From Thiofilum flexile DSM 14609 (GTDB lineage: Bacteria > Pseudomonadota > Gammaproteobacteria > Thiotrichales > Thiotrichaceae), in NCBI RefSeq assembly GCF_000380185.1, contig NZ_KB904802.1:1167-65166 (forward strand): a stretch of DNA of 64,000 nucleotides, in the 5' to 3' direction. Shown one piece after another: positions 1 to 64,000 of this stretch. Numbering within the stretch: position 1 is the stretch's first letter; each line of letters begins with the position of its first letter. Under the pieces are notes generated by a model, which searched no databases, was not told where the DNA came from, and saw nothing but the letters and a program-made list of their open reading frames with translations. The position numbers and the translations under genes are program-made.

Positions 1-2
1 TG

Positions 3-65
3 CTGATCTTAAAAAATGCGGCGACGTACTTCGCGCAACAACTCAAGCGAGGTACGAGTACATGA
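3..65 (+). pseudogene. IS3 OrfA C-terminal remnant
   Basis: The last 20 codons of an IS3 OrfA are readable, containing ILKNAATYFAQQLKRG, which resembles the ILKKAAAYFA end of the helix-turn-helix subunit. The stop codon (63-65) overlaps the OrfB start. The 5' part lies beyond the window edge. Confidence 0.65.
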
Positions 66-300
66 AACAGCATCAAGAACAGTATTCGATTGACAGGATG
101 AGTGCCTGTTTTGGGTTATCGCGTAGTGGCTATTGGTAGAAGCCTTACATGGCGAACGTTTTGCTACCCGTGAAGCCCTGCGCCAGACCGTCTTTGATTA
201 TATTGAGGTAGACTATAACCGAAACCGATTACACTCGGCTAATCAGTATCGAAGCCCGATACAATGTGAAGCGGATTTTTATAACTCCCTCGCATCTTAG
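62..300 (+). pseudogene. IS3 OrfB transposase with internal deletion
   Basis: Residues 1-25 (MKQHQEQYSI... ending SRSGYW) match the N-terminus of IS3 OrfB, and TAG follows at 137-139. From 151 another frame encodes the family's C-terminus, including FDYIEVDYNRNRLHSANQY, with a stop at 298-300. About 200 residues of the rve/DDE catalytic domain between these pieces are missing. The copy is therefore a deletion derivative that cannot transpose by itself. Confidence 0.75.
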
Positions 301-325
301 ACTGTCCATTTTTGATGGGGTAGAT

Positions 326-409
326 CAGTAGTTTACCAAACCGATTGAGTTCGATCTTAAAGGGTAGATTCTTTAAGAGCGGATTATCAATGACTTCTGA
401 CCATTCCAT
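326..409 (-). pseudogene. Uma2-family nuclease gene, 5' fragment cut by the IS
   Basis: Reading down from ATG at 409-407, the frame gives MEWSEVIDNPLLKNLPFKIE and then LNRFGKLL. This is the typical N-terminus of Uma2 (DUF820) PD-(D/E)XK proteins, which normally continue into an MSP motif. A ribosome binding site (AGGAA) stands 6 bases upstream. At about 327 the frame enters the terminal repeat of the IS remnant, so only about 28 codons remain. A second, intact but different Uma2 gene is at 29019-29585. Confidence 0.7.
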
Positions 410-480
410 CGTGAGTTCCTTGGTGTTATGGCACTTGGCTTATTTTAGCATAAATTAGCCGCTAGGTTTCAATCAAAGCA

Positions 481-506
481 GCGATTGCCCTGAGCGATTG
501 CCCTGC
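481..506. repeat. Perfect 12-bp tandem duplication
   Basis: GCGATTGCCCTG occurs twice in tandem (481-492 and 494-505, 13-bp period) between the Uma2 fragment and the 3' end of the MscS gene. It is followed by GCCC...GGGC and a T-run at 500-522, which could act as a weak plus-strand terminator. Confidence 0.45.
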
Positions 507-524
507 CGTTGATGGGCTTTTTCC

Positions 525-2873
525 TTAGGGCACTACGGCGGGTTCATTACCTAACGGTGCCACCGCCATATTTGCGCCTCCCATTGGATGCACAACATAT
601 TGAGGGTAGGGGATAATAATGCCATTTTCCCGGAACGCTTTTTCAATCTCTACTAGCATCTGACTCGTAATTTGATTTTTCAGTTCGACATTACGAATAA
701 AGAAGCGTAGTTCAAAGTTCAGAGCACTTTCACCAAAACTTCTAAATAACGCTTGTGGGCGCATGTCGACTTGATTGTTGATAATATCATTATGAGTTTT
801 AGCTAAATTGACTAATAATGTCATTAAGTTTTCAATATGAGTGCCATAGGCGACTCGTAAGGGAATAATTACGCGCCCATAACTATCATTTAAAAATAGA
901 TTAGTCACGCGCCCTGAAATGAGTTCTGAGTTAGGTACAATAATATCCGCACGGTCAAAATCCTGAATAGTAGTAGAGCGGATGCTAATATCTTTAACAT
1001 AACCCTCAGCCGTACCTACGCGAATCCAATCACCGCGTCGAATCGGGCGTTCAAATAATAAAATAAGTCCTGAAACAAAATTATTCACCACATTTTGCAA
1101 GCCAAAGCCAATACCTACGGATAATGCACCCGCAATAATGGCTAGATTCTGGAATTTTAAACCAGCGATAGATAACCCAATAACTATGGCAAGAATAATA
1201 CCAATGTAGCCCGAAATAGTGGTCATCGCATCACGCGCACCCCGGCTGAGATTAGTACGTTTTAACCAGCTTTCAGATAAGTATTTTTTAAAAAATTGAC
1301 TAAAGCTAATTAGTAAGCCGGCTGCTAACATACCACTTAATAAGCGAATAGGCTCTAAGGTTAAATCACCAATTTTAATACCATCGAGTAGCTTATTCAG
1401 TAATAAAATAATATTTTGCTCGGAAACACCCCATAAGCGTAATAGTAGGAGTAATGCTAAGCTATTTAAAATAATAGCTATAGCCAAGCGTACCCAAATT
1501 AACCCAGGAAAGAGCTGCCCTTCTTTGGTATCTAGTTTCTGCCGTAACTGGCGTTGCCAAGCCACTTTGCCGGTATCTAGCCCGTCACATAGCTCATTAG
1601 GAATATGCTGTAATAGCCAGAGCAGCATTAAAATGAATAGTGAGCCTAATACACCATAAAATAAAAATTCGGAAAAATTTCGATACCCAAACCAAAGCGC
1701 TCCTATTCCAACTAATAGGGTTATGGTGGTTAGCCATTGTAAGCGCATGCGTTGCACTAAGATAAAATGCCGACTGACGCGCCAGATTAAGGCAATAACA
1801 GCTAACCCTATGATTGTACCTATAATAGTACGGGCTATATTAATGAGGTCACTATCTAATAAGTCGACTAATCTAGAGCTAATAATGAGGTAGATAAAAC
1901 CAGAAAATGCTAAGAGTTTAACGTAAAACTGAATAGGGGTACGCTCTGCTTTTTGCAGTGGAGTAAAACCATCAATCTCTGCTCCAACGCTCAAAGGAGC
2001 ACGCATAATAGAATAGCTAATTAAGGATAAAAATAGATATAATGATATATATTCAAATAGCTTTTGTCCTTGTCCGGTTGAGTAATAGCTAAGATAAAGA
2101 TAGATAAATAGCGCAAATAAAATAAAAGGCATTAAGCGCATCATGCTAGCCCAAACAGCATAAAAGGTGGGGCTACTCACTTCAGTCGTTTTTGTCTTGC
2201 TTTGTGCTAAGCGCCGTTTACGATAGTAAAGCCAAAAACTACCTAATATCCCACCTAATAAACCATAAGCAAAAGCATAGCGCAGAGTACCCCATGCAAT
2301 ATTGATATTATTGGTTACAGTGGCAAGGGTTTTAACTTCTGTTTGTATTTGAGCGGGATTAGTAATTAAACTTTGTAAGCTATTAAATAGTGAGGTTTGA
2401 TGGGCAAATAAGCGGTCTTTTAAATCTTGCTGAATAATATCCCGTGCCGATTTTTGCAAAGTACTAGCACGTAGGCTAATCAGTTTACATTGAGAGATGC
2501 GTTTAGTAATGACTTGTACTTGGCGGCTTAATTCAGTACGTTTTTGCCTGAGAGCGACATCTTCTGAACTTTGCTGATCACCGAGTGATTTTAAGGACTC
2601 ATCAATTTGCGCTTTTTGTTTTTCCGTTTCGGTAATACACGCTTGAGCATTTTGTTCATATTGCGTGCTTTGCAGCATAAGCTCTTCTAAAGCTTTAATA
2701 TCCCGATTTTTTTGCCAAGTCACCAGATTGCGTTCGGCGATAGTGAGTTTAGCATTGACCATAGCTAATGCTTCGACACTATAGGGATCTTGTTGAATGT
2801 CCTCTTCAGCCTGAAGTGTCGAGGTATAGAATAGCCCTAGCCATAACCCTATAATAATAATCCAGCGCCCCAT
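525..2873 (-). CDS. MscS-family mechanosensitive ion channel, large periplasmic domain
   Basis: A pressure-gated small-conductance channel that protects the cell from hypo-osmotic shock. I take the ATG at 2873 as the start: AAGG lies 6 bases upstream, whereas the ATG at 2888 abuts its AAGGA. From 2873 the protein opens with a signal peptide (MGRWIIIIGLWLGLF...LQA). A periplasmic coiled-coil region of about 180 residues follows, then many membrane spans. Near residues 575-620 is the MscS core: the pore helix with AGALSVGIGFGLQNVVNNF, then the beta domain with RRGDWIRVG. At 782 residues it is larger than MscS (286) and smaller than MscK/MscM (about 1100), so it is a mid-sized MscK-like member. 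It stands alone, with the IS remnant downstream. Family assignment is sure; the exact subtype is not. Confidence 0.9.
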   Translation of the reverse strand: MGRWIIIIGLWLGLFYTSTLQAEEDIQQDPYSVEALAMVNAKLTIAERNLVTWQKNRDIKALEELMLQSTQYEQNAQACITETEKQKAQIDESLKSLGDQQSSEDVALRQKRTELSRQVQVITKRISQCKLISLRASTLQKSARDIIQQDLKDRLFAHQTSLFNSLQSLITNPAQIQTEVKTLATVTNNINIAWGTLRYAFAYGLLGGILGSFWLYYRKRRLAQSKTKTTEVSSPTFYAVWASMMRLMPFILFALFIYLYLSYYSTGQGQKLFEYISLYLFLSLISYSIMRAPLSVGAEIDGFTPLQKAERTPIQFYVKLLAFSGFIYLIISSRLVDLLDSDLINIARTIIGTIIGLAVIALIWRVSRHFILVQRMRLQWLTTITLLVGIGALWFGYRNFSEFLFYGVLGSLFILMLLWLLQHIPNELCDGLDTGKVAWQRQLRQKLDTKEGQLFPGLIWVRLAIAIILNSLALLLLLRLWGVSEQNIILLLNKLLDGIKIGDLTLEPIRLLSGMLAAGLLISFSQFFKKYLSESWLKRTNLSRGARDAMTTISGYIGIILAIVIGLSIAGLKFQNLAIIAGALSVGIGFGLQNVVNNFVSGLILLFERPIRRGDWIRVGTAEGYVKDISIRSTTIQDFDRADIIVPNSELISGRVTNLFLNDSYGRVIIPLRVAYGTHIENLMTLLVNLAKTHNDIINNQVDMRPQALFRSFGESALNFELRFFIRNVELKNQITSQMLVEIEKAFRENGIIIPYPQYVVHPMGGANMAVAPLGNEPAVVP

Positions 2874-2888
2874 AATTAACCTTATCAT

Positions 2889-3547
2889 TCCTTAACCTTG
2901 GATAATATAAGCCTTTAGACTGAGTCTATTCAGCGATAAAAATTAAGGGTATTACCCCCGTCATCTTTTTTACCATATGCCACGCTGAGTGTCCTGTAAG
3001 CTCAAGGTGGGCAAGCACTCTAGTGATGGCTTAGGCTCATCATCAATGCCTTCTGCTGCTCTAATATTATACTTTTGTGCTAGGATATTCACAGTGCTAT
3101 GTAAAACTTCTTACCTCCTTAATAGTATTCACCAATGAACCTGTTGGACGATTAAGAAGACGAAAACGGATCGCTGCTGTATAGTGGCGTCTGCTAGTGA
3201 GTAGAGTGGAAACTTAATCATATCCTTTGATATCTCGTTGTCCGGTATCGCTGTCGCCTAAACGATGATAGTTAGATAAAAAGCAAGGTTTTAGTTTTTC
3301 AACATATGGATAAGATGTTGAAAAATATGATTTATTCTACTATAAAGTGGTCTGTTATTGTTCAGTTCAGCTAACTAGGTTTAGCATTTAACCACTTTGT
3401 ATGGGGTAATGGAAATTAGGCTTTGCTACAATAGGGCTGGGCTGATGCTGATCTAAAGTAAAGTTATTTGACGGGCTTGCTGGAGGTTCTGTCAAATACA
3501 ACAAACCATAATAGTTTGAATTTTAAGAAAAATTCTGGAGATTTGAC
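2889..3547. other. Long intergenic region before the outer-membrane-like gene
   Basis: About 660 bases separate two divergent genes. No convincing gene or tRNA is visible. A 40-codon minus-strand frame at 2970-3092 has no homology that I recognise. The right half carries a perfect inverted repeat (3295-3325), and ATTTGAC occurs at 3466-3472, inverted at 3491-3497, and again at 3541-3547 just before the start codon. The region probably contains the promoters of both neighbours. Confidence 0.5.
3295..3325. promoter_or_regulatory. Perfect 11-bp inverted repeat (hairpin or operator)
   Basis: TTTTTCAACAT (3295-3305) and ATGTTGAAAAA (3315-3325) are exact reverse complements around a 9-base spacer. 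The site lies 220 bases upstream of the 3548 gene. It could be a regulator-binding palindrome or a terminator-like hairpin. No neighbouring gene indicates which. Confidence 0.4.
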
Positions 3548-4741
3548 ATGAAAAAGAGCTACGCTTTGCTAGCTAGCAGTATTTTATTGGGCTTAATAAC
3601 AACTTCTGCCCAAGCAGTGACTTTGTACGACTATAGAGAAGCGAATCCTTCCTATACTGATGCACAAATAGATGCTTCATTTAACGCGAAAACTAATAAA
3701 AATAAAACCATAACGACTACTACAGGGCAAAAAACTAGTTACGATTTAAATTTAAATTTTGACTATGAGAGAGTGATTTCTAATCCGATCCGCGATATTG
3801 AGTTTCTATCCAATATAAATGGCAGCTCGACTCGTGCTTCGACAGGCGAAAAATCTAATTCTTACAGTGGTACGGCGTCTGCAAACGTATTTAATTACTT
3901 TAAACCTAATAGCAAAGGTGCCTTTGTCTATGGTGGCGCTAAGGTTGCTGATATAAAAGGTAAAACAGGTTATTATGCAGCAGCAACGGCTGGGGTTGGT
4001 TATGGTCGTATCGTGGATGCAACGCCTATGTCACAGGCTATTTGGATTGTGAGAGAGCTACGTAAACAAGGTAAATTAACTGGTGATTTGTCGGTAACTG
4101 ATTATCAAAACTTAGCACGTGTGATTGGCAAAAAAGATGAATACGAAGCACGTATGAGCCGAGTAACCGCTAATTATGAAGAGGCTTGGGTGGCAGATAT
4201 GGCAAATGTCATTAATGCTTCCGGCAAAGTCAATGGTCAGTTAGATGCGGCGGGTGTGTTACGGATATATGATGTTGCTGTGAATGATAATGGTAACTTT
4301 ATAACACGTAAGATCGGTTCACGGGTTAGAGCAGGTATTGGTTCGACTATTAAAAATTATACTCAAGATAGCAGTAAACCTTCGGCTGAAATCGTAGGCG
4401 AGTACCATCGCCCGATTAATAATGACTGGCAGTTCTCTAATGTGGCCTCACTCACTGGTACGGTAGATAGTGATGAGAATGGTTATGATCTGAACAATGT
4501 CATGTCATTTGATAGACAAATCAGTAATAAAGCGTATTGGAAAAATTCATGGACAGCCAATCGTAATAAATCTTATGATCAAGGTGTGAAAACTACGACA
4601 ACTAGTAATATTTTAAGTACTAAATATTATTATTCATTAGGTAATCGTGTTGCATTATCTACTGGATTAGAAGTAACTAAATCAACAGATTTGAAGACCG
4701 ATACTACCTTTACATCAGGTATTACCTACAAACTACGTTAA
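3548..4741 (+). CDS. Putative outer-membrane beta-barrel protein
   Basis: I do not recognise the family. The 397-residue product starts with a clear Sec signal peptide (MKKSYALLASSILLGL, cleaved near AQA-VTL). Residues 60-155 and 255-397 show alternating amphipathic strands rich in Asn, Ser, Thr, Tyr and Gly, as in a barrel. Between them is a roughly 90-residue segment (about 160-250) that looks helical and charged, including IWIVRELRKQGKLTGDL. That would be an unusual domain inserted within a barrel. The last residue is Arg rather than the usual aromatic. GGAG precedes the ATG by 8 bases, and a strong terminator follows, so the gene is monocistronic. Surface or porin-like location is inference. 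Confidence 0.6.
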   Translation: MKKSYALLASSILLGLITTSAQAVTLYDYREANPSYTDAQIDASFNAKTNKNKTITTTTGQKTSYDLNLNFDYERVISNPIRDIEFLSNINGSSTRASTGEKSNSYSGTASANVFNYFKPNSKGAFVYGGAKVADIKGKTGYYAAATAGVGYGRIVDATPMSQAIWIVRELRKQGKLTGDLSVTDYQNLARVIGKKDEYEARMSRVTANYEEAWVADMANVINASGKVNGQLDAAGVLRIYDVAVNDNGNFITRKIGSRVRAGIGSTIKNYTQDSSKPSAEIVGEYHRPINNDWQFSNVASLTGTVDSDENGYDLNNVMSFDRQISNKAYWKNSWTANRNKSYDQGVKTTTTSNILSTKYYYSLGNRVALSTGLEVTKSTDLKTDTTFTSGITYKLR

Positions 4742-4769
4742 TTTGTGATGCTAGTTTAGTATTGAGATC

Positions 4770-4800
4770 AAAGAGAGGCTTTTTGCCTCTCTTTGCATTT
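4770..4800 (+). terminator. Rho-independent terminator of the 3548 gene
   Basis: A 10-bp perfect stem (AAAGAGAGGC / GCCTCTCTTT) encloses a T5 loop 28 bases past the stop codon. The T-rich end is formed by the stem's own 3' arm. Confidence 0.8.
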
Positions 4801-4859
4801 CAGGCTTATACTAATGCGTTCTACCTAATAAAACTATTCAGCACTAAAGCACAAAACGT

Positions 4860-5498
4860 ATGTCAGCCTTGCTCACCACAGATCATCTTATTGCCTGTCC
4901 AGCCTGTGGTGTAGTACATCAATTTCAAAATCTTATGCCCAAAACACAAGCACGTTGTCAGCGCTGTGAAACGGTACTATATCGCTATCACCCCTACTGG
5001 CAGAGTCAAAGTGAAGCCTTATGGTTAGCGGCTTGTATACTCTTTGTGATTAGTAATAGCTTTCCTTTGTTTATGATGCGCACGCAGGGCATGATGCAAG
5101 AACTTAGCATGCTGCGAGCCGTCACCGCCTTTTGGCAAGGTGATTTATATTTAATTTCCGCACTATTAGCCTTAAATCTACTACTCTTACCCTTACTAGA
5201 ACTCGTGATCGTCGGTTGGGTTTTGCTAACCTTACGTCTACAATGGCAAGCGGCGAGGGCATTGCTATTATTGCGCGGCTTACAAGAGTTTAAGCCTTGG
5301 GGTATGTTAGAAATTTTTATGCTCAGCACCTTGGTAGCACTGATTAAATTAGGTGATTTAGCGTCTTTAGTAATGGAAATAGCCTTTTTCTCACTCAGTT
5401 TACAAATTATCGTTATCGCCTTATTAAACCGTGCCTTTGAGCCGTTTTGGGTATGGCGTACCCTAGGACAATTAAAACAGACCCAAACACCCTCATGA
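4860..5498 (+). CDS. pqiA: PqiA/LetA-family inner membrane protein, first half
   Basis: An integral membrane partner of MCE-type lipid transport between inner and outer membrane. The 212-residue protein has a zinc-ribbon-like start (C13, C16, C33, C36) followed by four hydrophobic segments, the pattern of one PqiA (PF04403) domain. E. coli PqiA and LetA carry two such domains in one chain of about 420 residues. Here the halves are separate genes, an arrangement also known in pseudomonads. The stop overlaps the next start as ATGA, so translation is probably coupled. It heads a four-gene operon ending with the lipoprotein gene at 8162. Whether the system is Pqi or Let by orthology cannot be decided by eye; the pqiC-like gene favours Pqi. 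Confidence 0.85.
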   Translation: MSALLTTDHLIACPACGVVHQFQNLMPKTQARCQRCETVLYRYHPYWQSQSEALWLAACILFVISNSFPLFMMRTQGMMQELSMLRAVTAFWQGDLYLISALLALNLLLLPLLELVIVGWVLLTLRLQWQAARALLLLRGLQEFKPWGMLEIFMLSTLVALIKLGDLASLVMEIAFFSLSLQIIVIALLNRAFEPFWVWRTLGQLKQTQTPS

Positions 5499-6127
5499 GC
5501 ACTGCATTTAAAACGGCCTCTGATTATGATTTGATAGCCTGTGAAGTGTGTAATTATTTGAATGCTCGCCCACCGGCTATGGCTCACCCGTGGCAATGTG
5601 TGCGCTGTGGGGCAAAATTACCCCTGACGAAGCATTTATCACGCCGCATGGAGATCACTTGGGCCTTACTAGTGGCAGCGACCGTATTATTTATCCCCGC
5701 TAATTTATTGCCCGTGATGAGTTTATACATTTTGGGTAAGGGTAGTCCGAGTACTATTGCCGAGGGAGCCTTACAATTATGGCAGCACGGGCAATGGCCT
5801 ATTGCATTATTGATTTTTGTAGCGAGTTTAGTCATTCCGCTAGTCAAGATAATAGCCATCGGTTTTTTGTTAATTTCAATCCATTATCGATCCCGCTGGC
5901 GTTCTAGAGAGCGGATGAAATTGTATAAAGTGATTGATTATATTGGGCGCTGGTCAATGATAGATGTTTTTGTGGTAGCCATTTTGGTAGGGATAGTGCA
6001 GTTTGGCAATATTGCTTATGTTGAGGCCAATATGGGTTCGTTATCATTTACTGGGGTTGTCGTATTAACCTTATTAGCAGCACGTACCTTAGACGAGCGT
6101 CAAATTTGGGAGTTTGAGCGTGGCTGA
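5495..6127 (+). CDS. pqiA: PqiA/LetA-family inner membrane protein, second half
   Basis: The second PqiA domain protein of the operon. I chose the ATG at 5495, which overlaps the upstream stop (ATGA) and gives 210 residues. An in-frame start at 5447 would lie inside the preceding gene. It again has four cysteines (C16, C19, C35, C38), then four membrane segments, with a conserved stretch around GRWSMIDVFVVAILVGIVQFG typical of the family. It overlaps the start of the MCE gene, so the three proteins are likely made together. Its role would be to anchor or energise the MCE needle in the inner membrane. Confidence 0.88.
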   Translation: MSTAFKTASDYDLIACEVCNYLNARPPAMAHPWQCVRCGAKLPLTKHLSRRMEITWALLVAATVLFIPANLLPVMSLYILGKGSPSTIAEGALQLWQHGQWPIALLIFVASLVIPLVKIIAIGFLLISIHYRSRWRSRERMKLYKVIDYIGRWSMIDVFVVAILVGIVQFGNIAYVEANMGSLSFTGVVVLTLLAARTLDERQIWEFERG

Positions 6128-8162
6128 GCAACCCGTTCTCATTGATGCCCCTTTGCCGGTAGCAGTACAGCGTTCACGTTGGCCTTCGCCGATTTGGTTG
6201 ATTCCACTACTCGCTCTAGGGTTGGCGGGTTGGTTATTGTATACCTATTGGTATCAACAAGGGCCGAGTGTCGAGGTGTATTTTAATAGTGCGGAAGGGA
6301 TTGTCGAGGGACAAACCGTGGTGCGCTATAAGCATGTGGTCGTGGGACGAGTAGAACAGGTGTCTTTAGCGGCACGAGAGAATAGTTCAGAGCTATTACC
6401 CGTGGTCAAAATGCGCTTGAATAAGGAAATTCAGGACTTAATGAATTGTAATGCTCAATTTTGGGTCGTGCGTCCGCGTATTAAAGGGGCGGAAGTATCC
6501 GGTCTGGGGACTTTATTTTCGGGATCCTATATTGGTTTACAACCTCGACCAGAGCGTGCCGAAACGGATGATGGTTTTAAGCTATGTTATCAAGCACTCG
6601 AAGATCCGCCACCGATGAACCCTGAGCGTCCGGGGCGGCAATTTATTTTAGAAGCCGACAGCGTAGGTTCGATTGATAATGGAACCCCGATTTTCTATAA
6701 ACAATTGCGCGTGGGTGAGGTGGTGGATTATCGTCTCGTGCGTGAGACAGGTAAGTTTGAGGTGCGGGCGTTTATTGATGATCCTTATTATACCTTTGTC
6801 AATCCAAACAGCCGCTTTTGGAATGCGGGCGGTTTAGACTTTAAAATGAGTCCATCGGGGGCGGAGTTTAGAATGGAGTCCCTGAGTGCCTTATTGATTG
6901 GTGGGATTGCGTTTGATGCTGGGCGTGATGGTGAGAGTGCCGATAGCTCTACTACAAGTAAACCGAATAGTCGCTTTCATTTGTTTAAAGACTATAAAAG
7001 TAGTCAAGAGCGGTTATATCGGGATAAGCTTTATTATGTGATGCACTTTAGTGGCTCGGTGCGTGGTTTAGCTGTAGGTGCCTCAGTGGAATATCAAGGC
7101 GTGCCAGTGGGTAAAGTAGAAGCAATTGAAATGGATCTTGACCCTAGCAACTTACAAACCCGTATTCCGGTCAGAGTCGTATTGGAGCCGCAGCGTTTTG
7201 CAGAAGATATTACCTTAGAGCAAGCACAAACTATGCTGGAAAAATTAGTCGAGCAGGGGGTGAGGGCGAAGCTGCAAAACGGTAATATTCTAACCGGACA
7301 AGCCTTTATTAATCTGGTTCAAGAGAGTAAGGCTAGCCCTGAACGTATGAGTCAGGAGGGGACGCGTACGGTATTTCCCACTAGCTCCACCTCATCGGAA
7401 GATTTAACCCGTATTGCGCTAGACATTGCCAATGACTTAAAAAGCACAGTGGCGAGTGTGCGGCGCTTTATGGATAGCAAACAGTTAGACCATACGGTCA
7501 CGAATGCTAATGAATTGATTGATGATACCCAATTCTTAATGCGGGATGCGCGTAAAGCCGTGGCGGATTTACGTGTTGTATTACAAACACTAGAAAATGA
7601 AACCTTACCCAAAGCCTCGCACGATTTTACTAGTGTGGCCAATAGTATTAATAAAGCGATTCCACAGCTTAATCATGATGTGACTAGTGTGGCCAATAGT
7701 ATTAATAAAGCCATTCCGCAGGCAAGTCATGATCTGACCAGTGTGGCCAATAGCATTAATAAAGCCATTCCACGAGCTAGCCATGACTTGACCAGTGTCG
7801 CCAATAGTGTCAATAAGGCGATTCCTCAATTTAGCCATGATGTGACCAGTGTGGCCAATAGCGTGAATAAAGCCTTGCCTGTCGCGACCAATAGCTTTGC
7901 TCATGCGGCGAATAATTTGAGCAAGGCACTGCCTGAAGTGCAGGGCGATGTGCGGCGTGTGTCCAATGATTTGGTGCAAACCATGCGTCGCTTACAAAAT
8001 TCATTAGGGCATATGGATAAGCTATTGGCACAAAATTCGCCCACTCAATATCAATTAATGGAAATGATGCAAGAGGTTACTACCGCCGCACGAGCCATTC
8101 GTGATTTGTCTGAGCGTTTAGAACGTAAGCCCGATTCACTGATTCGTGGCAGGAGAGAGTAA
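6120..8162 (+). CDS. pqiB: PqiB-like MCE-domain lipid transport protein with added C-terminal helical repeats
   Basis: PqiB spans the periplasm as a hexameric tube (stacked MCE rings plus a coiled-coil needle) that carries phospholipids. I prefer the GTG at 6120 because GGGAG lies 7 bases upstream; a TTG at 6114 is too close to it. This gives 680 residues, against 546 in E. coli. There is one N-terminal membrane span (about 24-43), then three MCE domains (about 46-140, 160-230 and 292-400), then a helical region. Residues 501-626 hold seven 18-residue units: five near-identical (HDxTSVANSxNKAxPxxx) and two degenerate. An 18-residue period equals five helical turns, so the repeat should lengthen the needle. 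The stop overlaps the next start by one base. Confidence 0.92.
   Translation: MAEQPVLIDAPLPVAVQRSRWPSPIWLIPLLALGLAGWLLYTYWYQQGPSVEVYFNSAEGIVEGQTVVRYKHVVVGRVEQVSLAARENSSELLPVVKMRLNKEIQDLMNCNAQFWVVRPRIKGAEVSGLGTLFSGSYIGLQPRPERAETDDGFKLCYQALEDPPPMNPERPGRQFILEADSVGSIDNGTPIFYKQLRVGEVVDYRLVRETGKFEVRAFIDDPYYTFVNPNSRFWNAGGLDFKMSPSGAEFRMESLSALLIGGIAFDAGRDGESADSSTTSKPNSRFHLFKDYKSSQERLYRDKLYYVMHFSGSVRGLAVGASVEYQGVPVGKVEAIEMDLDPSNLQTRIPVRVVLEPQRFAEDITLEQAQTMLEKLVEQGVRAKLQNGNILTGQAFINLVQESKASPERMSQEGTRTVFPTSSTSSEDLTRIALDIANDLKSTVASVRRFMDSKQLDHTVTNANELIDDTQFLMRDARKAVADLRVVLQTLENETLPKASHDFTSVANSINKAIPQLNHDVTSVANSINKAIPQASHDLTSVANSINKAIPRASHDLTSVANSVNKAIPQFSHDVTSVANSVNKALPVATNSFAHAANNLSKALPEVQGDVRRVSNDLVQTMRRLQNSLGHMDKLLAQNSPTQYQLMEMMQEVTTAARAIRDLSERLERKPDSLIRGRRE
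7620..7997 (+). repeat. 54-bp coding tandem repeat in pqiB (about seven units)
   Basis: Units begin at 7620, 7674, 7728, 7782 and 7836, sharing the core ACTAGTGTGGCCAATAG or close variants. Two diverged units begin at 7890 and 7944. The frame stays open and the protein sequence is more conserved than the third codon positions, so the repeat is under protein-level selection. The number of units may vary between strains. Confidence 0.9.
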
Positions 8163-8752
8163 TGCGTGTTCAGTTAAGTTTATTCCTATGTAGTATGTTC
8201 TTAGCAGGTTGCTCTCTAGTGGGAGGGAGTAATGTTAAGGTGGCTTATCATACGCTGAGTAGCCATATGAGCTTAGGCTCAGCCGCTCCAGAAAAATCAG
8301 CGCAAATTGCTAGCATTGGTGTAGGGCCTTTAAAACTACCCTCGGTATTAGATCGTAAGGGGTATGTGGTGCGTGAAGACGCGAATACGGTACAGGTACG
8401 TGAGTTACATGAGTGGGGTGGGGAATTACAAGATGAGTTTTTAACCGCTATTACTCAGCAAATTCAAAATCGCTTACCTAGCACCCGTGTGCAACGTATT
8501 CCTTGGGAAATTACCCAAACCCCGCGCTATCAAGTGAGTTTAGTCGTCACGCAATTTGATGGGCAAGCACAGCGAGAGGCCGTGTTATCGGGTACTTGGC
8601 AACTGCAATATGCCAGTGATGGGCGTATTGTAAGCACCCATCCATTCCATCTACAGGCTGTTGTACGAGGTAAGGAGATAGGAGATATTGTTAAGGCGCA
8701 AACCGTATTAGTCGAGCGCTTGGCACAACAGATTGTCGAGGCTCTGCCTTAG
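8162..8752 (+). CDS. pqiC: PqiC-like outer membrane lipoprotein
   Basis: A 196-residue lipoprotein of the ABC-type transport auxiliary (PqiC/YmbA) family, which docks the PqiB needle at the outer membrane. The signal peptide ends in the lipobox LAGC with the acylated Cys at position 17. Family signatures include the early SIGVGPLKLPSVLDR segment and the late region containing LVERLAQQIVEAL. It starts one base before the pqiB stop (TAATG), so it is the last gene of the operon. A 9-bp hairpin lies 2 bases downstream of the TAG. Confidence 0.87.
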   Translation: MRVQLSLFLCSMFLAGCSLVGGSNVKVAYHTLSSHMSLGSAAPEKSAQIASIGVGPLKLPSVLDRKGYVVREDANTVQVRELHEWGGELQDEFLTAITQQIQNRLPSTRVQRIPWEITQTPRYQVSLVVTQFDGQAQREAVLSGTWQLQYASDGRIVSTHPFHLQAVVRGKEIGDIVKAQTVLVERLAQQIVEALP

Positions 8753-8776
8753 GTGATAGCTATGCAACTATCACCT
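8751..8776. terminator. Hairpin between convergent genes
   Basis: AGGTGATAG (8751-8759) pairs with CTATCACCT (8768-8776), overlapping the pqiC stop codon region and facing the convergent gene ending at 8791. No T-run follows on either strand, so it is a weak or Rho-assisted terminator. Confidence 0.45.
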
Positions 8777-8790
8777 TGAACCTATGCTGG

Positions 8791-9525
8791 TTAAACCGTA
8801 GCCCCTGGTGCGGAGCTTACTGCGGTTCTATTGGTTGGGGTATCACTTAAATTACCCCTAACGGCAGCCGCAATAACAGCATCCTCTGGGGTGACAGTCG
8901 AGGTTGTGGCAGCAGTGGCTGTCGTATCAGCCGTCGTTGCAGTGACAGGTGCTGCCTCGGCTGCTATGCGGGGCGTGGCAATGCTTGTCGCCATACGAGT
9001 CGCCGCTAAGGAGGTTGGTGCAGCTAGGTTGCGTGCTGCAGTGGCAGTAGTATTGGCGACTCCATTAGGGTAATTCTTTAAAAGATAATGATAAAAAGCA
9101 TTCAACGCTGACCCTGAGCCTTGATAACCCCACGCTGTCACTCGTAAATCGCGCGTTTGTATTTGTGGGTAATCGGGTGAGTTCTTAAATTTCTCAAATT
9201 CAGAGAGTAGAAAACTATTGGTATAAGTTGCGTTATTGAGCGTGGTGGTGCCATTGGTGTTTTCTTTAACGCTAATCGATCCCGGCGTGTTAATAGTCGT
9301 AGACCCCGGATTACTCGGAGCTGCTACGGGTAGAGAGGTCGCTCCGACCATTTGCTGCAAAGCAGTGATGATCTTGCGGATCATATTGGCCATAGAGGTT
9401 GAGAGTGTTATACCAGTATTCTCTGCTTTAAAACTCTTCGTGGGCTGGGGAGGAGAGACTTTGGTAATAGGGTGGTTGGTATGAGAGGTTTTTATATTGC
9501 TCGGTTGATTAATCATGAGACTCAT
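8791..9525 (-). CDS. Leaderless, cysteine-free Ala/Thr-rich protein, unknown function
   Basis: Not recognised. The 244-residue product has a good ribosome binding site (AAGGAG, 8 bases before the ATG) but no signal peptide or membrane span. It contains no cysteine. The N-terminal 40 residues are Ser/Thr/Pro-rich, then comes a short amphipathic helix with MANMIRKIITALQQMV. A compact middle (about 110-155) with aromatic residues (AWGYQGSGSALNAFYHYLL) may be the only folded part. From about 155 to the end the sequence is almost all Ala, Thr, Ser and Val. The composition resembles secreted, disordered proteins. It shares the leaderless design and the LQQ helix with the protein at 21286-22296. Secretion is inference. 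Confidence 0.55.
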   Translation of the reverse strand: MSLMINQPSNIKTSHTNHPITKVSPPQPTKSFKAENTGITLSTSMANMIRKIITALQQMVGATSLPVAAPSNPGSTTINTPGSISVKENTNGTTTLNNATYTNSFLLSEFEKFKNSPDYPQIQTRDLRVTAWGYQGSGSALNAFYHYLLKNYPNGVANTTATAARNLAAPTSLAATRMATSIATPRIAAEAAPVTATTADTTATAATTSTVTPEDAVIAAAVRGNLSDTPTNRTAVSSAPGATV

Positions 9526-9664
9526 TTTAATACTCCTTATGAATCTGATCAGCGTCCTGATCGTGCTGGGCTAGGTGGTTTAGTATGGAAAGATCAAAGA
9601 GGGCGCACGAATGCTTTAAGACTAATGGGGAGGATTTCTAGGATGAGCGCTAAAAAGGTATTAA

Positions 9665-9703
9665 AACGCTGAGCAGCCGCTGCTATTGAACGCTGCTCAC
9701 GTT
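9665..9703 (-). terminator. Terminator of the trpD2-like operon
   Basis: On the minus strand, AACGTGAGCAGC and GCTGCTCAGCGTT pair (12 bp with one bulged base) around a 14-base loop, followed by TTAATA. It starts 12 bases past the stop of the 67-codon gene. Confidence 0.6.
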
Positions 9704-9714
9704 GTCAAGTGATG

Positions 9715-9918
9715 CTATTTTCTGGTCTGAGTCCATTGTTTATAGGCTGCTAAATCATGCTCTTTACCTGCTGCATAACCGGCCTCATAGGCGGAGGTAA
9801 TACGCTGCTCTTCGCGTTCGGGAATGAGTAAATAACCACATTGAAAACCTTGTACAAATTCTGGATCCGTACCGGCTTGCTCCATAGTGACAACGGCTTG
9901 GTAATATTGCTGATTCAT
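9715..9918 (-). CDS. Small conserved-looking protein co-transcribed with a TrpD2-like gene
   Basis: Not recognised. It encodes 67 soluble residues with two G-Y-rich turns: FVQGFQCGYLL (about 21-31) and SAYEAGYAAGKEHD (about 42-55). The AYxxGYxAG pattern is reminiscent of the ribosome modulation factor, but the length and basic character do not match, so this is only a resemblance. A ribosome binding site (GAGGATGAG) precedes the ATG. It lies 23 bases after the TrpD2-like gene and before a terminator, so the two form a two-gene unit. Confidence 0.6.
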   Translation of the reverse strand: MNQQYYQAVVTMEQAGTDPEFVQGFQCGYLLIPEREEQRITSAYEAGYAAGKEHDLAAYKQWTQTRK

Positions 9919-9941
9919 GTTCTCATCCTCTATTTAAATAA

Positions 9942-11057
9942 CTACGCGGCGGCTTTAAACACCGCTAAAGCGCGACCATTATCGAGTACCGTACGAACCG
10001 CATGTGCTGCATCAGTTAATTGCGGATAACGCCCTAAATGGGTGAGTAGGATCGCACTGGCATACACAATACTGTCGTACATTAAGCCTTTTTCACCACC
10101 GAGAGCCGCTAGGCCTAATTGTGCTGAGCGCTCTGCTAGTGCATCACTATTGACCGTGGTGCTAAGCTCATCTTGAGCAGGTGGTAAATCATCCGGTAGG
10201 GGAATAGCACGCGTAGAGGCCTCAATACCTAATGGAGTAGGGCTTAGATCCCATTGGGTTAATTCGCCCGCTGCTGGGTAATAGAATGCTTTTCCGGCTT
10301 GTTGCAAGGAAGGGATAATGCCGCCCTCAACCCCACGCACAAATAGAGCGCTATTAAACCCAGCTTGGCGGGCTAAATACGCATAAATTGGGGGGTAGGC
10401 CGTGTGTACATAGCCACCCATACAATGCGTTTGCTCCGCACCCCGAATCGGACCAATTAAGGTCTCTACGGTGGTGAGTATTTGGCGCTTAATCATGCGC
10501 TGGCGAATAGGAATTAAAGCATGCAATGCAGGGGCAAATTGGCTTTGATCCAGATAAGTCCAACCAATCTGTTCTAGCTGCTGGCAGGCTGCTGCAGGGC
10601 TTAGATTCACCTGAAGACCGGCTGCTTGTAAAATCTTATGATGAGTCGCACCGTATTTAGGCCCTACTTGCTGGAGGCCATGAATAACCGCGTATTCTCC
10701 CAACGCAGCCAATACCGCAGGCACAAAACTAGAGGCAGGTATGCCCCGTACATAACCATCATAAGGATCGGATAAATCAACCACCTGAGCGACCTTGGCG
10801 GTCTGAATAGTCGCGGTATCAATAATCGCTTGTAGTGTGCCGCGATTTTCGGCCTCCGTCTCACGCTTCATGCGTAAGGCAATAAAGTAAACCGCTATTT
10901 GTACGGGGTCAGCCTGACCCGTAAGCATATAACGCATCGCCTGATAGGCTTCTTCATAGCTTAAGTCCTTACTATATTCGGGGCCTGTAGCTACTTTTTG
11001 AATACATTGGCGCAAATTATGCTGAAGTTCTAAATCGGTCATCATCGGTTTGTTCAT
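9942..11057 (-). CDS. TrpD2-like glycosyl/phosphoribosyl transferase family protein
   Basis: A 371-residue member of the anthranilate phosphoribosyltransferase fold. It begins with the helical N-domain (LSYEEAYQAMRYMLTGQADPVQIAVYFIALRMK) and continues with the alpha/beta domain containing VGPKYGATHHKILQAAG. The family's pyrophosphate loop GTGGD is missing: the equivalent segment reads DLSDPYDGYVRGIPAS. There are no other trp genes nearby. It therefore more likely belongs to the TrpD2/YbiB branch, nucleic-acid-binding proteins that do not make tryptophan. The partner at 9715-9918 lies 23 bases downstream. The fold is confident and the role is open. Confidence 0.75.
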   Translation of the reverse strand: MNKPMMTDLELQHNLRQCIQKVATGPEYSKDLSYEEAYQAMRYMLTGQADPVQIAVYFIALRMKRETEAENRGTLQAIIDTATIQTAKVAQVVDLSDPYDGYVRGIPASSFVPAVLAALGEYAVIHGLQQVGPKYGATHHKILQAAGLQVNLSPAAACQQLEQIGWTYLDQSQFAPALHALIPIRQRMIKRQILTTVETLIGPIRGAEQTHCMGGYVHTAYPPIYAYLARQAGFNSALFVRGVEGGIIPSLQQAGKAFYYPAAGELTQWDLSPTPLGIEASTRAIPLPDDLPPAQDELSTTVNSDALAERSAQLGLAALGGEKGLMYDSIVYASAILLTHLGRYPQLTDAAHAVRTVLDNGRALAVFKAAA

Positions 11058-11187
11058 AGGGGTAAAGTGTAAAAGTCGGACTAGTAATACTAAATACCTC
11101 TACAGGGGTAAAGAGTTTGTCTAGGGTGAGGCAGTGGTTTGTGTTAGGTTAATAGAGGCAAGCCTAACGCTATTTAAGGGAAAACAC

Positions 11188-11562
11188 ATGTCTAATCCTA
11201 TGCCGGATGAGGTTGATTTAGCCAGTGCTATTGCAGCCTTTGAGGCCAAAAACTTTGCTCTTGCCATGAGATTACTCTCACCCTTTGCCGACGTGGGTCA
11301 TGCTCAAGCACAGCATTTGGTGGCAATTATGCATCAAAATGGTTTGGGCGTGATACGCAATGAATTAGCCGCCTATAAGTGGATGAAAGCTTCTGCCGAG
11401 CAAGGCTACGGTTTAGCTCAGCATGGTTTAGGATTTATGTATCTGGAAGGCGAATGTGCGCCTAAAAACCTTATCTTGGCTAAAGAGTGGTTGCAAAAAG
11501 CCGCTGATCAAGGCCTAGAGGGTTCGTTAGCCCTATTGGCCTATTTAAAGCAAAGTGAATAG
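11188..11562 (+). CDS. Sel1-repeat protein
   Basis: A 124-residue solenoid protein with Sel1-like TPR units. I chose the ATG at 11188 because AAGGG stands 7 bases upstream; a GTG at 11134 has no such site. The repeats are visible as AQAQHLVAIMHQNGLGV, AYKWMKASAEQGYGLAQHGL and AKEWLQKAADQGLEGSLALL, each with the A-E-Q-G turn. It has no signal peptide, so it is probably cytoplasmic. Such proteins are usually scaffolds; no partner is indicated. Confidence 0.8.
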   Translation: MSNPMPDEVDLASAIAAFEAKNFALAMRLLSPFADVGHAQAQHLVAIMHQNGLGVIRNELAAYKWMKASAEQGYGLAQHGLGFMYLEGECAPKNLILAKEWLQKAADQGLEGSLALLAYLKQSE

Positions 11563-11645
11563 AAGCTGACTATTAAAATAATTATTAATTAAATTTATTC
11601 ACCTAACGACAGTGATTCCTGAATACAGTACACTGAGTTTAAGTA

Positions 11646-11706
11646 CCTAAAGTAATCGGATATTTCTAACAGCCAGACTGCTCTAGAAATACCTGCTTAT
11701 TTTTAA
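11646..11706 (-). repeat. Decayed third copy of the structured 110-bp repeat
   Basis: The left arm (11646-11661) and right arm (11691-11706) match the arms of the copy at 55214-55323 at 11 and about 13 of 16 positions. The ends of the core are kept (ATTTCT and AGACTGCTCTAGAAAT), but about 50 central bases that carry both NGGA hairpins are deleted. Base pairing of the arms is now imperfect. It sits 84 bases past the Sel1 gene. Confidence 0.6.
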
Positions 11707-11747
11707 GCAGATACTTAGTTAATTATAGTAATAATAGAGTCATTATC

Positions 11748-12125
11748 ATGAAAAATTCTAAAAAACCTGTATCTTACGCAAAACAAAGACCCTTAGTCAC
11801 CGTAGTGGTGAATAATCAAGAAGTTATGCAATATGACCGCCGCAAAACTCCCTCGACTGAACAATTTGCCTATATTGATAGTATGGATAAGCAAATGGAT
11901 CAGGGGATTGAAATGAGCGGTGTATTCCATAAAAAGCCCGATCCTATTGTTAAAAGCCAGTTAGTAGCACAACAGTTATTAATAGCATTAGCGGCTAAAA
12001 ACTACTCCCTAGCCGCAGCGATGTGTACTTGGCTCAGTGAGCGTATGCCGGAACTAGTGAAGGTAAAGGCTACGGGTACAGTAGAGTCTATGCAGGTGGA
12101 TTTAATGTTTGCACGTCCGACCTAA
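11748..12125 (+). CDS. Hypothetical protein, 125 residues
   Basis: Not recognised. It is a soluble protein with a basic, Lys-rich start (MKNSKKPVSYAKQRPLVTVVV), a charged middle (DRRKTPSTEQFAYIDSMDKQMDQG), and a helical C-terminal half containing SQLVAQQLLIALAAKNYSLAAAMCTWLSER. There is no signal peptide. Codon use resembles neighbours and the reading frame is clean, so it is probably real. It stands alone, behind the decayed repeat and a 7-bp hairpin at 11693-11710. Confidence 0.6.
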   Translation: MKNSKKPVSYAKQRPLVTVVVNNQEVMQYDRRKTPSTEQFAYIDSMDKQMDQGIEMSGVFHKKPDPIVKSQLVAQQLLIALAAKNYSLAAAMCTWLSERMPELVKVKATGTVESMQVDLMFARPT

Positions 12126-12339
12126 AAAAGTCAGGCTGCTTAAGTATTGATTCAGTCGTTTATTGGCAGACTACAAGTGCTCGGAAGGGCTAAGTATTAA
12201 TAAGCAAGGAGCTATCCTAAAGCAGGGTCAACATCAGGGCTAAAGGGGAGTTGATCCAAAGCTTTTGTAGCTCACTCATTATGCTAATAGATGGGGGCAG
12301 TATAGTGAGTGAATAATAAGAACAATAAAGCGTTTGAGT

Positions 12340-12384
12340 TGCGGGTATGGAAGTGATAATAATAACAATAAATCCATACCCGCA
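12340..12384. terminator. Strong 12-bp hairpin downstream of panC
   Basis: TGCGGGTATGGA (12340-12351) and TCCATACCCGCA (12373-12384) are perfect complements around a 21-base loop, 12 bases beyond the panC stop. There is no clear T-run, so it may be an mRNA-stabilising or Rho-dependent 3' end. Confidence 0.5.
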
Positions 12385-12395
12385 GTCAGTTTTAT

Positions 12396-13250
12396 TTAGG
12401 GCAGTTTAAAAGGAATATTATCAATTAAACGCGCCTTACCTAACCAAGCAGACGCTAGTAATACTAAATCCTTATCCTCTGGATTCGGCGCTAATAAATC
12501 AGATGCTCGCCTAATTTCAATATACTCCGCCTTAAAACCTTTACTATCTAATTCATCCATAGTCCACTGCTGTAAATCTTGATAGCTGGTATAATCTCCC
12601 GCATATAAGCGTTGGAGTGTGGCTTGCAAGGTTTGTTGTAGGCGTGGGGCTATAGCGCGTTGCTCCGCATTAAGATAGTTATTGCGTGAACTCATGGCTA
12701 AACCATCGGTTTCACGTACCGTGGGTAGCTCAATAATCTCAATAGGCATATTCAGATCAGCGACCATTTGCCGAATGACCATGAGCTGCTGAAAGTCTTT
12801 TTGCCCAAACAAGGCCACATCCGGTTGGACTAAGTTAAATAATTTACAGACAATGGTCGCCACCCCTGTGAAATGTCCGGGGCGCTTTTCACCTTCTAAA
12901 ATATCACTAATACCAGGTACTGTGACACGTGTGGCTAAACCGCCGCTAGGGTACATCGCACTAGCCTCAGGGGTAAAGACCGCATCACAGCCCACACTAA
13001 TGAGCTTTTCCATGTCCTTGTCTAAGGTGCGTGGATAGTTGACCAGATCATCAGGGCGATTAAATTGGGTGGGATTCACGAAAATGGACACAATGACACG
13101 CTCACCTAAGGTTTGAGCATGTTTGACTAAGGCCAAATGTCCCGCATGGAGATTACCCATGGTAGGGACTAAAGCGACCTTAATACCTTGTCTACGCCAT
13201 TCACGTACCAATTGCTGTACTTCAGCCGGTGTTACTACTGTCTTAATCAT
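12396..13250 (-). CDS. panC: Pantothenate synthetase
   Basis: Joins D-pantoate and beta-alanine with ATP to make pantothenate (vitamin B5), leading to coenzyme A. The 284-residue length matches the family (283 in E. coli). Signatures are the HIGH-type loop [24 protein letters not shown] and the KMSKS-like MSSRN segment. I chose the ATG at 13250, which overlaps the panB stop as ATGA; a TTG at 13259 would only add three residues inside panB. It is translationally coupled to panB. Confidence 0.97.
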
Positions 13251-14047
13251 ACGAACCAATGCTCCGCAGAGGGGAAGGTACCTTGTTTAACTGCATCATT
13301 ATAGGCTTTTATAGCGTCTGGAATGGTCGCTCCGCCCACCATAAAATTACGCGAGAATTTAGGCGCATGAGCACTAATACCTAACATATCGTGCAGTACT
13401 AAGACCTGACCATCACAATTGACCCCTGCACCAATACCGATCACTGGAATAGTAACCGTTTGAGTAATTTCTTGTGCTAGTGTAGTGGGTACACATTCGA
13501 GTACTAACATATCCGCCCCCGCATTTTGCAAAGCGATAGCATCCGCTAGTATTTGTTTAGCAGTGGAGTCGTCACGCCCTTGTACACGATAGCCCCCTAA
13601 TTTATGTACTGATTGAGGTTGTAGGCCTAAATGCGCACAAACGGGTACGCCATAATGGGCAAGCTGAGCTACCGTATTGACCTGTGGCGCTCCCCCTTCT
13701 AATTTCACCATATGAGCGCCACCCTCTTGCATTAAGCGGGTGCTATTGCGTAGCGCCATTTCAGGGGAGGTGTAACTCATAAAGGGTAGATCGCCCAATA
13801 CTAGGGCATGTTGGGCAACACGGGACACTAATTTAGTGTGGTAAACCATCTCATCCATGGTGACGGGCACAGTCGTTTCATGCCCTTGAATGACCATACC
13901 TAATGAGTCACCTACCAGAATAATATCGATGCCTTGCTGATCTAACACTCGGGCAAAACCTGCATCGTAAGCTGTTAACATGGTGATTTTTTCACCTTCT
14001 CGCTTCATTTTACGCAAGGTGGTGACAGTTATGCGGGGATTTTTCAC
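13247..14047 (-). CDS. panB: 3-methyl-2-oxobutanoate hydroxymethyltransferase
   Basis: First committed step of pantothenate synthesis: transfers a hydroxymethyl group from methylene-tetrahydrofolate to alpha-ketoisovalerate. The 266-residue TIM-barrel protein shows the family motifs [19 protein letters not shown] and the catalytic region HLGLQPQSV. The start is GTG at 14047, preceded by AGGAAGAG. It forms a two-gene operon with panC. panD, which makes beta-alanine, is not in the window. Confidence 0.97.
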
Positions 14048-14408
14048 AAGCGTCTCTTCCTGTTTAGGGTCACTCTAAGGAGGTATTAACATAACAAACC
14101 CTTAGCACTTGTACATCAAAAACAGCTACACGGTGCATACTATTGGTGCACAGTAAACGGTCAGGGAAGTTGGGTAGCAAGATATAGGTTATGTTCAATA
14201 TAAGCGGCCTAGCTTAGCGATTAAATACGGCCTTGCCTAGAGTAAAACCAGCATTTTAGCGCTAATTGCAATGAGTTATGGCCTGATAATGACGTAAATA
14301 TTGAGTTGTAGCGACTACTTTAACGATAAAGTCTAAGGTTTAAGCTTCTTAGGGGAATGGCTGCTATGCGTTCAAATTCCCCTAAAGAAATCACCCTTTT
14401 TTAGGAGA
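14048..14408. other. Intergenic region between yfgM and panB
   Basis: Both flanking genes are on the minus strand, so this stretch holds the yfgM 3' end and the panB promoter. Near yfgM, TTAGGGGAAT (14349-14358) pairs with ATTCCCCTAA (14376-14385), a 10-bp hairpin that probably ends the ndk-yfgM transcript. I see no gene here; bamB and der, which usually follow yfgM, are absent. Confidence 0.5.
14349..14385 (-). terminator. Hairpin after yfgM
   Basis: A 10-bp perfect stem with a 17-base loop starts 24 bases past the yfgM stop. No strong T-run follows on the minus strand, so termination efficiency is uncertain. Confidence 0.45.
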
Positions 14409-15056
14409 TTATTTTGTTGCTGGGGGTGTTGTCGCTTTGCCTAAATTATCCCGCTTCATTTGAATCAACTCATTGGCTGAGCCGGCATTATCCATGAGTG
14501 CTTGATCGTAAGCGGTACGTGCCTGATCTAGCTCATTTTTAGCAGCATAAATATCGCCGCGAATATCTGCTAGCAAGGCTTGATAAGAGGTAGGGAATTT
14601 TTCATCCACAATTTTTAAAGCCTCATCAGTTTTATTCTGAGCGACTAAAACCCGCGCTAAGCGTAATTTAGCGATCTCTTTATAGGCATCTTCACTACCA
14701 TTATCGACGACCCAACGTAATCCTTGAATCGCTTTATCATAGTCACCCACTTCAGCATAACTACGGGCATAATCTAATGCCGCTAAAGACGCATAGGACG
14801 TTTTACTATAGTCTGCTTGTAGTTTGGTGAGGAGATTCTCTGGTACTAAGCCATCTTTATCTTGTTGAATCTGATGGTAAATAGCAGAGGACTCTTCCAT
14901 GGTTTGATTTTGATATTTTTGCCAATATTCATAACCAAATAAGGCCGCAATCGCTAAGCCTATGCCTGCAACCACCGAGGTGCCATGTTGACGCCACCAG
15001 GCTTTTAACTCTTCCGCTTTTTCCTGATCGGTTTTTAATTCATCTAATATCGCCAT
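14409..15056 (-). CDS. yfgM: YfgM-family periplasmic TPR protein
   Basis: YfgM is an inner-membrane ancillary subunit of the SecYEG translocon that works with the chaperone PpiD. The 215-residue protein has a short cytoplasmic N-terminus (MAILDELKTDQEKAEELKAWW), one membrane span (about 26-45), and a periplasmic TPR domain (YAEVGDYDKAIQGLRWVVDNG and similar units). The length and N-terminal motif fit the family. It follows hisS by 15 bases, as in other gammaproteobacteria. The usual next genes, bamB and der, are missing here. Confidence 0.9.
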   Translation of the reverse strand: MAILDELKTDQEKAEELKAWWRQHGTSVVAGIGLAIAALFGYEYWQKYQNQTMEESSAIYHQIQQDKDGLVPENLLTKLQADYSKTSYASLAALDYARSYAEVGDYDKAIQGLRWVVDNGSEDAYKEIAKLRLARVLVAQNKTDEALKIVDEKFPTSYQALLADIRGDIYAAKNELDQARTAYDQALMDNAGSANELIQMKRDNLGKATTPPATK

Positions 15057-15071
15057 TACTAGCCCCTAGTA

Positions 15072-16349
15072 TTATGCTTTTTGAGTAAGGTGGGAGGATA
15101 ATTGAGTCAGCGCTGCCTCTGGGGTTAATACCACAGGCTCGCTACGTTCCCGTAACGATTTCAAGGTAAGCTGCTGAGGATTATCAAAGGTAAGACCAAA
15201 GGTGGCACCGGATTTATCCGCTCGTTTGAGTTGTGCCTTAAGGCTACCCCCTCCGCCATTCATGATCATAGTGAGTGTTGGTAGAGCAGAGCGCAGTTGC
15301 TCAGCAAATGCCATGCCCGCCACCACTTGGGTGGGGTCTACCATAAAATAAATATCCATCGGTTTAGCCGCAGGAACGAGCGCACGATTTTTGAGAATAT
15401 GCACTAAACGTTCTACTCCCATGGCAAACCCAAAGCCTGCCGTCGGTGCGCCACCGAGTTGTTCAACTAAACCATCATAACGTCCGCCGGCACAGATAGT
15501 ACTTTGTGAGCCTAAATCTGCATCGGGGGTAATCCATTCAAATACCGTACGGGAGTAATAGTCTAAGCCACGTACTAGACGGGGATTAATGACAAATTCA
15601 ATCCCCATTGCCGTGAGTAAGGCTTGCAGTTGGGCAAAGTGCTCGGCGGATTCGGTATCTAAATGTTCATGTAAGCTCGGTGCTCCTGCTACTAAGGCCT
15701 TCATTGCCGGATTTTTAGTATCTAAAATCCGTAGCGGATTAGTATGTAGACGACGTTTAGAGTCTTCATCCAACTGATCGGTATAAGCGGAGAAGTAATC
15801 TACTAATAACGCGCGATAAGCTTGACGCGATTGTGGAGTACCGAGTGAATTGAGTTCTAGACGATTATCGCTTAAACCGAGTTCTTGCCAGAGACGCGCC
15901 GTCATAGCAATGATATCGGCGTCAATATCAGGCCCTACCATACCAAAGGCTTCCGCACCCATTTGGGTGAATTGGCGATAGCGTCCCTTTTGTTGACGCT
16001 CATGCCGAAACATTGGCCCTGAGTACCAAAAGCGCTGCTGTTGGTTATAGAGTAAACCATGCTCTAAGCCCGCACGGACACAGCCTGCTGTACCTTCAGG
16101 GCGTAAGGATAGACTGGCTTTTTCATTATCACGATCATTGAAAGTGTACATTTCCTTTTCAACGATATCTGTGACTTCACCTACTGCCCGACTAAATAAC
16201 TCAGTTGCCTCTACGATCGGTGTACGAATCTCATTAAAACCATAACGAGTAAATAAATGGCGCACAGTGGTTTCGAGCGTATGCCAATACACCATATCCT
16301 CAGGTAAGAGGTCATTCATCCCTTTGGCAGATTTAATTAAATTAGCCAT
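15072..16349 (-). CDS. hisS: Histidyl-tRNA synthetase
   Basis: Class II aminoacyl-tRNA synthetase that charges tRNA-His. The 425-residue protein shows motif 2 (FWYSGPMFRHERQQKGRYRQF), the histidine-specific LVRGLDYYSRTVFEW and AGGRYDGL, motif 3 (GFGFAMGVERL), and a C-terminal anticodon-binding domain. It lies 3 bases after rodZ and 15 before yfgM, within a long minus-strand unit. Confidence 0.98.
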   Translation of the reverse strand: MANLIKSAKGMNDLLPEDMVYWHTLETTVRHLFTRYGFNEIRTPIVEATELFSRAVGEVTDIVEKEMYTFNDRDNEKASLSLRPEGTAGCVRAGLEHGLLYNQQQRFWYSGPMFRHERQQKGRYRQFTQMGAEAFGMVGPDIDADIIAMTARLWQELGLSDNRLELNSLGTPQSRQAYRALLVDYFSAYTDQLDEDSKRRLHTNPLRILDTKNPAMKALVAGAPSLHEHLDTESAEHFAQLQALLTAMGIEFVINPRLVRGLDYYSRTVFEWITPDADLGSQSTICAGGRYDGLVEQLGGAPTAGFGFAMGVERLVHILKNRALVPAAKPMDIYFMVDPTQVVAGMAFAEQLRSALPTLTMIMNGGGGSLKAQLKRADKSGATFGLTFDNPQQLTLKSLRERSEPVVLTPEAALTQLSSHLTQKA

Positions 16350-16352
16350 TTA

Positions 16353-17570
16353 TTATTCAACCTTGAAAGTCGCAACACTACCACGAGTATAAGGCGTGAG
16401 ATCGTAGGGTTGTCCATTAAGTAAGAGTTTCATCCCTGTAGCATTACCAATTCTAAACAGCATGGGTGTTTTTGCACTGAGTTCTTTAACAGTATTGGGC
16501 GCACCTAAGGCTTCAAAAATACGTTTGCCTTTAGCATCCTTAATTTGCATCCATACTTCTTGCTCAAACTCAATGCGTATGGCGACCTCTGTACCAAGTG
16601 GATTACCCTGAGCCGCTTCTGCGGTACTGCTATCGGTGGTAGCCGCAGGTGTAGTAGTCTCTGGAGTAGACGGATTAGGGTCAGTAGCAGGCGGTGGGGG
16701 CGGAGTCACAATATTGGTCGTGGGCGCATCATGGCTTTGCGGCTGCGGTGCGGTGGCTTGTGCAGCAGTAGCAATAGGTACAGCTGGATTGGGTAGGCCA
16801 TTGGCTAAAGTAGCCGGTGCATTCACATCCGTTGTAACAGTATTAGTGGTTGTAGCAGGTGTATTCACAGCGGGCGCAACAGTGCTCGTAGCTGTACTAG
16901 TGCTAGAGCTTTGAGTAACCGTACTAGTGGTTGTGCTGGGTAAATCTTGTGTATTTGCTACAGGCTGATCGGCTGCTATGGCTTGAGCCGCTGGCGTGGT
17001 CGGGCGAGTCACTGCACCTGCGGTGGAGGCCGTAGGACTATCCATACCCGGATTCGCCGCACCTGTTAAGCCCGCTTGGCGTTGCAAATTTGCTTGTTGC
17101 GTCTTATAGGCAAACTCATTCCACGTCGTCTGTGCCCAATTACGTACCCCCGGAATCATGCTAATCAAGATTAACAATAATACTAATAAAGCAATGACGC
17201 CCAAACGAGCCATTTCGGGGGAAATACGAGGAGCGGTGCGTTGAGTGTTCAAGGGCGAAAAGTGTTTCTCCATCGCATCAGGATCAGCACCCCGCAAAAT
17301 TTCATAATTACGAATTAAGGGCGCGGCATCGAGTTCCCCTAAACGTGCATAGCTACGTAAATAACCCCGTACATAAGGCGGCTCGGGCAAATGAGCAAAA
17401 TCCTCATTTTCCAAGGTCACTAAAATTTGGCGAGACAAATGCATATGCTCAGCCGCTTTATCCAGATCAAAACCCGTATTTTCTCGTATGGCTTTGAGTT
17501 GTTTAGCCAAGTCGCCTGCTTGAACAGAGGACGATCCTTGTGGTGTACGGTTCTCTGTTGGCTGTGTCAT
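16353..17570 (-). CDS. rodZ: RodZ-like cytoskeleton protein
   Basis: RodZ links MreB filaments to the cell wall machinery and sets rod shape. The 405-residue protein has a cytoplasmic helix-turn-helix domain (about 20-95, with LAKQLKAIRENTGFDLDKAA), one membrane span (about 121-140), a long Thr/Ser/Pro/Ala-rich periplasmic linker (about 165-325), and a C-terminal DUF4115 beta domain (about 327-405). The linker is longer and more repetitive than in E. coli, whose protein has 337 residues. In many relatives ispG stands between rodZ and hisS; here hisS follows directly. Confidence 0.92.
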   Translation of the reverse strand: MTQPTENRTPQGSSSVQAGDLAKQLKAIRENTGFDLDKAAEHMHLSRQILVTLENEDFAHLPEPPYVRGYLRSYARLGELDAAPLIRNYEILRGADPDAMEKHFSPLNTQRTAPRISPEMARLGVIALLVLLLILISMIPGVRNWAQTTWNEFAYKTQQANLQRQAGLTGAANPGMDSPTASTAGAVTRPTTPAAQAIAADQPVANTQDLPSTTTSTVTQSSSTSTATSTVAPAVNTPATTTNTVTTDVNAPATLANGLPNPAVPIATAAQATAPQPQSHDAPTTNIVTPPPPPATDPNPSTPETTTPAATTDSSTAEAAQGNPLGTEVAIRIEFEQEVWMQIKDAKGKRIFEALGAPNTVKELSAKTPMLFRIGNATGMKLLLNGQPYDLTPYTRGSVATFKVE

Positions 17571-17605
17571 AGTCCCTCTGATTTCATTATCACAATCAAT
17601 GATTA

Positions 17606-18373
17606 TTAATTAAGTCGTTGTGCTTCAGCACTATTAGGAAAACGTGTCAATAATGTTTGAGTACATTGCTCGACCTGAGCAGTATCATTTAAAGCCCTAC
17701 CGATCTGGGTACACAACATCAGCGACTCTGGTGTTACAGGCGCATTGTCCCGATATCTAAACCAAAAGGCTTGTGCTTTGGCATAATCTTGGCTTTTATA
17801 ATTCAACTCTGCTAATTGATAGAGTGCTAAACCAAAATCTTCATTTGCCTGTAAAGCCTGATGAAAATAGCTTATTGCCTCAGTCGGATGCCCTTTTCTG
17901 GTTAAACATACACCAATATTAGTATAGGCAAATTCCGGCGTACGATACAGCGGATCACGTAATGCCGTTTTAAAGGCTGTAATCGCCTTATCATATTGCC
18001 CGACTCGACAAAGATGTGAGCCATAGTTATTCATAAGCTCTGGGCTGGGCGTTTTACTTAAGTGTACGGCCTTAGCAAAATAGCGCGTGGCACTAGCATC
18101 ATCCTTGAGGCGTTCTTGTAGCAACGCATAATAATGATTAGCATCCACTGATTGTGGATGATATTTCAGTGCTTTATCTAAATATTCTTTGGCTAAATCT
18201 AAGCGCCCGCTTTGTAAATATCCCACCCCTAACTGTGCATTATAAGAGGCCGCTTTAACCGCATCGCCCCCACTGCTACCTGCCGTACTAGTAGTAGAGT
18301 CGGTGCTACTACAAGCACTTAATACCCCTACTAATACACTACTGATGACCAACCATCTAAGACTTGTTTTCAT
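17606..18373 (-). CDS. pilF: PilF/PilW type IV pilus biogenesis lipoprotein
   Basis: An outer membrane lipoprotein that helps assemble the PilQ secretin of type IV pili. I chose the ATG at 18373, with AAGGG 8 bases upstream. It gives 255 residues and a lipoprotein signal ending LSAC (Cys near 20). An upstream in-frame start at 18469 would lie deep inside rlmN. About six TPR units follow, for example [20 protein letters not shown] and [20 protein letters not shown]. It overlaps the rlmN end by 17 bases. Gene position and domain design match the family well. Confidence 0.9.
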
Positions 18374-19517
18374 TGTTATTGCCCTTTTCAATACGGGCGA
18401 AGTGTATTTCGCGGCGGCTGCGATCATTGACTTGTCCCGCCAACTGACCACAGGCGGCATCAATATCATCGCCCCGTGTTCTTCTTGTTATCGCAGTATA
18501 GCCGGCTTGTGCTAAAATGTCGCCAAATCGATGAATCCGATTATTACTAGAGCGTTTATAGCGCGTCTCTGGAAACGGATTAAAAGGGATGAGATTAATT
18601 TTTGAAGGGATACCTTTTAGAATTTTAGCTAATTGATGCGCATGCTCATCGCTATCATTCACCCCATCTAGCATCACATATTCCCAAGTAATTTTTTCGC
18701 GGTTTGAGCCTTTTTTATCTAAAAATCGCTCACAAGCCGCCAGTAATTCCTTAATAGGATACTTTTTATTTAACGGTACTAGTTGATTGCGCAACTCATC
18801 ATTCGGTGCGTGCAGGGATACCGCTAAGGTGACATCAATCACATCCCCTAAGCGATCTAAAGCTGGCACAACGCCTGAGGTGCTCACGGTGACGCGCCGT
18901 TTGCTTAAACCGTAAGCATTATCATCTAGCATCAGCTCTAGTGCTTGTACGACGGCATCAAAATTGAGCAAGGGTTCGCCCATACCCATCATGACAACAT
19001 TCGTAATCACGCGTGGACCTTTGGGTTCTTCTTGCAGTAAACGTCTAGCTAACCACAACTGTCCAATAATCTCAGACACTTTAAGATTACGGTTAAAGCC
19101 TTGGCGTGCAGTCGAGCAAAAGGTGCAATCTAAAGCACAGCCTACTTGTGAGGAAATACAGAGCGTACCTCTATCCTCTTCAGGGATGTATACCATCTCA
19201 ATGGCATTACCCTCTGGCAGTTTGAGTAGCCATTTACGGGTGCCATCGGAAGCATTTTGATCAAGGACGACTTCAGGAGCACGAATCTCCGCATGCTCTT
19301 GCAGATAGGCACGTAATGACTTACTGAGGTTAGTCATGGCATCGAGACTATCTGCCCCCATTTGATGCAGCCACTTAATCACTTGAGTGGCGCGAAACGG
19401 TTTTTCACCGATGGAGATAAAATAGGCTTTTAAGGCCTCATGACTAAAGTCTAATAAGTTAACTTTAGCGCTGTTTGAGACAGGGCTTATAACCATTTCA
19501 GGGGCAGAAGTAGTCAC
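18357..19517 (-). CDS. rlmN: Dual-specificity 23S rRNA/tRNA C2-adenine methyltransferase
   Basis: A radical-SAM enzyme that methylates A2503 of 23S rRNA and A37 of certain tRNAs. The 386-residue protein has the Fe-S motif C127-x3-C131-x2-C134 (in [15 protein letters not shown]), the GMGEPL loop, and the late [12 protein letters not shown] segment carrying the conserved catalytic Cys. The start is GTG at 19517, preceded by AAGGTGAG. It lies 15 bases after ndk. Confidence 0.97.
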
Positions 19518-19532
19518 TTAATCGTTCTCACC

Positions 19533-19961
19533 TTAGCGAGTGCGTGGGCATAATGTGTCGCCGAAGAAATAGGCAATTTCAATCGCCGCATTTTCTTGGC
19601 TATCAGAGCCATGCACTGCATTTTCATCAATACTGTCAGCAAAATCAGCACGAATAGTACCAGGCTCAGCATTTTTAGGGTTAGTAGCACCCATTAATTC
19701 ACGGTTTTTAGCGACCGCATTCTCACCTTCTAAGACCTGAATCATCACAGGGCCTGAGGTCATGAAAGACACTAGATCTTTAAAGAAAGGGCGCTCTTTA
19801 TGTACCGCATAGAAACCTTCGGCTTCTGCTTGGGTGAGGTGTTGCATACGTGCTGCAATAATCTGTAAGCCCGCATCTTCAAAGCGAGTGTAGATTTTAC
19901 CGATAACATTTTTGCCGACTGCATCAGGTTTAATAATAGAGATAGTACGTTCAATAGCCAC
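19533..19961 (-). CDS. ndk: Nucleoside diphosphate kinase
   Basis: Balances nucleoside triphosphate pools by phosphotransfer through an active-site histidine. The 142-residue protein has the full family length, the IIKPDAV start and NAVHGSDS with the phosphorylated H117. It is the first gene of the minus-strand ndk-rlmN-pilF-rodZ-hisS-yfgM run, so the promoter probably lies in the 165 bases before the divergent gene at 20127. Confidence 0.98.
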
Positions 19962-20126
19962 AGTGATACTCCAAAAGCTAATTAATCAAGGATTTTCAAT
20001 AAGGGCGCAATTGTAATGACACTAGGGCGTAGTAGCAAACATATTCCTGTTTCTTTCTAGGTGTGTTTTATCTTTTAATGAAACTGGTAATACAATCACC
20101 ACCCGTTCATCATACAAGGAAACCCA

Positions 20127-21218
20127 ATGTCTAATCTGACCACACGTTCTAGTCTGGCAGTTGCATTGTTGAGTGCCACTCTCTTCACTAGTGCAGCTAG
20201 TATCGCCTCTGCAGAACAGGCTCCTGATATTAATTTCATGCCCAAAGAGGGGTATGCCGCGACAGTGTCAGGTACTAAGTATGTAGAGCCTTCAGCCTCG
20301 CGTCCTTTGATAGTGGGTGAAAAAATTGATCGCCTGACCGAACGGAATAAGGCAGGTGAAACGATTCTACAACGTTTGACCGAGCGCACCTATTGGGTAC
20401 AGACTGGTTTTTATAACACGCTCTTTTATGTGGGGGATGAGGGCGTACTATTAATGGATCCACTAGGCGAAGGCTCCGGTGCTGCGGTACAAAAGGCCAT
20501 TGCTAGTGTTACCGCTTTGCCCGTTACGGCTTTGGTTTACTCACATGATCATGCCGATCATATTGGTGATGCCTCCTTATTTGTGGAAGCGGCTAAAGCT
20601 GCTGGTAAGCCACTACGCATTATTGCCACCGATGCCACTGCTGCTAAACAGCAATACCTGAAATCAGCCCTACCAGCTCCAACTGAAACGGTAGCCTTTG
20701 ATGGGGGTACAGCCAGTTTTGAAAAGCTGACTCTCAAAGCCCAAGGTTTTAAACGTGCGGCTCATACCGATGACTCAGCGGCTTGGCTCATGGTCGAGGA
20801 AGGGGTACTACATGCACCCGATATGACTAATCCTGACCAGATGCCTTATTTAGGCTTTGGCGGTTCGGAAAATGCGGTTTATCTAACGGCTAATTTGGAG
20901 CAGCTCGCAGCAGGGGATTGGAAATATTTCAGTGGTGGACATGGGAATATCGGTAGTCACGCTGACATTACTTTTATGCAGACCTATGTCGCTGATCTAC
21001 GTGATGCAGTATTGAAAGCACAACAGGCTGTGGATGCGGGTAAGTATTTTAATAAAGAGATGAATAATCATGAGGCCGCTGCGGCGGGTTGGTTGCGTGC
21101 TGTAGCAGAGGAGACCACCAATACCTTACGCCCTAAATATGGTAGTTACTATGGTTTTGAGGCTTCTGTACCATTTCAAGCTGAAATGGTGGCTGAAGCC
21201 CTAGGCTCTTATCGTTAA
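20127..21218 (+). CDS. Exported metallo-beta-lactamase-fold hydrolase
   Basis: A 363-residue protein with a signal peptide (about 1-29, ending ASIASA-EQ) and an MBL fold. The zinc site is the HDHADH motif (H140, H142, D144, H145), with further candidate ligands H in RAAHTDDS, D in HAPDMTNPD and H in SGGHGN. The C-terminal 100 residues look helical. AAGGA lies 6 bases before the ATG. It is monocistronic, ended by a 13-bp hairpin. The substrate is unknown; relatives include alkylsulfatase-like, lactonase-like and quinoprotein-associated hydrolases, and nothing nearby chooses among them. Confidence 0.85.
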   Translation: MSNLTTRSSLAVALLSATLFTSAASIASAEQAPDINFMPKEGYAATVSGTKYVEPSASRPLIVGEKIDRLTERNKAGETILQRLTERTYWVQTGFYNTLFYVGDEGVLLMDPLGEGSGAAVQKAIASVTALPVTALVYSHDHADHIGDASLFVEAAKAAGKPLRIIATDATAAKQQYLKSALPAPTETVAFDGGTASFEKLTLKAQGFKRAAHTDDSAAWLMVEEGVLHAPDMTNPDQMPYLGFGGSENAVYLTANLEQLAAGDWKYFSGGHGNIGSHADITFMQTYVADLRDAVLKAQQAVDAGKYFNKEMNNHEAAAAGWLRAVAEETTNTLRPKYGSYYGFEASVPFQAEMVAEALGSYR

Positions 21219-21234
21219 CCATAAGAACGCTAGT

Positions 21235-21263
21235 AGACCTACACTAGTAGCTAGTGTAGGTCT
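21235..21263. terminator. 13-bp hairpin between convergent genes
   Basis: AGACCTACACTAG and CTAGTGTAGGTCT pair perfectly around a TAG loop, 16 bases past the hydrolase gene and 22 before the end of the opposing gene. It probably serves both directions, though T-runs are weak. Confidence 0.7.
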
Positions 21264-21285
21264 TAAGTTGAGTAAAGCTAAAGTA

Positions 21286-22296
21286 TTATTCAGCCTCACC
21301 TGTAGCTGCTGTGGCTACTACCTTATCACCCGCATTATTACCAGTGAAGCGATTGAAGTTAACAAAGCCCGTGTCGAAAATATCTTTTACTTCGTAAAGC
21401 TTATAGGTTTTATCACCTTTTTTCGCCATAGTGCCATCTAAACGTTCAAGTGCTCCGCTACCATCGGTATCCGTTCCGGTACGTTTCTTACCATCACCAT
21501 CGGCGGTTTGACCCCATAGACCATGTGGCATGACCCCATCGGTAGCCACATTGGGGCTGGCAAATTTAACATCCATATAACTGCCTTTAGTGATGAGCGA
21601 GAGATTATATTCACCCGCTTTGACTTTTACAGTGCTACCTTTTTTCTCTACTGCACCGTTTAAGTAAGTGCCGTCTTTTTGTTCTTGACCGTTAATTTTG
21701 AGTTTACCGGCTTTATCAAACGAGATTTTGTCATTGCCAACGGTCAGACCAAAATCCTGCATGAGGTTGCCTTTAAAGGTAGAGTTCAGTTGAACGCCTT
21801 TATCACTCAAGAGGTTATAAACTTTATTATCATCCCCTTTAACATTATAGGTATCACCTTCGGCACCTTTAAAGTGTGGGTCACCCCAGACTTGTGCACC
21901 ATTACCAACAACAACGGGTCTACCACCACCAACACTGCTACCGCCGCCAGTGCCGCCCGTACCACCAGCACCGCCTGTACCACCAGCTCCAGCACCGCCG
22001 CCACCTAAAAGGCCGCCTAGGAGTCCACCTAGATTAAGACTGCCGCCACCTGTGCCACCAGCCCCACCTGCTCCAATTTGTTGTAGGAGCTGTATGAGAA
22101 TTGCCATGAGATTATTAGTCCCACCGCCGCCTAGTGATATACCACCACCATGGCTGGAACCGCCGCCGCCTAGTCCTTGAAAGAGAGCTGATAATTGATT
22201 AGAGGGATTGTTACCTACACCTCTACCACCACCTGTAGTAGTACCGCCAGCCGTAGTGCCAGTCTGGGTAGTATTGATTTGGTTAAGATTGAGCAT
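21286..22296 (-). CDS. Glycine-rich protein with GDPH motif (vWF-D / DUF1521-like)
   Basis: A 336-residue, cysteine-free protein with no signal peptide. Residues 1-62 are Thr/Gly/Asn-rich, residues 62-75 form an amphipathic stretch with LMAILIQLLQQIG, and residues 76-128 are almost pure Gly/Ala/Thr. A C-terminal domain then begins with VWGDPHF (GDPH at 138-141) and includes the late GLWGQTADGDG motif. This pattern resembles von Willebrand D-type modules and the DUF1521 domain of rhizobial NopE1. There Ca2+ triggers self-cleavage between Asp and Pro in GDPH. Activity and export here are inference. AAAGGG precedes the ATG by 8 bases. Confidence 0.7.
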   Translation of the reverse strand: MLNLNQINTTQTGTTAGGTTTGGGRGVGNNPSNQLSALFQGLGGGGSSHGGGISLGGGGTNNLMAILIQLLQQIGAGGAGGTGGGSLNLGGLLGGLLGGGGAGAGGTGGAGGTGGTGGGSSVGGGRPVVVGNGAQVWGDPHFKGAEGDTYNVKGDDNKVYNLLSDKGVQLNSTFKGNLMQDFGLTVGNDKISFDKAGKLKINGQEQKDGTYLNGAVEKKGSTVKVKAGEYNLSLITKGSYMDVKFASPNVATDGVMPHGLWGQTADGDGKKRTGTDTDGSGALERLDGTMAKKGDKTYKLYEVKDIFDTGFVNFNRFTGNNAGDKVVATAATGEAE

Positions 22297-22732
22297 TTTC
22301 TAACCCTTTAGTAATTGATCTTGCAGTAGCAGGGTTATGAGGTCTCGATTGGTTAGTTATAATGATGTGAGTTAGATGGAGTACCTTTCACCTACTAGTA
22401 ATTAAAAGCTTAGATTTCTTATGAAAAAAAATAGCTACTAACAGATTATCGAGTCCATTTGTCTGATAGGCGCAGGTTACTTCCCCTGTATGTCAGGGGA
22501 TAAAACGCATGAGTGGCGACCTCATAATACAAAAAAGAGCACTAAAGTAGTTGGGTGCGAAACCATTTAGGCTATACTATAGAGGCTTAGATAGCTGATC
22601 ATTAGCTCAATTATTAATACTATTTTGCTTAAATTTGAGCTACACCCTAGTGAGTAAGCTAGGTATTCAATTTGGTGTCATGATTGATCAATAAAATAGA
22701 CTTATTTAATTAATCAATAAGAGTTGTAATCA
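22297..22732. other. Divergent promoter region
   Basis: The region separates the divergent GDPH protein and CoA-transferase genes. It holds a 7-bp hairpin (TCCCCTG / CAGGGGA, 22482-22500), a candidate plus-strand promoter at 22551-22578, and AT-rich sequence with TGATCAATAAAA and TAATCAATAAGA half-repeats near 22684-22721. No gene is visible. Confidence 0.45.
22551..22578 (+). promoter_or_regulatory. Candidate sigma-70 promoter
   Basis: TTGGGT (22551-22556) and TATACT (22573-22578) are 16 bases apart. A transcript from here would have a leader of about 150 bases before the CoA-transferase start. Confidence 0.35.
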
Positions 22733-23998
22733 ATGACCATAATCTGTAACACCCCGCTAGAAGCTGTATCACCTATTCGTTCTCGACAACGGGTTTGGTG
22801 TCATTCTATGGCAGCCACTCCTTATGTCTTATTAGCCGCTCTCACTGAACATGTGATGACGTTAGAGGGCGTAGAGTTATTACAATTACATTTAGAGCAT
22901 GCGGACGTATTGGCTAAACCTGAATTAGAGGGGCATTTACGTAATCGTTGCTATTTTGCTAGTAAACACAGCCGTACGCTGATTAATCAAAATAAGGCGG
23001 ATTATGTACCCGTGTTTCTCTCTGAAATTCCCAAACTATTTCGTCGTGGAGAGCAACCGATTGATGTGGCACTGATTCAGGTATCACCCCCAGATCGGCA
23101 TGGCTATTGTTCTTTAGGTGTCTCAGTCGAGGCCACTTTAGCTGCGTGTCGAGCGGCTAAAACCATTATTGCCCAAGTCAATCCACAAATGCCGCGTACT
23201 CTTGGTGATGCAGTGATTGCTTGGCGGGATATTGATTATGCGGTAGAGGTAGAGAGCGAAATCCCCCAATTAAAAGCTAAGGATACCAGCCCCGCTCACG
23301 CTCAAATTGGGCGTTATATTGCGGAATTAATTCGAGATGGTGATTGCTTGCAAATGGGGATTGGCGCGATTCCGAATGCCGCTTTAGCAGGTTTAAGTAA
23401 TCATCAACACTTAGGGATACATTCCGAAATGTTCTCGGATGGTGTCATACCCCTAGTCGAGGCCGGCGTCATCGATAATAGCCGCAAAGTGATTCATACC
23501 GGGCGGATTGTGACCGGCTTTGTGCTGGGATCACGCGATTTATATGATTTTGTGGATGATAATTCTAATGTGCAGTTTTTGGATATTGAGTATGTCAATA
23601 ATCCAGCCGTGATCCGTAAAAACCCCCAAACCGTGTCGATTAATAGTGCAATTGAAATTGATCTAACTGGACAGGTCTGTGCCGACTCCATGGGGCATAA
23701 TATTTATTCTGGTTTTGGTGGGCAGGTAGATTTTGTCACGGGGGCGCAACTCTCGAAAAAAGGCCGCTCTATTATTGCCTTACCCTCTACCGCAATGAGA
23801 GGACAGCAGTCACGTATTGTACCAAGTCTCAGTCAAGGGGCAGGGGTAGTGACTTCTCGCGCTCAGGTTGATCATATTGTCACCGAGTTTGGAGTAGCTT
23901 CATTACGGGGATGTAGTATCCGCGAACGGGCGCAAAAACTGATTCAAATTGCGCATCCTGACTTCAGAGAGCAACTCGCTCAAGCCGCTGGTGTATAG
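22733..23998 (+). CDS. Acetyl-CoA hydrolase / CoA-transferase family protein
   Basis: A 421-residue class I CoA-transferase-fold enzyme of the acetyl-CoA hydrolase / 4-hydroxybutyrate CoA-transferase family. Signatures are VSPPDRHGYCSLGVSVE, the catalytic glutamate in GIHSEMFSDG (about E232), and the C-terminal GGQVDFVTGAQLSKKGRSIIALPST followed by VTEFGVASLRG. It would move CoA between acetyl- or butyryl-type acids. The gene stands alone, so the physiological substrate is open. A 12-bp hairpin terminator follows. Confidence 0.88.
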   Translation: MTIICNTPLEAVSPIRSRQRVWCHSMAATPYVLLAALTEHVMTLEGVELLQLHLEHADVLAKPELEGHLRNRCYFASKHSRTLINQNKADYVPVFLSEIPKLFRRGEQPIDVALIQVSPPDRHGYCSLGVSVEATLAACRAAKTIIAQVNPQMPRTLGDAVIAWRDIDYAVEVESEIPQLKAKDTSPAHAQIGRYIAELIRDGDCLQMGIGAIPNAALAGLSNHQHLGIHSEMFSDGVIPLVEAGVIDNSRKVIHTGRIVTGFVLGSRDLYDFVDDNSNVQFLDIEYVNNPAVIRKNPQTVSINSAIEIDLTGQVCADSMGHNIYSGFGGQVDFVTGAQLSKKGRSIIALPSTAMRGQQSRIVPSLSQGAGVVTSRAQVDHIVTEFGVASLRGCSIRERAQKLIQIAHPDFREQLAQAAGV

Positions 23999-24010
23999 TC
24001 ATCAGTAGAG

Positions 24011-24047
24011 ATCTGAAGTGGTGTGACTTAGGGCGACCACTTCAGAT
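24011..24047. terminator. 12-bp hairpin between convergent genes
   Basis: ATCTGAAGTGGT (24011-24022) pairs with ACCACTTCAGAT (24036-24047), 13 bases past the CoA-transferase stop and before the opposing gene end at 24083. Confidence 0.65.
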
Positions 24048-24082
24048 GAAAACAAAGTGTTTAAGTAGGTAGACCAAAGTAC

Positions 24083-24562
24083 TTATTTACGCTCTACCAC
24101 TTTATCTTTGACTAAGGTCAGTGACACTGTGCCAAGGGCGGGTTTATCACAGGAGCCTTGTGGGGTATGGTTGGGGCAGGTTTCAGTAATCCCAATAATG
24201 CGCTGATTTAATACCCCTTCGAGATTGAAGTAACGGAAAAACTTACCGCCCACTACCTCATCCGTAATCCCTTTATATTGACCCCGGTCATTGCGGAAAA
24301 TAGCAATATATTGCCCCCAACTTTTCTCCTCACCGACCCCTTCTAATAAAAACGATACCACTAGATCTTTATCGCCATCATTATCCAAATCCCCTAAAGC
24401 AGCTTTCCGTACACCCCTTTGCTCTTTACCCTTTAATACTTTAGCCACCCCTTCTAAATAGCGGCTCACGACCCGCTCTAATTTAGTATCGGCATAAGCA
24501 GGTAAAGCCAGTAGTGAACTACTCAATAAAATTGTTATAAGTAGAGGAGCTAAGATACGCAT
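24083..24562 (-). CDS. Small secreted protein with a Ca-binding-like D-rich loop
   Basis: Not recognised as a named family. The 159-residue product has a Sec signal peptide (1-24, ending PAYA-DTK). It then has GDLDNDGDKDLVVSFLLEGVG, a loop of the FG-GAP / calcium-binding type found in VCBS-like repeats. Two cysteines (in ETCPNH and GSCDKP) could form a disulfide in the periplasm. It lies between two convergent or divergent genes and is probably monocistronic. A single VCBS-like unit is too short for a propeller, so the loop may only bind Ca2+. Confidence 0.65.
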   Translation of the reverse strand: MRILAPLLITILLSSSLLALPAYADTKLERVVSRYLEGVAKVLKGKEQRGVRKAALGDLDNDGDKDLVVSFLLEGVGEEKSWGQYIAIFRNDRGQYKGITDEVVGGKFFRYFNLEGVLNQRIIGITETCPNHTPQGSCDKPALGTVSLTLVKDKVVERK

Positions 24563-24718
24563 CCTGATACCTCGTTATACAAATGGAAGTCGGCAGTATA
24601 ATGAACGCTTGAGCTTAATGCAGGTTTACTCCAATGTGGGGGCGAAATGGTTAAGGAGTGACCGATTGAGCTTTAATGGGATAGTGGAGTGTGGTATGCC
24701 AAAGTCTTTAAATACCGC

Positions 24719-24724
24719 TATAAT
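24719..24724 (+). promoter_or_regulatory. Candidate -10 box for valS
   Basis: TATAAT lies 34 bases before the valS ATG. No good -35 is visible at the expected distance. Confidence 0.35.
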
Positions 24725-24757
24725 GCCTCTCTTTTAAGAATTAGCTGACTGACGCTC

Positions 24758-27583
24758 ATGGATAAGACCTATCAACCTAAAGACATTGAACAACGCTGGT
24801 ATCAAGAGTGGGAGCAACAGGGTTACTTTGCACCCCAAGGTAACGGTACTCCTTTTTGCATTATGATTCCGCCACCGAATGTGACCGGGACGTTGCATAT
24901 GGGGCATGGCTTTAATCAGATGGTCATTGATACCCTGACTCGTTATCACCGCATGAAAGGTGATAAAACCTTGTATCAACCCGGTACAGATCACGCGGGA
25001 ATTGCCACACAAATGGTGGTGGAGCGTCAACTCAATAAACAAGGGGTGACCCGCCATGATTTAGGTCGGGAAAAATTCCTTGAAAAAATTTGGCAGTGGA
25101 AAGAGCAATCCGGTCATACCATTACCAGCCAATTACGCCGTTTAGGAACTTCGCCCGATTGGGAGCGGGAACGCTTTACTATGGATGAGGGTTTATCAGC
25201 GGCCGTCATTGAAGTCTTTGTGCGTTTACATGAAGAAGGGTTGATCTATCGCGGTAAGCGCTTGGTCAATTGGGATACCGTATTACATACCGCAGTCTCT
25301 GATTTGGAAGTGGTATCGGAGGAAGAAAATGGCTATATGTGGCATTTTCGTTATCTGGTAGCCGATGCTGCGGGTCAGGCCACTAATGAGTATTTAACCG
25401 TAGCCACCACGCGCCCTGAAACCATGCTAGGTGACAGTGCGGTTGCGGTGCATCCGACCGACCCACGTTACCAGCATTTAATTGGTAAGCAGGTACTATT
25501 GCCGCTAGTAGGGCGTTTAATTCCCATAGTAGGGGATGACTATGCAGACCCTGAAAAAGGTACAGGCTGTGTGAAAATCACGCCCGCGCATGATTTCAAT
25601 GACTATCAAGTAGGTAAACGTCATAACCTACCTCTGATCAATATTTTCACCATTAATGCCCATTTAAATGATGAAGTTCCGGCCGAGTATCGTGGTTTGG
25701 AGCGTTATGTCGCGCGTAAAGCGATTGTGGCAAAAATGGATGAGTTAGGATTACTCGCTAAAATTGAAGACCATAAACTCATGGTTCCACGCAGTGATCG
25801 TTCCGGTACAGTCATTGAGCCTTTCCTTACAGATCAATGGTATATCGATCTGACCCGTGAAACCCTCGATGATGGTCGTAAGGGCGGAAAAGCAGCTTTA
25901 GCGCAACCAGCGATTGAGGCTGTTGAAAGTGGGCGGGTTAAATTCATCCCTAGTACCTGGGATAAAACCTATTTCCAATGGATGAATAATTTAGATGATT
26001 GGTGTATTTCACGCCAACTCTGGTGGGGACATCGTATTCCAGCGTGGTATGACGCAGAGGGTAAGGCTTATGTCGGGCGTAATGAGGCAGAGGTACGGCA
26101 AAAATATAATCTCGCTCCTGATTTTGCCCTGCGCCAAGATGATGATGTACTCGATACCTGGTTTTCATCTGCCTTATGGCCGTTCTCGACCTTAGGTTGG
26201 CCGAATGTTGATGCGCAAGCTCTCAAGGATTTTTACCCCACGACTACCTTAGTGACTGGGTTTGACATTATTTTCTTCTGGGTTGCTCGTATGATTATGA
26301 TGGGCAGCAAGTTCATGGGGGAGGTGCCGTTCCATGATGTATATATGCACGGTTTGGTACGTGACTCCGATGGGCAAAAAATGTCGAAATCTAAGGGTAA
26401 TGTGCTCGATCCTTTGGATATTATTGACGGTATTGATTTAGAAACCTTGGTGCAAAAGCGTACTACCGGACTTATGCGCCCTGAAGATGCCCCCAAAATC
26501 GAAAAAGCGACACGTAAACAATTTCCTGAGGGGATTGCGGCCTATGGTACGGATGCGTTGCGCTTTACTTTCGCCTCTTTTGCCACGGCTGGGCGTGATA
26601 TTCGTTTTGATCTACAACGCTTAGAGGGTTATCGCAATTTCTGCAATAAACTGTGGAATGCCGCGCGTTATGTCGAAATGCAATGTGAAGGGCAAGACAC
26701 CGGATTAGATGCCGCTTTGCCGGTGGAGTATTCGGTGGCGGATCGCTGGATTCAGGCTGCTTTACAAAAAACCATTACCGAAACCCGCGATCACCTCGAT
26801 AACTATCGCTTTGATTTAGCAGCAAAAGCGCTGTATGAGTTCGTGTGGTATGAATACTGTGATTGGTACTTAGAGCTAACTAAGCCGATTTTAGGTAAAG
26901 CCAATGACAATGAAGCCGCCAAGCGTGGGACACGTCAAACCTTAGTACGTGTACTAGAAAATATTCTACGCCTATTGCACCCGATTATGCCGTTTATTAC
27001 CGAGGAAATTTGGCAAAGTATCAAAGGCTTAGCAGGTATCACTGGCTCTTCGATTATGGTGCAAGCTTATCCGGCTGCAGACGAGTCTAAAATGGATGCG
27101 CAAGCTGTCGCTGAGATCGAATGGGCCAAAGCATTTATTGTGGGTATTCGCACGATTCGCTCCGAAATGGATATTAAACCGAGTCAAGTGCTGGATATTC
27201 TGCTGCAAAATTGGTCGGAACAGGACAAACAGCTTTTTGCTAATAGTGAAGCGTTTGCCCGTTCATTGGCTAAGATTGGTACAGTGACATGGCTAGAGGC
27301 GGCTAGTAATGCACCCGAATCAGCTACGGCCTTGGTCGGTGAAATGCGGATTTTAATTCCCTTAGCCGGATTAATTGATAAAGACGCTGAAATGGCACGT
27401 CTCAGCAAAGAGATCGAAAAGCTGCAGAAAAATTTAAGTGGAGTCGAAAGCCGCTTAAATAATCCTGCCTTTGTGGAGAAAGCCAAACCTGAAGTGCTCG
27501 ATACAGCAAGAAAGCAAGCTGAGGAGCAAAGGGCAGCTATGGAGCAGTTACAGGGACAGTTAGAGAAAATAAAGGCGATGTAA
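24758..27583 (+). CDS. valS: Valyl-tRNA synthetase
   Basis: Class I aminoacyl-tRNA synthetase for valine, with editing. The 941-residue protein has the HIGH motif as HMGH (47-50, in [16 protein letters not shown]), the editing domain (about 200-340, with [17 protein letters not shown]), KMSKS near 541, the anticodon-binding domain, and a C-terminal coiled coil (about 880-941) typical of ValRS. No ribosome binding site of note precedes the ATG. A bidirectional terminator follows. Confidence 0.98.
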
Positions 27584-27587
27584 TTAA

Positions 27588-27620
27588 AAAGGTGGGCACA
27601 ATTAAAATGTGCTCACCTTT
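27588..27620. terminator. Bidirectional terminator after valS
   Basis: A 13-bp stem (AAAGGTGGGCACA / TGTGCTCACCTTT, one G-T pair) with a 7-base loop. The minus strand runs into TTTTTAATT and the plus strand into AATCTTTAATCTTT, serving both convergent genes. Confidence 0.8.
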
Positions 27621-27632
27621 AATCTTTAATCT

Positions 27633-28739
27633 TTAATCTTCCAGATACTCAGCGTAAATATCAGATACATCAAGACCATTTTCAATAAATTTTTTGGCTA
27701 CAAAATTAATACATTGATAGTCTATCATGCCGAATAAGCTATATAAATATTCACTTTCAAAAACATAATCCGGCATATAAATAGAATTTCGGTGTTTATG
27801 TAAATATTCACAAGCTTCGGTTTGGTATTGTTTGCTCATGATATCTTCTAATAATTCATAACCGATTAATAAGTGATAGATTAAGGCATGAATTGACTCA
27901 TCATAATTGCCAGATACCTGATCTAAAAAATACCTACCACAACTATAAGGAAAGTCTGGTTTTGTTTTAAAACTGAAGTCATCATGATCTTGGTGAGCGA
28001 TCATATCATCAAGCAATGGCTCCATCCAATTTTTGACAAATTCAATAGCATGTTCTACTGCCGCATTTTTCACTTCAGTTATACGTTGATCAAGCTCTTG
28101 AGCAAAATCTAAAAAGCAGGGTAATAGCCGGATAATTTCAGCATCAATATTAGGATTTTTGATTACCTCTTCTCTAGATATACGCCAGCATAATTGATAT
28201 GAATCAATTTCATCATCAAGGTAAAAACCATCAGCTTGATTATTAGGAAGAAAATCATCTATTTTAATAAATGTATCAGTATTATTTTTTGTCATTAATA
28301 CATTTATGTTATCTTTATATTGGAGAAAAATGTCTTTTTTTTCTAAAAAAAGTTCTTCAAACCACACTAAATTATTATGTGGTTCATAAATAAGAAAATC
28401 CTTAATTTGAAAGCCAGCTTCTATGAGCATAAACTCTTTATTTAAGGAAAAAGCTAAACAGATATGATGATCACCTAATTGATAATAAGTACGGTAGTAG
28501 CTAGAGAGATGTCCCATCACTGCTTTGTGAGTATTTAATTTATCAATATTTATTTGAGGTAAAGATAATTTAAAAATTTCTTTTATAAATTCTTCAATTT
28601 CATCAAATGTTTTTTGATGTATATAAGCAGGGCTATCTATTATTTTTGTGCTATCCCCTTTTTTTAAGGCAAAAGACTTTCTATCAAAAGTATTGAACCA
28701 GTCATTATTAAATCTATTTTGATTATATTGATTAAACAT
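27633..28739 (-). CDS. AT-rich orphan protein, 368 residues, unknown function
   Basis: Not recognised. The coding sequence is visibly richer in A and T than valS beside it, and rich in Asn, Lys, Ile, Asp and Tyr codons, which suggests transfer from another source. There is no signal peptide or membrane span. The first half is mixed alpha/beta with many aromatic residues. The second half is helical and acidic, including HAIEFVKNWMEPLLDDM and HALIYHLLIGYELLEDI. AGGG precedes the ATG. It is followed downstream only by the valS terminator and preceded by 279 bases of AT-rich intergenic DNA. A tentative link with the nearby Uma2 nuclease cannot be tested here. Confidence 0.6.
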   Translation of the reverse strand: MFNQYNQNRFNNDWFNTFDRKSFALKKGDSTKIIDSPAYIHQKTFDEIEEFIKEIFKLSLPQINIDKLNTHKAVMGHLSSYYRTYYQLGDHHICLAFSLNKEFMLIEAGFQIKDFLIYEPHNNLVWFEELFLEKKDIFLQYKDNINVLMTKNNTDTFIKIDDFLPNNQADGFYLDDEIDSYQLCWRISREEVIKNPNIDAEIIRLLPCFLDFAQELDQRITEVKNAAVEHAIEFVKNWMEPLLDDMIAHQDHDDFSFKTKPDFPYSCGRYFLDQVSGNYDESIHALIYHLLIGYELLEDIMSKQYQTEACEYLHKHRNSIYMPDYVFESEYLYSLFGMIDYQCINFVAKKFIENGLDVSDIYAEYLED

Positions 28740-29018
28740 AAGTGCCCTGTATTTTAGAAAGATACCTAAGAGTTTTGTATGATATTCGAACAGATTAGAT
28801 TGTTTTAAATTAACGTATTATTAATACAAGGTTTATTTTGTGCATGAGAGATGAAAATTATATAATATCTTTTAAATCAATAAGTTAGAATAGATTATTT
28901 TTGATTTTGACCTGACTAGAGGGATATAAGAAAACCAAAAGTAGGTAAAAAAATTCCTACTTTGCCACAATCTAAAATATGCACAATCCCATATTTTACA
29001 GTCGCTTAATCGATATTT

Positions 29019-29585
29019 TTAACCAAATACATGTTGATATACTTCATTAATATTTAAGTGCTTATCTAAACAAGGGAAATAAATTGACTCCTCAGGCTTA
29101 TCTAATTTTCTTAATTGCCATTCATTATTAGCATCACGTATTAAAATATCTACCTGCATTTTATCTTGAGCCACAATTAAATAGGCTTGTAAAGAGGGTA
29201 TGCTTTGATACGCTAGTGATTTTTCTAAGTAATCTTTGCGAATGGTAGAGTCTGAGGCTACCTCGATAATCACACAAGGCTTAGTTAGATAGTAATCATC
29301 CTCATTATCCTCACAACTAATGACGACATCGGGGTAATAATAGGCTTTATACTTCTCTACTTTGACTTTAATATCCGAAAAGTAAATCTCACAGCCCTTA
29401 TCATCAGCAGCGTCTGATAAGCCATTAATAAAATTCCTAGCAATACGATTATGACGCTTGCTAGCACCCGCCATTAAGTATACTTGCCCATCAACATACT
29501 CATGGCGCTCAGTGCCAATTTTTTCCCCCATTAAATATTCAGTGTCGGTGATATAGGGAGGTGAGGTTTGAGGCAGAGTGTTCAT
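29019..29585 (-). CDS. Uma2-family PD-(D/E)XK nuclease
   Basis: A 188-residue Uma2 (DUF820) protein with the restriction-endonuclease-like fold. Visible markers are the EYLMGEKIGTERHEYVDGQVYLMAG start, the catalytic segment YYYPDVVISCED (Asp) and KPCVIIEVASDSTIRKDYLEK (Glu, with Lys downstream). It is complete, unlike the fragment at 326-409. Uma2 proteins are abundant in cyanobacteria and filamentous bacteria; their biological role is not settled. It lies 56 bases downstream of sbcC on the same strand. Confidence 0.85.
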   Translation of the reverse strand: MNTLPQTSPPYITDTEYLMGEKIGTERHEYVDGQVYLMAGASKRHNRIARNFINGLSDAADDKGCEIYFSDIKVKVEKYKAYYYPDVVISCEDNEDDYYLTKPCVIIEVASDSTIRKDYLEKSLAYQSIPSLQAYLIVAQDKMQVDILIRDANNEWQLRKLDKPEESIYFPCLDKHLNINEVYQHVFG

Positions 29586-29641
29586 AGCGCATACCTTTAG
29601 TTAGAGCGGTTATTGTAACGAAATTGTAGAATAGTGACTAT

Positions 29642-32600
29642 TTATCCCTTCAGCTCACAACCCACCCCTATCAGCTTACTCCGTCCGCCCGTTTGGGGTG
29701 ATACTCGAATCTGAGTACTAATACGCTCTTGCAGGGCTTGTACATGGGAGATAATACCAATTAATTTACCCTCTTGTTGCAGATTAGAGAGTGTTTCTAG
29801 GGCGGTTTCTAAGGCTTCTTGGTCTAGTGTCCCAAACCCTTCATCTAAAAATAGAGAATCTATACGCACATTTTGGCTTGCCATATGCGAAAGCCCTAAG
29901 GCCAACGCTAAACTCACTAAAAAACTTTCACCACCTGATAGATTACGCGTAGAGCGAATTTCCCCGGCTTGATAAGTATCTAATACATTTAACTCTAAGG
30001 GTTGAGTAGAGTTATGTACTAATAAATAACGCTCGCTCATTTTACGCAATTGATGATTAGCATGATGAATCATAATCTGAAATGTCAAGCCCTGAGCAAA
30101 ATTACGATATTTTTTACCATCACTAGAGCCAATTAAATCACTTAAGGTTTTCCAACGATTATATTCTTTCTGCTGGCGCTCGATAGACTCGATTTGTTTG
30201 GCTTGTTCTAATTTAATGGTGTGATGATCGTCTAATTGTTTTTGTAATGCACCTATGGTTTTTAATAGCTCACTTTGGCGCTGTTGCAATATGTCGTATT
30301 GAGTTTGCAAGTCTGATATGGAGTCATGACTTAATTGTTTGGCTTCTAAGCTGACTAGCTGGAGTTTTTTCTCTTGCTCTTTACTCTTTAATTCAGCATT
30401 TTCTAATTCTAAGGTTTTGGCTTGTTGGTTGAGCTGTTGGCGTTCGGCTTCAGATAAAGAGGCGGCTTGATAAGCTGCTTCGGAATCGAAATCGCTTTGT
30501 TGTAGACGAGAAATAAAAGTTTGCTCTAGCTGAGCTAATTGGGTCTGAGTATCCGTTTGCTTTTGTTGTAATTGACCTAATTGGGTTTCTAACTGGTTTA
30601 ATATTAGTTGAGCTTGTTGTTGTGCTTGTTGATGGTTGTGTAATTGGTTTTCAGCCTGATCAATGGTGTGGCTTAGTTGTTGTTCTATTTTATCAACCGA
30701 TGGCTCACTTAATAAGTTATAGCGTTGTTGGCGCAGCGTGGAGTAGTGCGTTTGTTGCTCTGTGACTTGAGTCTCTGAGTCGGTTATCGCAGCGTTAAGG
30801 GTTTGCAAGCGCTCATTCAAAGTGGCTTGCTCTTGAGTAAGCTGTTGTAATTTTTGGGTTAATTGCTGTTTTTGCTCAGCTTGTTGTATCCAAGTGTTAC
30901 GCCGTGTAGTGAGTAATTGTTCGGTAGCTTTCAGACGCTCTAAATCCTCTATTTGAAGCTCAAAGGGTAATAATAGTTTGCCCACCTCCATGAGTTCGCT
31001 GTGTAGTTGTCGCTCGGAGGTTAAGCATTGCGCTTCGGTATGCTGTAGCGCTTTTAAGTTAGCTTGCAAAGCAAAGCTAGCTTTTTGGTGTTGATCTTTT
31101 GCCGTTTGCTGCTGGGTTTGGGCTTGAGTGAGCTGATGGGACAGTATTTTCAGGGTTTGTTCTAGTCTTTCACTGGCTTGAATGCGGTTTTGAGTGGTTT
31201 GATAGTGCTCGGTGTAGGCGTTGATCAAGCCCGTTAAAGCCTCATGGCTGAGATCTGTAAGGGCTAAATTGAGCGACTGTGCTAGTTCACTGAGCCGTTG
31301 TGTAAGGGTACTGAGTTGTTTTTGATAGGTGTCAGCACGTTCAGTCTGTGTCGCATGGTTAGTTTTTAGCTGTGCTATGTCGTGTTGTAAACGTTGTAGG
31401 GCGGTGTTGCTATCGGCTTGGGCTTGTTTAGCTGCTTTGAGTGCCTTAGCTGTATCGGATGGTAGCGGTAAATTACCACGCGCAAAGGGATGCTCTAGTG
31501 CGCCACATAAAGGGCAGGGTTGATTATCTTCTAATGCCGCCCGATGCTGTTCTAAAGAACGAATACGCTCTTCTAATCCCTGCCGCTCGGTGAGGCTTTG
31601 CACCTGTAGCTCTAGGGTCGTGTGCTGGGCTTGTTTGAGTTCAAGGGTTTGGCTAGCTTGCTCTAATTGTGTTTGCGTCTGTTGAGTGGTGTGCTGGAGT
31701 TTAGTGAATAAGGGTTCTAACTCAGTGCGTTGAGTGAATGTGGTGTGTAATTGTTCTAGCTGCTGTAACTGTTCTTTGATTGTATTAGCGCTATGGTGCC
31801 AGGCGGTGAGGGTTTTATCCTGTAGGTGCTGATTAAGTTGGGCTTGGGTCGTATTTAAATTATGACTGATTTGTTGGGTTTGTTGAGCACTTTGAGCCAG
31901 TGCTTGCTCCGCTTGTTCATAGGCTTGTGATAGCTGCTGTTGTGTTGCTTGGGTCTGCTGGTATTCGATTTGCTGCTGCTTGAGCGTATTTTGTTGGTGT
32001 TGTAATTGTTTAAAACGTTGCTGTAAGCCCGCCAATTCACTGACTAATGTTTCATCGGCGCGATGTGTTTGCAAATAATCCACCACTTGATCTAGCGCTT
32101 CTTGTTGGGTACTCAACTGTTTAGCTAGGGCGGCTTGCCCTTGAGTATGAGAGGCATGCTCGGCTTGTTGAGTCGCGAAAGTGTTTTTTAAACGCTGTAA
32201 CTCGCTGTCTTGATGCGCTAATTTTATATCTAATTCACGTGCTTGATTAAGTAGGGGGCGTTTAGCTGCTGCTGCTTCTTTGGCTTGTTGCCAGCTATAT
32301 TGAGCGTGTTCTAGCGCGGTTTGAGCGTGTTCTAATGTGGTTTTGGCGGCAGGCATTTGTGGTGCTAGCTCATTTTGTTGTTGGGCAAGCGCTTTAACCT
32401 GCTCACGCACTAAGCGCAAAGGCTGATAATCACCGGCTAGCTCTAAGGCTTTTAAGGCTTGTTGTAAGCGTTTTTGCTCAGGTTCAAAGGCGGTTTGCTT
32501 GGCTAATAGACGCTGTTTGGCTTGGGTGATGTGATCTAAGTCTTGCTCTAATTGAGTCAACTGTTGCCGCCAATGTAGGGCGGTTTCAGTGGTTTTAATT

Positions 32601-33313
32601 TCAGTGGTGAGTGCTTGAGCTGTTGTGTGAGCCTGAGTTAATTGATCGTTTAACTCTTGCTCTTGTTGCTGATCAAGTAGGCGTAGACTTTTTAATCCCG
32701 CTTGTAATTGTGTGAGTTGTTTAGCTTCGAGGCTAGAACGCTCATGTACCTTGATCGAGATATCACTATAAATATGGGTGCCGGTAATTTGCTCTAGAAT
32801 CGGTGAACGCTCATCCGGTTTAGCCTGCAAAAAGGCCGCGAAACTACCCTGCGCTAATAAAATAGAACGGGTAAAACGTTCAAAATCAAGCCCTGTGATA
32901 GCCTCGATTTCATGACCAACCTCGGTGAGCTTTTCGGCTAGGGTTTGTTTTTTAGTAATATTAATTAGTTTATGCTGGGGTTGTTGTAGCTCGCCTTCGG
33001 GTTTTTTGCGGGCGCGGTGTTGGCTCCAGGTACTTTCAAAACGCCCTTGTTGCGTCTCAAAGGTAATTTGGGCAAAGCACTCGCCGGTGTGGCGCGACAT
33101 AATATCATTGCTACTTTTAGTAATACGCTCCAAACGGGGGGTACAACCATATAACCCCAAGCAAATCGCATCTAAAATCGTACTTTTCCCCGCTCCGGTC
33201 GGGCCGGTAATCGCAAATAGGCCATCCGATAAATATTCGGGTTGTGTCAAATCAATCGACCATTCGCCTACGAGAGAATTAAGATTTTTAAAACGAATAT
33301 GTAGGATGCGCAT
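29642..33313 (-). CDS. sbcC: Nuclease SbcCD, ATPase subunit C
   Basis: An SMC-like ATPase that, with SbcD, cuts hairpins and protein-blocked DNA ends. The 1223-residue protein has Walker A (GPTGAGKST, 37-45), a long Gln-rich coiled coil, the zinc hook CPLC (C600 and C603), a second coiled-coil arm, the ABC signature LSGGESF (near 1128), and Walker B LDEGFGTLD. Its length is somewhat above E. coli SbcC (1048) because of longer arms. sbcD, usually just upstream, is not beside it: the upstream neighbour is a metalloprotease gene. Confidence 0.95.
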   Translation of the reverse strand: MRILHIRFKNLNSLVGEWSIDLTQPEYLSDGLFAITGPTGAGKSTILDAICLGLYGCTPRLERITKSSNDIMSRHTGECFAQITFETQQGRFESTWSQHRARKKPEGELQQPQHKLINITKKQTLAEKLTEVGHEIEAITGLDFERFTRSILLAQGSFAAFLQAKPDERSPILEQITGTHIYSDISIKVHERSSLEAKQLTQLQAGLKSLRLLDQQQEQELNDQLTQAHTTAQALTTEIKTTETALHWRQQLTQLEQDLDHITQAKQRLLAKQTAFEPEQKRLQQALKALELAGDYQPLRLVREQVKALAQQQNELAPQMPAAKTTLEHAQTALEHAQYSWQQAKEAAAAKRPLLNQARELDIKLAHQDSELQRLKNTFATQQAEHASHTQGQAALAKQLSTQQEALDQVVDYLQTHRADETLVSELAGLQQRFKQLQHQQNTLKQQQIEYQQTQATQQQLSQAYEQAEQALAQSAQQTQQISHNLNTTQAQLNQHLQDKTLTAWHHSANTIKEQLQQLEQLHTTFTQRTELEPLFTKLQHTTQQTQTQLEQASQTLELKQAQHTTLELQVQSLTERQGLEERIRSLEQHRAALEDNQPCPLCGALEHPFARGNLPLPSDTAKALKAAKQAQADSNTALQRLQHDIAQLKTNHATQTERADTYQKQLSTLTQRLSELAQSLNLALTDLSHEALTGLINAYTEHYQTTQNRIQASERLEQTLKILSHQLTQAQTQQQTAKDQHQKASFALQANLKALQHTEAQCLTSERQLHSELMEVGKLLLPFELQIEDLERLKATEQLLTTRRNTWIQQAEQKQQLTQKLQQLTQEQATLNERLQTLNAAITDSETQVTEQQTHYSTLRQQRYNLLSEPSVDKIEQQLSHTIDQAENQLHNHQQAQQQAQLILNQLETQLGQLQQKQTDTQTQLAQLEQTFISRLQQSDFDSEAAYQAASLSEAERQQLNQQAKTLELENAELKSKEQEKKLQLVSLEAKQLSHDSISDLQTQYDILQQRQSELLKTIGALQKQLDDHHTIKLEQAKQIESIERQQKEYNRWKTLSDLIGSSDGKKYRNFAQGLTFQIMIHHANHQLRKMSERYLLVHNSTQPLELNVLDTYQAGEIRSTRNLSGGESFLVSLALALGLSHMASQNVRIDSLFLDEGFGTLDQEALETALETLSNLQQEGKLIGIISHVQALQERISTQIRVSPQTGGRSKLIGVGCELKG

Positions 33314-33423
33314 GGTTTGTCATTAGCCTAATTGAAGAGAGCTATTAACATAAACTACTAGGCTTGATGGGGAAAGTAGCAGAGACTAAATAATTAGCCT
33401 CTGCTAGGGGGTGATTAAGCGGA

Positions 33424-36400
33424 TTAAGGTGTCGGGTCTACCCAAGCACTCACACCATCTAAAGGAATGGTATCCGCAAGGGTTGGCATAGAAACGGGTA
33501 ATTCACCTTGTACATAATAGAATAGGGTAGGTACTAAAGTGGTAAAACCATTAGCTGCCACTTGATCTTTAGCCGCTTGACTCACGCTAATACCCCACGC
33601 GGCGAAATAATCCCGATAATCTTTTTGCATGATTTTAGAGGCCGCTAGATACATAAAATCACCAGCATTTAAATTATTCGCAGCAGTACGAGTATATTGG
33701 CTCAAGCCTAATTGATTTTTAACAGCATTCCAGCGAGTATCGCTTTTTACTGCATGAGTTAAAATACGCTCCATAATATACATTTCAGTATAAAAGTCCC
33801 AAGAGCCAGCGGTATACATGAGTTGTATATAAAACGATAGGCGCTCAAAAGCATTATCATAAGTGCCGGTTTTCACCCAGAGTGGATGACTAGAGTTTGC
33901 TGCAGTAGCAGCGGCAATACTAGTTTGTAGTATAGTGAACGCACCTTTATGATTAGGGCGAGTGGTGGTTATTGTTGTTGAACCTTTTGCTTTTGCAGAT
34001 TTCCACATAGTGTGTAGGGGGAAAATATTATTCGAGACTTCTCTCGAACGGGTATCATAAATTTTTAGCCGTGGGCGTTGTAGATTATGTCCCATTTCAT
34101 GATTTTCACCCCAATCTAGTGGTTGAATAGGTGAGCCGGCATCAAAAGGATTACCCGAGCACAGTGATCCGCAGTTAGCCATCGCGTCGGCATTAATATG
34201 TTGAATAGCTGGGCGACTATGAATCGTAGTATCCGTACAGAGATTTTTAGTAACACCGTCATACATAATAGCATCTAAACCTAGCTTATTACAAAAGCTC
34301 AGTGCTTCATCACTAATACTAGGTAAACCCACACCACTAAATCCAGCATAATTATAATTACCCGCAATTAGATAATTATTTAAATCACTAATAAAGTTTT
34401 TAATATCAGTCGTGGTATAGCCATTGGAAGTATTGTTATCTTGAAGATTAAAGGATTTAAAGAGATGAGATTTAAGCGTATGTAATTCAGCATAAGGCGT
34501 TTTAATGTCCGCCCAGCCAATAGGCGTATTATTGAGATGGTCAACGAAGGCTTGAATGCTGGCATCATCAAAAGCAGCTAAGAGCGGGGACTCTAATACA
34601 CCAGTGGCATTTATCGTAATAGGATCAGTATTAGCGCTGGCATTCCAGCCGATATATAGTAGTCCACCATAGGGTGTTGAAAAACTATAGCTTTGGTTGT
34701 TGGCTAAGGTCATTTCTGGGCTAGCTAGATATAAAGGGCGAGCATAACCATTAGGATTCCAAGCACGAGTGGAGCCGGGACGGAGGAAATTAATTTTAAA
34801 TTTGGTAGTAGTATCGGTGGTATCGGTACGAGTTAAGGTAAAGGTTTTACCCGCTGGAATATAAATCCCTGTGCTAGTCCATTCATTAAACTCAGTAGGT
34901 ACTTGATTAATGGTTTTAGTTTGAGTAGGGAGTTCTGCGATTAGATCGTTTGTCGCAAAGCTACCCATTTTGGGCTGAGCTATATTGTTTGGGCGATTGT
35001 AGTTAATCGTATTATCGGCAAATATACCTTTTAAGAAAGTAGCATCGAGTGTGTTTTGTTTATCCATAGGATAAGTAATATCATGGCGTAGTTTATCACT
35101 CAGGAGTAAAGCGAGTTTAATTAACCTTAGACCATCATCTAGCTTAAAAGCATTTTTCTTTTGTCGATCAAGGATATTAATAGCTGTGGATAAGGCATCA
35201 GCTCCATCAAAAAAGAGTGATTGTTGAGTTTCGCCAGTATTACTGTCTATTATATCATTGGTATCGCAATTGATGGTGCCGACATGGTTAACACAATTAA
35301 TATTATTATAGATAAAGTTAGTATTAGGATTCATTAGTGTGCTAATGGTAAGAGGGAGTTTATCTAATCCTGCACGTACATTGGTTAATAAACCAGCGGG
35401 GTCAAAGTTTAATAAATCATCTTGTCGCCAATAATTATCGGCACTCGTTACCCCAAAGTAGTCTAATAGGGTATTACCTAAGAGATTACTAGAACCATCA
35501 TAGTGAATATATAATACCGGAACCCCTAATTCTTGGGCTTGCTTAACAGCATTCATAATAGCGCTTAAGTTAAAGGCGACTCCATGATTATCTGCAGCAC
35601 CATCATCTCGCCCTATTACTAATAAACTAGCATTGCTTAGGCAACTAGCTAAATTAATGCTTTCACAGCTATCGGGTGTATTTGTGGTAGCTTGGGGGTA
35701 ATAAGTAGTAAACCATTGGCGTGTATTAGCATCTTGTTTAAAATAAGTACTATCGGGTTGATGTGCAATGACGACCTTAGCCGGTGAGGTTTTAAAATTA
35801 TTATTTTTCGTAAGCCATGCTAATAAGCTTTCTAAAAAAGCTTGCAAAGGCGGATTGTTATTAATTCCAGCGGTGCTAGTACGTACAATATCATGTAAAG
35901 CATTAGACCCTAATAGGGCATAACGCGCACCATTGGTTTGAGTGCCTGCAACGGCGAGAATATTATTTCTAACTACAGAGACTTTCTTGGCATGATTAGA
36001 AATTAATAGCGGTATATTACGACCGTAGTTAATTAAGCTATAAACAACAGAATCCTGTGAGACGCCCCAGCTAATGGGATCAATACTGTCATTATTTCGA
36101 CTGCCATCACTATTAAGCTTAAAAATGCTTTTAATAGTATCTTGTTTAGCAATACTCACACGAGCTTGTGTTGCATTAATTTCATCAACAATTTCATCCA
36201 CGCTAACTTTAGCTGCACTACCTATGTGTAAGGCAACCTCCATTAAGTCAATACTACCTTGTGTAGTGCCATGAACCACAAAGTTATTATTAAATAAAGT
36301 ATTGGCTGGATTTAGTAATATACTGGCTTGTAATAAATTAAGATCATTATTGGCTCCAGCATATACGGTGAATCCATCTAGGTTTAAATCAGTGGAGCTA

Positions 36401-37092
36401 TAGCCTTTTGAACGATAATTAAAGGATTGATTGCTATTTTGTTCTGCAGTGACAATATTGGCTAGGATATTATTAGTGTCATTATTAATACCTTGAGCCA
36501 CTAATTGAGTATTATTATCGGTATCACCCGCCCATAATAAAGCCTTGCTCGCTTTTAATTCACGTCCTTTATTTTCTACTATAGATAATTTGGGATCACT
36601 AAAATCAATTAAAGTTGGTGTGCTATCTAATAAAAGCGGTAGCGTTGTCACACCTAGGTGATTACGATGTTTGACCGTGATTCGGTAATAATCGGCATCA
36701 AAATCCTTAAAAACTAGCAGTGCTTGCTCGGTCTGTGGATCAATTAATGTACCGTCGCGTTGGAGTAATACGGCTTTTTGATCATAGATCATGCTAGGGT
36801 CGGTTTTATCACGTAGCTCTACTAATACCCAGTCTACGATCGCTTGATTACCTGTTTGAGCGAGGCGAGTAGTACTGACGCTTTCTGTACCCGTGTAGTT
36901 AAAGGGGCGGGCGGTATAGGGTTGTTGTGTAGGCAAGTAGTTTTGACTGCGCAAAGCATCACTCATCAGCCCGGTACTGCTATTGTAAGCACCAGAGAGT
37001 AATACCTTACCTTGTAAATAAACATCAGCATAAGCTGACAGACTGCTAACGGAGAGAAGGGCCGTTAGTCCCCAGCGAATGAAATAGTGCAT
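33424..37092 (-). CDS. Secreted ImpA/M60-like zinc metallopeptidase, copy 1
   Basis: A 1222-residue exported protein with a signal peptide (1-22, ending SAYA-DVYL). The M60 zinc site is present: HEMGH at 998-1002 with a glutamate 16 residues on (E1018, in RSREVSNN), fitting HExxH(8-24)E. The long N-terminal part resembles the ImpA (immunomodulating metalloprotease) family, which cuts O-glycosylated, mucin-like proteins. It ends with a conserved stretch containing MQKDYRDYFAAWGISVSQAAKDQV. It is a tandem paralogue of the gene at 37329-41006, with the same leader and very similar sequence throughout. Its substrate and cell-surface or free location are inferred. Confidence 0.8.
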   Translation of the reverse strand: MHYFIRWGLTALLSVSSLSAYADVYLQGKVLLSGAYNSSTGLMSDALRSQNYLPTQQPYTARPFNYTGTESVSTTRLAQTGNQAIVDWVLVELRDKTDPSMIYDQKAVLLQRDGTLIDPQTEQALLVFKDFDADYYRITVKHRNHLGVTTLPLLLDSTPTLIDFSDPKLSIVENKGRELKASKALLWAGDTDNNTQLVAQGINNDTNNILANIVTAEQNSNQSFNYRSKGYSSTDLNLDGFTVYAGANNDLNLLQASILLNPANTLFNNNFVVHGTTQGSIDLMEVALHIGSAAKVSVDEIVDEINATQARVSIAKQDTIKSIFKLNSDGSRNNDSIDPISWGVSQDSVVYSLINYGRNIPLLISNHAKKVSVVRNNILAVAGTQTNGARYALLGSNALHDIVRTSTAGINNNPPLQAFLESLLAWLTKNNNFKTSPAKVVIAHQPDSTYFKQDANTRQWFTTYYPQATTNTPDSCESINLASCLSNASLLVIGRDDGAADNHGVAFNLSAIMNAVKQAQELGVPVLYIHYDGSSNLLGNTLLDYFGVTSADNYWRQDDLLNFDPAGLLTNVRAGLDKLPLTISTLMNPNTNFIYNNINCVNHVGTINCDTNDIIDSNTGETQQSLFFDGADALSTAINILDRQKKNAFKLDDGLRLIKLALLLSDKLRHDITYPMDKQNTLDATFLKGIFADNTINYNRPNNIAQPKMGSFATNDLIAELPTQTKTINQVPTEFNEWTSTGIYIPAGKTFTLTRTDTTDTTTKFKINFLRPGSTRAWNPNGYARPLYLASPEMTLANNQSYSFSTPYGGLLYIGWNASANTDPITINATGVLESPLLAAFDDASIQAFVDHLNNTPIGWADIKTPYAELHTLKSHLFKSFNLQDNNTSNGYTTTDIKNFISDLNNYLIAGNYNYAGFSGVGLPSISDEALSFCNKLGLDAIMYDGVTKNLCTDTTIHSRPAIQHINADAMANCGSLCSGNPFDAGSPIQPLDWGENHEMGHNLQRPRLKIYDTRSREVSNNIFPLHTMWKSAKAKGSTTITTTRPNHKGAFTILQTSIAAATAANSSHPLWVKTGTYDNAFERLSFYIQLMYTAGSWDFYTEMYIMERILTHAVKSDTRWNAVKNQLGLSQYTRTAANNLNAGDFMYLAASKIMQKDYRDYFAAWGISVSQAAKDQVAANGFTTLVPTLFYYVQGELPVSMPTLADTIPLDGVSAWVDPTP

Positions 37093-37328
37093 AACAGCTT
37101 ATTATTATAAATAGTAATAGTTCTGCCAGTATGCCTTGAAATACTTAATAAACCAATAGTCAGAGATAATAAGCTGTCATTATTTGGAAAGTAAAATAGC
37201 AAGTCATTGATTAAGCGTAGACTATCTTTCTATTAGTCGAGTAAAAAACTCAACATTAAGATTAATATTAATGAGTTTGAGGCAAATGAAAAGCAGAGGC
37301 TTTTAATTAAGCCTCTGCTCTGAGGTGA

Positions 37329-40300
37329 TTAAGGTGTAGGATCAGTCCAAGTGCTAACACCATCTAAAGGAATTAGATCTGCGGGTGTTGGCATAGTAAT
37401 GGGTAATTCACCTGTTGGTATATAATAAAGCGCGGCAGGTACTAAGGTAGTAAAGCCATTAGCTGCCACTTGATCTTTAGCCGCTTGGCTTACACTAATA
37501 CCCCACGCGGCGAAATAATCCCGATAATCTTTTTGCATGATTTTAGAGGTGGCTAGATACATAAAATCACCGGCATTTAAATTACCCGCAGCGGTGCGGG
37601 TATATTGGCTTAGGCCCAATTGATTTTTAACGGCATCCCAACGAGCATCGTTTTGTACCGCATGACTTAAAATACGCTCCATAATATACAGTTTAGTATA
37701 AAAGTCCCAAGAACCAGCGGTATACATGAGTTGCATATAAAAGGCCAAGCGATCATAGGCATTATCATAAGTTCCTGAACTAACCCATAAAGGATGGCTA
37801 ATACTAGGAGCTGTACCGGCTGCAATACTGGCTTGTAGAATATTGAAAGCATTTTTATGACCCGTACGATCGGTGGTTATTTTAGTTAAACCCTTATCCA
37901 ATGCTGATTTCCACATGGTATGTAAAGAGAAGATATTATTAGAGACTTCAAATGAGCGGACATCATAAATTTTTAAACGGGTGCGTTGTAAGTTATGTCC
38001 CATTTCATGATTTTCGCTCCAGTTTAAAGGTTGAGCAGGGGCGCCACCGACATCAAAAGGATTACCTGAGCAGAGATCCGCGCAAAGGGAAGAAATATCC
38101 GCATTAATGTGTTGGATAGCCGGACGATTATGAATACTGCTATCTAGACAAAGATTTTTAGTGACTCCTTCATAAACGACAGCATCTAAACCTAGGCTAT
38201 TACAAAAAGCGAGTGTTTCATTGCTGATGTCGGGTAATCCTACACCATTAAAACCGGCAAAATTATAATTACCGGCAATCAAATAGGTATTAATATCACT
38301 AATATAGTCTTTAATATCTTGAGTCGTATAGCCATTAGTGGTATTACCATCCTGCCTATTGAATGCTGTAAATAAATAAGATTTCAAACTATGTAGTTCT
38401 GCATAAGGGGTTTTGATATCAACCCATTCAGTAGGTGAGTTATTTAGCTCATCAATAAAAGTCTGAATACTCGTATCATCAAAAGCCGATAGCATGATGG
38501 AATCGATGACATTACTAGCACTAATAGCAATAGGATCGGTATTAGTCGTAGCATTCCATCCTACATATAATAAACCACCATAAGGATTTGAAAAGCTATA
38601 GCTTTGATTGCTGGCTAAAGGTATTTCTGTGCTAGCTAGATATTGTGGGCGACTATAGCCATCCGTATTCCATAAGCGAGTAGTAGGGCGTTGATAGTTA
38701 ACTTTAAACTTAGCAATGGTATTGCTAGTATCGGTGCGAGTTAAGGTAATAGTTTTACCCGCTGGGATATAAATGCCTGTACTGCTCCACTCACTAAAAT
38801 TCGTAGGTGTCTGGGTAATATCAATCGTTTTAGTCGGTAGTTGATCAATAAGGAGGTTATTTGCACTCGTAGTGAAACTACCCAGTTCAGGCTGAGCATC
38901 ATTATTAGGGCGGCTAAAATTAATAATATTATCGGCAAATTGAGCTTTTAAGAAAGTAGAGTCTAGCGTGGTTTGTTTATCCATCGGGTAATTAATTAAT
39001 GGACGTAATTTATCACTTAATAGCAGAGCTAATTTAATTAATCTATAACCATTATCTAACTTAAAAACATTCTTTCTTTGAAGGTCAAGGGTATTAATGG
39101 CTGAGCGCGTAGCATTGAGGCCATCATAAAATAGCGATTGTTGTGTTCCACCACTCGTTGCTTCTAATACAGTACTAGGATTGCAATTTATCTTACCTGC
39201 ATTATTAATACAGTTAGAGGTATTGTAGGTGAAACTAGTATTATCATTCATAAGTGTAGCGATGGTCAGCGGTAGTTTATCTAGCCCACTTGGTGCATCA
39301 CTTAATAGTGTAACGGGATCAAAGCTAACTAAATCATCTAGTCGCGAGTAATTATCCGTACCTGTCACACCAAAATAGTCGAATAGTTGAGTGCCGAGTG
39401 GGTTATTACCCCCATCGTAATGAATATATAAAATCGGAACACCTGCTGCTTGGGCTTGTTTAACAGCATTCATGGTGGCAGTTAAATCAAAGGCAATACC
39501 ATGAGTATCCTCAGTGCCATCATCATGCCCCATTATTAATAGATCAGCATCCGTTAAACAGCTAGCGAGATTAATACTTTCACAGGCATCGGGAGCATTT
39601 TTGGTAGCTTGAGGATAATAAGTAGTGAACCATTGGTTAGTACTAGCATCTTGTTTAAACCAATAGGAATCAGATTGATGCGCAATCACAATTTTAGCAG
39701 GAGTGGTTTTGAAATTTTCATTTTGAGTGAGCCATGCTATTAGACTTTCTAAAAAGGCTTGAAAGGGAGGATTACTGCTCGTCGTAGTGCTGGTTTTTAC
39801 TAAATCACTTAAGGCATTCGAGGCTAATAAGGCATAACGTGCGCCATTTGCTTGAGTACCTGCTACTGCTAACGTATTTTTTTTATAATTAGTTGTTTTT
39901 TGTGCATGATTGGAAACAAGTATAGGGGTATTATTACCATAATTAACTAAATCAAACACAACAGAATCATGCGAAGGATTCCAATCTAAGGGGCCAAGAC
40001 TGTTGGCATTGCGAGTGCCATCACTATTGAGCTTAAAAATACTTTTAATCACTTCTTGTTTAGCAAGACTAGTATTCGTTTGTGTAGTATTAATCTCTTC
40101 TACAATATCGGCTATACTCACTTTATCCGCACTACCAATACGTAAGGCTTCTGCCATGAGATCAAAGGTGCCTTGAGGGGTACCATTAATAATGAAGTTA
40201 TTATTAAATAAAACATTCGTTGGATTTAATAAGATACTCGCTTGTAATATATTGAGATCATTACCCGCTCCGGCATAAAGTGTTGAGCCATCTAAGTTTA

Positions 40301-41006
40301 AATCGCTAGTGGCATAACCTTTTAAGCGATAATTAAACAGCTGATTTGTATTTTGTGGGGCAGTGACAATATTAGCTAGAATTGCATTAGTGTCATTATT
40401 ACTACCCTGAGCCACTAATTGAGTATTCGTATCCGCATCACCTGCCCAAAGTAGCGCTTTATTCGCTTTTAACTCTCGTCCTAGACTATCCTCGGTTGCT
40501 AGGGTGGGATCACTAAAATCAATCAAGGTCGGCGTGGTATCTAATAATTGAGGTTGCGTGGTCACGCCTAAATGATTGCGATGCTTTATGGTGATGCGGT
40601 AATAATCTGGATCATAATCTTTAAAAACTAATAAGGGTTGCTCAGTGAGGGGATCTATGACCGTGCCATCACGCAGCACCAACGCGGCTTGTTGGGTACT
40701 AATTATAGTCGGATCGGTTTTATCCCGTAGCTCCACTAGCACCCAATCCACAATGGCCTGATTACCCGTTTGGGCTAGACGAGTCGAGCTTACGCTTTCC
40801 GTGCCGGTATAATTAAACGGGCTGGCTGAGTAGGGTTGTTGAGTCGGCAGGTAGTTTTGACTACGTAGTGCATCATTCATTAACCCGGTATTGCTATCAT
40901 AAGCACCTGATAGTAATACTTTGGTTTGTAAGTAAACATCAGCCTGAGCTGATAGACTGCTAGCTGAGAGAAGGGCAGCTAATCCCCAGCGGATCAGATA
41001 GTACAT
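37329..41006 (-). CDS. Secreted ImpA/M60-like zinc metallopeptidase, copy 2
   Basis: A 1225-residue paralogue of copy 1, sharing its layout from signal peptide (ending SAQA-DVYL) to C-terminus. The zinc site is HEMGH at 1000-1004 and E1020. Differences are spread along the chain, as expected for an old tandem duplication rather than a recent copy or assembly artefact. Upstream sequences also match (CAGTATGCATTGAAA and AAGCTGTAATTATTTG versus close variants before copy 1), so promoter and gene were duplicated together. The alpha-2-macroglobulin gene lies upstream on the same strand, with the structured repeat between them. Confidence 0.8.
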   Translation of the reverse strand: MYYLIRWGLAALLSASSLSAQADVYLQTKVLLSGAYDSNTGLMNDALRSQNYLPTQQPYSASPFNYTGTESVSSTRLAQTGNQAIVDWVLVELRDKTDPTIISTQQAALVLRDGTVIDPLTEQPLLVFKDYDPDYYRITIKHRNHLGVTTQPQLLDTTPTLIDFSDPTLATEDSLGRELKANKALLWAGDADTNTQLVAQGSNNDTNAILANIVTAPQNTNQLFNYRLKGYATSDLNLDGSTLYAGAGNDLNILQASILLNPTNVLFNNNFIINGTPQGTFDLMAEALRIGSADKVSIADIVEEINTTQTNTSLAKQEVIKSIFKLNSDGTRNANSLGPLDWNPSHDSVVFDLVNYGNNTPILVSNHAQKTTNYKKNTLAVAGTQANGARYALLASNALSDLVKTSTTTSSNPPFQAFLESLIAWLTQNENFKTTPAKIVIAHQSDSYWFKQDASTNQWFTTYYPQATKNAPDACESINLASCLTDADLLIMGHDDGTEDTHGIAFDLTATMNAVKQAQAAGVPILYIHYDGGNNPLGTQLFDYFGVTGTDNYSRLDDLVSFDPVTLLSDAPSGLDKLPLTIATLMNDNTSFTYNTSNCINNAGKINCNPSTVLEATSGGTQQSLFYDGLNATRSAINTLDLQRKNVFKLDNGYRLIKLALLLSDKLRPLINYPMDKQTTLDSTFLKAQFADNIINFSRPNNDAQPELGSFTTSANNLLIDQLPTKTIDITQTPTNFSEWSSTGIYIPAGKTITLTRTDTSNTIAKFKVNYQRPTTRLWNTDGYSRPQYLASTEIPLASNQSYSFSNPYGGLLYVGWNATTNTDPIAISASNVIDSIMLSAFDDTSIQTFIDELNNSPTEWVDIKTPYAELHSLKSYLFTAFNRQDGNTTNGYTTQDIKDYISDINTYLIAGNYNFAGFNGVGLPDISNETLAFCNSLGLDAVVYEGVTKNLCLDSSIHNRPAIQHINADISSLCADLCSGNPFDVGGAPAQPLNWSENHEMGHNLQRTRLKIYDVRSFEVSNNIFSLHTMWKSALDKGLTKITTDRTGHKNAFNILQASIAAGTAPSISHPLWVSSGTYDNAYDRLAFYMQLMYTAGSWDFYTKLYIMERILSHAVQNDARWDAVKNQLGLSQYTRTAAGNLNAGDFMYLATSKIMQKDYRDYFAAWGISVSQAAKDQVAANGFTTLVPAALYYIPTGELPITMPTPADLIPLDGVSTWTDPTP

Positions 41007-41124
41007 AGCTTATGATTATTGTATTGATAGTCTTTCAGTATGCATTGAAACCGAAGAGAAGCCAATAGTCTGGAATAATATCTCGATAAGCTGTAATTAT
41101 TTGCAAAAGTAAGGGAATAGTAGA

Positions 41125-41234
41125 GTAAAGGTAGTCTGGTCTTTCTTCCGCAGTCGCTGTGAATACATCCCTGTACGCTACAAGGCGGCATCCATGCCGC
41201 CAAGACTGCTCCAGAAATACCAGACTACCTTTAC
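41125..41234 (-). repeat. Structured 110-bp repeat, copy A
   Basis: Two 16-bp arms (41125-41140 and 41219-41234) are perfect reverse complements around a 78-bp core (41141-41218). Read on the minus strand, the core matches copy B at 74 of 78 positions. It contains a GGCGGCA-TGGA-TGCCGCC hairpin (41184-41201) and a TACA-GGGA-TGTA hairpin within 41165-41176. The element begins 31 bases past the stop of the alpha-2-macroglobulin gene, on that gene's strand. No T-run follows, so a simple terminator role is unlikely. Confidence 0.9.
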
Positions 41235-41265
41235 GGTCGCTCTATTTTAATGCCAAATTAAGGCA

Positions 41266-44200
41266 TCACTCCACAGTCACCGTAGCTGAACTCGAACGTC
41301 CAAAGGTTTCGGGGTTATACATCTCCTCCGCTTTAGCCGGTGGTACAACAAAGGTGCCCTCGGTGGTCGCACGGGCAATATAGTTATACTGATAAGTGCC
41401 TGTACCTAACTCGGTAGCAAACGCTTCGGCTTGAGTAGTACGCAGGTTTTGATGTCCAAACCAGTAAAGCGCCCAATCATACTGTATTGGCTCGTCTGCA
41501 GATTCACTCAGGAGTCTCAATGTACTACGATTAAGACTACTATCTATAACAGGGTTCAGAATCTCCAAGCCCGCAGGTAAGGGATCAACCAAAGCCACAT
41601 GATAGCGCGTAGCTGGAGCATTAAGATTAATATGCACCCTGACCCTAGCCCCCGCTTTAATACGCCAAGAGCCATCGGCTAATTGCTTCACATCCTCTGG
41701 CTTATCCAGTGCTTCATAACGACGCTCAACAGTAAAGCCCGCGTCTTTAGCCTCTAATTTTAAGCTTTTAGGCGCATAATCCATGCCAATACGGTAATAC
41801 AAGCGTCCAGCACCTTGTTTATCGAGGATTAAATCCTGTGCTTCAGGGTGTTCTAGTAACCAACTCATGGGGATAGTGGTTTCATTGATAGCAAAAGTAC
41901 GCCCTTTAAAGGCTTGCTCACCCATATAGTCTTTGCCTAACCATGTGCGGGCAATAAAGTCTGGCGTTTGCTTTTCATAGGTCTGGAAATACTGATTGAG
42001 CGCTAATAATACAAACGCATTATCTTGTGTGTTATTCCAGCGCCCATTCATACGTCGTGCTTGTAATTGCTTGACTAACTTAGGAATCAGGTCTGATCGC
42101 GCTTGTGTTTTAATCAGTGTATCCAACACTAGGGCATTAGTACGAGTCTCTGAGTCGAGTACGTAGTAGCTTTGTTCAAAGTGACTCTCCCCAAAACTAG
42201 CACCCGATGCGGTTTCCGTGACTCGATTCATTAGGGCGAGTTTTAGCTCCTCTAACAGCGGTTTTAAACTAGCATCATGAGCAATAACAGGTGTGAGCCA
42301 AGCGATCACATCGGTAGGCAGTTTAGCAGCACCGCCTGCGTCTTGAATCAGTGTCTTGGCATTCTCTACATCGTATTCGTTGATTAAGGTGCGAATATAG
42401 AGGCTATAAGCGAGTAAGTATTGCCGTGTTATCGCCGCATAAGGGGGAGTATTCAGAGTTGTGTTAAAACTACGCACATACTCAAGGGATTGATTAAAAC
42501 GCTCCTCATTAATGGGATAGCCTTTCGCTTTAGCTCGAATCCAAGCATGTAAAGCATGTAGGCTAGCATAGGGAAATACCTCACCATAAGGTTTCCAGAG
42601 TGCGAAACTACCCTCATATTCCACTTGACGCTCTAATAATATCCCTAAATCGCGCACCATGCTTTTATCAATGGCCTCTTTGCTCGGCATATTGGGTACA
42701 TTAAAGGCTTGCAGCATGTCTTGCAGGGCTAAAGTAGCGAGCATACGCGAAGCAATTTGTTCAGTACATTCAAAGGGGTAATTATGTAAGTACAAAAAGG
42801 CGTCGGTTAATGACTGCATAGCCGTGGAGGAGGTGCTGACCTGTAAGGCTCCAAATTGCGCCCATACATCCTTAGGTGCTTGTATCGGCTGCTGTATAGC
42901 GCCTTGATCAACCACTCCATAGGTCGCGAAGGCTTCACTCGTCGCGGGAGTATTGACGCTAATTTGCCCGGTAGCGGCATCTTGATACGCTTTTTCAGGA
43001 CTCACGGCGGCGAATTGATACCACGCTGTACCCGCACCTAAGGGTTGAGTGGGGAATTGTACCAAAATGCGTTGATTAGCTGGAACTGATACGGCATAGC
43101 CTTGTGTTGGTAGGGCAAGGTTTTCACCCTGCATCACTAACTGTACGGGTACGGCTTCATCGGTTTGATTCTGTAATTGCACCGGAAACTTAAATTGATC
43201 ACCAAAGTTTAAGAAGCGTGGCGCACTAGGGCGTACCATGAGGGGTAAACGTGCCGTCAATTGGTTCTCGCCTGTACCAAAGTGATCAGTGCCAGACACA
43301 GCAACCGCCATAATACGATAGCGGGTGAGGTTATCGGGTAGCTTAAATTTCGCGGTGACTTGTCCTTGCTCATTCGTTTTGAGGTTAGGGATAAAGGCCG
43401 CGAGTGAGGTAAAGTTTTGGCGTATGGCTAGTATTGCTGTTGGTTCTTGTTGCTGCTGTTGATAGTCACTCATCATGGCGAGCGTTGCCTTATCATAGCC
43501 CATAGGGCCTGTGTAATCGCCCATTGCCTTAGTGGGGGGGACTACTATGGTTGGAACCACCGGTACTGGTCTAGATACAGCCATTCTCATCATCGGCATC
43601 GGTCTTGGTTGGCTTTTAGGTTTGTTCTTGAGTTCAGCAGGTGACGCTAGCCATACGTTTTCTAATAGGTAATTAGCCTCTACACCTGCATCACGTTTTG
43701 GGTAAAAGCTATTCATAGGATTGGCTAGTTCATAATTAGCTAAGGCTAAGATAGCTTCATCGACTGCCATGACTAGCACTTCAGTATTAGCAGCCGTTTG
43801 ACCATTGGCCTGCTTGACCTCAACTGTGACTTCTGTTTCAGCCGCTGGCGTAACAACCTTATCCTTAGGCGTGACTTTAACTTGTAATACACGCTCATCG
43901 GTGCTGAGGGTTAGCTCGGTAGTACCCATTGCATAGACGGGCTTGCTATCGACACTGCTTTGCAGGACCACACTCACATGTACATTCGGCATCCATTCGG
44001 GTTTTAAAGGCAGGGATAATGTATGGCTAGTCCCTTGCATTTGCAGCGGATAATGCTCGACTAATCCTGCACGCTCTACAGTGGCAAAACCTTGTGCATT
44101 AGCGAAGGGGGCTTGTATAGAAAGCTGTGCTGTATCACTAGGTTTATACGTGGATTTATCTGGAATGAGTTGTATGGTTTGTGCTGTGACGCGCTCACTG

Positions 44201-47200
44201 TCGCTAGGAGGCAATTCATTACTGAGCTGCCCACCTGTTACCCAACGGGTAATCCGGCTCATATTACGCCGCCCATCTTGATCCTGCGTGGTGGCAGTAA
44301 TTTGATATTGCCCACCCTCTGGCGTCTTAAAGCTGCAATGCGCTAAGCCTTTACTATCCGATTGCACCATGCAGGTTTGAATATCGGTGCCCACCAATTG
44401 GCTATCCGTTTTAGACCACTCCATTCTTGTGGCTTCCACTACAATAGGCTGCTGCGCGGTGGCGATACCTTCAATCGTGGTGGTAATTAGATCAAGGTCT
44501 AAAGGCTGGTCTTTTTCAACAAAGTAACGTTCGGTTTTTAGCCCTACATATGTAGTAGCAGGGTGTATCAACCATGAGGTACTGGCACTGTAGGTTTGTT
44601 GATTTTTATCACTAATGCTAGCACGGGTTTCAACCGTAATAGGCAAAGGTGTACGGGTATTTAGAGTCAGTGCTAGGGTATGTAAACCATTCGCATCGGT
44701 TTTTCCCTCTAAGGTTTCGCTGTTAGCATTAGTAGATTGATCACCATACGACCGCCAAAAAGGGGTAGTGATACCAAAGCTCCATTCAGATTGATTCGGG
44801 GGCGTATAGGTGCTAGTGATGATTTCAGCTAGCCAATTAACTTCACTATTGGCTAAGCCGCCACCGGTATAGTATTTCGCTTCGGCCTCTGCTTGGAGGG
44901 TGGTATTACCAATCACAGTAGCATCAGAGGTTTTAGCCACTTTGACTTCAAACTCAGGGGTACGAAACTCCTGAATCTGGAAAGTATGCTGGAAGCTAGC
45001 AGCCGTATTTGAGGCATCCTTTAAGGTCAGTTCTACTCGCGCATCCCCTAAAGCGACCGCATCGGGAATGGTAAAGGCAAAGTCTAATCCCCCTAAAGCA
45101 GTAGTTTTAGTTTCCCCCTCAGCTAGTGTTTTATTCTGAGCATCTATGACTTTATAACTCACAGTTTGCGCTTTCGGTAAGGTCAATTGGCTTTTATTAT
45201 CCAGCTCCCGCAGCCATGCTTTAATATGAACTTGTTCATTAGGCTGATAAAGCTTTCGATCATCGAGCACATGCCAGAGCCAATTGGAGTTATTTAGATT
45301 AGGTGCGCGAATATTAGGACGATAGGGAATATAGCGCTCGCTATTCAAAGGCAAAAAGGCAATATCATCACCTAGCTGTGCTTCAATCCAAGTACTACGG
45401 TTTTCACTGGGGGCGGTTGTATTAGGTTTAGGAAGTAAAGCTAAGCCTTGCTCATTCGTAGTAGCGCTAGTGGTTTGACTCTCTTTTATATAGCGTATTT
45501 GGGCTTGCGGGAGTGGTTGACCATTAGCAAGTTGTGCAGTCCATGCTAAAAGCTGCTGATCATCGCTACGGGTATCAATACTGATTTGAGTCGCCTGTAG
45601 CCAAGTCATTAAACGTAATGGGGGGGTAATATTAGGTGCATTCTCTGCGGTGACAGGTAATTTAATTAGCTCCTCTCCCCCCTCTAATAGCACTATCAAA
45701 TGTCCCGTTTTACCCACTTTTAGCCACGGGGCGAGGTCAATAGTTTTAGTAATAATTTCATTAACTTGGTCTGTGAGTGGAATGGTTTGCTCGGCTACGG
45801 TTTTGCCGGGGAGTGGGGGTAAGGTAGGCGTATTTAAATCCTGTTCATCGCGCAGTTTTTCATAGGCTGCCCAGTCTTTTGGCTCAACTTGCTGTACCCG
45901 CCATTTTACATTGCGGAAGTTACGGCTGACAAAGGTAAATTGTGGTGTAACCGTCGGATCGAGAGTAATCAGACGCTCTTCATTCATGCCTAATTGTGGC
46001 AGGTAGTCATCGACTTTTAATTGCTGAGTTAAATCCTTAGCTAGCTTTTGCTCGTAGATGTCGGGTAGGCCTTGTTTGAAAGTGACGGTATACGTGGTGC
46101 GCGGTTGGGTATTACCCCGTATGAAGACGGTAGCTCCATAGTTTTCTAGGGCAACATCTTCTATAGCAGGCTCAATGCTAACCCAGTCTTCCAGTGAGAG
46201 GTTATCAGCAAGAGGATGGCTTAGTTGAAAGTGAAAAGGTGTAGCCGGTTGACAGCCATATCCCCCTTCACAAATGGTGTCGGTAATTTTTAAGCCACTA
46301 TAGGTTTTAAAATCAAAGCTTTGTGCCTTATTGCTAACTCGCACCCCTTCGGCAGAGACGGCACCTTGGAGCAGGACTAACTTAAAGGTGGTATTTTTCG
46401 CCAAAGGTTGAACAGGCTGAACCACTAGCCATTGATCTTGCGGTAAATTTTTGACTTGTCCTTGTAAAGTGTTATTGGCTTTTATGTCAGCGTCAGACGC
46501 TAATCGTAGCTCAACATTTTTATTGGCAATCTGTAATTGCAGCTTTGGCAGCAGAGTTTTAGGGTCGATGCGCTGGTTAAAATTCAATAAGAGTAAAGGC
46601 TGTAAATTAACTGTTTCACTACTAGGGTAGACCGTAGTCAGTGTAAGCGGTAGGGTAGAAAAACTAGCATTAAAGGCTTGAGCTAAACGAGCACCACTAG
46701 CGGCGGGAGTATTCGCGGGGATCGTGAGTTTAAAACGCGTTGCCATGGGCAAACGTCCCGCTTTGGGCGTAAAGACTACGGTTTTAGTGTCTAACCACCG
46801 CCACTCACCCTCAACCTTAGGGGTGAGTTGTACCGGCATTGATTGAGCGAGTGCTGCCTCTCCAGAGGTCACCGCCACCATCGGTTGATTAAAGGTAACG
46901 CTAATTTGTTTAGCTGCCTCTACATCATCCCCACTAGGACTAAAGCGCACTATGCTTAATTCATTAGCTTTAGGTAGCACGGGGGGCGTGGCTGAGGGCG
47001 TTTCAGGTGCGGGAAAGGGCGAGTTAATAACGGAGGTATTCGGAGCAGGTTGCGGCTGATTCGGTAGTTTAAATTCAGTCGTTGTAGCCTTAGGCAGGGG
47101 CGGTAGACGTTTTAATAACGTTTGCGTTTGTTCGGGTGTTAATAAATCCGGTTGCGTAATTGAGAGTTTTTCCGTGACCGGCGCTTGACTGGGAACTTCT

Positions 47201-47316
47201 TTGAGTGTGGCGGGAAACTCCTCCCATTTCGGTAACTCTCGAATCGGCTCTAAGGGGGCGGCTTGAGTAGATGACATCATCACTAATCCTGCTATGAATA
47301 ATAACCATGGTTTCAT
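41266..47316 (-). CDS. Bacterial alpha-2-macroglobulin family protein
   Basis: A giant protease trap: a protease cuts the bait region, the protein closes around it, and a thioester can bind it covalently. I chose the ATG at 47316 (AGGGCGG 6 bases upstream), giving 2016 residues. It has a signal peptide ending TQA-APL, a Pro-rich linker, MG domains, and a thioester motif C-T-E-Q at 1517-1520 (in PFECTEQIASRML). A C-terminal complement-like helical domain follows. E. coli YfhM (1653 residues) is a lipoprotein beside pbpC. This protein has no lipobox Cys and no pbpC neighbour, so it may be soluble in the periplasm or released. Two secreted proteases lie next door. Confidence 0.93.
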   Translation of the reverse strand: MKPWLLFIAGLVMMSSTQAAPLEPIRELPKWEEFPATLKEVPSQAPVTEKLSITQPDLLTPEQTQTLLKRLPPLPKATTTEFKLPNQPQPAPNTSVINSPFPAPETPSATPPVLPKANELSIVRFSPSGDDVEAAKQISVTFNQPMVAVTSGEAALAQSMPVQLTPKVEGEWRWLDTKTVVFTPKAGRLPMATRFKLTIPANTPAASGARLAQAFNASFSTLPLTLTTVYPSSETVNLQPLLLLNFNQRIDPKTLLPKLQLQIANKNVELRLASDADIKANNTLQGQVKNLPQDQWLVVQPVQPLAKNTTFKLVLLQGAVSAEGVRVSNKAQSFDFKTYSGLKITDTICEGGYGCQPATPFHFQLSHPLADNLSLEDWVSIEPAIEDVALENYGATVFIRGNTQPRTTYTVTFKQGLPDIYEQKLAKDLTQQLKVDDYLPQLGMNEERLITLDPTVTPQFTFVSRNFRNVKWRVQQVEPKDWAAYEKLRDEQDLNTPTLPPLPGKTVAEQTIPLTDQVNEIITKTIDLAPWLKVGKTGHLIVLLEGGEELIKLPVTAENAPNITPPLRLMTWLQATQISIDTRSDDQQLLAWTAQLANGQPLPQAQIRYIKESQTTSATTNEQGLALLPKPNTTAPSENRSTWIEAQLGDDIAFLPLNSERYIPYRPNIRAPNLNNSNWLWHVLDDRKLYQPNEQVHIKAWLRELDNKSQLTLPKAQTVSYKVIDAQNKTLAEGETKTTALGGLDFAFTIPDAVALGDARVELTLKDASNTAASFQHTFQIQEFRTPEFEVKVAKTSDATVIGNTTLQAEAEAKYYTGGGLANSEVNWLAEIITSTYTPPNQSEWSFGITTPFWRSYGDQSTNANSETLEGKTDANGLHTLALTLNTRTPLPITVETRASISDKNQQTYSASTSWLIHPATTYVGLKTERYFVEKDQPLDLDLITTTIEGIATAQQPIVVEATRMEWSKTDSQLVGTDIQTCMVQSDSKGLAHCSFKTPEGGQYQITATTQDQDGRRNMSRITRWVTGGQLSNELPPSDSERVTAQTIQLIPDKSTYKPSDTAQLSIQAPFANAQGFATVERAGLVEHYPLQMQGTSHTLSLPLKPEWMPNVHVSVVLQSSVDSKPVYAMGTTELTLSTDERVLQVKVTPKDKVVTPAAETEVTVEVKQANGQTAANTEVLVMAVDEAILALANYELANPMNSFYPKRDAGVEANYLLENVWLASPAELKNKPKSQPRPMPMMRMAVSRPVPVVPTIVVPPTKAMGDYTGPMGYDKATLAMMSDYQQQQQEPTAILAIRQNFTSLAAFIPNLKTNEQGQVTAKFKLPDNLTRYRIMAVAVSGTDHFGTGENQLTARLPLMVRPSAPRFLNFGDQFKFPVQLQNQTDEAVPVQLVMQGENLALPTQGYAVSVPANQRILVQFPTQPLGAGTAWYQFAAVSPEKAYQDAATGQISVNTPATSEAFATYGVVDQGAIQQPIQAPKDVWAQFGALQVSTSSTAMQSLTDAFLYLHNYPFECTEQIASRMLATLALQDMLQAFNVPNMPSKEAIDKSMVRDLGILLERQVEYEGSFALWKPYGEVFPYASLHALHAWIRAKAKGYPINEERFNQSLEYVRSFNTTLNTPPYAAITRQYLLAYSLYIRTLINEYDVENAKTLIQDAGGAAKLPTDVIAWLTPVIAHDASLKPLLEELKLALMNRVTETASGASFGESHFEQSYYVLDSETRTNALVLDTLIKTQARSDLIPKLVKQLQARRMNGRWNNTQDNAFVLLALNQYFQTYEKQTPDFIARTWLGKDYMGEQAFKGRTFAINETTIPMSWLLEHPEAQDLILDKQGAGRLYYRIGMDYAPKSLKLEAKDAGFTVERRYEALDKPEDVKQLADGSWRIKAGARVRVHINLNAPATRYHVALVDPLPAGLEILNPVIDSSLNRSTLRLLSESADEPIQYDWALYWFGHQNLRTTQAEAFATELGTGTYQYNYIARATTEGTFVVPPAKAEEMYNPETFGRSSSATVTVE

Positions 47317-47437
47317 CACACACCGCCCTGCCTAGTACTGTTTATTAATTCTGAGTATAGATGAGCGCTAGAAAAAAGAATAATTATTTTTGTTTAATAA
47401 TCCAGCATTAGTTAATTAGGAATAAATACCTTTCTAA

Positions 47438-48469
47438 TTAACTATGAGTTATTGAGTAAAGCTTATAGTGTGCTAATATCCATGCTCTAATTTCAGCAAG
47501 ATTATGAGTATCTAGCCACTCGGTAAAATTAGTGGTTTCTTCTTGGCTTCTTTCACGTAAATAGCGCATAAAAGCACCTAATGCTTTATCCTCTAGTCCT
47601 ACCCAGCTTTGTATCAAGAGGCCATTAAATTTTTCATTAGCACGTTTTCGCTGTTCATTTTGTGCGAGTAACGCTTCATACTGCGGTTTAGCATGGGGAA
47701 ACCACTCAAAAGCACGCTGTAAAAAGAGAGGTTTAATCTCTCGACCGCCATGTTCACGTAGGCTATCCCAAGGGTAGGCAGGCAAATCATCCTGAGTTTC
47801 CAGCCACTTTAATAAAGCATTGTAAGTAGAGCGTTTTTTATCGCGAATGCGTGAGGCATGATTACGATTATCTAATAGATAGATGCCTTTATTAAAATAA
47901 GGTGAGGAGGCAGAAAATTTGAAAATATCTTCTAAGGTATCAAAGCCCTGTGCATAAAGTGTGGTATCTAACTCCGCAAAGGCTAAGATCTTATTAATAT
48001 CTTTGGAAAGATTAATTTCAGCTAAAATATTATTACGCTCTCGCACAATCAAAATCAATCCATTATGACCATATTTAAATCCCATTTTATGATAAAGCCG
48101 CCCAATAATATTGCCCAAGTCATTCCAAGCAAAATAATGTAGGGAAATATCAAAATCTTCTGAGGGTGAGCCAATAATATCAATTTGAAATTGCTGATAG
48201 TCAAAAGAGTAGACATTAGTATTACGGACTAATTCATGAGGTTTAAAGCAGGTATGAATGTAGTCACTAAGATCAAGATTAAGATCATCCGTATCCATCA
48301 AAATATCGAGATCACCAAAAGAGTCCTTAGTGCGATAGGCTTGAATCGCCGCTATTTTCCGTGCGGGAAAGTCGGTGCGAAGCTGGGTGAGTATGTGTTC
48401 GCGCAGGACATAGTATTCGGCACGTTCGTAGCGGCGTGTGAAGGTATTTTTTAAAGCTTGACCACCCAT
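47438..48469 (-). CDS. Predicted nucleotidyltransferase-fold protein
   Basis: A 343-residue soluble protein. The segment DSFGDLDILMDT (D53, D55) followed by FQIDIIG (D97) fits the Pol-beta-type nucleotidyltransferase pattern: G-rich turn, DxD, then a third Asp on the next strand. The rest is helical with many aromatic and charged residues. Proteins with this build occur in phages and in a range of bacteria, and their substrates are not known to me. AGGA precedes the ATG by 6 bases. It lies 121 bases upstream of the alpha-2-macroglobulin gene, so co-transcription is possible but not shown. Confidence 0.65.
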   Translation of the reverse strand: MGGQALKNTFTRRYERAEYYVLREHILTQLRTDFPARKIAAIQAYRTKDSFGDLDILMDTDDLNLDLSDYIHTCFKPHELVRNTNVYSFDYQQFQIDIIGSPSEDFDISLHYFAWNDLGNIIGRLYHKMGFKYGHNGLILIVRERNNILAEINLSKDINKILAFAELDTTLYAQGFDTLEDIFKFSASSPYFNKGIYLLDNRNHASRIRDKKRSTYNALLKWLETQDDLPAYPWDSLREHGGREIKPLFLQRAFEWFPHAKPQYEALLAQNEQRKRANEKFNGLLIQSWVGLEDKALGAFMRYLRERSQEETTNFTEWLDTHNLAEIRAWILAHYKLYSITHS

Positions 48470-48666
48470 CGCTATCCTCGTTTTAGGTGATGAATTGATA
48501 ATGATAAATACTGGAGTAACTATAAGCCTAGTTCAAGGGCTATATTGTGTGTTGTATTAAGTCTATTGCAGGCTAGCTCAGTGTATAAGCAAAAGGATGA
48601 GATCATAAATTCAGTGCCGGTAGCGAATAAGCCTTTATATCTGTCTTAGCCATTTGAGTGAGTATT

Positions 48667-49542
48667 ATGAATACGGAAGCGATTGACCCTAAGTACTCGG
48701 AGCTAGATTTGCAATCTACGGATACGCTAGTGAGTACCTTTATTGATGATCAAGTATTAGCAATTCAAGCAGTAAAACATGCCCAAGCTGCACTAGCTCA
48801 AGCCGTAGATGCAGCCGTGCAGCGTTTAGAGCAGGGGGGGCGGCTGATTTATGTGGGGGCTGGAACCTCAGGGCGTTTAGGCGTATTAGATAGCACTGAA
48901 TTATTACCGACCTTTTCTTGGCCTACTGAGCGGGCTATCGGTGTGATGGCAGGTGGGATGAGTGCTTACTTAAAAGCAGTGGAAGGGGCAGAGGATGATA
49001 GCGAGGCCGCCGTTGAGGCTTTAAGTGCGCTCTCTATTAAGGCTAATGATGTGGTGATTCTGATTGCCGCGTCGGGTAAAACCCCGTTTACAGTAAGCGC
49101 TTTACAGTATGCCCGTCGGGTGGGGGCTTTAACGATTGGTATTGCTAATAATCCTGATACTCCACTGATTAGCGAGGCTGAGATTGGGGTGTTATTAGCC
49201 ACAGGTGCCGAGGTCATTGTGGGGAGTACCCGTTTAAAAGCTGGTACGGCTCAGAAAGTGGCCTTAAATACCTTATCCAGTGCCATTATGGTGAGATTAC
49301 ATAAGGTCTATGGCAATCTAATGGTGGATATGCAACCCACTAATCACAAGCTGGTGCAACGCGCCCTAACCATTATTATGAAGGCTACTGGGGTAACTAC
49401 TGAGCAGGCACAACAAGCGCTAGTGAGCGCGGATTATAATGTGAAAGTCGCACTGGTATCCTTACTCGCCCATGTGGATATAGCCACCGCTCATGAGCGC
49501 TTGGCGCATACTAAAGGTAATATACGCCAGACCACTCGTTAA
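48667..49542 (+). CDS. murQ: N-acetylmuramic acid 6-phosphate etherase
   Basis: Splits the lactyl ether of MurNAc-6-phosphate to recycle cell wall sugar into GlcNAc-6-phosphate. I chose the ATG at 48667 (GAGTGAG upstream) over the GTG at 48658. The 291-residue SIS-domain protein shows IDPKYSELDLQST, YVGAGTSGRLGVLDS, AASGKTPFT and EVIVGSTRLKAGTAQK. No anmK or murP is nearby. Its 3' end faces parE convergently with only 13 bases between. Confidence 0.96.
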   Translation: MNTEAIDPKYSELDLQSTDTLVSTFIDDQVLAIQAVKHAQAALAQAVDAAVQRLEQGGRLIYVGAGTSGRLGVLDSTELLPTFSWPTERAIGVMAGGMSAYLKAVEGAEDDSEAAVEALSALSIKANDVVILIAASGKTPFTVSALQYARRVGALTIGIANNPDTPLISEAEIGVLLATGAEVIVGSTRLKAGTAQKVALNTLSSAIMVRLHKVYGNLMVDMQPTNHKLVQRALTIIMKATGVTTEQAQQALVSADYNVKVALVSLLAHVDIATAHERLAHTKGNIRQTTR

Positions 49543-49555
49543 GTGATTAGGCAAC

Positions 49556-52200
<2,645 letters not shown>

Positions 52201-52722
52201 ATGAAATTGTTAAAAATATTAACGCTATCCAGTTTACTGCTTGCAGGTATTACTTCTGTAGCTCAAGCAGCCACAGTGAGCGGAGTGGAAGGGCGTGTCG
52301 TTGTTGAACGTGCAGGCAAACAATCCTTAGTACAAACTGGTACTGTATTGCAAGAAGGTGATCGCCTGATTACTACTGCTGCTGGTAGAGTAAAAGTTCA
52401 ATTTGATCAATGCGCTTCAAGAAACTTTCCAGACAATAGCCGCATCTATGGCAATAATGAGATGTTTAAATTTTCCGTTGCTAACCAATGTGGAAATGCT
52501 CAAAAAGTACGTGTGAGAACCGAGACTGTACGTGATGGTACTGGTTTTAATAATCGTCCAGTAAATCTTTCTAATGCGGTTTCTAACGCAGTTCCTCGTG
52601 CTGCTGGTTTGGGTGGTATGAGTGCTGGTAGTATCGCTGCGATTGGTGCAGGCGTGATTGCTGGTGGTGCACTGATTAATGAAATCACTAAGGATGATGA
52701 TAAGTGCACTAGCGGTTGCTAA
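52201..52722 (+). CDS. Exported FecR-like domain protein with glycine-zipper tail
   Basis: A 173-residue protein with a Sec signal peptide (1-23, ending AQA-ATV). The segment VEGRVVVERAGKQSLVQTG followed by LQEGDRLITTAAGRVKVQF fits the short FecR-type beta module seen in many periplasmic proteins. Residues 138-163 are a Gly/Ala-rich hydrophobic helix (GGMSAGSIAAIGAGVIAGG) of the glycine-zipper type, so it may insert in a membrane. Four or more cysteines occur, two of them at the very end. GAGGAA precedes the ATG, and a strong terminator follows. No sigma/FecA partners are nearby, so it is not a signalling FecR. Confidence 0.65.
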   Translation: MKLLKILTLSSLLLAGITSVAQAATVSGVEGRVVVERAGKQSLVQTGTVLQEGDRLITTAAGRVKVQFDQCASRNFPDNSRIYGNNEMFKFSVANQCGNAQKVRVRTETVRDGTGFNNRPVNLSNAVSNAVPRAAGLGGMSAGSIAAIGAGVIAGGALINEITKDDDKCTSGC

Positions 52723-52779
52723 GAACATGATGAGTTAGCTACTTTTTAGCTAACTTCAGTATATAGATATAGTCATCTG

Positions 52780-52820
52780 CCTCTAATCGTTTCAGACGGT
52801 TAGAGGTTTTTGCTTTTTTG
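52780..52820 (+). terminator. Rho-independent terminator of the FecR-like gene
   Basis: CCTCTAATCGT and ACGGTTAGAGG form an 11-bp stem (one G-T pair) with a short loop, followed by TTTTTGCTTTTTT. Confidence 0.88.
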
Positions 52821-52908
52821 AAGTACATCATTTGTTAGAATGAGTCTGTCGAGTACTTCATACCCCCTCAAGTACTCTATCCCTTTTTAATGAGTTTTGG
52901 ATAGAACT

Positions 52909-53826
52909 ATGTCTCTGCCTTCCTATCAAGCTTTAATGTTACCCCTATTGCGCCTTGTTGCTGATCAGCGTGTTTATCGTTTACGCGATGTTGTGAATTA
53001 CTTAGCGGATGAGTTACAACTCAGTCAGAGCGAGCGCACAGAATTGTTAGAAAGTGGTAATCAGACCGTTTTTATGAATCGGGTGAGTTGGGCGCGTACC
53101 TACTTAAAACAAGCAGGTGCGCTTAGTACACCAGAACGGGGGGCGTTGCAGATTACTGAGCGCGGCTTGAAGCTGTTAGCGAATCACCCTGAGGGGATTA
53201 CCCTGACCTTATTACAGCAATTTCCTGAGTTTCAAGCCTTTAAAGAGCGCAAACGTCCTAAAGATCCTGAGCGCGATATTAATTGGGATACCGATATTAT
53301 TTTTGATGATACGCCTGAGGATATTTTAGCCTCTGCCCATCGAGTGATGAGTGAGAGTTTAGAGCAAGAGTTATTAGAAACCGTTAAACAAGCCTCTCCC
53401 GCTTTTTTTGAGCGTTTAGTGATTGATTTATTGGTAAAAATGGGTTACGGCGGTAATCGACTGGATGCGGGCCAAGCCTTAGGTAAATCAGGCGATGGGG
53501 GTATTGATGGGATTATTAATGAGGATCGCTTAGGTTTAGATGTGATTTATATTCAAGCCAAACGTTGGGAGGGCACAGTGGGGCGTCCTGATATTCAGCG
53601 TTTTGCTGGAGCTTTGCAAGGACAACGGGCTAAAAAAGGGGTATTCATTACTACATCAACCTTTTCGCGTGAAGCTAAAGAATATGCCACTTTAATTGAT
53701 ACCCGTATTATTTTAATCGACGGCGTTCGTCTGGCTGAATTGATGGTGGAGCATACGATTGGGGTATCTACCATTGAGGTTTATGAGGTTAAGAAATTAG
53801 ACAGTGATTATTTTGAGGCAGGCTAG
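52909..53826 (+). CDS. mrr: Mrr-type restriction endonuclease
   Basis: Mrr cuts DNA carrying methylated bases (type IV restriction). I chose the ATG at 52909 (305 residues; E. coli Mrr has 304). The N-terminal winged-helix domain (about 5-95, with LRDVVNYLADELQLS) is followed by the PD-(D/E)XK catalytic domain, with GKSGDGGIDGII (D200) and YIQAKRW (Q216, K218). This Q-x-K variant is normal for Mrr. No methyltransferase lies nearby, as expected for a type IV enzyme. The ribosome binding site is weak. Confidence 0.92.
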   Translation: MSLPSYQALMLPLLRLVADQRVYRLRDVVNYLADELQLSQSERTELLESGNQTVFMNRVSWARTYLKQAGALSTPERGALQITERGLKLLANHPEGITLTLLQQFPEFQAFKERKRPKDPERDINWDTDIIFDDTPEDILASAHRVMSESLEQELLETVKQASPAFFERLVIDLLVKMGYGGNRLDAGQALGKSGDGGIDGIINEDRLGLDVIYIQAKRWEGTVGRPDIQRFAGALQGQRAKKGVFITTSTFSREAKEYATLIDTRIILIDGVRLAELMVEHTIGVSTIEVYEVKKLDSDYFEAG

Positions 53827-53900
53827 GTCACGCTATGCTATCCTCCATCGTTTATTATTTTTGATCAAACTAACCCTAATAATAAGGTATTTTGAGGTAA

Positions 53901-55175
<1,275 letters not shown>

Positions 55176-55213
55176 ATAGCCGTACTACGGTTATGAGTAC
55201 GGTTTAGTGTGGA

Positions 55214-55323
55214 GTAACAGTAAGCGGGTCTTTCTGGAGCAGTCTTGGCGGCAGGGATGCCGCCTTGTAGCGTACAAGGATGTATTTACAGCGACTGCGG
55301 AAGAAAGACCCGCTTATTGTTAC
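55214..55323 (+). repeat. Structured 110-bp repeat, copy B
   Basis: Arms of 16 bp (55214-55229 and 55308-55323) pair completely apart from one G-T, around a 78-bp core of the same length as copy A. Hairpin 1 is GGCGGCA-GGGA-TGCCGCC (55247-55264). Hairpin 2 contains GTACAAGGATGT (55272-55283), a 12 of 12 match to the CsrA SELEX consensus RUACARGGAUGU. Two more unpaired GGA triplets face each other (55236-55238 and 55299-55301). It lies between the convergent serS and AEC transporter genes. Confidence 0.9.
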
Positions 55324-55342
55324 GGTTGCTTATCTATCCTAC

Positions 55343-56293
55343 TCACATCAATTCTAACCCTTTCAATAGTGTTACCCCTATACTCGTGGTAAATATTGAA
55401 GCGAGTGTGGTGAGCGCAATAATATTCGCGGCTAAAACCGCATTACCCCCCATGGCGCGTACCATAATATAGCTAGCGGCGGCGGTAGGGGCTGAGGTCA
55501 TTAAAAATAAAATCCCTAAACTAATCCCCCGAAAACCTAATAATGCCCCACCTGTTGTAATCAGCAAAGGCACTATAACGGCCTTCATCACGGTGGCTAT
55601 TAAAGTGCTGTGTGATTCTAAGCGTAAGGCTTTGAAACTCAATGCGCCACCTGTACAAAGTAGTGCTAAGGGTAAGGCCATGCGAGCGAGATAATCACCC
55701 GTTTGTACTAGCAAAGGCGGTAGCTTCCAACCTAAGGCCGATACGATTAATGCCAATATGATGGCGATAATAAACGGATTTTTGAGAATACCTAAGAACG
55801 TTTGCTTAAGGCCGCCCTCACGGTGTAGTGAACGACTGAGCGTAATAACCGCTAAAATATTAAATAAAATGGTTACGAAACCGACATATAAAGACGCTGC
55901 TGCCACACCGGCTGTACCATAAGCATTTAAACAATACGCTAAGCCAATAATGCCCATATTAGAGCGAAAGGCACCTTGCACAATCACGCCCCGATCGGCG
56001 ACGGGTTGAATCCAACGCTGAGCGAAGAGTTCTAACAGAACATAAATTACCAAGGTAGCAACGAGTCCATAGGCAATTAAAGGAAGGTCATGGGATTGAT
56101 CTGCAGGGGTTTGTACAATACTGGTAAAAAGTAAAACCGGAAGAGCCACGGTAAACACAATTTTAGAGCCGGAATCGATAAAAGCGTCAGTTAAAATATT
56201 TAAATGACGCAGTAAGATACCGAGAGCTAGGATAATAAAAATAGGGGTGGTAATGGTCAGCGCAAATTGCAAGTTGGATAATAATAAATTCAT
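55343..56293 (-). CDS. AEC-family (auxin efflux carrier) transporter
   Basis: An integral membrane permease of the AEC family, whose bacterial members move organic acids such as malate. I chose the ATG at 56293, so that the first membrane helix begins at once (MNLLLSNLQFALTITTPIF) and the length is 316 residues, normal for the family. A TTG at 56356 would add 21 polar residues. About ten hydrophobic segments are visible, with family features such as GAFRSNMGIIGLAYCLNAYG and LPLALLCTGGALS. The ribosome binding site is weak. The substrate is not predictable from the neighbours. Confidence 0.88.
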   Translation of the reverse strand: MNLLLSNLQFALTITTPIFIILALGILLRHLNILTDAFIDSGSKIVFTVALPVLLFTSIVQTPADQSHDLPLIAYGLVATLVIYVLLELFAQRWIQPVADRGVIVQGAFRSNMGIIGLAYCLNAYGTAGVAAASLYVGFVTILFNILAVITLSRSLHREGGLKQTFLGILKNPFIIAIILALIVSALGWKLPPLLVQTGDYLARMALPLALLCTGGALSFKALRLESHSTLIATVMKAVIVPLLITTGGALLGFRGISLGILFLMTSAPTAAASYIMVRAMGGNAVLAANIIALTTLASIFTTSIGVTLLKGLELM

Positions 56294-56603
56294 AACAATC
56301 AACCGATTAGGTAATTGAAAAGCGTGGTTATCTAATGAAAATGAAACAGTGATCAATGACTAGATCTTGTTTTCTACCAAAAAGCCCCCATTTCTCAATG
56401 CTACAGGCAGAAATAGGGCTAAACAGAGGAAATGTGTTGAGTTTCGTGGATTTAAGTACTTTTGCATTAGAAAGTAAAGAGACACGCAGTGCTTTGAGAA
56501 AACCCCTGAAAATACGATGTTTCCACAATCTATGCACCATCCTATGCCACTATTAGCTCAACCCTTTCAGGGGGCGAAGGAAAAAATAATCAGGAGATGT
56601 GCT

Positions 56604-58070
56604 ATGCAGCAGTTTAATTTAATGACAGGTCGTAAAGTATTATTAACCACCCTTTTAGTGGCAGGTTTAGGGGGCGGTTCAGCACTAAGTCTAGCAGAGA
56701 CGAATGTACCACCCGCCCCTCCCGGACTCATGAATGCTCCCGTTGCTGCTGGCTTGCCGGAGCTAACGGGGCTGATTAAGGCCAATAGCCCTGCCGTGGT
56801 GAGTATTAGTGTGGATGGTAAAGCAGATGACCAAGGTGGTATGCCAGAGGGTTTTGATGAGTTACCTGAGGAATTACAGCAATTTTTCCACCGCTTCCCC
56901 CGTGGCCCACGAGGTGGTGGGCGCTCTACCCAAGCCTTTGGTTCGGGTTTTATTATCTCTACCGATGGCTATATCGTAACCAATGCCCATGTGGTTGATA
57001 ATGCTAAAACAGTCACCGTGCTGCTCACCGATAAACGTGAATTAGAGGCGGAAATTGTCGGCTCAGATAAACTGAGTGATGTCGCTCTACTACGAGTCAA
57101 AGCGGATAATTTGCCTATAGTACAATTAGGCGATTCGGATCGTTTAGATGTGGGGCAATGGGTGGTAGCGATTGGTGCGCCTTTTGGCTTAGATCATACC
57201 GCAACACAGGGGATTGTCAGTGCGTTATCTCGTAGCTTGCCTACGGAAAATTATGTGCCCTTTATTCAAACTGATGCGGCAGTGAATCCGGGTAATTCCG
57301 GTGGGCCCTTGTTTAATCTACAAGGTCAGGTCATCGGGGTAAACTCGCAAATCTATAGCCGCAGTGGTGGTTATATGGGTGTTTCGTTTGCCATTCCGGT
57401 TAATGTGGTTAAAAACGTTGTTGATCAATTAAAAACCAGTGGTCAGGTGAGCCGTGGCTGGTTAGGGGTTGAGATTCAAAGTGTAGATAATAAGCTAGCG
57501 CAGTCATTATCCTTGCCACAAGCTAAAGGCGCTCTAGTGGCGAGTGTACTACCAGATAGCCCAGCCGATAAAGCGGGGATACAAGCAGGTGATGTGATTA
57601 CTACCTTTAATAGCATGGGGGTCGAATCGGCTAATACCTTGCCATTACTAGTGGGTAATACGGCGATTGGTAAATCTGTACCTGTAGAAGTATGGCGGGT
57701 AGGCAAAGCACTCGTCATTAATACCACGATTGAAAAATTACCGGGTAAAGAGAGCACTACAACAGCAGACTCTAAAACCACTAAAGGCGCTTTAGGTGTC
57801 GCGGTGGCTGAGTTGACCCAAGCCGAACGGGACAAAAATAGCGCCCTCAAAGAGCAAGGCGTAGTTGTGCGTGAGGTGCAACCTGATAGTTCAGCCACAG
57901 AGGCAGGTATTGAGGTAGGCGATATTATTCTTTCTGTTGATAATACCGCTATCAAAGACTCTGCTACCTTGCGCGATATAGTAGGTAAGGCCTCTAAAGA
58001 CAAACCTTTAGCGGTATTGATTTTACGAGATGATCGGACACGTTTCATAGCCGTGACGATTAAAAAATAG
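56604..58070 (+). CDS. Do-family (DegP/DegQ-like) periplasmic serine protease
   Basis: A quality-control protease and chaperone of the periplasm. I chose the ATG at 56604 (AGGAG 7 bases upstream), giving 488 residues. The signal peptide ends near SLA-ETN. The catalytic triad is H129 (TNAHVVD), D159 (LSDVALLRV) and S232 (NPGNSGGPLF). Two PDZ domains follow (about 275-365 and 385-480). The length and both PDZ domains suit DegP, DegQ or MucD; the type cannot be fixed by eye. A GNRA-like loop terminator follows. Confidence 0.93.
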   Translation: MQQFNLMTGRKVLLTTLLVAGLGGGSALSLAETNVPPAPPGLMNAPVAAGLPELTGLIKANSPAVVSISVDGKADDQGGMPEGFDELPEELQQFFHRFPRGPRGGGRSTQAFGSGFIISTDGYIVTNAHVVDNAKTVTVLLTDKRELEAEIVGSDKLSDVALLRVKADNLPIVQLGDSDRLDVGQWVVAIGAPFGLDHTATQGIVSALSRSLPTENYVPFIQTDAAVNPGNSGGPLFNLQGQVIGVNSQIYSRSGGYMGVSFAIPVNVVKNVVDQLKTSGQVSRGWLGVEIQSVDNKLAQSLSLPQAKGALVASVLPDSPADKAGIQAGDVITTFNSMGVESANTLPLLVGNTAIGKSVPVEVWRVGKALVINTTIEKLPGKESTTTADSKTTKGALGVAVAELTQAERDKNSALKEQGVVVREVQPDSSATEAGIEVGDIILSVDNTAIKDSATLRDIVGKASKDKPLAVLILRDDRTRFIAVTIKK

Positions 58071-58106
58071 GGATAGATCACCTTACCCTCGTATTGAAGC
58101 GATTTT

Positions 58107-58131
58107 AAGGCAGTAGTAATACTGCCTTTTT
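58107..58131 (+). terminator. Rho-independent terminator of the Do-protease gene
   Basis: AAGGCAGTA and TACTGCCTT form a 9-bp stem with a GTAA tetraloop, followed by T5. Confidence 0.9.
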
Positions 58132-58219
58132 AGTTTGGGTAAAAAAGAAAAATATTGTGCAAGAGGCGAGTAAAAAAGAATTAAACTATGGGGGCTTAAA
58201 ATAAGTAGTTTATGTGTAG

Positions 58220-59734
58220 CTATAATAAGACCACATCAAAATGCTCTTGCGTATAGAGGGCTTCAACCTGCAAACGAATGGGGATTGCTACAAATTCTTG
58301 TAACTCAGCTAGGCTGCTTGATTCTTCATCGAGTAATAAATCAATCACGTCTTGTGAGGCCAGTACTAAGAGGGATTTAGCCTCAAATTGGCGCACGGCA
58401 CGCAAGATTTCTCGGAATATTTCATAACACACAGTCTCAGCCGTTTTGACATAGCCGCGCCCATTGCAAGTTGGGCAGGATTCGCACAGCACATGTTCTA
58501 AACTTTCACGAGTACGTTTGCGAGTCATTTCAACCAAACCTAGAGGGGAGACGTCGCAAATATAGGTTTTGGCGTAATCTTTTTCTAAAGCACGGTCTAA
58601 TACTTTCATCACTTGCTGGCGGTGCTCAGTTTCCAGCATATCAATGAAATCTAAAATAATAATACCGCCCAAATTACGCAAACGTAATTGTCGGGCGATG
58701 GCTTGCGCCGCTTCTAGATTGGTACGGAAAATGGTTTCTTCAAGGTTGCGATTGCCAACAAACCCGCCGGTATTCACATCAATAGTGGTCATGGCTTCGG
58801 TTTGGTCAATCATGAGATAGCCGCCTGACTTGAGCGGGACTTTACGTTGTAGGGCTTTTTGGATTTCATCTTCCACCCCATGCAGGTCAAAAATAGGGCG
58901 CTCTCCCGCATAATGCTCAATAACAGCAACTAAATCGGGAATGTATTTTTCGCTGAAACTCAGTACCTTATTGACGGTTTCGCGGGAATCAATCAAGACG
59001 CGCTCAATGCGCTCTCCTACCATATCGCGCAATACCCGCAGCACTAGCGGTAGATCAGCATAAACTAAGGAGTCTTGTAAAGCGCTAGCGCTACTAGATG
59101 TCCCATTTGAAGTGCCATTATGGGCAATATTTTGCCACAGATTACGCAAGAAACGCATATCACGGCTTAACTCATCAGCGCTAATCCCTTCAGCCGCAGT
59201 ACGTACAATGTAACCATATTGATCATTAAATTCGGTGCGTAATGCGAGCATTAATTGCCGCAAGCGCTCACGCTCTTGAGGGCTTTCAATTTTGCTCGAA
59301 ACTCCCGTATTAGAGCTATCTGGCATTAAGACTAAATAGCGCGAGGGAATGGTGATATAGGTCGTCAGTCGTGCGCCTTTAGTACCTAAGGGATCTTTAA
59401 TGACTTGTACTAATAGTTTTTTACCTTCATGTAAAAAGCTCCCAATATGTGGCAAGGGATGAGGTACGGGATGTGAACCATCGGCATTAATAAAGTCATC
59501 TAGATTCGGAGTCGTCAAATCTGAGGCATGTAAAAACGCTGATTTATCTAAACCAATATCAATAAAAGCCGCCTCCATACCGGGTAAAACCCGTGACACC
59601 GTGCCACGATAAATATTGCCCACAATACCGCGTTTAGAGGAGCGTTCAATCAGCACCTCTTGTAAAACACCATTTTCTAGTAATGCTACCCGTGATTCTT
59701 GCGGCGTGACATTTATTAATAATTCAGCACTCAT
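58220..59734 (-). CDS. rng: Ribonuclease G
   Basis: An endoribonuclease that matures the 5' end of 16S rRNA and decays some mRNAs. The 504-residue protein has an S1 domain (about 35-120, with RGIVGNIYRGTVSRVLPGMEAAF), the catalytic DNase I-like region (TIDVNTGGFVG and GGIIILDFIDM), and the Zn-link CxxCPTCNGRG. It is 15 residues longer than E. coli RNase G, in part from a Ser/Thr-rich insert near 210-222. The lack of an RNase E-type C-terminal tail identifies it as rng. It is the last gene of the run that starts at holA. Confidence 0.95.
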   Translation of the reverse strand: MSAELLINVTPQESRVALLENGVLQEVLIERSSKRGIVGNIYRGTVSRVLPGMEAAFIDIGLDKSAFLHASDLTTPNLDDFINADGSHPVPHPLPHIGSFLHEGKKLLVQVIKDPLGTKGARLTTYITIPSRYLVLMPDSSNTGVSSKIESPQERERLRQLMLALRTEFNDQYGYIVRTAAEGISADELSRDMRFLRNLWQNIAHNGTSNGTSSSASALQDSLVYADLPLVLRVLRDMVGERIERVLIDSRETVNKVLSFSEKYIPDLVAVIEHYAGERPIFDLHGVEDEIQKALQRKVPLKSGGYLMIDQTEAMTTIDVNTGGFVGNRNLEETIFRTNLEAAQAIARQLRLRNLGGIIILDFIDMLETEHRQQVMKVLDRALEKDYAKTYICDVSPLGLVEMTRKRTRESLEHVLCESCPTCNGRGYVKTAETVCYEIFREILRAVRQFEAKSLLVLASQDVIDLLLDEESSSLAELQEFVAIPIRLQVEALYTQEHFDVVLL

Positions 59735-59848
59735 CTTATTTCTCTTATTATAGAGAGCGCCGTGACCCTATTTTGACGACGCTTATTGTTAATCGTTAAT
59801 AAGTAATATCTTATATAATAGCAACCCAGTGACTAATAACTACTTAAC

Positions 59849-60427
59849 CTAACTGAGCAAAGAGATACCCTGTGCCTGCAATAATTGCGCCGTTTCAAAT
59901 AAGGGTAAACCCATTACTCCAGAATGAGAGCCTTCTAAACGTTCAATAAAGATGGCAGCACGCCCTTGAATACCATAAGCCCCCGCTTTGTCTTGTGGTT
60001 CGCCGCTGTCCCAATATGCGGCAATTTCAGCCTCTGTGATGGCTCTAAACCACACGCGACTATGATTTAACCGTACAGATTGCCCTTGAGCCGAACATAA
60101 GGCCACGGCGGTTAAAATATCGTGCTCTCGATGCGAAAGGGATTTTAAGATACGTCTAGCATCCTCAAAATCAAGCGGTTTTAATAATAATTCATGATCT
60201 ACAAACCCTAGTGTATCCGCCCCTAATACGGGTAAAGTCTTATCACTGCGCTCCCAGACGGCCTGCGCTTTTTCTAATGCTAGCCGTTGCACGAGTTCAA
60301 AAGGCGATTCATCAGGGCGGGGAGTTTCGTCAATATCCGCAACTTCAACACGGTAAGTGACCCCAATTTGAGTCAATAGTTCACGGCGTCTCGGCGATTG
60401 CGAGGCTAAAATAATTTGCGGTTGCAT
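59849..60427 (-). CDS. maf: Maf-family nucleoside triphosphate pyrophosphatase
   Basis: Removes non-canonical or excess nucleotides (dTTP/UTP-type activity in the YhdE branch). The 192-residue protein has the family start ILASQSPRRRELLTQIG, the VLGADTLG region and the late DKAGAYGIQGRAAIFIERLEG motif. It lies 9 bases after rlmH and 114 before rng, the order seen in many gammaproteobacteria. Confidence 0.94.
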   Translation of the reverse strand: MQPQIILASQSPRRRELLTQIGVTYRVEVADIDETPRPDESPFELVQRLALEKAQAVWERSDKTLPVLGADTLGFVDHELLLKPLDFEDARRILKSLSHREHDILTAVALCSAQGQSVRLNHSRVWFRAITEAEIAAYWDSGEPQDKAGAYGIQGRAAIFIERLEGSHSGVMGLPLFETAQLLQAQGISLLS

Positions 60428-60436
60428 AGTGTTAAT

Positions 60437-60910
60437 TCAATCAGCGCGATGATAAGGATGATTGGATAGGATACTCCAAGCGCGAAATAATTGCTCGGCA
60501 ACAATCACTCGCACTAGGGGATGCGGAAAAGTCAGGGGAGATAATGACCAGCGTAGTTCTGCGCGCTCGATACAGGCGGACGATAAACCCTCAGGGCCAC
60601 CGACAAGAAGTGCCACATCCCGTCCACCGACCATCCAGTTATTGAGTTGCCCCGCGAGTTGTTCGGTACTCCACGCTTTACCTAAGACATCAAGGGCGAT
60701 GACTAGGCTACCCGCTGGAATAGCAGCCAGTAGCTTGTCACCTTCAAGTTCGCGGATTTTTTTCAAATCAGCCGTTTTAGTGCGTTTTTCAGCACTAATT
60801 TCTTGTAGAACTACTCGACAATGCGACGGCATGCGGCTCAGATACTCATCAGTAGCGGTACTGACCCAAGCAGGCATTTTACTACCGATAGTGAGTAAAT
60901 GAACACGCAC
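60437..60910 (-). CDS. rlmH: 23S rRNA pseudouridine-1915 N3-methyltransferase
   Basis: A SPOUT methyltransferase acting on the assembled 70S ribosome. The 157-residue length is close to the family (155), with the knotted SAM site LLVGGPEGLS and the C-terminal segment LTFPHPLVRVIVAEQLFRAWSI. It follows rsfS by 10 bases. Confidence 0.97.
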   Translation of the reverse strand: MRVHLLTIGSKMPAWVSTATDEYLSRMPSHCRVVLQEISAEKRTKTADLKKIRELEGDKLLAAIPAGSLVIALDVLGKAWSTEQLAGQLNNWMVGGRDVALLVGGPEGLSSACIERAELRWSLSPLTFPHPLVRVIVAEQLFRAWSILSNHPYHRAD

Positions 60911-60920
60911 CGCTTAACCT

Positions 60921-61283
60921 TTAACCTGCTAAGGCTTGGGTATAAGCTTGATCAAAATTGCCATTGACACCCCAGAGTTTTTCGAGATTATAAAAATCAC
61001 GGGTTGAGGCGGTCATGACATGAACAATAATATCGCCGAGATCCACTAATACCCACTCTGAACCACTTCCACCTTCTTCACCTAGAGGAGGATGTCCGGC
61101 TTCTTTCGCTTTTAAAGCGACCGTTGAGGCCAGCGAGCCGACATGGCGGCTAGAGGTTCCGGTGGCAATAATCATGAGGTCAGTAATCGTGGATTTTCCA
61201 CGTACATCGAGCACCGTAATGTTTTGTGCTTTAAGGTCTTCAAGACTGGTAATCACCAGTGCCTTTAATAATTCTAGTTCCAT
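60921..61283 (-). CDS. rsfS: Ribosomal silencing factor
   Basis: Binds ribosomal protein L14 and keeps subunits apart in starvation. The 120-residue protein shows the family signatures [35 protein letters not shown] and REFY-like [10 protein letters not shown]. Its ATG directly follows the nadD TGA with no gap, so translation is coupled. Confidence 0.97.
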
Positions 61284-61916
61284 TCACACCTTGTTTTTAT
61301 ACAGTTGCTGAGCCTTAATCATAGCGCAGACTGAATCAGGGGTTAAATAACGGGGGTTTTGCTCCCGTGCAATCATGTTACGCAATTGAGTCGCTGAAAT
61401 GTCTAGACCTTGAATGCCAATAGGTAAAACTTTACCGACGGAGTGTCGAGTTAGATCAGCAACGGAGTCAACCAAGTAAGGTTGAAACCATGCGGTTTCG
61501 GAGGGGTTAGTTAGAGCATAACCGGGGCGGCCTACCACGATAAAATGAGTTAATTTAAATAAGTTTTGCCATTCAAACCAACTTTGTAAGGGTAAGAAGG
61601 CATCCACTCCAATAATAAAAGCCCATGATTGATGAGGAAATTCTTGGTGGAGTGCTTGCAGGGTGTGCACAGTATAGGAAGTTTTATCCTGACGCAACTC
61701 TCGATCATCTGCCACAAAGCGGCTTTCCCCTTGAATTGCCGCTTGAATCATCATTAAGCGCTCTGCACCGGAGGCGAGCGGTTGGCGGCGATGGGGAGGC
61801 ACGCGATTGGGAATAAAACGCACTTGCTCTAGGTCAAGTGCATCCGCCACTTCTAAGGCGATGCGCAAATGACCAAAATGAATAGGATCAAACGTGCCCC
61901 CTAATAAACCGATCAT
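61284..61916 (-). CDS. nadD: Nicotinate-mononucleotide adenylyltransferase
   Basis: Makes nicotinate adenine dinucleotide in NAD synthesis. The 210-residue protein starts [20 protein letters not shown], with the [11 protein letters not shown] nucleotide-binding motif, and ends with a region including SATQLRNMI (ISxTxxR-type). The start overlaps the proA stop as ATGA. Confidence 0.97.
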
Positions 61917-63169
61917 AGGCGTACTTGTCCATCTCCTAGCACAATAAATTTCTGTGAAGTAAGACCTTCTAATCCGACAGGGCCGCGTGCATGGATTTTA
62001 TCGGTACTAATACCAATTTCAGCCCCTAAACCATATTCAAAGCCATCGGCAAAGCGGGTGGAAGCATTGACCATAACGGAGCTAGAATCCACTTCACGCA
62101 AAAAGCGCCGTGCATTACTGTAGTTATTCGTCACAATCGAGTCGGTATGTTGTGAGCTATAGGTATTAATATGATCAATCGCTTGATCTAAGCCCTCTAC
62201 CACGCGGATCGATAAAATGGGTGCGAGGTATTCCGTGACCCAATCTTCTTCTGTTGCGGCTTTAATGGCAGGTAAGATAGCACGAGTTTTTTCACAGCCA
62301 CGGAGTTCGACTTGTTTAGCATGATAAATTTCAGCTAAAGCGGGCAGTACTTGGGGGGCAATAGTTTCTGCGACGAGTAAAGTCTCCATGGTATTACAAG
62401 TACCATAGCGATGAGTTTTGGCATTATCGGCAATTTTAATAGCCATCGGAATATCGGCGTCATCGTCGATATACACATGGCAAATTCCGTCTAAATGTTT
62501 AATCACCGGAATCAAGGATTCATTGCTCACGCGCTCAATTAGGCCTTTGCCACCACGGGGAATAATCACATCCACATAAGACTTAGCCCGTAGTAATTCA
62601 CCGACCGCTGCACGATCAGTGGTATCAATCACCTGTACCGCATGTGCAGGCAAGCCCGCTGCTTGTAAGCCTTGTTGCACGCATTGAGCAATGGCTTGAT
62701 TAGAGTAAATCGCCTCGGAGCCGCCGCGTAAAATACAGGCATTACCCGACTTTAAACACAGGGCTGCAGCATCAGCAGTTACATTCGGACGCGATTCGTA
62801 AATAATCCCTACCACACCGAGCGGTACACGCATTTTGCCCACTTGAATCCCTGTTGGGCGATAGCTCATATCAGTAATGGTGCCAATGGGATCGGGTAGG
62901 GTAGCGATTTGGCGTAACCCTTCTGCCATAGTGGCAATATATTTCGGGCTGAGGGTTAGGCGATCTAGCATAGCAGCGTCTAAGCCTTTGGCTTTTCCGG
63001 CTGCTAAATCTTTAGCATTTTCAGTGCGTAAGGCGCTTTCATTATCTAAGAGCGCTTGAGCCATGAAGGCTAGCGCTTGATTTTTAGCATGGGTGTCAGC
63101 TTTAGCCAATAGGCGTGCCGCAGCACGGGCTTGCTGTCCAACTTGTTCGATATAGGCGGCAATAGTCAC
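61913..63169 (-). CDS. proA: Gamma-glutamyl phosphate reductase
   Basis: Second step of proline synthesis: reduces glutamyl-5-phosphate with NADPH to the semialdehyde. The 418-residue aldehyde-dehydrogenase-fold protein has the catalytic Cys in [14 protein letters not shown] and family motifs [19 protein letters not shown] and IPRGGKGLI. The start is GTG at 63169 with a weak ribosome binding site. It lies 11 bases after holA, an order also found in pseudomonads. proB is not in the window. Confidence 0.97.
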
Positions 63170-63180
63170 GTTTTAATTAC

Positions 63181-64000
63181 CTATTGAGTAGTCATAAGGC
63201 TAATGCTAATACCTGCACACCATAATGCAAGTGTTATTGCTTCATCCCATAGTCGGTCGGTATTCCGAGGTGCATCCATACCGACCCCTTTTGCATGCTG
63301 TTCAAGACGGCCTAAGGCCTCAAATCCCACCGACCATGGCAGTTTTTGCAAATGGGGGCGAGCGCGTTGTAACGCTTCTCGGCGCATAGGGGTTACGGCA
63401 GGGGGCATAGAGCCATGGGCGACTTCATAGCCTTGGCGCATAACATCACCTAGTGCCCAAATAATCAAAGGCAGGGCGGTATCTTCGGCTTGCAGTATTT
63501 TAAATACGTGCATCAGGCGTGACGAGTCGCGCTGTAAAATCGCATCACTAAGATCAAATACACTATAACGCGCATTATCCGCTACCGTGCTGGCAATTTG
63601 TTTAACCTCAATGGGTTGATCGCCAAAAAGTAATTTAAGTTTTTGAATTTCTTGCTGGGCGGCAAGTAGATTACCCTCCATGCGTTCACTTAAATAGCGT
63701 AAAGCCTCGGTGCTGGCTTTAAGCCCTGCTTGTTGAGCGCGTTTGGCTATCCATGCTTGGGTTTTAGCAGGAGTTAGCTCCCAGACATTTACGATAACGC
63801 CAGCCTTGTCTAGTGCTTTAAACCATGCCGCATTGCGTTGGCTTTTATCTAAGCGTTCGGATTGCACCAGAAGTATTTTATCGCTTGGTAATACTTGCAA
63901 ATAATGTTGCAGGGCTTTGGCTCCATTTTGCCCTAATTTGGCGTTATAAAGACGCAAATCAATTAAGGTTCTTTGCGCAAAAAGCGAAAGCGCACTCGCG
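63181..64000 (-). CDS. holA: DNA polymerase III delta subunit, N-terminus cut by window edge
   Basis: HolA opens the sliding clamp in the clamp-loader complex. The frame stays open to the window end: beyond the internal Met at 63957 it reads SLFAQRTLIDLRLYNAKLG, a typical HolA segment. The true start is therefore outside. The visible 272 codons cover the ATPase-like domain end, the middle helical domain (KLLFGDQPIEVKQIAS, YSVFDLSDAIL) and the C-terminal collar domain. About 70 N-terminal residues are missing. Confidence 0.94.
   Translation of the reverse strand, partial: ASALSLFAQRTLIDLRLYNAKLGQNGAKALQHYLQVLPSDKILLVQSERLDKSQRNAAWFKALDKAGVIVNVWELTPAKTQAWIAKRAQQAGLKASTEALRYLSERMEGNLLAAQQEIQKLKLLFGDQPIEVKQIASTVADNARYSVFDLSDAILQRDSSRLMHVFKILQAEDTALPLIIWALGDVMRQGYEVAHGSMPPAVTPMRREALQRARPHLQKLPWSVGFEALGRLEQHAKGVGMDAPRNTDRLWDEAITLALWCAGISISLMTTQ

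What the first reader, a model, noticed from the sequence alone, without database searches (positions are those of the whole stretch)
41125..41234. Dispersed 110-bp repeat whose arms show compensatory base changes
Copies A (41125-41234) and B (55214-55323) have identical layout, 16 + 78 + 16 bases. The cores match at 74 of 78 positions. The left arms differ at five of 16 positions (5, 6, 10, 11 and 13), and each change is matched by the complementary change in the right arm (A-T to C-G, G-C to A-T, T-A to G-C); position 7 changes G-C to G-T. The four core differences fall at the stem end, in the first base of each tetraloop, and in an unpaired stretch. This is covariation from sequence alone: the paired structure is selected, not the arm sequence. 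Both copies lie just past a gene's 3' end on the same strand.
Basis: seen in the sequence. Interest (0 to 1): 0.85.

Follow-up and report, generated by a model that had tools for sequence, protein, structure and literature searches.

The report
Dispersed CsrA-site hairpin repeat family
The two repeats belong to a family of short foldable DNA/RNA elements scattered tens to over a hundred times per genome through many Gammaproteobacteria; their stems change in matched pairs while two loops stay fixed as what look like docking sites for the global regulator CsrA, so a little-noticed repeat family may carry hundreds of regulator-binding sites per genome.

Summary
Copies A and B are two of about 90 in this genome. 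The same element occurs across Gammaproteobacteria (Marinobacter, Microbulbifer, Halomonas, Stenotrophomonas, Pectobacterium and others) and shares its core with the Yersinia palindromic repeat YPAL/RU-2. Rfam sees it only as a sub-threshold TwoAYGGAY hit. Anatomy: arms of about 30 bp with copy-specific sequence enclose a 50-nt core of two hairpins. On one strand both loops read A-N-GGA-N and only the N positions vary, which is the CsrA/RsmE recognition hexaloop; the two GGAs are usually 23-24 nt apart. Arm covariation is very strong. Wobble mismatches favour G-U on that same strand (73 against 25), so that strand folds. In Marinobacter, orthologous copies carry matched double changes, and empty sites contain no palindrome, so the arms are not target palindromes. 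Copies show template-switch footprints (inverted cores, stem conversions), which can make compensatory changes without selection. Orientation to genes is random, so the shared gene orientation of A and B is coincidence. Best reading: a dispersed YPAL/TwoAYGGAY-type element whose RNA strand is a dual CsrA-binding module. CsrA binding is inferred, not shown.

The parts
41125..41234 (-). Copy A, whole 110-bp element; the GGA (AYGGAY) strand is the minus strand
41213..41234 (-). Copy A, 5' arm (outer stem, 22 pairs) on the GGA strand
41125..41146 (-). Copy A, 3' arm, pairs with 41213-41234
41190..41195 (-). Copy A, first hexaloop ATGGAT (ANGGAN)
41167..41172 (-). Copy A, second hexaloop AGGGAT (ANGGAN), inside GTACAGGGATGTA, a match to the CsrA SELEX consensus RUACARGGAUGU
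55214..55323 (+). Copy B, whole 110-bp element; the GGA strand is the plus strand
55214..55235 (+). Copy B, 5' arm (outer stem, 22 pairs)
55302..55323 (+). Copy B, 3' arm, pairs with 55214-55235
55236..55238 (+). Copy B, GGA side of the conserved 3 x 3 internal loop (partner GGA at 55299-55301)
55253..55258 (+). Copy B, first hexaloop AGGGAT (ANGGAN)
55276..55281 (+). Copy B, second hexaloop AAGGAT (ANGGAN), inside GTACAAGGATGTA

Best explanation
A and B are two copies of a dispersed, non-coding, YPAL/TwoAYGGAY-type element found through many Gammaproteobacteria. Shown: a fixed layout of about 30-bp arms, 50-nt core and 30-bp arms; a pairing conserved through matched arm changes; two A-N-GGA-N hexaloops on one strand, invariant except at the N positions; strand-specific G-U tolerance; chromosomal 3'-end locations stable across species. 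Inferred: that strand is transcribed and folds as RNA; the long arms lock the two GGA hairpins in a Y-shaped display; one CsrA/RsmA dimer bridges the two loops (GGA to GGA mostly 23-24 nt). Many copies would then act as CsrA-binding sites, as a distributed sponge or as local marks on the transcripts that contain them. Arm sequence is free as long as it pairs. Matched changes come from a mixture of selection for pairing and arm-to-arm template switching.
For: About 90 copies in the own genome. Covariation. Loops A-N-GGA-N with only N variable in 71 own copies and in 118 (5' loop) and 128 (3' loop) of 130 gamma copies, matching the ANGGAN hexaloop and RUACARGGAUGU of CsrA/RsmE (PMC7652899). GGA spacing 23-24 nt, inside the bridging range of 10-63 nt with an optimum above 18 nt given there. 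csrA in this genome and in 41 of 42 carrier or related genomes. G-U 73 against A-C 25 on the GGA strand, p=1e-6. Orthologous copies with matched arm changes, 45 against about 3 expected by my estimate. Core identical in kind to YPAL/RU-2 (PMC2759123). CsrA binding was proposed earlier for TwoAYGGAY (PMC4333381).
Against: No transcription or binding data. Orientation to genes is random, and loops and wobble asymmetry do not differ significantly between copies whose GGA strand is sense and those where it is antisense to the upstream gene, so ordinary read-through from the upstream gene cannot be the source of the constraint on every copy. Copies also lie inside the trp operon with the GGA strand antisense. 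csrA is general in Gammaproteobacteria, so its presence tests little. The G-U asymmetry would also fit a strand-specific single-stranded DNA substrate. Template-switch footprints weaken the covariation argument.
Confidence: 0.5

Rival explanations
1. DNA-level mobile hairpin without an RNA role: a MITE-like element recognised as a single-stranded hairpin (GGA strand) by a transposase in trans; the arms stay complementary because replication template switching copies one arm into the other.
For: Random orientation. Recent amplification in the own genome with shared ends TAAGTA...TACTTA in 45 of 73 intact copies, 11 with the core inverted. Stem conversions in L011, L030, L080 and L083. Core conversion in M. 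iranensis with arms kept. YPAL was reported recently mobile (PMC2229807). Template switching homogenises arms and inverts spacers (PMC8604942).
Against: No matches for the broad core in plasmids, phages or viral contigs. Sites are largely shared across four Marinobacter species. The only Y1 transposases in the genome are pieces at contig ends. Loop conservation fits a known RNA-protein motif exactly.
Confidence: 0.3
2. Bidirectional transcription terminator or mRNA 3'-end stabilising hairpin; loops incidental.
For: Placement just past stop codons, 31 convergent against 10 divergent, median about 17-18 bp from the upstream stop. Very stable folds.
Against: No U-tract: at most 2 of 71 own copies have 6 or more T in the 8 bases after the hairpin on either strand. 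Copies occur inside operons (trpG-trpD, trpC-trpD). It does not explain invariant ANGGAN loops or the strand asymmetry.
Confidence: 0.14
3. The arms are pre-existing target palindromes (terminators) into which a 50-60 bp core inserted.
For: Arms differ completely between copies with nearly identical cores; YPAL targets were reported to span or adjoin dyad symmetries (PMC2229807).
Against: Empty trp sites in four Marinobacter genomes have 9-53 bp with no palindrome, while filled relatives carry the whole element plus flanks. Arms have a near-constant length of about 30 bp. Own shared-end copies share arms.
Confidence: 0.03

Closest known systems
YPAL / RU-2 (Yersinia palindromic sequence, about 168 bp)
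   Same: Same core, with two ANGGAN hairpins of the same order (sequence in PMC2759123); dispersed, intergenic, palindromic, high copy.
   Different: Described for Yersinia and Erwinia only; here arms are about 30 bp and copy-specific, and the family spans many gammaproteobacterial orders. Reported 3-26 bp target duplications were not tested here.
TwoAYGGAY RNA (Rfam RF01731)
   Same: Two AYGGAY hairpin loops closed by a long, poorly conserved stem; same strand; Gammaproteobacteria among the listed hosts (PMC2864571); CsrA binding proposed (PMC4333381).
   Different: Window copies score 25-27 bits against a gathering score of 43; no TwoAYGGAY gathering hit in 20 other loci. Its repeat nature is not described in the passages read.
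Ysr224 (Rfam RF02770, Yersinia sRNA)
   Same: Covers the same core on the opposite strand; a YPAL-like plasmid copy passes its threshold (72.4 against 70 bits).
   Different: Opposite strand; window copies are far below threshold.
CsrB/RsmZ-type CsrA sponge RNAs
   Same: Repeated GGA hairpin loops of the ANGGAN type.
   Different: Two sites per element, in dispersed copies instead of one multi-site sRNA gene; no known promoter.
REP/BIME/REPIN and ERIC
   Same: Dispersed intergenic palindromes at gene ends.
   Different: No RAYT gene found associated; different core; arms vary per copy.

Membership tests
YPAL/RU-2 superfamily | Core sequence homologous to YPAL | tested here: met
   Printed RU-2 sequence holds the same core; model R1 finds the element that is 75% identical to RU-2
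YPAL/RU-2 superfamily | Target-site duplications of 3-26 bp | not tested
   Empty sites were found at the trp loci but duplications were not mapped
TwoAYGGAY RF01731 | Rfam gathering score of 43 bits | tested here: not met
   26.8 and 25.2 bits
TwoAYGGAY RF01731 | Two AYGGAY-type hairpin loops inside a long stem | tested here: met
   Loops A-N-GGA-N; full-length model alignment
CsrA/RsmA dual binding site | ANGGAN hexaloop in a hairpin, two sites 10-63 nt apart | tested here: met
   criteria from PMC7652899
CsrA/RsmA dual binding site | Physical binding by CsrA | not testable with these tools
   Needs EMSA or CLIP-seq
MITE | Terminal inverted repeats with target duplication and a matching transposase | tested here: inconclusive
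   Shared ends TAAGTA...TACTTA in 45 of 73 intact own copies; no partner transposase identified
MITE | Presence on plasmids or phages (usual for mobile elements, not strictly defining) | tested here: not met
   No match for the broad core in plasmids, phages or viral contigs; one YPAL-like copy lies on enterobacterial plasmids
REP/RAYT system | Associated single-copy RAYT (Y1 transposase) gene | tested here: not met
   Y1 pieces only at contig ends, as expected of a multi-copy IS
Rho-independent terminator | U-tract directly after the hairpin | tested here: not met
Structured RNA family | Covariation of stem pairs beyond shuffles and slid controls | tested here: met

The most novel reading that the evidence does not exclude
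Across Gammaproteobacteria a chromosome-bound repeat family supplies on the order of one hundred paired, high-affinity CsrA sites per genome, each transcribed as a small structured RNA or mRNA tail, forming a distributed, titratable CsrA reservoir; the arms evolve freely by template switching, which keeps every copy foldable while making copies mutually non-homologous.
Probability: 0.25. Interest if true: 0.85.

Novelty: new variant of a known kind. Interest (0 to 1): 0.6.

Why it matters
It links three separately catalogued items (YPAL repeats, TwoAYGGAY RNA, Ysr224) into one family that Rfam does not annotate in these genomes. It proposes a concrete protein partner for it. It also offers a natural experiment, with many copies per genome, orthologous copies and empty sites, for separating true compensatory evolution from template-switch mutation, a known confounder of covariation evidence for RNA structure.

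Tried and rejected
Target palindromes or terminator loops as the source of the arms: rejected from empty trp sites. Terminator: no U-tract. REP/RAYT. Sense-strand 3'-UTR element: orientation random and loop or wobble integrity independent of orientation. Hyper-fast arm evolution in orthologues, suggested by a first count on the model-fitted alignment (377 mirrored changes), was an artefact of register shifts and of independent insertions. With gapped alignments of 28 clean orthologous pairs, arms differ at about 9.6% of paired sites, flanks at 13.5% and cores at 4.0%; 45 mirrored changes remain, against about 3 estimated for independent changes that happen to pair. Core inversion between Marinobacter orthologues: those pairs also have unrelated arms and unaligned flanks, so they are better read as independent insertions. 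E. coli carries the YPAL-like element only in one acquired segment, so it gave no empty site.

Full report
Observation. The two 110-bp copies are present at the stated places as inverted copies. In the same reading direction (A minus, B plus) the five matched arm changes, the one G-U and the four core differences are as reported. Both copies fold far better than shuffled sequence on either strand (z -9.0 to -11.5).

Copy number. A core pattern with up to 3 mismatches finds 93 places in the own genome, 65 of them exact, and none for the reversed control. About 90 copies were extracted. Of 73 intact ones, 45 share outer ends TAAGTACTTGAGCC...GGTATACCTACTTA and 28 do not. A few copies (L041, L052, L077, L087, L096, L106) carry extra hairpins in the core.

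Structure. In 71 ungapped own copies, 19 of 22 outer-stem pairs show changes on both sides, 94.1% of all cells pair, and double-change cells number 184 against 51 in shuffles; sliding the partners by one column drops pairing to 38-41%. A covariance model from these copies (R1) finds 130 elements in 96 loci from this family and other Gammaproteobacteria, down to E=6e-18. There all 22 outer pairs covary, 94.6% of outer-stem cells pair, and the covariation score is 0.80 against 0.165 (that alignment is fitted to the model). Without the model, arms of 80 pattern-found copies align to each other over a median of 28 bp (score 24 against 7 for mismatched loci), while arms of different loci are mostly unrelated. 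Pairing drops at about 30 bp from the core, the arm length of A and B.

Loops. On one strand (A minus, B plus) both hairpin loops read A-N-GGA-N. In 71 own copies the second and sixth positions vary while A, G, G and A are nearly invariant. In 130 gamma copies, 118 of the 5' loops and 128 of the 3' loops are hexaloops with the same pattern; the 5' loop was not constrained by the search pattern, the 3' loop was. This matches the ANGGAN hexaloop of RsmE/CsrA sites and, for the second hairpin, the SELEX consensus RUACARGGAUGU (PMC7652899). The two GGAs are 23-24 nt apart in most copies, within the bridging range. csrA is present in this genome and in 41 of 42 genomes that carry the element or stood near a carrier. 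Gardner and Eldai had proposed CsrA binding for Rfam TwoAYGGAY (PMC4333381).

Which strand. Beyond 8 bp from the core, non-Watson-Crick transition mismatches on the GGA strand are 73 G-U against 25 A-C (p=1e-6); by locus 33 against 10. Own copies show 43 against 7, partly shared by descent. The asymmetry means that the GGA strand is the one whose folding counts. Selection on RNA is the simplest reading; folding of that strand as single-stranded DNA is not excluded.

Genomic setting. Copies favour 3' ends of genes (31 convergent, 10 divergent; median about 17-18 bp from the upstream stop), but orientation to genes is random (23 against 27 own; 17 against 14 elsewhere). Loop integrity and wobble asymmetry do not differ significantly by orientation. 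Gene calls here are simple ORF calls. So the same-strand placement of A and B is coincidence, and a plain sense 3'-UTR function is unlikely to be the whole story.

Evolution. In about 350-kb syntenic blocks of four Marinobacter genomes the model finds 47 copies in 1.39 Mb, roughly 100-170 per genome by extrapolation. Most sites are filled in all species. In 28 clean orthologous pairs (flanks 86.5% identical), 45 arm pairs changed on both sides and still pair, where about 3 would be expected by chance (my estimate), against 30 one-sided changes keeping a wobble and 34 breaking the pair. The orthologous pairs overlap phylogenetically, so these counts are not independent events. At the trpC-trpD and trpD-trpG junctions, related genomes have empty sites of 9-53 bp without any palindrome, while filled relatives carry complete elements. 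So the arms come with the element and are not target palindromes.

How matched changes arise. Template switching between inverted-repeat arms is known to homogenise arms and invert the spacer (PMC8604942) and has been proposed to create and help maintain RNA stems (PMC8794818). Both footprints occur here: 11 of 45 shared-end copies have the core inverted relative to the ends, and in L011, L030, L080 and L083 the GGA x GGA internal loop has become a perfect stem by a several-base change copying the other side. In one M. iranensis copy the core has become the type of its neighbour while the outer arms stayed locus-specific. Covariation is therefore not by itself proof of selection; strand asymmetry and loop conservation carry that argument.

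Identity and spread. The core equals that of YPAL/RU-2 of Yersinia (sequence printed in PMC2759123). Model R1 finds a YPAL-like copy on enterobacterial plasmids, which Rfam calls Ysr224 on the opposite strand above threshold. Window copies score 25-27 bits with TwoAYGGAY, below its gathering score of 43, and the gathering search labels none of 20 other loci as TwoAYGGAY. The model, with strict filters, hits 14 of 160 genomes of the phylum sample, all in this class. The broad core gave no match in viral contigs, phages or plasmids, which is unusual for a mobile element.

Conclusion. It is best filed as a new, much wider branch of the YPAL/TwoAYGGAY kind. Shown: structure, loop motif, strand asymmetry, spread, stable sites. 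Inferred: transcription and CsrA binding. Open: how new copies acquire distinct arms, what moves them, and how the GGA strand is expressed when it lies antisense to its neighbours.

Noticed in passing
window 33424-37092 and 37329-41006 (minus strand): Two neighbouring genes of 1222 and 1225 aa are tandem duplicates (68-88% identical DNA stretches); from memory they resemble AcfD/SslE-like metalloproteases, not tested.
   Followed up: no
window 7596-7879: A tandem array of period 54 bp.
   Followed up: no
L041, L052, L077, L087, L096, L106: A long variant of the element has an extra segment with further hairpins (AAAAAATCGTCAGGA...CGATTTTTCACGCCAGC...GGCGCATGGACGCGCC) next to the first core hairpin.
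   Followed up: no
L099 (own genome C10 near 62345): One copy carries on one side a sequence (TTGACATCCTCCCCGACCTAAAGGACGGGGATTCC) that from memory resembles the end of an IS200/IS605-type element, as if an IS had inserted into the repeat.
   Followed up: no
L121-L127: Y1 transposase (PF01797) pieces lie at contig ends of this assembly, as expected of a multi-copy IS200-like element.
   Followed up: partly
L191, L193, L131, L304-L307: In Marinobacter, Microbulbifer and an unclassified gammaproteobacterium the element recurs at trp operon junctions, sometimes as two inverted copies in one spacer.
   Followed up: partly
L242 (NZ_CP058751.1) and relatives: A YPAL-like element about 60 bp from the 3' end of an alcohol dehydrogenase gene travels on several enterobacterial plasmids beside IS5-family and Tn3-type elements.
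   Followed up: partly
L141 3852-4137 (minus): A Marinobacter locus matches Rfam 5_ureB_sRNA with 118 bits; probably that model overlaps a coding sequence.
   Followed up: no
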